From positions 1 through 27,283 of the IMG/VR virus record IMGVR_UViG_3300025949_000492: a DNA stretch of 27,283 nucleotides; one strand, given 5' to 3'. The notes below the pieces were generated by a model. It did no database searches. It saw only the letters and a list, made by a program, of their open reading frames with translations, and was not told where the DNA came from. The stretch comes from a virus. Shown piece after piece: positions 1-27,283 of this stretch. Position numbers and translations under genes: made by a program. The stretch's first letter is position 1, and each line of letters begins with the position of its first letter.

Positions 1-6
1 GCTGAA

Positions 7-1092
7 ATGGATTGGACACGCTTTTTAGAAGAAAATAACATCCACTATGTCACCAGAGGCCCGAATACCAAACGTGGCGAAGTGTCCATTCAGTGCCCCA
101 TGTGTGGCGCTGACGACCCATCTGAGCATCTTGGCATCAACCTAAAAACCGGGAAATGGGGTTGTCACCGCGACTCAGGTCACCGTGGCAAAGCCCCCCG
201 TACCCTGATTAAAGCCCTATTGGGCTGCTCCAGCCCTCAGGCTGGCTCCATAGTCAAGCAATACAGCCACAGCGACCCTGACACGTTGGAGGCGGCACTG
301 GCGGTGCTTGAGGCTGACGCCAATGGGAACGTTGCTCATGAGGAGGACGTTGCGCGCAAGGCCAAGCATCAGGCGCTGGGCCCTCAGTTCGATGATTTTT
401 ACCACATCAAGTCACGTGGCATCACCAAACGCTTCTTCACCTATTTGATGGAGCGCGGCTATGATGACCCTCAGGAAATAATCAAGCGCTACGAACTGCG
501 CTGCGCCATGACTGGCCGATACAAGGATAGGATCATCATACCTGTCAGGCACAGCGGTGAACTGATGGGCTGGACCAGCCGAGCCATTGGCAACCCCAAG
601 AACGCGCCGCGTTACTTGGCATCCTCAGATGAGGTAAAGGTCACGGTATTCAACTATGACCAGATTAAAGAGGGCGGTGAGCGCCTGTTCATTGTTGAGG
701 GCCCGTTTGACGCCATCAAAATGGATTCATTTGGTGTGGGTGACATGGACGGCGATGACGTTAATTATAGAGCTACCTGCACCTTTGGCACATCACCCAC
801 CATCAGCCAATTGGCCCTTCTCAGGAACTTGACTAAACGATATAATAAAACATTCGTTCTGTTTGACAAAGGTGCTGACGGCCCCGCCAACACACTGGCT
901 GAGTGGGTCGGTGCAGACATGGCATATCTTCCCTCTGATTTTGATGACCCCGGTGAATTAGGATATGACGAGCTTAATTTGCTTGCTGGGAAGACATACA
1001 ATGGTGTTTTAAACATCTGGCGAAATTATGAAAAATTGCAGTTGCAACAATGGAACATGATTTGGTCTGATAGTCGCAAAAAGCGGCGCTAG
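7..1092 (+). CDS. DNA primase (zinc-finger plus TOPRIM)
   Basis: The 361-aa product looks like a phage DnaG-type primase, which makes RNA primers for replication. The N-terminus has a CHC2-like zinc-binding region: C-P-M-C near residues 30-33 and a G-C-H pair near residue 53. A TOPRIM core follows, with the glutamate motif FIVEGPFDAIK around residues 228-238 and an acidic F-D-K-G-A-D motif around 287-292. No helicase domain follows, so a separate helicase would have to lie outside the window. The ATG is six bases from the window edge, so its ribosome site cannot be judged. It heads the rightward array and stops with TAG. The primase call is firm from the motifs; whether it also binds a particular helicase cannot be seen. 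Confidence 0.85.
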   Translation: MDWTRFLEENNIHYVTRGPNTKRGEVSIQCPMCGADDPSEHLGINLKTGKWGCHRDSGHRGKAPRTLIKALLGCSSPQAGSIVKQYSHSDPDTLEAALAVLEADANGNVAHEEDVARKAKHQALGPQFDDFYHIKSRGITKRFFTYLMERGYDDPQEIIKRYELRCAMTGRYKDRIIIPVRHSGELMGWTSRAIGNPKNAPRYLASSDEVKVTVFNYDQIKEGGERLFIVEGPFDAIKMDSFGVGDMDGDDVNYRATCTFGTSPTISQLALLRNLTKRYNKTFVLFDKGADGPANTLAEWVGADMAYLPSDFDDPGELGYDELNLLAGKTYNGVLNIWRNYEKLQLQQWNMIWSDSRKKRR

Positions 1093-1163
1093 AGGGTATT
1101 GCATCTAAAACAACTCTTTGCCAACTTTGCGCCCCACCATCACCATACTTCCAAGGGGCTCAA

Positions 1164-1715
1164 ATGCAAAAAGTGCATCGTAAGCGTGCCGTCCTGTCTT
1201 GGCGGCCTGAATGGTCAACCCCAATTGAGAAATGGACAGCCTACCAAATCAGCAAAAATCTGTGGCGCTTTGATCGCATGGATGGGCCTGATGACTTGAT
1301 GCAACAGGCCCGAATACTGTTCTGGGAATTAGGTCAGAAGTATCCAACCGTGGAAGATCCACGCCACTTTTTCGCCCTCTACAAAACATCACTATTGCGA
1401 CGCTTCATTGACAAGGCCCGTACCCGGCAGCGGTCAGCAATTGACCACCTTGTCAATGCCGAAGACCTCACTATTGAGGAGGAGGGTGTGCCCTCCAATG
1501 CCGGGCATCTATCATTGATCCTCCAAGAAATGCCAGATGAGCTAAAAACAGTTCTACACGCCTTGACGTCTGGGCGGGTTAGGCGCAGGTTGGATAGACC
1601 ACCGGTTACTTCTACGCGTCAACGGGAAAACCACAACATGCGTCTCAAGCGGCGCTTCTCACTGACCTTGGATGATCCTGTGGGAGAACTCAAGAACTAC
1701 CTTCTCAACATTTAA
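1164..1715 (+). CDS. Possible sigma-factor-like protein
   Basis: This 183-aa protein starts at an ATG with a good ribosome site (AAGGGG, about 6 bases upstream). Residues of roughly 35-90 resemble sigma region 2: an acidic D-D-L-M-Q-Q-A helix, an aromatic stretch, then F-A-L-Y-K-T-S-L-L-R-R-F-I-D-K-A-R ending in basic residues. Phage genomes often carry a small divergent sigma-like protein of this shape. The C-terminal half is basic and arginine-rich and has no clear region 4 helix-turn-helix, so the call is an inference. If correct, it would redirect host RNA polymerase to phage promoters. A longer reading frame at 1099-1299 in another phase has no ribosome site and was not used. A gene for the acidic protein follows 14 bases later. 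Confidence 0.4.
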   Translation: MQKVHRKRAVLSWRPEWSTPIEKWTAYQISKNLWRFDRMDGPDDLMQQARILFWELGQKYPTVEDPRHFFALYKTSLLRRFIDKARTRQRSAIDHLVNAEDLTIEEEGVPSNAGHLSLILQEMPDELKTVLHALTSGRVRRRLDRPPVTSTRQRENHNMRLKRRFSLTLDDPVGELKNYLLNI

Positions 1716-1729
1716 TCCCAGAGGGCACA

Positions 1730-2548
1730 ATGCACGCTATTGAACGTGAACTTATCAAGGTTACTGGCTACAAATCGCGAGCCAAGTTTGATGACCGGCA
1801 GGACTACCTGAGCTCCATCCTCAACGCCGTTGGCAAATTGACAGATGATGATTTCGACAACCTGTCTGACGAAGCAGCGGCTTGGGCCAATGCGGCAGTA
1901 GAAGCCAAGAACTCAAGAAATCAGGAACTGCCTGACTTCGACGAGGTTGATCCTGAAGAAGCTTCTGAGGATGATGAAGCTGAGGAAGACGCTGAGTCTG
2001 AGGACGAGACTGAGGAGGACGCTGATGATGAATCCGCCGAGGATGATTCTGAGGCTGAGGAGGATAGTGAAGACGACGGTGCTGACGGTGCAGCTGATGA
2101 TGGTGCTGATGATGCTGCCGATTCTGATTCCGATGATGGTGTATCCGAGGACGATGAGCCTGAGGAAAAGCCAGCCAAAAAGGCTTCCAAGAAAGCCCCT
2201 GCCAAGAAGGTTGAGGCAAAGCCTGAGAAGGCTCCGGTCAAGAAGCCTGAACGCAGGCCCCCGCCGCGCCGTGGTGCCTCATCTGATGATGATGTGATCC
2301 TTGACAAGTGGGGTTGCATGGAAGGTAGCAAGAACTCACAGGCGCTTGCCCTGTTTGAGAAGGGCGCTACCACCAAGGACGTGAAAGACGCCATTGGCGG
2401 CACCTATTACAACATCCTGAAAAAGATGGTGAAGGACGGCCACAAAATGGACAAGAAGGGTGCAATGATTACCCTTGTCCACAAAGATGCTGTCAACAAA
2501 AAGGCCGCCCCTGCTAAGGCTGCACCTGCCAAAAAGGCCAAGAAGTAG
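1730..2548 (+). CDS. Acidic/lysine-rich polyampholyte protein
   Basis: The 272-aa protein has four visible parts: an ordered N-terminus (about residues 1-62), a run of nearly pure Asp/Glu/Ser/Ala (about 63-145), a Lys/Pro/Ala-rich stretch (about 146-185) and a folded-looking segment (about 186-250) ending in a lysine/alanine tail with A-P-A-K-K repeats. The basic tail resembles histone-H1-like or HU-tail sequence, and the acidic run resembles nucleic-acid mimics, but no family is recognised. The segment around residues 188-245 (K-W-G-C-M-E-G-S then T-T-K-D-V-K-D-A-I-G-G) reads like a small helical DNA-binding fold. AGAGGG just upstream of the ATG supports the start. Its TAG stop abuts and shares a base with the 5' end of the tRNA-like gene. 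Confidence 0.75.
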   Translation: MHAIERELIKVTGYKSRAKFDDRQDYLSSILNAVGKLTDDDFDNLSDEAAAWANAAVEAKNSRNQELPDFDEVDPEEASEDDEAEEDAESEDETEEDADDESAEDDSEAEEDSEDDGADGAADDGADDAADSDSDDGVSEDDEPEEKPAKKASKKAPAKKVEAKPEKAPVKKPERRPPPRRGASSDDDVILDKWGCMEGSKNSQALALFEKGATTKDVKDAIGGTYYNILKKMVKDGHKMDKKGAMITLVHKDAVNKKAAPAKAAPAKKAKK

Positions 2549-2618
2549 TCGGGCCATGGTTGGGCCGCAGGACTTCTAAATCCACGCGGTGGGGGTTCAA
2601 GTCCCCCACCCGACGCCA
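2548..2618 (+). tRNA. tRNA-like gene with irregular anticodon arm
   Basis: The 5' GTCGGG (2548-2553) pairs with CCCGAC (2609-2614), followed by G and an encoded CCA (2616-2618). The T arm is perfect: GGGGG, loop TTCAAGT, CCCCC (2591-2607). The rest is irregular. The seventh acceptor pair is C-A. The D arm is short (TGG, loop TTGGG, CCG). The anticodon stem shows only GGA/TCC around an 8-base loop CTTCTAAA (2573-2580). Depending on which T is position 33, the anticodon would read UCU (Arg) or CUA. At 71 nt it is shorter than usual. It could be a true but odd tRNA, a decayed one, or a tRNA mimic. The amino acid cannot be assigned. Confidence 0.6.
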
Positions 2619-2631
2619 ATAAGGAGGTACC

Positions 2632-2835
2632 ATGACTGAGGAAGTTCTACGTTCAGCAAAGCTGTGCAGGAAGAAACTTCATTTAGTTCATGGTGACAAC
2701 ATCTTGCTCAGTCGTTATCCAGATGGATACACCATTAAAAGATGCAGGGCATGCAATAATGAGCGCATGAAGAACTACATGCGCAGGGTTCGTGACAGGA
2801 AATTGAAAGCAAAGGAGGTAAACAACATGGCTTAG
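2632..2835 (+). CDS. Small zinc-ribbon protein
   Basis: This 67-aa basic protein has a strong ribosome site (AAGGAGG, 2621-2627) five bases before the ATG and starts 13 bases after the tRNA-like CCA end. It carries C-x(4)-H near the N-terminus, then G-D-N, then C-R-A-C around residues 38-41, followed by an Arg/Lys-rich helix. The spacing resembles the zinc-binding leader often found in phage HNH endonucleases, but no HNH catalytic core is present. It shares this layout with the gene at 3448-3672, so the two may be distant paralogues. A nucleic-acid-binding role is an inference from charge and metal motif. Confidence 0.65.
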   Translation: MTEEVLRSAKLCRKKLHLVHGDNILLSRYPDGYTIKRCRACNNERMKNYMRRVRDRKLKAKEVNNMA

Positions 2836-2858
2836 ATTACCACGAGGACCGCCTGAAC

Positions 2859-2893
2859 TGAAGGTTACGCGTACCTTCAACAATTAACCTTCA
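2859..2893 (+). promoter_or_regulatory. Two mutually exclusive leader hairpins
   Basis: TGAAGGT (2859-2865) can pair with ACCTTCA (2873-2879) across a 7-base loop. The same strand extended to TGAAGGTTA (2859-2867) can pair instead with TAACCTTCA (2885-2893), nine perfect pairs. Both use one 5' arm, so only one can form. The second ends at the edge of the purine-rich ribosome site (AGGAAG) for the gene at 2905. There is no U-run, so this is not a standard terminator. A regulatory role is an inference from the overlap. Confidence 0.4.
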
Positions 2894-2904
2894 GGAAGAT
2901 CAAC

Positions 2905-3384
2905 ATGAGATCACATCTACAGATAAAAGTTTTCTCGCTGACTGCCGAAATGACGTACATCAGGCGTCAAGAGGAAAAATGGAAGTCAAGGGCTAGACGT
3001 GCCAGAGAAAAGGGTCGTGACGATAGTTACGCTTTCAAGAATTTCTGGTCACAACGTGGACACCGTACCTTCTTGAAAGGCCAAGCCCGCACTGCGCATC
3101 TTGCTCACGGCTTCCTCAGAGGTCAACCGTATTCAGCTATGGAGCGGATTTGCTATGGGCCCCTCAAGGGATATGGCAGCACCGAGCCCAACTGGGACGC
3201 CGTTTCAACTACGGTTGAACGCTTTACCAAGGACGACACTGACCCTCAGGGCACCATGCAGCGCTTTTCTGAGTGGCTGACTGATGCCAAGGTTTGGTAC
3301 GAGGGTAATGAGAAGCGTATCAAGGAAATGGTGGCCGCACAGGTGGCGGCTGCTACTGCGAAGAGACTAGCCGCCAAGGAATAA
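2905..3384 (+). CDS. Conserved phage hypothetical protein
   Basis: The 159-aa protein is predicted soluble. It has a basic N-terminal helix (about residues 17-45, many Arg/Lys/Glu), a middle segment with H-R-T-F-L-K-G-Q-A-R-T-A-H-L-A-H-G-F and P-Y-S-A-M-E-R (about 52-83), and an alanine-rich C-terminal helix. Proteins with this middle pattern recur in phages of proteobacteria as hypotheticals; I recall no function. A moderate AGGAAG ribosome site precedes the ATG. The dual hairpin just upstream suggests its translation may be controlled. The start is the first ATG in frame and looks right. Confidence 0.6.
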   Translation: MRSHLQIKVFSLTAEMTYIRRQEEKWKSRARRAREKGRDDSYAFKNFWSQRGHRTFLKGQARTAHLAHGFLRGQPYSAMERICYGPLKGYGSTEPNWDAVSTTVERFTKDDTDPQGTMQRFSEWLTDAKVWYEGNEKRIKEMVAAQVAAATAKRLAAKE

Positions 3385-3390
3385 GCCAAA

Positions 3391-3430
3391 TTGGGTGACT
3401 GGCCAGAGTATGGCGTAGCCGGTCACCCAA
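3391..3430. promoter_or_regulatory. Strong imperfect hairpin before a zinc-ribbon gene
   Basis: TTGGGTGAC-T-GGC (3391-3403) pairs with GCC-G-GTCACCCAA (3418-3430): nine pairs, one mismatch and three pairs, with a 14-base loop. No T-run follows on the plus strand, so it is not a clear terminator for rightward transcripts. It ends 17 bases before the ATG at 3448 and contains an in-frame TTG at its first base, which is therefore a poor start. It could shield or stabilise mRNA or bind a protein. Confidence 0.45.
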
Positions 3431-3447
3431 CCCATCTGGTGCATCAC

Positions 3448-3672
3448 ATGAAGCCCCGACAACGACAGACATGCAAATATGGCCACGCCATGACTAGGGG
3501 CAATGTCATCATTTCAAGTAAAGGGAAGCGGCGATGCCGATATTGTTACAACGAATGGTGTCGGCTGCGTTATAAGAACAATCCGGATTACCGTGAGAAA
3601 CGATTAGCACGTTATCACTTGAAGAAATCACCTGAACTCAAGATGACGGATGTAACTGTAACCGACATCTAA
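3448..3672 (+). CDS. Small zinc-ribbon protein (HNH-leader type)
   Basis: The 74-aa basic protein has C-K-Y-G-H near residues 9-13, G-N, then C-R-Y-C around residues 29-32 and an Arg/Lys/Tyr-rich C-terminal helix. This matches the Cys/His zinc leader common in phage HNH homing nucleases, without a visible catalytic HNH. The frame is open up to a TTG at 3391, but that codon lies in a hairpin arm and lacks a ribosome site. The ATG at 3448 sits just before the conserved region, though its own ribosome site (GGTG) is weak. It resembles the gene at 2632. A rho-independent terminator candidate follows four bases after the stop. Confidence 0.6.
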   Translation: MKPRQRQTCKYGHAMTRGNVIISSKGKRRCRYCYNEWCRLRYKNNPDYREKRLARYHLKKSPELKMTDVTVTDI

Positions 3673-3675
3673 AGT

Positions 3676-3704
3676 ACCCAACGTATGTGGGTGTGTTGGG
3701 TTTT
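3676..3704 (+). terminator. Terminator candidate after zinc-ribbon gene
   Basis: ACCCAAC (3676-3682) pairs perfectly with GTTGGGT (3695-3701) across a 12-base loop, followed by TTTA. The U-run is short, so efficiency is uncertain. Its place right after a stop codon and before the solute-binding-protein gene fits a terminator. Confidence 0.5.
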
Positions 3705-3740
3705 ACCATTGACACCCTTTAACTGGAGCAGCGTACCCCA

Positions 3741-4733
3741 ATGAAGAAGCTTTTATTGACCACGACTGCCTTGTTGGCCCTTACTGTGGGCGCTCAAGCG
3801 CAGAAATCCATCATGACAGGAGGTGAAAAAGGAGCGTACAACAGCACCTTTTGTCCGCCACTGCCAGCTGTCCTCGGGCAGTCAATGTTCCAAGGCTACC
3901 ACTGCACTCCGTCAGATGGCACTTTGGCGAACATTGCCGGAGTGCTTGCCCGACCAACCAACATCGGGTTTGTTCAACTTGATGTATTGGCGCGCGAGAT
4001 CGCCAACAAACCGGAACTGGCTAAGCAGGTTACTGTCATCAGGCAGGATATCGCCTGTGAGGGCCTGTGGATGGTCACCAAGAACGACAAGCTGAAGAAC
4101 TACGGTGACGTGCTTGGCTATGCCCGGCGCATTCCGTTTGTGCTACCGGCCCAAACCAGCGGCAGCGCGGCCAGCTTCAGTTTCCTGCAATCCATCGACC
4201 CTGATGGCTTGGGCCGTGCCCCGGCTCGCAACATCAAGTACGTGCAGGATTCCACCACGGTCATCAATACCGTGGCCGCCAGCACGGACAACAGCGTCGG
4301 CTTCTTTGTGCAGTTTGCCGACCCTGAGAATGCCAATATCCGGTTGATGGTGGAAAAAGGACTGACGGTTATCCCGGTGGTGAGCCGTGAGATTGCCAAT
4401 GCCAAGGTTGGTGAGAACCAGCTTTACAATGTGCAGAGCTTTGGCCTCAAGGCTGGTGGCATCTTTGTCAGCGGCGATGAGCGCGTCACCGCCTGCACCC
4501 CGGTGGCGGTTATCACTGGCAACCCTGAAGCAGCGAAGGACAACAACGCTCGTGATGATCAGAACGACCTGATCAAGGCGGTCCGTGACGTGCCTTCCTC
4601 AGCACTGCTTCCGCAGGACTCGCGGCTTGCGAACCTGCTGAAGTCGGTCAAGAAGGTTGGTGGCTCAGCACTCAATGAGATGCTGGCTGCGACTGACAAG
4701 TTCAAGAAGGCTGCTGAGTCCATGGCCAACTAA
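3741..4733 (+). CDS. Exported TAXI-type solute-binding protein
   Basis: The 330-aa product starts with a textbook signal peptide: two lysines, a hydrophobic core to about residue 18, and an A-Q-A cleavage site near residue 20. The mature protein begins with T-G-G-E-K-G-A-Y (residues 26-33), followed near residues 58-85 by T-P-S-D-G-T and N-I-G-F-V-Q-L-D-V-L-A. These mirror the T-G-G-x-x-G-x-Y and V-Q-S-D motifs of TAXI-family TRAP transporter binding proteins. The expected role is periplasmic capture of a small organic acid or amino acid. No TRAP membrane components are nearby, so any uptake would need a host transporter. It has a GGAG ribosome site and is bracketed by terminator-like hairpins. 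Paired cysteines (C38/C56, for example) suggest a disulfide-bonded exported protein. The ligand is unknown. Confidence 0.7.
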   Translation: MKKLLLTTTALLALTVGAQAQKSIMTGGEKGAYNSTFCPPLPAVLGQSMFQGYHCTPSDGTLANIAGVLARPTNIGFVQLDVLAREIANKPELAKQVTVIRQDIACEGLWMVTKNDKLKNYGDVLGYARRIPFVLPAQTSGSAASFSFLQSIDPDGLGRAPARNIKYVQDSTTVINTVAASTDNSVGFFVQFADPENANIRLMVEKGLTVIPVVSREIANAKVGENQLYNVQSFGLKAGGIFVSGDERVTACTPVAVITGNPEAAKDNNARDDQNDLIKAVRDVPSSALLPQDSRLANLLKSVKKVGGSALNEMLAATDKFKKAAESMAN

Positions 4734-4735
4734 CC

Positions 4736-4816
4736 CTTGCGAGGGCTCATAACCCAACCGCAAGATAGGACGTGAGACCAGTTTATTCTAGATCGGCGCT
4801 GGTTCTCACGTCCGCC
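4736..4816 (+). terminator. Tandem hairpins, likely terminator
   Basis: Two hairpins follow the solute-binding-protein gene. The first pairs CTTGCG (4736-4741) with CGCAAG (4759-4764), with an inner GGG/CCC. The second is long: ACGTGAGA-CCAG (4770-4781) pairs with CTGG-TTCTCACGT (4799-4811) with one bulged base and a 17-base loop. CCGCCCCTTTT follows. The second has terminator shape, although the T-run is displaced by seven bases. Confidence 0.5.
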
Positions 4817-4834
4817 CCTTTTCTGGAGGTTTTC

Positions 4835-5086
4835 ATGGAATTAACTGGTTTTGTGGTAGTATGCACCATTGTTATGGCTCCAGCATGGTCGCAGTACCAA
4901 ACCACATTGGTGATGACAAGAAGTCAGGGAGCATGTCACAAATATTCGAATGATCACAATGGCCGTGGCATGGTAGCTTATTCGCGCCCTCTTGAGTTAC
5001 CAAGAGATGTCCGAAAATTCACTGAATTGTGTGGCCCTAAGGGCGCTGATTGTATCAACGCCATCCCGGCAGGAGATGACAAATGA
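4835..5086 (+). CDS. Small exported or membrane-anchored protein
   Basis: The ATG at 4835 has a strong GGAGG ribosome site and gives 83 aa. The frame stays open up to a GTG at 4772, but that start lies in the terminator hairpin and is unlikely. Residues 1-20 are hydrophobic, with a possible cleavage near W-S-Q; the rest is polar, with three cysteines (near residues 34, 66 and 72). I do not recognise the family. It overlaps the next membrane-protein gene by ATGA, implying translational coupling and perhaps a shared envelope role. Confidence 0.6.
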   Translation: MELTGFVVVCTIVMAPAWSQYQTTLVMTRSQGACHKYSNDHNGRGMVAYSRPLELPRDVRKFTELCGPKGADCINAIPAGDDK

Positions 5087-5502
5087 ATCGTTTGGCTAAT
5101 ATTCCCATCAAGGTTTGGTATCTGTTCTCGGTAGTGTACTGCTACATGCTTTGGAACCCGTATTACTCCTTGTGGTCATTTGTGCAGGGCGCGGCGGACC
5201 CAGCCCTCAAGGCCATTGCAATTATCTTGGCCGTCATCATTGCCGCCCTCTACCTCATTGAGGGGCACCGCAGCATGAACGTGGTCGGCATTGTGCTGTT
5301 CCTGAGCCTCACAGGCGCTGTCATGTGGCTGGCGTTCAATCACGGGGCCCGCTTCAACTATGCTGAGCTCTGGGGCCAGTGGGTTGTAGGGGCTTTCATG
5401 ACGCTTGCCCTGCAAGGTGGCCGTATCTACAGGTCCATGACAGGCCGCGTGCCGGTCACCGGAACCGTGGAACACGACACAGCTGGGCACCACCATGGCT
5501 AG
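5083..5502 (+). CDS. DUF6524-like four-helix membrane protein
   Basis: The 139-aa protein shows four hydrophobic segments, near residues 10-30, 42-60, 66-86 and 98-116. The first carries W-N-P-Y-Y-S-L-W-S-F, close to the N-P-x-x-Y-S motif I associate with DUF6524 inner-membrane proteins of proteobacteria. The tail is cytosolic or periplasmic and histidine-rich (H-H-H-G). The function of that family is not known to me. It overlaps its neighbours on both sides (ATGA upstream, 8 bases downstream), so it belongs to the same operon. Phage copies could be captured host genes. Confidence 0.6.
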   Translation: MNRLANIPIKVWYLFSVVYCYMLWNPYYSLWSFVQGAADPALKAIAIILAVIIAALYLIEGHRSMNVVGIVLFLSLTGAVMWLAFNHGARFNYAELWGQWVVGAFMTLALQGGRIYRSMTGRVPVTGTVEHDTAGHHHG

Positions 5503-5764
5503 AGGGGCCACTTACGCTGGCCTCTCACACCAAGAGATGGTGGATAAGAAGCGCAAAAATCGAATGGATAAGATTGATGCGTTTGATCCTGCAACTCGAT
5601 CATTGATACACGAATACGGCATGCCGGTAGTAGAGTGCCTGCATGCTGTTGGCGTCACGAAACCAAAACATGTGCGTCACGTAGTTGAAACTATCTTGAA
5701 TGAGTTCAGCCCTACACGTGGGTCGTATTCAAGACAGGGTATCCGGACAGAGGTTGATGAATGA
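5495..5764 (+). CDS. Conserved phage hypothetical protein, soluble
   Basis: The 89-aa protein has no membrane segment. The conserved-looking core is H-E-Y-G-M-P-V-V then K-H-V-R-H-V-V-E-T-I-L-N-E-F-S-P-T-R-G-S-Y-S (about residues 39-78). I recall the same ending in small proteins of rhizobial and other alphaproteobacterial phages, without an assigned function. It overlaps the membrane gene before it by 8 bases and the 49-aa gene after it by ATGA. Confidence 0.6.
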   Translation: MARGATYAGLSHQEMVDKKRKNRMDKIDAFDPATRSLIHEYGMPVVECLHAVGVTKPKHVRHVVETILNEFSPTRGSYSRQGIRTEVDE

Positions 5765-5910
5765 GACATTTCATTGAATTTTACAGTACAAAAGAAGCTT
5801 GGCTATCCATCTGGAATGAGATAGCTACTCCAACCGGGTTGATTGCATTTGCACTGGGCATGATGTTCGCCTCAACGCTGATGATGATCGGCAGACTATT
5901 GGAGAAATAA
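5761..5910 (+). CDS. 49-aa single-span membrane protein
   Basis: This short gene lies exactly between two larger ones: its ATG overlaps the previous TGA, and its TAA abuts the GTG of the methyltransferase gene. The product has a soluble, aromatic N-terminus (F-I-E-F-Y-S-T) and one clear transmembrane helix from about residue 25 to 43 (G-L-I-A-F-A-L-G-M-M-F-A-S-T-L-M-M-I-G). Three charged residues follow. The family is unknown. The exact fit into the operon joint supports a real gene. Confidence 0.6.
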   Translation: MRHFIEFYSTKEAWLSIWNEIATPTGLIAFALGMMFASTLMMIGRLLEK

Positions 5911-6801
5911 GTGCTGTTTAAAACCACCGATAAGGTCACCGGTAAGGTACTCAAAACCAGCCGCCCGCTGCTGATCAATGCGAAGGACGCTTACGTGCGC
6001 CCTTCACAGGGCAAAGATTGGTTCAGCACTACGACTACCATTTGGCAAGTGGATGAACTAATCAAGAGGCGTGTGAGGGACTGGCGTCGGCTGACAGGTG
6101 AGACCGGCCATACAGGGGCCCGTGACGGCGTGTTCCGCGCTGATCATGAGTCGGTGTACACGGGCACCCATTCAGTGTTTCCAGCCCCATTGATGGAAAT
6201 GATCATCGTCAGATACGGGGGTGCACATGGTTCTTCTATACTTGATGCTTTTGCTGGCGGCCCTCCTCGCGGGTTGGTCTCTAGCATCATGGGTCATCGT
6301 TATACGGGATTCGAAATACGACAAGAACAAATAGACGAAAATGAGGCGTTGCTTAAAACCCTGAAACTGAAGGGAGCACGCTATGTCAAGGACGACGGTC
6401 GTTTTCTGGACATTGATGAGCAGTTTGATTGTGCCATTACTTGTCCACCTTATTTTGACTTAGAGGTTTACAGCGAGCAGCAAGACGACATCAGCAACTT
6501 GGGCAACTACGATGAGTTCAATGCCAGCATGTGGCTTTGTGCTCAAGCCCACCGTGAGCGGATGAAGCCCGGTGCCTTTGTGTGCATCATTGTGGGCTTG
6601 TTTCGTGACAAGCGTGGTGAACTGATTGACTTCCCAGCTGACACGGTTGAGAATTTCCGTGATGCAGGCTTCCTGTACTGGCAACATATTATCCTGTCCA
6701 AAAACTTTGCATCAGCCGCCGTCAGGGCAGGCAATGCTTGGAAGGGTCATAAATTGGTCCCACGTCATGAGAACTTGTTGATCTTCAAAACCCCTGAGTA
6801 G
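5911..6801 (+). CDS. DNA amino-methyltransferase
   Basis: The 296-aa protein has the S-adenosylmethionine-binding motif I L-D-A-F-A-G-G-P-P-R-G at residues 111-121, an acidic residue after strand 2 in G-F-E-I-R (133-137), and catalytic motif IV T-C-P-P-Y-F at 177-182. T/S-P-P-Y is typical of N4-cytosine or some N6-adenine methyltransferases. The usual motif I is F-A-G-S-G-T; here proline-proline replaces the small residues. The start is GTG directly after the previous stop. Target sequence is not readable. It could protect phage DNA from restriction or alter host regulation. No cognate endonuclease gene is nearby. Confidence 0.8.
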   Translation: MLFKTTDKVTGKVLKTSRPLLINAKDAYVRPSQGKDWFSTTTTIWQVDELIKRRVRDWRRLTGETGHTGARDGVFRADHESVYTGTHSVFPAPLMEMIIVRYGGAHGSSILDAFAGGPPRGLVSSIMGHRYTGFEIRQEQIDENEALLKTLKLKGARYVKDDGRFLDIDEQFDCAITCPPYFDLEVYSEQQDDISNLGNYDEFNASMWLCAQAHRERMKPGAFVCIIVGLFRDKRGELIDFPADTVENFRDAGFLYWQHIILSKNFASAAVRAGNAWKGHKLVPRHENLLIFKTPE

Positions 6802-6803
6802 CC

Positions 6804-7028
6804 ATGCACGAGCTGGAAGACAAGCTTGAGGTTGAAACGCCGCTAGGGCGCGGCAAAGCCATCTTGGTTTCTGAGTCTGACTACGACACATTTTGGACGG
6901 TCGTATTAGACGATAGCTGCGCCATTGTAACTTTCCGCCAGCACGAGCTTAAAGTGGTCCGCAACTACGGCATGGGCTGGGGCATGAGTGTTAGGGAATT
7001 GGAAGCAGTTATAAAGGCGAGCAAATGA
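6804..7028 (+). CDS. Small beta-rich phage hypothetical protein
   Basis: The 74-aa protein reads as a small beta-barrel: V-E-T-P-L-G-R-G-K-A-I-L-V (residues 9-21), then W-T-V-V-L-D-D-S, then F-R-Q-H-E-L-K-V-V-R-N. Similar short phage proteins are annotated only as hypothetical. It starts two bases after the methyltransferase stop and overlaps the next gene by ATGA, so it is co-translated with both. No catalytic motif is visible. Confidence 0.6.
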   Translation: MHELEDKLEVETPLGRGKAILVSESDYDTFWTVVLDDSCAIVTFRQHELKVVRNYGMGWGMSVRELEAVIKASK

Positions 7029-7318
7029 GCATTGATCCAATCGATCTGTTGGTGATTATTGGTTTGGGTTTGATAGGTATCTTTTCTTTGAAAGCTCTAT
7101 TTAGACCTGACCGCCATGAACTTAAATATGAGGAGGATGAAATGCCTGATCGTGACTTGTGTTTTGCAATCGAGAATGCTGAGCCAGATAGGGCTTTGGC
7201 TGCCAAAGTCAAATGCCTTGAGTGGGCCATCGGCATGTGTAATGACGATGCTGACAAAGCGGTTAAAGATGCTCAAAAGTTCTGGGCATTTATGTCCTTA
7301 GAACCTGAGGACAAGTAA
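7025..7318 (+). CDS. Membrane-anchored protein with internal start
   Basis: The 97-aa product has an N-terminal transmembrane helix (about residues 5-24), a short basic linker, and a soluble helical domain from about residue 40 with A-A-K-V-K-C-L-E-W-A-I-G-M-C and a Trp/Phe-rich end. A second in-frame ATG at 7142 has a better ribosome site (AGGAGG at 7131-7136) than the first and would make a 58-aa soluble form lacking the anchor. Both products may be made. It overlaps the sliding clamp gene by TAATG. The family is unknown. Confidence 0.6.
   Translation: MSIDPIDLLVIIGLGLIGIFSLKALFRPDRHELKYEEDEMPDRDLCFAIENAEPDRALAAKVKCLEWAIGMCNDDADKAVKDAQKFWAFMSLEPEDK
7131..7144 (+). promoter_or_regulatory. 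Strong internal ribosome binding site
   Basis: AGGAGG (7131-7136) lies five bases before an in-frame ATG at 7142 inside the gene at 7025-7318. It is one of the best Shine-Dalgarno sequences in the window. It would start a 58-aa form without the transmembrane helix. Confidence 0.5.
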
Positions 7319-8334
7319 TGAACCGCGCTGAACTCGTCAAAACACTGGAACTGGTCAAGCCCGCCTTGGCCAGTAAAAATCTGGTACCCATATTCCAGTC
7401 ATTCACCTTCACCACCGGTTCGGTGTCCGCCTATGACGACACCATTGCCATTGTGGGGCCGTGTGAGATTGAAGAAGCTTGTGGCATTCACGGCAACACG
7501 CTGCTGGGCATCCTGTCAAACATCAGTGCTGAAGAAGTCAGCCTTGAACTGAAAGCCGACACCGCCATCCTGAGCGCTGGCAAGTCAGTGACCAAGTTGC
7601 CGTTTGACAGTGAGGATAATTTTATCTTCAAGGAGCCTACTGGCAAATGGGACTTCAAGGTGCCGTTCACTCAATCGCTGTTTGAAGCGATGGAACTGTG
7701 CCTTGAGACTGTTTCAGTAGATGAGACACAAGCCGCGCTGCACGGTGTGACCATTGATGGCAACAAACTCTACTCCTGCAACGGTGACACCATCACCCGT
7801 GTGCAAATCAAGGAAGGCAGTAAGGGCCGCGTGCTGATGCCCACTCAGTTCTGCACCTCCGTGGTGAAGCTGTGGTCCAGCCTTGAAATGACGAAGGGCA
7901 TTCTCCACTTTAATGACGAGTGGGTGTGGGCCAACTTTGAAGATTGGGCTGTCTATGGCCGCGTGCTTGTGGTTGACAACCCCATTGATTTCGAAGCGCT
8001 GATCAAGCGCACCATCAAGGATAAGGTGCCCACGCAGGCCGTGCCAGATGGGTTTTCTGAAGCCCTGTCACGGGCCCGCATTTTGGCTGACCCTGAAAGC
8101 AAAATGACTTCCGCCACGGTCAGTAAGGGCAGGCTTAAACTCACCACTGAGACTCACATGGGTGAAATCAAGGATGATCTGGCTTTCAAAGGTCACCCTG
8201 ACGTGGAAGCCAATGTGAACGCCAGCCACCTGTACCGGGCCCTCCAGCACTGTGACAAGTTCGCCATTCATGAGAACTGCACCGTGTTTGAAAAGGGCAC
8301 TGAAGTGCTCCAACTCGTCAGCAATATGGGCTAA
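7318..8334 (+). CDS. DNA polymerase sliding clamp (DnaN-like)
   Basis: The 338-aa protein has the length and pattern of a DNA polymerase III beta-like clamp, slightly shorter than bacterial DnaN (about 366 aa). Telling features are the N-terminal helix and strand (residues 1-45), the domain-1 segment around L-P-F-D (95-98), and internal repetition of beta-alpha units, with domain 2 opening around F-T-Q-S-L-F-E-A-M (120-128). Clamps lack catalytic motifs, so the call rests on overall pattern and on neighbours: polymerase immediately downstream and a clamp loader at 12469. It overlaps the polymerase gene by TAATG. The ring should tether the family A polymerase, an unusual pairing. Confidence 0.75.
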   Translation: MNRAELVKTLELVKPALASKNLVPIFQSFTFTTGSVSAYDDTIAIVGPCEIEEACGIHGNTLLGILSNISAEEVSLELKADTAILSAGKSVTKLPFDSEDNFIFKEPTGKWDFKVPFTQSLFEAMELCLETVSVDETQAALHGVTIDGNKLYSCNGDTITRVQIKEGSKGRVLMPTQFCTSVVKLWSSLEMTKGILHFNDEWVWANFEDWAVYGRVLVVDNPIDFEALIKRTIKDKVPTQAVPDGFSEALSRARILADPESKMTSATVSKGRLKLTTETHMGEIKDDLAFKGHPDVEANVNASHLYRALQHCDKFAIHENCTVFEKGTEVLQLVSNMG

Positions 8335-10961
8335 TGAGTTTTTTCTTCTCAGAAAAGAAACGCAAGCAAGTTGCGAAGCGGGGGGCAACCCCCGTCAAAG
8401 CCACGCAGGCAGGCAGGGCCAGCAAGGACAGCCTTACTCGGTTGGGCTGCCGCGCCTGCCCGCTTGACAAGGATAATAATTGCACCCCCAAGATGCCGCC
8501 TGAGTTGCGCGGTACCGGTGGTGTGTACTTCCTCAGTGAAGGCCCCAGTGAGCGGGATGACGAAATAGGCAAACCGTTACGTGACGCCAGCGGCGTGATG
8601 CTGCGCGGCTTGCTGGGCTCACTCAAATCAGTTGCTAGCTTCGATCAAGTCATCAGGGATTATGATCACTACAAGGAACAGCCTTCATGGGTTGCCATGG
8701 AGTGCTGCCGTGGTCTGGTGACCAAATCAATTGAAGAGGCCAAGCCCAAACTCATTGTGGGATTGGGCATCCTGCCATTGCAATGGATGCTCAACAACAG
8801 TGACATGGTAGGACTTCGTGGCCGCGTGTTTGCGGTCAAGGTAGGCAATCATTCTTGTTGGTTCATGCCCACCTATCACCCGCAACATGTCATAGACAAG
8901 GCATTTGAGGGGCAGGACCCCATCCGCAGCAAACTGGGCGTTTGCCTCAAGTTTGACCTGCAACGGGCGAACCAACTATTTGAGGACCTGCCACCGGCCC
9001 AAATTGATACCCCACAACAGGTTAGGGCGGGCGTACAGGCGTTTAATGGGTCAGGGGCGGGGCAACTAGCCAAGGTTTTAAAGCTTATCAGTGAGGCCCG
9101 CAGGGCACCTGAAAAGGCTGTTGATTTGGAAACGTTCCCCCTCAGGCCATACTCTGCCGGGGCAAAGGTGCTGACGTGCGCCCTGAGCTTTGAAAGCACC
9201 AATTTTGCCTTCGCAATTGACCACCCCAAGGCGGGTTGGAAACCTGATGAAAAGAAGGCCATCAAAGAAGCCTTACGTGATCTCCTGTCAGACAAAACCA
9301 CCATCATTGCCCACAATACTCCGTTTGAAGTGGAGTGGTTTATTTATCTGCTGGGCAAAGATGTAATTTTCCATGATGTGTGGGAATGCACCATGATGCA
9401 GGCTCACTTCCTAGATGAGCGGCGTGGCAAACGCGGGGGTAATGATGAACAATTCCAGCCGAATCCTTATCAAGCGCTTGACTTTCTCGTCAAACAACAT
9501 TTTGGCATCTCCTATAAGTCTCTATTTAAGCTTGATCGTAGGCATATGGACAAGGCTGATTTGGATGAGACGCTTATCTATAATGGTGCCGACACAAAAT
9601 ATACGCTTAGATTGTTTAAAATACAACGAACACTCCTATCAAATACTGGTCTCCGGCACGCCTACGACGAAGCTTTACCACGTCAGGTATCGGTTGCACT
9701 GATGCAATCACTGGGCATTGACATTGATCAATCCCAGAACAAGCAAATGAGGAGGTTATTGAAAAGTGAAATATCTCACATTAAGGGAAAGATATCAGGA
9801 ATACCTGAGGTTAAGGATTACGTTGCTCGAAACAAAACTTTCAATCCTGCATCTCAGCCAGAAGTTATCAAAATCTTCGAAGACTACCTCAAGGTCGGAA
9901 AGCAGCTTATCAACTCAGAAGGCAAAAAGACCGTCGACAAAGGCACACTTGCCCGAATCAAGCACCCCCTAGCCAAGCACATTGACGAGTTCAGGAACCG
10001 GAGCAAGTTAAAGTCCACTTATGTGGACGTGTTCCGACTTGGTAAGGGCGCATTCATTTATCCTGACCGCAAGATACACCCTACCTGCAACACCACCTTT
10101 GCTGAAACCGGTCGGACAAGTTCGGACACGCCAAACAATCAGAACTGGCCCTCACGCAACGATAAGTGGGTCAGGCGTCAGGTGGTGGCTGCGAAGGGCT
10201 ATGTACTTGTGGCCTTTGACTATGGCCAGCTGGAAGCCTGCACCGGGGCAATGTGTTCCAAGGATAAGTCCTTCGTCAAGGCCCTGTGGGAGGACTATGA
10301 CATCCACATGGAGTGGGCGAAGCGCGCTGCCTACCTGCATCCAGCCTTCATAGGCGGCAAGCACATGTTGGATGACAAAGACACCATGAAGGGTTGGCGC
10401 AGCCTGATCAAGAACAAGCTGGTGTTCCCTGCCTTTTTCGGCGCAGCCAAAGAATCCATTGCTGGTTACATCCTTGACGCCACTGGCGTGGAAGTGCCGC
10501 AGCACGTCAACAACAAGCTGTTTGATGAATTCTGGACTACCTTCAATGGCTTTGGCAATTGGCAGAAGCGCCTCATGTCAGGCTACTACGAAACCGGTTA
10601 CGTGGAAAGCCCCACTGGGCGCAGAAGGCATTACCCGTTGGGCCGCAGTCAGGCTATCAACTACCCAATTCAATCCGTGGCGTGTGACATCGTCTGCCGT
10701 GCCATGTGCACCCTGTCGGCAATGGCAGCTGAAACCGGCAAATGGTATTTGCATCCAATCATGAACATTCATGACGATCTGACGTTTGCTATCCCTGATG
10801 ATGACAAGCTTCTTGATGAAGCCATAGAAACCATCTACCGAGTCATGTTGAACCCGTCGTATGACTTTGTGAACGTGCCCCTGTCAGTGTCTTGCTCGGT
10901 TGGCAACAATTGGCTTGAGATGACCGAAATGGGCAAATTCTGGTCACACAAGGATCTCTGA
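8334..10961 (+). CDS. UDG-like / 3'-5' exonuclease / family A DNA polymerase
   Basis: This 875-aa protein is the replicative polymerase. An N-terminal uracil-DNA-glycosylase-superfamily domain (about residues 30-215) has C39-x2-C42, a third Cys at 50 and a C-C pair near 124-125, plus S-E-G-P-S and H-P-Q motifs (family 4-like), although the usual catalytic G-E-A-P-G is altered. The exonuclease follows, with D264-x-E266 (Exo I), A-H-N-T near 325 (Exo II) and Y-N-G-A-D (Exo III). Polymerase motifs are D-Y-G-Q-L-E from 629 (A), R689...K...F-P-A-F-F-G (B) and H813-D-D (C). Phenylalanine at the motif B aromatic position is typical of many PolA proteins. It starts within the clamp stop codon. Confidence 0.9.
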   Translation: MSFFFSEKKRKQVAKRGATPVKATQAGRASKDSLTRLGCRACPLDKDNNCTPKMPPELRGTGGVYFLSEGPSERDDEIGKPLRDASGVMLRGLLGSLKSVASFDQVIRDYDHYKEQPSWVAMECCRGLVTKSIEEAKPKLIVGLGILPLQWMLNNSDMVGLRGRVFAVKVGNHSCWFMPTYHPQHVIDKAFEGQDPIRSKLGVCLKFDLQRANQLFEDLPPAQIDTPQQVRAGVQAFNGSGAGQLAKVLKLISEARRAPEKAVDLETFPLRPYSAGAKVLTCALSFESTNFAFAIDHPKAGWKPDEKKAIKEALRDLLSDKTTIIAHNTPFEVEWFIYLLGKDVIFHDVWECTMMQAHFLDERRGKRGGNDEQFQPNPYQALDFLVKQHFGISYKSLFKLDRRHMDKADLDETLIYNGADTKYTLRLFKIQRTLLSNTGLRHAYDEALPRQVSVALMQSLGIDIDQSQNKQMRRLLKSEISHIKGKISGIPEVKDYVARNKTFNPASQPEVIKIFEDYLKVGKQLINSEGKKTVDKGTLARIKHPLAKHIDEFRNRSKLKSTYVDVFRLGKGAFIYPDRKIHPTCNTTFAETGRTSSDTPNNQNWPSRNDKWVRRQVVAAKGYVLVAFDYGQLEACTGAMCSKDKSFVKALWEDYDIHMEWAKRAAYLHPAFIGGKHMLDDKDTMKGWRSLIKNKLVFPAFFGAAKESIAGYILDATGVEVPQHVNNKLFDEFWTTFNGFGNWQKRLMSGYYETGYVESPTGRRRHYPLGRSQAINYPIQSVACDIVCRAMCTLSAMAAETGKWYLHPIMNIHDDLTFAIPDDDKLLDEAIETIYRVMLNPSYDFVNVPLSVSCSVGNNWLEMTEMGKFWSHKDL

Positions 10962-11326
10962 TGGCTAATGTCTATATTGCTTCACTTTACAGCACCATCG
11001 AACAGATGCGTGAAGTAGCCAAACGTCTGACTGAAGCAGGTCACATCGTAACGTCACGCTGGCTTGACGGCAGTGAAGAGCACATGACTCGTGAGGCCGC
11101 AGCCTTAATGGATGTGGCTGATGTAGATTTTGCTGATGTTGTCTTATCTTTCACACTGCCTCGTAAAACCATGCACAATGGTGGTGGCAGGCATTGGGAG
11201 TTTGGCTACGCTTACGGCACCGGCAAACGGAACATCATTGTGGGCCCCAAGGGGGAGCACGTCTTTCATTACCTCCCCAGTGTTGAACACTTTGAAACGC
11301 TTGAAGAAGCGATTGGAGCCCTCTGA
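10961..11326 (+). CDS. Nucleoside 2-deoxyribosyltransferase-like protein
   Basis: The 121-aa protein has the Rossmann-like pattern of nucleoside 2-deoxyribosyltransferases and related nucleotide N-glycosidases: Y-I-A-S at the start (residues 5-8), A-D-V-V-L-S-F in the middle (58-64), and G-G-R-H-W-E-F-G-Y-A-Y-G-T-G-K (75-89), where Glu80 fits the catalytic glutamate. Members exchange or cleave the base-sugar bond of deoxynucleosides or their phosphates. In phages they occur in nucleotide salvage or in hypermodified-DNA pathways. It overlaps both the polymerase stop and the MazG-like start, which ties it to DNA synthesis. Confidence 0.75.
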   Translation: MANVYIASLYSTIEQMREVAKRLTEAGHIVTSRWLDGSEEHMTREAAALMDVADVDFADVVLSFTLPRKTMHNGGGRHWEFGYAYGTGKRNIIVGPKGEHVFHYLPSVEHFETLEEAIGAL

Positions 11327-11655
11327 TGCTTACTTTCGAACAAATCATTGAAGCCAACCGTACTCGCCAAAAAGAGTGGGACCCGGCCAGCGTCTTGACT
11401 TTGAGTTTCAAGGCCACGGAGCTCGCAGGTGAGATCGGTGAGGCATGCAATGTGATCAAGAAGCTTGAACGTGAGCGCCTTGGGTTGCCGGGCAGCCGCG
11501 CCACGGTGCAGGATCTCGCTGATGAATTGGCAGATGGCATCATTTGCCTGATGCTCGTCGCCATTCACCCCACCGTCAACATTGACCTTGAAGCGGCCAT
11601 TATCCGCAAGTTCAACGCATCGTCAGATAAGCTGGGTTTGGAAACACGCCTGTGA
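11326..11655 (+). CDS. MazG-like nucleotide pyrophosphohydrolase
   Basis: The 109-aa all-helical protein carries the MazG/dUTPase-like metal pattern: E32 and E36-x2-E39 in one helix and E67-x2-D70 in the other. Such enzymes cleave NTPs or dNTPs to monophosphates; phage MazG has also been linked to lowering (p)ppGpp and to sanitising the pool. Which substrate applies is not visible. It overlaps the deoxyribosyltransferase gene (TGATG) and the J-domain gene (GTGA), so the three are translated together. Confidence 0.8.
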   Translation: MLTFEQIIEANRTRQKEWDPASVLTLSFKATELAGEIGEACNVIKKLERERLGLPGSRATVQDLADELADGIICLMLVAIHPTVNIDLEAAIIRKFNASSDKLGLETRL

Positions 11656-12290
11656 ACAATGATCCATATGACGTGCTCGGTATAGGCAAGGATGCCAGCC
11701 CTGAGGAAATCAAGGCTGCGTACCGGGCACGTTCAAAAGCGGCACATCCTGACGCTGGTGGCTCTGTTGAAGAGTTTCAACGGATAAAGTCCGCAAGCAT
11801 GGTGCTGCTTGACCCCTCAAAGCGGAAGCAGTTCGACGAGGAAGGCATCATTGATGATGGCGGCCCCGACAACAAGGTGACGAGGGCCACTGAGCAGGTT
11901 GCCCACTTCTTCATCCATCAAGTCAACACCCAAAACAATTTGGATTACTTTGACCTGATCACCGCTGCTGAGCATCACTTCAGGGCTGAGATTGCGCACT
12001 GCAATCAACGTATTCACGAAGGCAGTGTGCAGGTAGCCAGATTTGAGAAAGCCCTGTCCAAGCTGAAGATTAAAAAGGGCAGCGGCGTCATCAAAACCAT
12101 GATGACCCACCACATGGGTCAGATCAAGAAGGTGATGGCAGCCAATGAAGAGCAGATGGGCATATTCAAGATGTCCATTGCTATCTTGTCTGACTATGAC
12201 TTCGAACACATAAAGCCTCAAATATTGACAAACCAACAGGCACTCAACACCAATTCAATCTTTGGGCCCGGATTTTGGGGACAGCGATGA
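11652..12290 (+). CDS. J-domain (DnaJ-like) protein
   Basis: The 212-aa protein opens with a J domain (residues 4-62): P-Y-D-V-L-G, the helix E-I-K-A-A-Y-R, the invariant H32-P33-D34 tripeptide, and D-P-S-K-R-K-Q-F-D. J domains stimulate the ATPase of Hsp70 (DnaK). The remaining 150 residues are helical and lack the Gly/Phe, zinc-finger and client-binding domains of full DnaJ, so this is a specialised co-chaperone. Its place between MazG and the clamp loader suggests recruiting host DnaK to the replisome, by analogy with lambda replication; that is inference. The start is GTG overlapping the previous stop. Confidence 0.85.
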   Translation: MNNDPYDVLGIGKDASPEEIKAAYRARSKAAHPDAGGSVEEFQRIKSASMVLLDPSKRKQFDEEGIIDDGGPDNKVTRATEQVAHFFIHQVNTQNNLDYFDLITAAEHHFRAEIAHCNQRIHEGSVQVARFEKALSKLKIKKGSGVIKTMMTHHMGQIKKVMAANEEQMGIFKMSIAILSDYDFEHIKPQILTNQQALNTNSIFGPGFWGQR

Positions 12291-12472
12291 GAATTTCTCA
12301 TTGGAGAAAAAACAAAGCACTGACAATGCAGGAGGCTGTTGAACAATGCTCCCTTTCAACGGAGTCTCTCTTGGCTAATTTGCTCAAGCTCCTGATTAAC
12401 AGGAATATAATTTCAAATGCCGAACTTGAAGCATTGTTTGAACATGACTTCTCAGTAGAGGACGATAAGTGA
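12287..12472 (+). CDS. Small hypothetical protein
   Basis: The ATG at 12287 overlaps the J-domain stop (ATGA) and gives 61 aa, basic at the start and acidic at the end (E-D-D-K). It is helical, with an N-N-A-E-L-E-A-L-F type segment near the C-terminus. A TTG 12 bases upstream is also in frame, but the coupled ATG is better. It overlaps the clamp loader gene by GTGA. I do not recognise it; its position suggests a small replication accessory. Confidence 0.5.
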   Translation: MRISHWRKNKALTMQEAVEQCSLSTESLLANLLKLLINRNIISNAELEALFEHDFSVEDDK

Positions 12473-13416
12473 CTTCCCTACATGTCAAATACCGGCCTGA
12501 GACGTTTGATGACGTGTTAGGTCAAGATACAGCCGTCCGTTCACTCAAACGTGTGGTCAAGGATAGGCGTGGCAAGACGTTTCTGTTTGTTGGGCCAGCT
12601 GGCACCGGCAAAACCACGCTGGCACGCATCCTAGCCAATGAGTTCGCCGGGCAAACAAAGACACAGGCCAACGTCATTGAGCATGACGCAGCTACCAAAT
12701 CAGGAAAGGCTGATATCCAAGCCTTGGTGCAATCCACGCTGTACCGCGCCATTGGTGATAGCCCCGTCAAGTTCGTGATTATTGACGAGTGCCACAAGCT
12801 GTCATCAGACGCGTGGACCGTCTTCTTGAAGCCAACTGAAGAACCACCAGAACACGTCTACTATGCGTTTTGCACCACTGAGATGGGCAAGATACCCAAA
12901 GCCATCATTACCCGGTGCATGCGGTATGACCTGAAAGCAGTCAAGGAAGAGCTTATATTGGAGCTCCTGCTGAAGGTTGTTGATGCTGAGGGGTTTGATA
13001 CCTCAGATGAAATAATTGAAGCCATAGCCGAAGGCTGTGGCGGCAGCCCACGTCAGGCATTGGTGTTCCTAGAGGCCTGCCTTGGCTGTAAAGGCCTGTC
13101 TGAGGCGCGTGAAATCATGCGCAGCCATGGCCAGAGCAAGGAATTGATTGACCTAGCGCGTTGGCTGGTGGCTGGCAAAGGCCATTCATGGGCCGAGGCT
13201 GTCAAACACCTGAAAGCCTTAGAAGGGCAAGAAGCTGAGGGCTGTCGTATAGTCCTTATGAACTACTTTGCGGCTGTCTTGCTCAAAACCACCAATGACA
13301 AGCGGGCAGCTGATCTTTTGGCGATGATGGAGTGCTTCAAAACCCCATATTACTCACCTGAGAAGCTGGCACCCTTGCTGTTCTCAGTTGGGTTGGCAAT
13401 AAGGCTGGATACATGA
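12469..13416 (+). CDS. Clamp loader ATPase (DnaX-like)
   Basis: The 315-aa AAA+ protein matches DNA polymerase III gamma/tau-type loaders: Y-R-P-E-T-F-D-D-V-L-G-Q near residues 8-19, Walker A G-P-A-G-T-G-K-T-T (42-50), Walker B I-I-D-E-C-H-K (104-110), a T-T-E sensor 1 segment, the I-T-R-C motif equivalent to the S-R-C arginine finger, and sensor 2 G-G-S-P-R-Q-A-L. The zinc module of bacterial DnaX is missing, and it is far shorter than tau (about 640 aa), as in other phage loaders. No second loader subunit was seen. It should load the clamp at 7318. The start is GTG. Confidence 0.88.
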   Translation: MTSLHVKYRPETFDDVLGQDTAVRSLKRVVKDRRGKTFLFVGPAGTGKTTLARILANEFAGQTKTQANVIEHDAATKSGKADIQALVQSTLYRAIGDSPVKFVIIDECHKLSSDAWTVFLKPTEEPPEHVYYAFCTTEMGKIPKAIITRCMRYDLKAVKEELILELLLKVVDAEGFDTSDEIIEAIAEGCGGSPRQALVFLEACLGCKGLSEAREIMRSHGQSKELIDLARWLVAGKGHSWAEAVKHLKALEGQEAEGCRIVLMNYFAAVLLKTTNDKRAADLLAMMECFKTPYYSPEKLAPLLFSVGLAIRLDT

Positions 13417-13661
13417 GAAATCTGACAATCAAGGCCGTGGTCATCACGGATGGTGACAACTACTTTATCCACGGTTCAAATACTGAAACATCAGCTGAGA
13501 TGTTCAAGGCCATGTCACCCATTTGGAAATTTGATCCGTCAACTGAGACGGCTCATTTCGTTGAGATTGAAATAACCCTTCCTGAACTTGAAAACGTCCA
13601 AGCATTAGAAGATGCATCCTTGGACCACAAAGTTGAAACTGACCGTGCTGACTCTGAGTGA
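13413..13661 (+). CDS. Conserved phage hypothetical protein
   Basis: The 82-aa protein is mixed beta with a strongly acidic C-terminal third. I-K-A-V-V-I-T-D-G-D-N-Y-F-I-H-G (residues 6-21) followed by M-F-K-A-M-S-P-I-W and F-D-P-S-T-E-T-A-H-F-V-E-I-E is a pattern I recall in small phage proteins next to replication genes, with no known role. It overlaps the clamp loader stop (ATGA) and the following gene by 50 bases. Confidence 0.6.
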   Translation: MRNLTIKAVVITDGDNYFIHGSNTETSAEMFKAMSPIWKFDPSTETAHFVEIEITLPELENVQALEDASLDHKVETDRADSE

Positions 13662-14136
13662 CCTGAAAGATCAATTGGCCATAGACAAATCGGTGCTGGA
13701 TGATGAAGTCATCCGGCAACCGGTGCTGTTCTATACCGTCAGTGAGATGGTGACTGAAGCCATTGCTGAACGTGATGCCGCCAAGGAAGAGCTCAATTCA
13801 GTGGACGCTGACTTGGACAACCAATGGCGCAAGAAGCTGGCTAAGGAGTCAAAAAGCCGGGTAACTGATGCCGTCATTAAAAGCTGCGTCCAAACCAGCC
13901 TAGCGCATGAGAAGGCCTTTGCCGTGTGGCTTGAAGCCAAGACAAAGGCCGACAGGTTGATAGCCCTCAAGGAAGCCTTTCAGGCCCGCAGCTACATGCT
14001 GCGTGACTTGGTCGCCCTATATTCTGCCAATTACTATGAGGAAGCTTCTGTGAAGCCTACCAAGGTGCAAGAAGCTTCTCACGCCGCTGCAAACCGCGTT
14101 CGTATGTCCAATGCGAGAGCAGCAAGAGGTAAGTGA
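13612..14136 (+). CDS. UvsY-like recombination mediator candidate
   Basis: The protein is up to 174 aa, helical and charged, with no cysteine-rich or membrane region. Its C-terminal helix L-K-E-A-F-Q-A-R-S-Y-M-L-R-D-L-V (about residues 123-138) resembles the end of T4 UvsY, and its central helices also have UvsY-like spacing; the match is weak. UvsY loads UvsX onto SSB-covered DNA, and both partners are encoded nearby (14267 and 17065). Start choice is uncertain: ATG 13612 overlaps the previous gene by 50 bases, while TTG 13633 or GTG 13645 would shorten the overlap. None has a good ribosome site. Confidence 0.45.
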   Translation: MHPWTTKLKLTVLTLSDLKDQLAIDKSVLDDEVIRQPVLFYTVSEMVTEAIAERDAAKEELNSVDADLDNQWRKKLAKESKSRVTDAVIKSCVQTSLAHEKAFAVWLEAKTKADRLIALKEAFQARSYMLRDLVALYSANYYEEASVKPTKVQEASHAAANRVRMSNARAARGK

Positions 14137-14267
14137 TGGCAGAAGTGATTTTTGGGGTAGTTCTATCCGGTGTGGTCCTGCTTCTTGTTGGCCACTCCTT
14201 CATAGACACTATCTTCAAGAGGCAGGAGGAGATTATTAACCGCATGACGACGAAAGGTGACCTGTAA
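14136..14267 (+). CDS. 43-aa membrane protein
   Basis: The ATG shares a base with the previous TGA, and the TAA shares a base with the next ATG, so this fills the joint exactly. The product has one transmembrane helix at about residues 4-20 (I-F-G-V-V-L-S-G-V-V-L-L-L-V-G), then a polar amphipathic tail rich in Glu/Lys/Arg. No family is recognised. The double overlap is the main support for a real gene. Confidence 0.6.
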   Translation: MAEVIFGVVLSGVVLLLVGHSFIDTIFKRQEEIINRMTTKGDL

Positions 14268-15451
14268 TGGCTAAAGAACAGCGTAGCTTCCGCTACGAAA
14301 AGCGCAGCAAGGATTCGCTCAAAGAGCGGGCCAATATGAAGGGTGGAAATTTCGACACCTACATCAAGCCCAAGTTCAAGCAGTGGAAGCCAAAGGACGG
14401 GAAAAACCTGATCCGCATCCTGCCACCCACGTGGAAAAAGGCTGACGCGCCTTGGCAGAGCACGGCCCATTACGGTTTGGACATTTACGTCAACTTCAAT
14501 ATTGGCGCGGACAACCAATCGTACCTCTCACTGAGCAAGATGCAACAAGGGGATGACCCGCTTGCCGAAGCCCGGCGTGAAGCCCAAAAGGAAGGTGACA
14601 AGGACCTCGCCAAGGCGCTCAACCCGTCACAGCGAATCCTTTACTGGATCATCGACCGGCTGGATGAGGATGAAGGCCCCCTCCTCTGGGCTGCGCCTTT
14701 CACATTTGACAAGTCATTGTCAAATCTTTGCATTGACGAGGATACTAAGGAGGTGATGTTCATTGACGACCCTGAAGAGGGTTGTGATGTCCGCTTCTAC
14801 AAGGAGGGCACCGGGCTCACCACCAAGTATGACCCGTCTAAGATGAAGGTGTTGAAGGAAAGCCCCATTCATGAGGATGAGGAAATTCAGGCTGACTGGC
14901 TTGATTTCATCACTGACAACCCGCTGCCGGAAACCCTCAACTTCTACAGCTACGATCACATCAACGGCACCTTCAACGGTCAGGCTGGCCGCAAAGAGGA
15001 CGATGATGATGAAAAGCCGGTGCGCAGCCGCCGTGCCAAAGAACCTGATGATGACGAGGACGAAAAGCCGGCTCGCAGCAAGCGGCGCGCTGACCCTGAA
15101 GATGAACCTGAGGAGAAGCCTGCACGGTCACGTCGTAAGGCTGAGCCTGAGGATGAACCTGAGGAAAAACCGGCCCGCAGCCGCCGCAGGGCAGACCCTG
15201 AAGATGAACCTGATGACGAGCCGGATGAAAAGCCAGCCCGTTCACGGCGCAGGGCTGAGCCTGAGGATGATGAACCTGAGGAGAAGCCTGCACGTGGCAA
15301 ACGCCGCGCTGAACCTGAGGACGATGAGGCTGACGAGCCCCCTCCGAAAAGCCGCCGTGGGAAGAGTGAATCTGAGGACGAGGAAGGTGGTGGCAGCCTC
15401 CGTGAGAAACTAGCTGCGAGGCGTCGCAGTCGTAACTCAGACGACGATTGA
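14267..15451 (+). CDS. ssDNA-binding protein, gp32-like, with charged repeat tail
   Basis: This 394-aa protein has a folded N-terminal part (about residues 1-245) that fits a T4 gp32-like single-strand DNA-binding core: basic leader, K-P-K-F-K-Q-W-K-P-K-D-G-K-N-L-I-R-I-L-P (34-53), aromatic residues and an I-L-Y-W-I-I-D-R segment. The gp32 zinc cysteines are absent. The C-terminal third is built of about seven repeats alternating E-K-P-A-R-S-R-R-R-A with P-E-D-E-P-E. SSB tails are usually simply acidic and bind partner proteins, so the regular alternation of Arg and Asp/Glu is unusual. Neighbouring recombination genes support the role. Confidence 0.75.
   Translation: MAKEQRSFRYEKRSKDSLKERANMKGGNFDTYIKPKFKQWKPKDGKNLIRILPPTWKKADAPWQSTAHYGLDIYVNFNIGADNQSYLSLSKMQQGDDPLAEARREAQKEGDKDLAKALNPSQRILYWIIDRLDEDEGPLLWAAPFTFDKSLSNLCIDEDTKEVMFIDDPEEGCDVRFYKEGTGLTTKYDPSKMKVLKESPIHEDEEIQADWLDFITDNPLPETLNFYSYDHINGTFNGQAGRKEDDDDEKPVRSRRAKEPDDDEDEKPARSKRRADPEDEPEEKPARSRRKAEPEDEPEEKPARSRRRADPEDEPDDEPDEKPARSRRRAEPEDDEPEEKPARGKRRAEPEDDEADEPPPKSRRGKSESEDEEGGGSLREKLAARRRSRNSDDD
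15011..15380 (+). repeat. Seven tandem in-frame coding repeats
   Basis: Repeat units begin with the E-K-P (or E-P-P) codons at 15011, 15062, 15113, 15164, 15227, 15281 and 15335. The spacings are 51, 51, 51, 63, 54 and 54 bases, all multiples of three. Units encode a basic S-R-R-R-A block followed by an acidic P-E-D-E-P-E block; the last is degenerate. The length differences suggest growth by unequal recombination or slippage. Confidence 0.85.
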
Positions 15452-15644
15452 GGAACGCAAACTTGAGATACTGAGGCGGGCAGGCAAAGACCCGGTTGTC
15501 ATTGACAAGCGCCCCATCGGTGAGATCATGAACGACGAAATCCCGTACCTGCGTTGGGCACGGGAAAATCAGGTGATAGTCAGGGCAGGTTACCGCACTT
15601 GGGCCGAACTGTTGAAGGAACGTTTTGATGCCAAGGATAAGTAA
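15447..15644 (+). CDS. 65-aa protein with non-standard start or frameshift
   Basis: An open frame from 15414 to the TAA at 15642-15644 reads as convincing protein: E-E-R-K-L-E-I-L-R-R-A-G-K, then Y-L-R-W-A-R-E-N-Q and T-W-A-E-L-L-K-E-R-F. The upstream part has no ATG, GTG or TTG. ATT at 15447 overlaps the SSB stop codon (ATTGA), just as ATG and GTG starts overlap stops elsewhere in the array, so an ATT start is proposed. Alternatives are a +1 ribosomal frameshift at GAT-TGA that fuses it to SSB, or a 38-aa product from ATG 15528 after GGTGAG. The family is unknown. Confidence 0.45.
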   Translation: MEERKLEILRRAGKDPVVIDKRPIGEIMNDEIPYLRWARENQVIVRAGYRTWAELLKERFDAKDK

Positions 15645-15897
15645 TACCCCCAAGGAAGCAGCCAGCCCTGACTTGATCCTCGCCAACAAGCTGATAGCTG
15701 AATTCCGTCAGCTGTGGGTAGACCAACTCAAAGATGCGGGTGTGTCCCATGTGGATTATTCCCGCATCAGCCTCGTAGCCCTCAATCAACTGGCCGCCAC
15801 CATAGCCGTTGATCTTGGGATGAAACCGCAACAATTCACCGCCATGTGTGGTGGGGCTTACATGGAAGCTTACAAACAGGCCCCTAAGTTCAGTTAG
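15628..15897 (+). CDS. Small soluble hypothetical protein
   Basis: The ATG at 15628 has an AAGGAA ribosome site and overlaps the previous small gene by 17 bases. The 89-aa product is helical: L-I-L-A-N-K-L-I-A-E-F-R-Q-L-W-V, then a Y-S-R-I-S-L turn and an alanine-rich helix with D-L-G-M-K-P-Q-Q-F. There is no membrane segment or metal motif. I do not recognise the family. Confidence 0.55.
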   Translation: MPRISNTPKEAASPDLILANKLIAEFRQLWVDQLKDAGVSHVDYSRISLVALNQLAATIAVDLGMKPQQFTAMCGGAYMEAYKQAPKFS

Positions 15898-15908
15898 AGG
15901 AGAGCAAC

Positions 15909-16376
15909 GTGATACAAGCAATTCTACTGACCACCGGGTGGTTATTTTGGGGTATTCTGGCTGTCATTATCCTTATAGACGTGCTGGCACTTTCAACCGA
16001 GGATGAAGGCATGGGCGCATGGGCCATTTTCCTGACCATGGCCGGTGCCATCCTATCAATTGGCTTCACTGACGCCTTCATTGGCGTCCAGCTGGCGTGG
16101 CTGGCTGTAGGATTTGCCCTGTACGCCATGCTTGGCGTTGTGTGGTCATTCAAGAAGTGGGTTGATTTCGTCAAGGCTCAGAAAATTCTGGCCCCTTCAC
16201 GCGATAGGCCCAAGGCAGCGGACAACAAAACACGCATCGTGACATCCATGGCCTTGTGGCCGTTCCAGTTCACTTGGTGGGTATTGACTTGGCCACGGCA
16301 CTTCTTCAGTTGGGCTTACACACGGCTCAGCACCGTATTCGACCGCATCACGGACCACATCTGGGATTCAAAATGA
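15909..16376 (+). CDS. Multi-span membrane protein
   Basis: The 155-aa protein starts at GTG after a GGAG-type ribosome site. Hydrophobic segments lie near residues 2-27, 36-56, 60-82 and a Trp/Phe-rich stretch at 115-130 (L-W-P-F-Q-F-T-W-W-V-L). Loops contain acidic T-E-D-E-G-M-G-A-W and a basic S-R-D-R-P-K cluster. No transporter or holin motif is evident. It overlaps the dCTP deaminase gene by ATGA. Confidence 0.6.
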   Translation: MIQAILLTTGWLFWGILAVIILIDVLALSTEDEGMGAWAIFLTMAGAILSIGFTDAFIGVQLAWLAVGFALYAMLGVVWSFKKWVDFVKAQKILAPSRDRPKAADNKTRIVTSMALWPFQFTWWVLTWPRHFFSWAYTRLSTVFDRITDHIWDSK

Positions 16377-16834
16377 TCCTTTCAGCCCAAAGCATACGCC
16401 GCCGTAAAGGCCTGATCACCCCGTTCTTTGAGCGGACAGTTACTCACGGCATGTCCTTTGGGCTGTCCAGCTGCGGGTATGACGTGCGGATAGCAGAAAC
16501 TTATCTGTTGGGTGTTGGTGCTGGCGCAGGCTTCATGCTTGCATCCACCATTGAGCACTTCGACATGCCACCAAACATCGTTGGCCGCGTGCATGACAAG
16601 TCAACATGGGCCCGACGTGGACTGGCCGTTCAGAACACTATCATTGAGCCGGGTTGGCGTGGTCACCTGACCTTGGAACTGTCCAACAACGGCAATGAGC
16701 AAATCCTAATTCATGAAGGCATGCCCATCGCTCAGATCATCTTTGAGTTGCTGGATGAGCCTACGCACCAACCGTATACCGGTAAGTACCAGAACCAAGA
16801 GGCACGTCCCGTGCCAGCAAAACTTGAGGAGTGA
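16373..16834 (+). CDS. dcd: dCTP deaminase
   Basis: The 153-aa protein belongs to the dCTP deaminase/dUTPase superfamily. It shows S-S-C-G-Y-D-V-R-I (residues 32-40), the conserved D-K-S-T-W-A-R-R-G-L (75-84) and E-P-G-W-R-G (92-97), where Glu92 fits the catalytic glutamate of dCTP deaminase. It is shorter than E. coli Dcd (193 aa) but retains the core. The reaction converts dCTP to dUTP, a precursor of dTTP, or removes dCTP. No thymidylate synthase gene is in the window. The start overlaps the upstream stop. Confidence 0.85.
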   Translation: MILSAQSIRRRKGLITPFFERTVTHGMSFGLSSCGYDVRIAETYLLGVGAGAGFMLASTIEHFDMPPNIVGRVHDKSTWARRGLAVQNTIIEPGWRGHLTLELSNNGNEQILIHEGMPIAQIIFELLDEPTHQPYTGKYQNQEARPVPAKLEE

Positions 16835-16837
16835 GAT

Positions 16838-17065
16838 GTGGCTGAATGGATTTTAACTGGAATGTTGTTGGGGTCAATTGTGACCAGCACTCACAGCGGC
16901 CAAGAAGCTTGTGAGGGCCGCAAAGCCATGCTGGCTAAGGAGAGGAACGTCACTGCGCTTGAATGCAGGCAAGTTTCGCAATTCACTACGCTTTCTTCTG
17001 GCAGTGCTATTGGCTCGTCACGGCCCTACACATGCGATAGCTCTGGGACTTGCAAGGTACAGTAA
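16838..17065 (+). CDS. Small exported cysteine-containing protein
   Basis: The 75-aa protein starts at GTG with a GAGGAG ribosome site. Residues 1-17 are hydrophobic (W-I-L-T-G-M-L-L-G-S-I-V) and may be a signal peptide or anchor; the rest has four cysteines (near 25, 43, 65 and 72) and many Ser/Thr, typical of periplasmic proteins with disulfides. The family is unknown. Its TAA overlaps the ATG of the recombinase gene. Confidence 0.55.
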   Translation: MAEWILTGMLLGSIVTSTHSGQEACEGRKAMLAKERNVTALECRQVSQFTTLSSGSAIGSSRPYTCDSSGTCKVQ

Positions 17066-18087
17066 TGGCTAAACGTGCGAGGGTTGCAGTTGAGAAACCC
17101 AAGAACTCATATTTCACGTCTGACAAGACGAGCATTAGTTTCGTCAGCACTGGCTGTGCTGTACTTGACTGTGCCTTGGGTGGCGGTCTCGCTTTGGGCC
17201 GCACTGCCAATGTTGTGGGCGATAAAAGTACAGCTAAGACAGGCACAGCTACAGAGGTCATGATCAACTTCGCCATCCAATACCCGGATGGCGATATTGC
17301 GTACCGGGAAACGGAAGCAGCGTGGGATGACGCCTACGCCGAGGCCATGGGCTTGCCAATGGATCGCATTGACTTTGGCAATCGTGAAGACCCCATCATC
17401 ACTGTAGAAGATTTCTACAACGACTTTGACGCTTTTTGCGACAAGCAAATCAAGACCAAGCGGCCCGGTTGCTACGTGCTGGACTCATTTGACGCGCTGT
17501 CAGATGACGCTGAAATGGCGCGGGACATTGACAAGGGCTCATTTGGTGCGGCCAAGGCCAAGAAAATGAGTGAGATGTTCCGCAAGATTACCCGCAAGCA
17601 GGAAAAGGCAAACGTCCTGCTTTTCATTGTGTCTCAGGTGAGGGACAACATTGGTGCCATGTTTGGTGAGAAGCACAAGCGCAGTGGCGGCAAGGCACTG
17701 GACTTCTATGCCAGCCAAGTGTTCTGGCTTGCCCACCTTGGTATCCTGAAGCGCACCATCAACAAGGTCAGCCGCCCCTATGGCATCGAACTGAAAGCCA
17801 AGGTCAAGAAAAACAAGGTTGGCATGCCGTTCAGGGAGGCTGAGTTCAATTTTGAGTTCGGGTTTGGCATCAATGACCTTCTTGCCAGCGTCACATGGTT
17901 GAATGAGGTTGACCGGTTGGATGCTGTTGACTTGAAGAAGTCAGAGTTCAAGGAGTATGTTGCCAACATCAACAAAATGAGCAGTGAGGAGTATGCTGAG
18001 GAGCGTGCCCGTGCTGCCAAGGCTGTCAAGGAAGTATGGGCTGAGGTTGAAGAAACCCACATGCCCAAGAAAAGGAAGTACGCATGA
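17065..18087 (+). CDS. UvsX/RecA-family recombinase
   Basis: The 340-aa protein has the RecA fold. Walker A is G-D-K-S-T-A-K-T (residues 52-59); the usual glycine before the lysine is alanine. The catalytic-glutamate region reads Y-R-E-T-E-A-A-W-D, Walker B is Y-V-L-D-S-F-D-A-L, and the DNA-binding loop reads H-K-R-S-G-G-K-A-L-D-F-Y. It should form filaments on ssDNA and drive strand exchange and recombination-dependent replication with the SSB at 14267 and the gp46/47-like nuclease at 19793-22923. The ATG at 17065 overlaps the previous stop; an in-frame start at 17050 is less likely. Confidence 0.88.
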   Translation: MAKRARVAVEKPKNSYFTSDKTSISFVSTGCAVLDCALGGGLALGRTANVVGDKSTAKTGTATEVMINFAIQYPDGDIAYRETEAAWDDAYAEAMGLPMDRIDFGNREDPIITVEDFYNDFDAFCDKQIKTKRPGCYVLDSFDALSDDAEMARDIDKGSFGAAKAKKMSEMFRKITRKQEKANVLLFIVSQVRDNIGAMFGEKHKRSGGKALDFYASQVFWLAHLGILKRTINKVSRPYGIELKAKVKKNKVGMPFREAEFNFEFGFGINDLLASVTWLNEVDRLDAVDLKKSEFKEYVANINKMSSEEYAEERARAAKAVKEVWAEVEETHMPKKRKYA

Positions 18088-18257
18088 CAGAATGCAAGTG
18101 CCTTGAGAAGCTTGCTAAGTGCCTGTTTGAAGACAGTGAGACCGCAGCGGCGGTACGGTATGCTCATAACGGGTACAAACCAATGACTTGGGAAAGTCTG
18201 AACAGTCAGCAAAAGAAGCGTTGGTTTCTTCACGCTGCCGTGCAGGAATATTCGTAA
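18084..18257 (+). CDS. 57-aa soluble hypothetical protein
   Basis: The ATG overlaps the recombinase stop (ATGA), and the TAA shares a base with the next ATG. The 57-aa product has cysteines near residues 4, 6 and 13, and the motif W-E-S-L-N-S-Q-Q-K-K-R-W near residues 36-47, which resembles phage and plasmid small proteins containing W-x-x-L-x-x-x-x-R/K-x-x-W. No function is known to me. Its place in the joint supports it. Confidence 0.5.
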   Translation: MTECKCLEKLAKCLFEDSETAAAVRYAHNGYKPMTWESLNSQQKKRWFLHAAVQEYS

Positions 18258-18466
18258 TGTGGGCTTTCAAAATAGTGTGCGCAGCTAGTGCGCTCAGCTG
18301 CCTTGGAACACGTGAGTACAACAATTTGTACATGTCCACTCGGACAAAGGAAGAGTGTTACAAATCTGCTGAGCAGGTAGCTCAGTGGCGAGGTTTGTGG
18401 GCGGACAAGTGGAAAATTATCTGCTATCAGACACCGCCTGTTGCAAAAAGGGATGAAACTCAATGA
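18257..18466 (+). CDS. Small exported protein
   Basis: The coupled ATG at 18257 (TAATG) gives 69 aa; the frame is open further upstream, but that part overlaps the previous gene. The N-terminus has a Lys then a hydrophobic core (I-V-C-A-A-S-A-L-S-C-L-G), fitting a signal peptide or, less clearly, a lipoprotein. The mature part has the acidic/basic helix E-E-C-Y-K-S-A-E-Q-V-A-Q-W and I-I-C-Y, suggesting one disulfide. It overlaps the next gene by ATGA. Confidence 0.5.
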   Translation: MWAFKIVCAASALSCLGTREYNNLYMSTRTKEECYKSAEQVAQWRGLWADKWKIICYQTPPVAKRDETQ

Positions 18467-19218
18467 GCTCCTTTGTACTCGCAAGCTCTCACATGGGCCC
18501 ACTGATTGTGAACGTCCGCGATGAGGGCGTCGGCGGTCAGGTGCTGGCCACTGGCACCCATGAGCCGGAAGTCATTCAGCTTGGTTGCCTTATCCTGAAT
18601 GAGAAGCGCAAGCTGCGTGGTGACGGTGTGCACGCCTTGGACGTAGGGGCCAACATAGGCACCTGTACGATGGGCTGGGCCAACCACATGGCTGGTTGGG
18701 GCTCAGTCACCGCCTATGAGCCTCAGGAACGCGTCTACTACGCTCTGGCAGGCGGGATAGCCCTCAACAATGCCATGAATGCCCGTGCCATCAATGCGGT
18801 GGTGACTGAGAAGTCAGGCACCATGAAGATACCAACCCTCAATCATAGCGCTCATGCCAACTTCGGTGGCCTATCGCTTATCCCTGACGTGCAGGTAGCA
18901 CCGGGGCAGCCGGTGTCATTTGATCCCAAGGATATGGTGGACGTTCAAGCCGTGGCGCTCAATGATCAGAAGGGCCGCGTTGACTTCATCAAGATGGACG
19001 TTGAGGGCATGGAGCCCATGGCGCTGGCCGGGGCACTGGAAATGATTGCCCGTGAGAAGCCGGTCATTGCAGCTGAGTTCCTCCATTGCGGGCCTCACAA
19101 AATCAGGGAGAAGGTTCCTGACTACCTGCACCTCTTGATCAACTACAACGTCTACCTCATTCACCCCGATGACAAAGTTATTTGGGATATGTTGAGAAGT
19201 CAGATCTCATATGCTTGA
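18463..19218 (+). CDS. FkbM-family methyltransferase
   Basis: The 251-aa protein has the SAM-binding motif D-V-G-A-N-I-G (residues 60-66), an acidic residue in A-Y-E-P-Q-E after strand 2, and F-I-K-M-D-V-E-G-M-E near residue 185, which together are the FkbM signature. FkbM enzymes usually methylate sugar or small-molecule hydroxyls, for example on glycans. No glycosyltransferase gene is in the window, so the substrate could be a phage or host surface glycan, or something else. It sits inside the recombination operon. It starts at a coupled ATG. Confidence 0.8.
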   Translation: MSSFVLASSHMGPLIVNVRDEGVGGQVLATGTHEPEVIQLGCLILNEKRKLRGDGVHALDVGANIGTCTMGWANHMAGWGSVTAYEPQERVYYALAGGIALNNAMNARAINAVVTEKSGTMKIPTLNHSAHANFGGLSLIPDVQVAPGQPVSFDPKDMVDVQAVALNDQKGRVDFIKMDVEGMEPMALAGALEMIAREKPVIAAEFLHCGPHKIREKVPDYLHLLINYNVYLIHPDDKVIWDMLRSQISYA

Positions 19219-19288
19219 GAATATTCTTGCCATCGCTGCCATACTACTGATCCTTTGGTTTCTGTTGGCTAGAAGGGAGCCTTTCTGA
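19211..19288 (+). CDS. 25-aa single-span membrane peptide
   Basis: The ATG at 19211 overlaps the end of the methyltransferase gene by 8 bases and the TGA shares a base with the next ATG. The peptide is nearly all membrane helix (I-L-A-I-A-A-I-L-L-I-L-W-F-L-L-A) followed by R-R-E-P-F. Short ORFs arise by chance, but the precise overlap with the next start and the strongly hydrophobic content support translation. Confidence 0.45.
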   Translation: MLENILAIAAILLILWFLLARREPF

Positions 19289-19848
19289 TGCGCCCCGGTG
19301 GTGGTAAGCAAAAAGGAGCCGCGTTTGAGCGCGAAGTCTGTGTCCTGCTTTCAAGGTGGTTGACCAATGGCACCAGAGAAGACGTATTTTGGCGTTCAGC
19401 CATGTCAGGTGGGCGAGCTACAGTCGGGCACAAGCGTGGCAAGCACCATTCTACCCAAGTCGGTGACATTTCATGCATCCACCCAGCCGGTCACAAGTTT
19501 AGTGATACGTTCGCCCCTGAGTGCAAGTTCTATGCGGACCTCAACTGGCAAGGGTTGCTCACGGGTAAGGGCAAGCTGTTAGATTTCTGGAACGAAATTA
19601 ACACTCAAGCTAACAGGTACGGGAAGCACCCTTTCTTGGTTGCGCGGCAGAACCGCATGCCTGCTTTCGTATGTCTTGATGCAGCCGGTGTTGCCAAGCT
19701 GAAGCTGCACTCCTCAAGGTTTGTCTTGATCAGCTATCGGTACGATATGTTTATCATCGAGGCTGACAAGTTTTTTAAGAAGTGTGAACCATATGTGGTA
19801 CCTAGTCGGAGACCTGCACTTCACCGATCGCGCAAGCGACTCATATAG
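19288..19848 (+). CDS. PD-(D/E)XK nuclease, resolvase-like
   Basis: The 186-aa protein shows a PD-(D/E)XK core: K-G-A-A-F-E-R-E (E14), S-G-G-R-A (40-44), G-D60-I, and P-E78-C-K80. This spacing and the glycine-rich S-G-G resemble archaeal Hjc-type Holliday junction resolvases and related phage nucleases. It could resolve junctions made by the UvsX-like recombinase. Its C-terminal 19 codons overlap the SbcD-like gene. The precise substrate cannot be read from the sequence. Confidence 0.75.
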   Translation: MRPGGGKQKGAAFEREVCVLLSRWLTNGTREDVFWRSAMSGGRATVGHKRGKHHSTQVGDISCIHPAGHKFSDTFAPECKFYADLNWQGLLTGKGKLLDFWNEINTQANRYGKHPFLVARQNRMPAFVCLDAAGVAKLKLHSSRFVLISYRYDMFIIEADKFFKKCEPYVVPSRRPALHRSRKRLI

Positions 19849-20806
19849 ATGGGGGATATTTCCTTGGCTTGTAAAACAGCAAGCCAAATACCAGCCTGAA
19901 GCTACCTTCCTAGCCGGTGACATAACTGATTCCAAGGATAGGCACTCAGCCACGCTGGTAAACAAGATTGTTGCTGGCCTGATCACGCTGAAACCCCCCA
20001 TTTACATCGTCATGGGCAACCATGATTACCGTGACCCAAAGAACCCCTTTTTCAAGTTCTTGAGCCACATTGATGGAATTCACTTCGTGACTGAACCAAC
20101 GGTCGTCAAGGCCGGTAAGCGCATGGCGCTTATCCCCCACTATAGGACGCAAGATGAATTTACCGCTGCTGTTAAGCTGGCTTGTGATGACAATCCTGAT
20201 AGTTTTCTTTGTCATCAAACCTTTGATGGCGCTATAGCTGAGACAGGTGCCCGTTTGTCGGGCTTGTCAGCCTCACCCATTGAGTCTTTCAAGCCGAGGC
20301 TGGGTGTGTACGCTGGTGACGTCCACCGCCCCCAGACCCAAGGAATCGTGACCTACATAGGGTGCCCCTATCACGTGCGGTTTGGGGACAATTTTGAGCC
20401 AAGATGCATCCACGTCTGCCCATCAGGTGATGAAACCTACCCATGGTTCGATGCTCCGCGGAAATGGTCCCTGACGGTGCGGGGGCCTGAGAACATATTG
20501 AATAACAAAGAACTGCTTGAGGGCGATCAAGTCAAACTCACGGTGCAGCTGGCACGTGAGGAAACCATTGAGTGGAAGCAGGTGCGTCAAGCGGTGTTGG
20601 CTGCCTGTAAGGAACTGGGCCTTGAAGTTCACGGGGCCAAATTGGAGGTCAGCACCACCACACGACGTGAACGCTTAAAACTGGATGATCAAAATGGTAG
20701 AAGTGCTGCTGAAACATTTGATCAATTTTGCAAGTCGGAAAATGTCGCAGCGAATATCAAAAAAGTTGGAAAGGAAATCGTCGATGGCAACCCGGACGTT
20801 CTGTGA
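19793..20806 (+). CDS. SbcD/gp47-like nuclease subunit
   Basis: The calcineurin-like phosphoesterase motifs are in order: G-D7-L-H9, A-G-D-I-T-D, G-N-H-D, a histidine in L-C-H-Q, and A-G-D-V-H. This is the Mre11/SbcD/T4 gp47 family, the nuclease half of a DNA end-processing complex whose ATPase partner is at 21079. The C-terminal third is helical, as needed to bind SbcC. ATG 19793 gives 337 aa and places the first motif at residues 6-9; GTG 19784 would add three residues. Neither has a strong ribosome site. Confidence 0.9.
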   Translation: MWYLVGDLHFTDRASDSYRWGIFPWLVKQQAKYQPEATFLAGDITDSKDRHSATLVNKIVAGLITLKPPIYIVMGNHDYRDPKNPFFKFLSHIDGIHFVTEPTVVKAGKRMALIPHYRTQDEFTAAVKLACDDNPDSFLCHQTFDGAIAETGARLSGLSASPIESFKPRLGVYAGDVHRPQTQGIVTYIGCPYHVRFGDNFEPRCIHVCPSGDETYPWFDAPRKWSLTVRGPENILNNKELLEGDQVKLTVQLAREETIEWKQVRQAVLAACKELGLEVHGAKLEVSTTTRRERLKLDDQNGRSAAETFDQFCKSENVAANIKKVGKEIVDGNPDVL

Positions 20807-21086
20807 TCATTGCGGCAATACCATACGTAATCCCAAAGTACTATCATTCGGTGATCTGAAGGGGGTTCTTAGTCGCAATGAAGCACAACACCGAGCCGTG
20901 ATGCAGCAGGTGCAGGCTTTACATGCTAATGTGCAGTACATACCACCACAAGCAGGACCTGTCTCAGCAAAACAGTCTGGTGTGCCTGAGATAGGTGTAA
21001 CACACGTTGACTTGTGCCCCACTTGCGTTCCTATTTGGCTGGAGCGCGTGAAGGCCCTTTGCAAGGCTTCGGACCCCGATGTTTGA
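20784..21086 (+). CDS. Small zinc-binding protein between gp47- and gp46-like genes
   Basis: ATG 20784 follows an AAAGGAA ribosome site and gives 100 aa, overlapping the nuclease gene by 23 bases and the next gene by 8. It has C-D-H-C near residues 7-10 and C-P-T-C near residues 83-86, forming one zinc ribbon split by a helical middle (Q-H-R-A-V-M-Q-Q-V-Q-A-L). No family is recognised. The position between the two nuclease subunits suggests a role in the same repair or replication complex. Confidence 0.55.
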   Translation: MATRTFCDHCGNTIRNPKVLSFGDLKGVLSRNEAQHRAVMQQVQALHANVQYIPPQAGPVSAKQSGVPEIGVTHVDLCPTCVPIWLERVKALCKASDPDV

Positions 21087-22923
21087 CCTTCACAGGATAA
21101 CGCTGTTCAATTTCCGGTCTTACAACGGCAGCCACACTTTTGATTTCCCAACAACGGACGGCCTGTATTACTTCACAGGCCGTAATCTGTTTGAGCCTGA
21201 GTTAGGGGCCAACGGGGCAGGCAAGTCCACCATGCTGGATGCCATTACGTGGTGCCTGTACGGCTGGACCACGCGCGGCCTCAAAGCCAATGAGGTCCTT
21301 TCATGGTTCGGCGGGGTAAGCACTCACGTCGTGCTTGAACTGACCGTTGGCAAGAAGCGTTTCACAGTGAAGCGCTCACAGAAGCCCAATGGCATTTGGA
21401 TAGATGATAAACCGGTTGACCAGCGTGAACTGGAGACCCATTTAGGCCTCAATTACGAGGCCTTTACGCATTCAGTCATCAGTCCGCAATTCGGTGACCC
21501 TTTCTTTGACAAGTCACCGTCTGACAAGCTGAAGCTCTTCTCAGATATCATGAAGCTAGACTACTGGCTCACCCTTAGTGATTTGACCGGCAAGATAGTC
21601 ACCTCACTTGAAAATGACATTGCTGGCTTCGTCCGGGTGATTGATCAGCATGAGGGCAAGATTGAGATAGCCAAGGCTGACATTGAAATACTTGAATTGA
21701 AGGAAGCTACTTTCGAGGCTGATAAGCAAAAGCAGCTGACTGCTATCAAAGCTGAGAGCAAGGCCACGTATAAAGACGTTAAGAAGTTTGAAAAGATGGC
21801 AGAAATACAGGTTGACCTAGAGGAGGGACTCAAGGGTGAGCTGAGTGATGCCAAAAAAGATCTTGTGCGCTACAAAGCGCATGTGGATTTCATACTTGAG
21901 TCGATATCTAACGCAAACAGAGAGAAGGACCGCGCTCTCACCACACATGAGACTGCCTTGTCAGCAACCAAGCGTATGGGCTTCAAGGGATCATGCCCGC
22001 ATTGTGGTCAAGAGATGGACGCCGCTCATGCCACTAGGGAAAAACAACGTAATGAACAAACGATGGCTCATTGTGGGAAGGTCATAAAAGACCAACAAAC
22101 TGCGATTGAAAAACACCTGAGGGATTTGGTACGGGCCAAGGGTAACGTAGCCAAGACTGAAGAAATAATTGATGAAATAAAGGAGGAAATGCGGATTTGG
22201 GCTACCAAGCTGGAACGCGCTCAGGACGCAGCCAAGGGGGCAGCGGCCAAGTTTGATGAATTGGGTGAACGCCTTCACGCCTTGGAAAAATCAACCAACC
22301 CGCATACTGAGATGCTGGCTCGCAAGCGCACTCAATTGAAGGCTTACAAGAAGATCATTGCTGAGAGCACTGAAACCCTCAATGAATTGGAAGCTGAACG
22401 TGAGGGCTCAGTATATTGGGTGAAGGGGTTCAAGCGGATTCGCTTGTTTATCATCGAGCAAGCTTTCAGGACATTGGAAATTGAAGTCAACAACTGCCTT
22501 GCTCAGCTGGGTATGGTGGATTGGCAGGTTACCTTTGATGTTGAGCGGGAGAACAAATCTGGGGGCATCACCAAAGGTTTTGTGGTAATGATCAAAAGCC
22601 CCAGCAACAAAGAACCTGTACGTTGGGAGAACTGGTCAGGGGGTGAGACGCAACGGCTGCAATTGGCCGGTGACATGGGGTTATCCAACCTCATTATGCA
22701 GGGGGCGGGGCTCAGCAACACAATTGAGTTCTATGATGAACCTTCCACGCACCTATCGCCGGAAGGCATGATGGACTTGGCTGACTTGTTGCATGAGCGC
22801 GCCGTCAACGAGGGTAAGCGTATATGGATAGTAGACCACGCCTCAATCACCAATTTTGGCGGCTTTGAAGGCGTCATCACAGTGGAGAAAACAAAAAATG
22901 GATCAGCTATCGTTCACTCCTGA
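21079..22923 (+). CDS. SbcC/gp46-like ATPase subunit
   Basis: The 614-aa SMC-like protein has Walker A G-A-N-G-A-G-K-S-T (residues 43-51), Q-F-G-D-P-F-F near 138, long coiled coils on each side of a zinc hook C306-P-H-C309, the ABC signature W-S-G-G-E-T-Q-R-L (from W519), and Walker B ending Y-D553-E554-P-S-T-H. This is the Rad50/SbcC/T4 gp46 partner of the nuclease at 19793. Together they process broken DNA ends, giving ssDNA for the UvsX-like protein. It is shorter than E. coli SbcC (about 1048 aa) and similar to gp46 (560 aa). Confidence 0.92.
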   Translation: MFDLHRITLFNFRSYNGSHTFDFPTTDGLYYFTGRNLFEPELGANGAGKSTMLDAITWCLYGWTTRGLKANEVLSWFGGVSTHVVLELTVGKKRFTVKRSQKPNGIWIDDKPVDQRELETHLGLNYEAFTHSVISPQFGDPFFDKSPSDKLKLFSDIMKLDYWLTLSDLTGKIVTSLENDIAGFVRVIDQHEGKIEIAKADIEILELKEATFEADKQKQLTAIKAESKATYKDVKKFEKMAEIQVDLEEGLKGELSDAKKDLVRYKAHVDFILESISNANREKDRALTTHETALSATKRMGFKGSCPHCGQEMDAAHATREKQRNEQTMAHCGKVIKDQQTAIEKHLRDLVRAKGNVAKTEEIIDEIKEEMRIWATKLERAQDAAKGAAAKFDELGERLHALEKSTNPHTEMLARKRTQLKAYKKIIAESTETLNELEAEREGSVYWVKGFKRIRLFIIEQAFRTLEIEVNNCLAQLGMVDWQVTFDVERENKSGGITKGFVVMIKSPSNKEPVRWENWSGGETQRLQLAGDMGLSNLIMQGAGLSNTIEFYDEPSTHLSPEGMMDLADLLHERAVNEGKRIWIVDHASITNFGGFEGVITVEKTKNGSAIVHS

Positions 22924-23461
22924 CGTGGTCGTTGAGCCCGTCAGACGGGGCAAGAAAATAGTATGGACTGAAGAGGATCATAATGAAGCGTTGGAAATGT
23001 ACCGCGCTGACAAGTCCATGGAAGAGATTGGCGTCAAGTTTGGCAAGTCACGCAGCGCCATAGCTGGCATCATTCACCGGGCCCGCAAGAATGGACTCCT
23101 CAATGATGTTCAATTAAAACGCAGCACGCCCAACAAGCACAAGGGCATCCCGCCGAGGCCGGAACCGGTCAAGGTAGCCAAGATGTTTTTGAAGGCCCCC
23201 GTGATGGTGGAGCCGGTCAAACCAAAGAGAATTAGATTGAGGCTGATCGACAACGATACGGCAGTGACTTTTGCTGAACTCAAGGAGTGCCACTGTCGGT
23301 GGCCGTTTGGGGAGCCGCGTCGTTCTGACTTCCGCTTCTGTGGTCAGCAGCGTCTTGATAACGATCCGTATTGTGCTGAACATAAGCGGATGTCGCTTCG
23401 GGTGTATGACAAGCAGTCATTTACTCAGCCGCGCGTGATTCGGCCAAGCTACCGTCGCTGA
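22898..23461 (+). CDS. GcrA-like cell-cycle regulator
   Basis: The ATG at 22898 follows GGAG and gives 187 aa. The N-terminal helix-turn-helix (about residues 22-65) reads W-T-E-E-D, E-M-Y-R-A-D-K-S-M-E-E-I, then G-K-S-R-S-A-I-A-G-I-I-H-R-A-R. The C-terminal part has C-R-W-P-F-G, F-R-F-C-G and Y-C-A-E-H, matching GcrA. In Caulobacter GcrA binds sigma70-RNA polymerase and activates promoters with methylated GANTC. Phage copies are known in Caulobacter phages. It is the last gene of the array and overlaps the gp46-like gene by 26 bases. It may redirect host transcription or the cell cycle. Confidence 0.85.
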   Translation: MDQLSFTPDVVVEPVRRGKKIVWTEEDHNEALEMYRADKSMEEIGVKFGKSRSAIAGIIHRARKNGLLNDVQLKRSTPNKHKGIPPRPEPVKVAKMFLKAPVMVEPVKPKRIRLRLIDNDTAVTFAELKECHCRWPFGEPRRSDFRFCGQQRLDNDPYCAEHKRMSLRVYDKQSFTQPRVIRPSYRR

Positions 23462-23618
23462 TTTCAAATCGCCGCATACCAGCCCGTGGCTCCAGTTCAT
23501 GGACCACGGGCTTTTCAATTCCATGAATAGCAGCAACACGTTTCAAGTTACTGGACAGTGACCCGTGCTCAGGTGCCAACAGCAAGATGACTTTGGGCAG
23601 CGTGAACACGGGTGACAC
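23421..23618 (-). CDS. Doubtful 65-aa ORF in the convergent region
   Basis: A GTG at 23618, one base after the stop of the exported protein gene, opens a 65-aa frame with A-A-I-H-G-I-E-K-P and A-G-M-R-R-F-E-I. It crosses the plus-strand terminator and overlaps the last 41 bases of the GcrA-like gene. An AAGG precedes the GTG too closely. It may be noise; only its coupled position supports it. Confidence 0.2.
   Translation of the reverse strand: MSPVFTLPKVILLLAPEHGSLSSNLKRVAAIHGIEKPVVHELEPRAGMRRFEISDGSLAESRAAE
23481..23515 (+). terminator. Rho-independent terminator after GcrA-like gene
   Basis: AGCCCGTGG (23481-23489) pairs perfectly with CCACGGGCT (23504-23512), extended inward by TCC/GGA around a bulged C, with a 7-base loop and a following TTTT run (23512-23515). 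It lies 20 bases past the stop codon and closes the whole rightward array. No T-run is present for leftward transcripts, so bidirectional use is uncertain. Confidence 0.8.
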
Positions 23619-23619
23619 C

Positions 23620-24147
23620 TTAGGCTCGCGGGTTGACTACGGTGAAGCCTGCCAGTGAGCGCACGTGGATGCGTGTCCGGTGACCACCTGAGTTGGGGTC
23701 ATAGGCAAGTACCTTCCCGTTACCCAGAACCTGCTCAATAGCGAACACATGCCCTCTACGGGCCGCCGCCATGCCGGGGGCCGGGGCAGCGCGCGGGAAG
23801 CGCAGCCAGTTGGCAGCCACCCACAGGGACCGAATCGGGGCACCCAACAGCCTTACAGCCACGCCACAGCCACAGAACGCACGTGAGGGGCACCCCGAGG
23901 GGTGCGCTACGACCGTATTAGCGGCCCGCTCATGCGTTATTTCACTGCGGCGCTCATATACCGGCTTGGCCGCGCCAAACCCACCCATGGCCTTTACAAT
24001 GCGTTCACCACGGGGGGATTTGATGACGCCTTCACAAGGCCAAAGGATGTTGCAGCCTTCCGCAGCAGCTTGGACGCGATACTTGCGGGCCTCAGCTGGG
24101 GCCGCCATGAACAGTAGAAGCGCGATGAGGGTGAGTGCGGTTTTCAT
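23620..24147 (-). CDS. Exported protein, possible CHAP/NlpC-like
   Basis: ATG 24147 has an AGAGG ribosome site eight bases upstream and gives 175 aa with a clear signal peptide (K-T-A-L-T-L-I-A-L-L-L-F-M-A-A-P-A-E-A). ATG 24153 and longer forms are in frame but less well placed. The mature protein has F-C-G-C-G-V then L-W-V-A-A-N-W, P-A-P-G-M-A-A, R-G-H-V-F-A-I and Y-D-P-N-S-G-G-H. The Cys then G-H-V-F order resembles papain-like CHAP or NlpC/P60 hydrolases; similar proteins are common in rhizobia. It may act on the wall or periplasm. The catalytic assignment is tentative. Confidence 0.6.
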   Translation of the reverse strand: MKTALTLIALLLFMAAPAEARKYRVQAAAEGCNILWPCEGVIKSPRGERIVKAMGGFGAAKPVYERRSEITHERAANTVVAHPSGCPSRAFCGCGVAVRLLGAPIRSLWVAANWLRFPRAAPAPGMAAARRGHVFAIEQVLGNGKVLAYDPNSGGHRTRIHVRSLAGFTVVNPRA

Positions 24148-24198
24148 TGACATTGCCTCTCTTTGTGAATGGAGGCGCAACCTACTAAAACTCAAAAC

Positions 24199-24229
24199 AG
24201 AGGTAACCCCTTGACAGGTGAAAACCTCT
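24199..24229 (-). terminator. Terminator candidate for leftward genes
   Basis: On the minus strand AGAGGT (24229-24224) pairs with ACCTCT (24204-24199) across a 19-base loop, followed by GTTTTGAGTTTT. It lies ten bases past the stop of the exported-protein gene at 24239. The stem is short, so it is only a candidate. It would separate the last exported gene from the lysis operon. Confidence 0.4.
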
Positions 24230-24238
24230 ATTGCAGGG

Positions 24239-24625
24239 CTATATGCCTGTTCCTTGAACGAAGCACCAAACATAGCCGTAACTGTTGACAAAGAGAATGG
24301 CGTGGCCGGTTGGATTGCCACGGTCGTACTTCAATTTCACATCTGGTATTTCAAATTCGGTCCCCATCGCAATGTGGGGCCTGCCCAAGGGTGCATCAGG
24401 GCGATCATCCGTTATCTTGCAATAGGTCTTGCCTTTGCGCACTGAAATATCATCGCACCAATAGGCGTCAGCCTCACCACAGCATGAATTCTGGGGCGCG
24501 TCAGGGCGCATCAAGCCTTGATACCATTCACGCACTTTAGGGTCAGCAGTTTCCCACTGACCGTTGTCACGCGCGAAGCTGGATGAGGATAAAAGGGTCA
24601 GGCACAACGCAAACAACAGTTTCAC
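24239..24625 (-). CDS. Exported conserved hypothetical protein
   Basis: The 128-aa protein starts at GTG overlapping the previous stop (GTGA). It has a signal peptide (K-L-L-F-A-L-C-L-T-L-L-S-S-S-S-F-A) and a mature part with S-C-C-G-E-A-D-A-Y-W (about residues 47-56), D-A-P-L-G-R-P-H-I and R-G-N-P-T-G-H-A-I-L-F. I recall this pattern in exported proteins of rhizobia and their phages, without a function. The C-C pair and the G-H suggest metal or disulfide chemistry, but that is only visible similarity. Confidence 0.65.
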   Translation of the reverse strand: MKLLFALCLTLLSSSSFARDNGQWETADPKVREWYQGLMRPDAPQNSCCGEADAYWCDDISVRKGKTYCKITDDRPDAPLGRPHIAMGTEFEIPDVKLKYDRGNPTGHAILFVNSYGYVWCFVQGTGI

Positions 24626-24849
24626 AGGCCTGACCCATTCTTGTAGATGCGGGAAACTTGGTCACGTGTGTAGAGATCCGCCAGCATTGCTGCAAACGGA
24701 TCCTTCGCACGGTGATACACTTTCAGGTTTTCCTGAAGTACGTGAGCCTTCTCAGTGATGCTGTCAGCAAGCTGGCGGGACAGAATTGCCTCCGGCGCTA
24801 CAGTGCGCCGGGGCTTCATCAAAGATCTCAACCAGTCAAACAGCGCCAT
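24622..24849 (-). CDS. Small soluble hypothetical protein
   Basis: The 75-aa product is helical and charged, with an N-terminal L-F-D-W-L-R-S-L-M-K that could touch the membrane as an amphipathic helix. No membrane span or enzyme motif is visible. It lies between two genes of the lysis region (3-base gap upstream, GTGA overlap downstream), so a late role is likely. The family is not recognised. Confidence 0.55.
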   Translation of the reverse strand: MALFDWLRSLMKPRRTVAPEAILSRQLADSITEKAHVLQENLKVYHRAKDPFAAMLADLYTRDQVSRIYKNGSGL

Positions 24850-24852
24850 GGC

Positions 24853-25053
24853 TTAAGCCGCCTTACCGTTGTTGAAAATCCTAGCGAGTGTCTCGAGAGT
24901 ATTTTCAGTTTTTATCATAGCTGAAATCATATCTCTAGAGACGGTTTTGTGCTCTTCACGCTCTTGACGGCGCTCTTGACGTTCGAGCCACCACATGATT
25001 GCAAAGATCAGAGCCGGTCCCCCGGTTACTACTTTCTCCAACCAATCAGGCAT
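24853..25053 (-). CDS. 66-aa membrane protein of the lysis region
   Basis: ATG 25053 gives a product with one hydrophobic segment (G-G-P-A-L-I-F-A-I-M-W-W-L, residues 11-23) followed by a long charged helix (E-R-Q-E-R-R-Q-E-R-E-E-H-K). This layout suits a small holin, antiholin or inner spanin. The frame extends upstream to 25272, but that part is out-of-frame shadow of the 70-aa gene. An AAAGGG lies 11 bases before the start. Confidence 0.55.
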   Translation of the reverse strand: MPDWLEKVVTGGPALIFAIMWWLERQERRQEREEHKTVSRDMISAMIKTENTLETLARIFNNGKAA

Positions 25054-25087
25054 TTCACTGATGACCCTTTCTTGTTTTTGAACGCCC

Positions 25088-25300
25088 TCATTCCATCGGT
25101 TTGTTGAACTCTTCGATTTGAGCGTCAAGAAGCGCTTCGGTCTCAGCAAGCTGTGCGTCAGTGACGGTGCCAGCTTGGCCGCCCGATGCAAGGTCCTTGA
25201 TGACTTGAAGGGCCGGGCCAGCCGCCTTGCCAGCTGCAATGGCCATGCTGACGACAGTGACGGCTTTCTCAATCAGAGCAAGAATGGTGATCGGGTCCAT
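25088..25300 (-). CDS. 70-aa hypothetical protein of the lysis region
   Basis: The 70-aa product has a moderately hydrophobic alanine-rich first half (I-T-I-L-A-L-I-E-K-A-V-T-V-V-S-M-A-I-A-A-G-K-A-A-G) and an acidic C-terminal helix ending E-E-F-N-K-P. Similar small proteins sit near lysis genes in other phages. It could be a membrane-associated lysis helper, but no specific family is recognised. The start ATG follows one base after the lipoprotein stop. Confidence 0.55.
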   Translation of the reverse strand: MDPITILALIEKAVTVVSMAIAAGKAAGPALQVIKDLASGGQAGTVTDAQLAETEALLDAQIEEFNKPME

Positions 25301-25301
25301 G

Positions 25302-25703
25302 TCAGTTCCCCATGGGTACGTTGGCCGCCGCAGCTTGCGCTTTCACGGTCGTCACCAACTTTGAGATGTTGTTGTACACCACCGTAGCGTTGACCTGATC
25401 GTCGTTCTTCACGAACTCACGAAGCTGGGCCAAGTAAGGCGGAATTTGACGCGTATACACCTGCACAGCGCCAATCTGCTTTTCGCAGTCAGTGTTGATC
25501 AGGCGTTGGGCACAGCTTTGCTTCCACGTGTTCAAGCCAGCGAACACGAGGGTGGTTGCCGCCTCCAGCTGATTGAGGCGCGTTTTGGTCACCGGGTTGG
25601 CCACCGATGCGGTGCCAATGCTGATGACGTCCTGAAGCTTCTGAAGCTGGGCACAACCACCCAGCGACAGGGTTACCAGAGCTACTGCAAGAAGTTTCTT
25701 CAC
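25302..25703 (-). CDS. Lipoprotein, possible outer spanin
   Basis: The 133-aa protein starts at GTG (GTGA overlap) and has a lipoprotein signal: M-K-K-L-L, a hydrophobic core, and lipobox L-G-G-C with Cys17. The mature part is helical, Gln/Asn/Val-rich, with two further cysteines near 63 and 72. A lipoprotein directly after holin-like and endolysin genes suits an outer-membrane spanin component, but it is longer than most o-spanins, so other roles are possible. Confidence 0.65.
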   Translation of the reverse strand: MKKLLAVALVTLSLGGCAQLQKLQDVISIGTASVANPVTKTRLNQLEAATTLVFAGLNTWKQSCAQRLINTDCEKQIGAVQVYTRQIPPYLAQLREFVKNDDQVNATVVYNNISKLVTTVKAQAAAANVPMGN

Positions 25704-26008
25704 TGCGTGTCTCCAACAGGTTTGGCCACAATCGCCTCAGAGGTGGCGATGTTGACTGCGGTGGGTGAGATGAGTTCAGGGTTGACCTTGATCTCAATGG
25801 ACTCAACGCCGGTCTTCTCCTTGACCTGCTCAAGCAGGCCATTCAGGCGCGTGCCGTACATCGTCCAGACCAAGTTGGCCAAGATGCCCACGATGCCTGC
25901 AATCATGGTCTTGGTGCTGTCGGGCGTCGTAACGCCGACCGTGGTCAGTCCAGCGAAGATGTTGTACAAGAGAATACGCACGTACTGTTGAAAGGTTTGA
26001 CCCGTCAC
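25700..26008 (-). CDS. Holin-like protein (Pam3-gp28 type)
   Basis: The 102-aa protein has hydrophobic segments near residues 10-26 and 34-52 separated by T-T-P-D-S-T-K-T-M, then a polar Thr/Val/Glu-rich tail. The order Q-Q-Y-V-R-I-L-L-Y, G-V-T-T-P-D and M-I-A-G-I-V-G matches what I recall of the Pam3-gp28 family of putative phage holins. Its place 9 bases downstream of the endolysin stop supports a holin, which would permeabilise the inner membrane at lysis. Confidence 0.75.
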   Translation of the reverse strand: MTGQTFQQYVRILLYNIFAGLTTVGVTTPDSTKTMIAGIVGILANLVWTMYGTRLNGLLEQVKEKTGVESIEIKVNPELISPTAVNIATSEAIVAKPVGDTQ

Positions 26009-26017
26009 AGAAGCCTC

Positions 26018-26905
26018 CTATGCGTTCGCGAGTTTTATGGCAATTCGTGTTACTGGGCCGCCCACTCCATCCACTTTCAAACCGTGAGAAGTTTGGAATA
26101 GTTGGATAGCCTCAACCGTCGGTTTATCACGTTGACCGTTGACTGCCAAATGAAGACTTGGGCTCCATTGGTTCAATGCAGCCTGAAGCCAGTAGATGGA
26201 TACCAATTCCACCGAGTTGAGCTTGGAAGTATCGGCTTCCTGTGATGCGACAGGCACATCATGGGTATGCGGTGTCGCAGGGTCGGTCACCGGGGCTGGT
26301 GTTGGGGCGACTGCGGTGTTGCCCATGGCCAACTGAACATCAAAGACCAGCTGAACCTTGTTGATGTTCTTGCCGGGGCACGTCTTATGCGTGGTGGCCT
26401 TGTCCTCTTTGTGGAAGTGAAGGCCCCGACCAGCCGTCTCAACGGTGTTGCCGCCTAGGATGAAATTATCCGGGCTAAGCTTGAATTTCGTGTGCAGCAT
26501 CGCAAGTGCTGCAACCAGATTGGCTTTGGTTGGATCTTGGAACGCCTCACGTTCAAACTCACCGACGGTTTCAACCCCCAGTGAGAACTTGTTCCATGAA
26601 GGGGTGTGCGTACCGGGGGTGTTCAACGGATTGAGAACGAGGATGGTGTCAGGCGTGGGTGGGATGAAAAGGTGCGGCCCACCCTTCCAGCCCATGCTTG
26701 AGTAGTAGCTTTCCAAATTTCTGAGCCACTGCTCCGCCGTCCAGTTCTTGTACTTGCCCTCGCGTGACTCCCATTGCTTGTAGAGGGCAATGTCAGGCAC
26801 GCTGGTATTGTGCACCGTGACGAACTTGGCCCAATGACCAACGTCCAACCCATCAAGGTATGTTTTGAACTCAACGTGAGTGAATTTCTTACCTACGATT
26901 TGCAT
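26018..26905 (-). CDS. Endolysin: amidase plus peptidoglycan-binding domain
   Basis: The 295-aa enzyme has an N-terminal Amidase_2 domain (about residues 25-190): V-T-V-H32-N-T, G-W-K-G-G-P-H-L-F, G-V-E-T-V-G, L-H-F-H and T-C-P-G-K; the histidines and cysteine fit the zinc site that cuts between N-acetylmuramate and L-alanine. A Pro/Ala/Thr linker follows (about 200-220), then a PG_binding_1-like domain (about 230-290) with G-L-K-V-D-G-V-G-G-P-V-T. ATG 26905 is preferred over the GTG one codon upstream because GGGAG is seven bases away. No signal peptide is present, so export depends on the holin. Confidence 0.9.
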   Translation of the reverse strand: MQIVGKKFTHVEFKTYLDGLDVGHWAKFVTVHNTSVPDIALYKQWESREGKYKNWTAEQWLRNLESYYSSMGWKGGPHLFIPPTPDTILVLNPLNTPGTHTPSWNKFSLGVETVGEFEREAFQDPTKANLVAALAMLHTKFKLSPDNFILGGNTVETAGRGLHFHKEDKATTHKTCPGKNINKVQLVFDVQLAMGNTAVAPTPAPVTDPATPHTHDVPVASQEADTSKLNSVELVSIYWLQAALNQWSPSLHLAVNGQRDKPTVEAIQLFQTSHGLKVDGVGGPVTRIAIKLANA

Positions 26906-26917
26906 CACTAAACTCCC

Positions 26918-27283
26918 TTAACGCGCTCTACGTGCCGATATGAACCCAAACGCACCGTTGGTGCCTGAGAAGTTGCACAAGGTGCTTAGAAAGATTGTGG
27001 TTGTACCAGACAGGCTAAAGCGAATCTTACCTACAGGTCCACCATAGGTCGCCGTCGTGGAAATGCTGTTCTGAGCGTACGCACCACTGTTGGGGGCAGT
27101 CGGCAGTGAGGCTGACGTTGAACTTATCCACGCGATGTAGGCAGTTTGTGTACCTGCGGGGGCCGTAAGAACAACACCCTCTACATCCCAATCACCAGCG
27201 GTTAGAGAAATGGAAGTTACGTTTGCTGCGGTTCCTGTAGTTAGAGATACCGCTGAACCAGACAAAACCGTTTGTGAGACAAA
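26918..27283 (-). CDS. C-terminal end of a tail-fibre-like protein (partial)
   Basis: The frame is open to the right edge, so only about 121 C-terminal residues are seen. They are rich in Thr/Ser/Ala/Gly with beta-strand periodicity: A-N-V-T-S-I-S-L-T-A-G-D-W-D-V-E-G near residue 22 and a final F-G-F-I-S-A-R-R-A-R. The L-T-A-G-D-W-D-V segment is common in C-terminal domains of phage tail fibres and other structural proteins. The stop lies 12 bases before the endolysin start. The host-receptor target is unknown. Confidence 0.65.
   Translation of the reverse strand, partial: FVSQTVLSGSAVSLTTGTAANVTSISLTAGDWDVEGVVLTAPAGTQTAYIAWISSTSASLPTAPNSGAYAQNSISTTATYGGPVGKIRFSLSGTTTIFLSTLCNFSGTNGAFGFISARRAR

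Follow-up and report, generated by a model that had tools for sequence, protein, structure and literature searches.

What would a phage do with an exported solute-binding protein of the TAXI type that comes without TRAP permease genes, and does the gene encoding it act alone or with a partner? This question is raised by a phage fragment of 27283 bases from a virus record, hereafter the window, which encodes a DNA polymerase, a clamp loader, a UvsX-like recombinase, a DNA methyltransferase and an endolysin along with a secreted TAXI-type solute-binding protein of 330 aa (3741-4733; all features described here between 3676 and 5502 are on the + strand). In a preliminary description made from the sequence, the gene was regarded as out of place and as a moron acquired in a terminator-bounded cassette. 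The analysis reported here leads us to another reading, to which we give a probability of about 0.55, namely that the TAXI gene and a DUF6524 gene downstream of it form a two-gene phage envelope module.

The phage protein is predicted to be exported and to adopt the TAXI fold

The ORF at 3741-4733 is real and carries the TAXI motifs noted earlier; as read from the sequence, its product would open with a Sec-type signal peptide of about residues 1-20 (3741-3800), MKKLLLTTTALLALTVGAQA, with cleavage before Q. The protein matches the phage family phrog_6856 (E 3.9e-14), to which no function is assigned there, and searches of Pfam and NCBIfam gave no match above noise. Comparison of the gene among the close relatives L003, L004 and L005 yielded a dN/dS of 0.035-0.055, and the TAXI gene is under purifying selection. 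Directly 5′ of it, at 3391-3672, lies a gene for a 93-aa protein with a short-stretch match to HNH endonuclease families (7e-9).

A first AlphaFold model, built from 8 sequences, was poor (pLDDT 62), and six TAXI structures were already top-ranked with it. The model built from 14 sequences reached a pLDDT of 83 and a pTM of 0.82; TAXI structures ranked first in the Foldseek search made with it, and VIA-align gave Z scores of 19.1, 18.3, 18.1, 18.0, 17.1 and 16.9 for the six TAXI chains, the next fold scoring 13.8. Structure prediction against TAXI proteins had been named in the preliminary description as a check on its motif-based call, and its outcome (TAXI structures top, Z 16.9-19.1) bears the call out. 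On the evidence of the model, the window protein has the TAXI fold, that of a two-lobed periplasmic binding protein. At the curated cut-off of PF16868 (NMT1_3) the window protein has no match; its relative L009 scores 16.9 bits, below the cut-off of 27, and more distant homologues from enteric phages pass it with 44-46 bits. We thus call the protein TAXI-type by its fold and its pocket, and not as a member of PF16868.

The backbone-recognition half of the ligand pocket is conserved

In VcGluP, the ligand is bound through its amino group by Y45, Q93 and E125 and through its alpha-carboxylate by S75 and G156 (PMC11574862). The equivalent residues of the window protein were located with two alignments. 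The first comprised the window protein, five close viral or bacterial members of its family, a distant homologue from a bacterium, and TAXI proteins of phages (three, annotated as such) and of bacteria (three); nine of its columns are invariant, and in the window protein these include Y33, Q79, E107, S140 and G141. The second, with VcGluP and the proteins of Vibrio, rhizobial and EBPR phages, paired Y45 with Y33 (3837-3839), S75 with T61 (3921-3923; a conservative change), Q93 with Q79 (3975-3977), E125 with E107 (4059-4061) and G156 with G141, the latter forming with S140 the start of an SG(S/T) motif (4158-4163). In all the phage TAXI proteins compared, from Vibrio to Rhizobium phages, these five positions are identical or S/T. 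The lobe-2 residues equivalent to VcGluP Y200 and M201 vary among the same proteins; in the window protein they correspond to Q191 and F192 (4311-4316), which are changed in its family.

Judged from these alignments, the half of the pocket that recognises the ligand backbone appears to be kept and the lobe-2 residues to be changed, and we predict that the window protein binds an amino-acid-like ligand. The identification as TAXI, made at first from motifs, is upheld by the fold and by these residues together. Compared with the bacterial TAXI-TRAP proteins (VcGluP/VC0430 and TtGluBP; PF16868 NMT1_3), the window protein has the same fold, signal peptide and backbone-recognition residues at an identity of 17-19% to three bacterial TAXI proteins, and differs from them by the missing PF16868 match, the altered lobe-2 side of the pocket, conserved cysteines of its own and the lack of a TRAP permease nearby.

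The TAXI gene is followed by a DUF6524 gene in all viral contigs

Viral homologues of the window TAXI gene were found in nine contigs, one of which (L002) is the same virus as the window and is referred to as its twin. In 10/10 viral contigs, the window included, the next gene downstream encodes a DUF6524 protein, save that in the window and its twin it is set off from the TAXI gene by two hairpins and one small ORF; the ten contigs represent about 8 lineages, whose remaining gene content is mostly different. The window copy (5083-5502) encodes a membrane protein of 139 aa with about 4 hydrophobic segments and matches PF20134 with an E value of 1.4e-8 and 35.0 bits, over the curated cut-off of 27, and the PF20134 search matches all ten viral records that carry the TAXI gene. 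When the viral collection was searched from DUF6524 with two different seeds, only the same TAXI-carrying contigs were returned. The view of the TAXI gene as out of place is not supported by these results, its relatives in otherwise different phages always having DUF6524 downstream.

The spacing of the two genes varies. They overlap by 4 bp in L003-L006 and by 1 bp in L007 and L008; the distance between them is 12 bp for L009 and 51 bp for L010, and it reaches 349 bp in the window. The start/stop overlap in six contigs suggests translational coupling. DUF6524 shows a dN/dS of 0.09-0.15 in the comparison of L003, L004 and L005 and is under purifying selection; we found no papers on this family in the literature.

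The ORF between the two genes in the window (4835-5086, 83 codons) is preceded by GGAGG, overlaps the DUF6524 start (ATGA) and probably encodes a secreted protein, whose predicted mature part has three cysteines; relatives of it were seen in no other locus compared. An ORF resembling S-adenosylmethionine decarboxylase (speD) by eye lies at 5001-5360 of L007, another of the contigs with the TAXI-DUF6524 pair.

The hairpins and the composition of the gene argue against a recent cassette

The preliminary description had the TAXI gene flanked by hairpins on both sides, of which the downstream pair proved real and the upstream one did not rise above chance level. The upstream hairpin (3676-3702) is weak, its -12 kcal/mol corresponding to z -1.1, with 30/200 shuffles as good; it figures among 22 terminator-like sites in a scan of 14 kb, for which shuffles give 14.6 +/- 3.6, and is not clearly beyond chance. 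Downstream, a short hairpin past the TAXI stop codon (4736-4764) precedes a strong one (4768-4813; z -4.3, 0/200 shuffles as good), and in the fold of 4730-4832 both jointly reach z -4.8. The tail that follows the second hairpin, GCCCCTTTT, is moderately terminator-like, and the site is absent from the list of the simple terminator scan; the strong hairpin may be either a transcript end or an mRNA-stabilising element between TAXI and DUF6524. In L010 the corresponding position between TAXI and DUF6524 is occupied by a different hairpin, of 13 bp and of like strength (z -4.3).

In transport operons, malE-malF among them, hairpins located after a binding-protein gene and before that of its membrane partner are known to raise the mRNA of the binding protein over that of the partner. 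Because of this precedent, the hairpin layout fits a binding protein and its partner as well as it fits the border of a cassette. Moreover, the TAXI and DUF6524 genes overlap in six relatives, and therefore no terminator can separate them there.

The relatives of the gene bear on its history as well. Six close bacterial homologues were found, in the Roseomonas group and in further Acetobacteraceae, with relatives at 50-58% identity, and the gene is rare in related bacteria, being found in 4/200 genomes sampled from the family and 4/397 from the order. The TAXI profile also recovers ordinary bacterial TAXI proteins, via its N-terminal part, and a plasmid search returned no homologue of either TAXI or DUF6524. 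Six viral TAXI copies cluster separately from the six bacterial copies in the tree, the branches of the window and L009 being unplaced. The GC3 of the TAXI gene ranges from 0.28 (L003) to 0.69 (window) and tracks the composition of each carrier phage, which points to a long residence and not to a recent moron.

That a single TAXI gene was recently acquired as a terminator-bounded moron is therefore a reading that we hold to be very improbable. The strong hairpin 3′ of the gene and a GC3 above the window mean (0.69 vs 0.58) would speak for it; set against these are the chance-level hairpin upstream, the GC3 that follows each phage genome, the grouping of six of the other viral copies apart from the bacterial clade and, above all, the partner gene, which lies beyond the downstream hairpins and would thus fall outside the supposed unit, so that the pairing already largely refutes the proposal. 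Neither a terminator of its own on both sides nor a foreign composition, by which a moron is recognised, was found for the TAXI gene.

TAXI genes of other phages adjoin small membrane-protein genes

TAXI genes have been annotated before in the jumbo phages Klebsiella FBKp24 and Erwinia (Wellington and relatives), in Pseudaeromonas KLEP7, in EBPR siphovirus 2 and in an E. coli prophage (WP_170826749.1), and a TRAP solute-receptor-like protein was reported in the Ralstonia jumbo phages RP12/RP31 (PMC5468394). Such genes have so far been annotated singly, as stray transport genes, and nothing was found in the literature on phage TAXI function beyond annotation; the new point is their pairing with a membrane-protein gene. 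A direct search of the phage database with the window protein returned nothing reliable, and the link to the annotated proteins was reached through relatives as stepping stones. As far as sequence matches can tell, TAXI-like genes are widespread in phages: with a Bradyrhizobium phage protein as query, 339 INPHARED phage records were matched, 290 of them from Vibrio, and in L151, the one Vibrio example checked, the pocket residues are present and a TM protein is encoded downstream.

In the enteric-type loci, the TAXI gene is directly adjoined by a small hydrophobic ORF of the same orientation in 54/55 cases, vs 36/246 for control genes of those loci; the 55 loci are mostly close relatives, and the 54 should be counted as a few independent occurrences. 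A relative of the 2-TM protein of FBKp24 could be detected in most of these loci. An ORF for a hydrophobic protein of 37-57 aa likewise adjoins the TAXI gene in Agrobacterium Atu_ph08, Rhizobium RHph_I1_18, Sinorhizobium PBC5, Bradyrhizobium BDU-MI-1 and EBPR siphovirus 2, and in Vibrio phage 1.121.O a 115-aa TM protein is encoded downstream. Leaving out RP12/RP31, the annotated phage TAXI proteins share the pocket residues of the window protein and, as far as checked and with the exception of KLEP7, have a small membrane gene alongside; they differ from it in sequence (23-28% identity where aligned) and in the partner, which is of about 37-57 aa and not DUF6524. Beside the enteric-type TAXI genes no DUF6524 was found, save that the small TM ORF matched it marginally in three cases (0.004-0.006). 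The occurrence of such pairs in many unrelated phages suggests a common phage way to act on the envelope.

Small membrane proteins encoded beside an exported protein are a usual layout of exclusion genes, and in the enteric prophages the TAXI gene and its small membrane gene sit just before the holin and endolysin genes, where accessory genes are common. The pair could hence be a module for superinfection exclusion, for modifying the envelope or for timing lysis, which keeps the DNA of other phages from entering or sets the time of lysis, with the ligand as a cue or the pocket as a structural feature. We regard this as unlikely: the five ligand-recognition positions are kept across very diverged phages, which argues that small-molecule binding matters, neither the TAXI-type nor the DUF6524 protein matched a PADLOC defence model, and the pair in the window is not beside lysis genes.

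Permeases and other membrane partners

No DctM gene (PF06808) was found on the window or the 9 related viral contigs, all of which are fragments, and the earlier observation of a TAXI protein without TRAP permease genes holds to that extent. Searches for GltS (PF03616) found none on any viral contig or in any related bacterial genome. The preliminary description had also suggested looking in host genomes for close homologues beside TRAP genes; the best neighbourhoods in bacteria (metG, holB, tmk etc., by ORF reading) contain no transport operon. A kinship of DUF6524 with the TRAP small subunit DctQ was considered and rejected, the hhalign probability being 0.1%, vs 98.5% between viral and bacterial DUF6524.

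A phage TAXI protein could also work without DUF6524, replacing or boosting the binding protein of the host and feeding a host permease of the TAXI-TRAP or a GltS-like type, while DUF6524 has another job. Cyanophage PstS is thought to act likewise for phosphate; it resembles the window protein as a phage-encoded periplasmic binding protein, but belongs to another binding-protein family and takes phosphate, not an amino acid, and is not known to be accompanied by DUF6524. Such a stand-alone uptake gene would be in keeping with the apparently conserved amino-acid pocket, a permease may be at hand, as the six close bacterial relatives carry 8-24 DctM genes per genome, and TAXI proteins are able to work with carriers other than TRAP (PMC12344293). 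Nevertheless, related bacterial genomes have no GltS, and this reading would explain neither why the TAXI gene is strictly paired with DUF6524 nor why small membrane partners recur in other phages; we give it a low probability.

The non-TRAP carrier in question is that of the Bordetella pertussis TAXI-GltS system (BP0403; PMC12344293), which serves as the precedent for TAXI proteins whose membrane partner lies outside the TRAP family. As in the phages, a TAXI protein is coupled there to a non-TRAP membrane gene; in contrast to the 4-TM DUF6524, the partner is a full Na+/glutamate symporter, and BP0403 itself is dimeric and contains additional domains.

DUF6524 in bacteria

DUF6524 occurs in 13/200 sampled Acetobacteraceae genomes (about 6%; 11 over the cut-off) and in 0/14 control genomes. 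The close bacterial TAXI homologues are not beside it. In nine loci from eight genomes, DUF6524 clusters with a different protein of periplasmic-binding fold, PBP_like_2 (PF12849), and it is also found elsewhere, as tandem copies and without a binding-fold neighbour. The proximity of DUF6524 to a binding-fold protein in both phage and bacterial settings is suggestive of a contact between such proteins, not a proof of it.

The Acetobacteraceae cluster (L060-L063, L076-L079, L082) consists of a secreted PBP_like_2 protein, two hypothetical proteins, a bestrophin-like protein, a further hypothetical protein and DUF6524, with a glycine-zipper protein in several. At L074:9203-13721, DUF6524 is clustered with an MlaA lipoprotein (PF04333, 1.8e-28) and with a secreted SBP-like protein of divergent sequence, and in L062 a further MlaA gene is found close to a DUF6524 cluster. 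The SBP-like gene of the MlaA-DUF6524 operon (genome G098, L074 12104-13111) was considered as a candidate for a bacterial TAXI-DUF6524 operon; its match is weak (tblastn 5.6e-4; hhalign probability 30%) and it was not counted.

A proposed two-gene envelope module

In the module that we favour, the first gene would provide a Sec-exported TAXI-type protein. In the host periplasm this protein would bind a small ligand resembling an amino acid and would close on it. DUF6524, as a 4-TM inner-membrane protein, would be its dedicated partner, to which the closure would be passed by docking, gating or signalling, and from which a signal might go onward to a host permease. The computational results that carry this proposal are the secretion signal, the fold, with TAXI structures first by both Foldseek and VIA-align, the conserved pocket, the low dN/dS of both genes and the 10/10 linkage to DUF6524; the small membrane genes that adjoin TAXI in other phage lineages, the bacterial clusters of DUF6524 with a binding-fold protein and the TAXI-GltS precedent point in the same direction. 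The kind of ligand, a physical contact between TAXI and DUF6524 and the benefit to the phage are parts of the proposal that we infer.

Several findings weigh against the module. The two genes of the window are 349 bp apart, with strong hairpins and another ORF between them; the partners in other phages, often of only 37-57 aa, are too small for transporters and appear to belong to unrelated families; DUF6524 has no detectable DctQ kinship; the close bacterial TAXI homologues are not beside DUF6524; and the enteric loci are not independent.

As to the benefit, the chances are about even that the pair would serve the infected cell in the uptake or sensing of an amino acid, which might go by way of the partner or of a host carrier. 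A change of the envelope against other phages, or of the timing of lysis, seems somewhat less probable, and a benefit of some other kind would surprise us more. We put forward only tentatively, and with more doubt than the module itself, that phages of many Gram-negative hosts share a so far unrecognised class of such envelope modules, made of an exported, TAXI-derived amino-acid receptor and, as an exchangeable partner, a small protein of the inner membrane (DUF6524 in the window, peptides of 1-2 TM in other phages); the receptor would read or gate periplasmic amino acids for the phage without a TRAP permease.

The recurrence of the same five ligand-recognition positions together with a membrane-protein gene across very different phages provides a testable claim on an unstudied phage function. 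DUF6524 gains a candidate partner, and a case is added to the emerging theme that the membrane partners of TAXI proteins need not be TRAP permeases.

Elsewhere in the window, at 14267-15451, a protein is encoded whose C-terminal part is a long run of near-repeats (DDEPEEKPARSRR); from its position and its ending, it is perhaps a single-strand DNA-binding protein.
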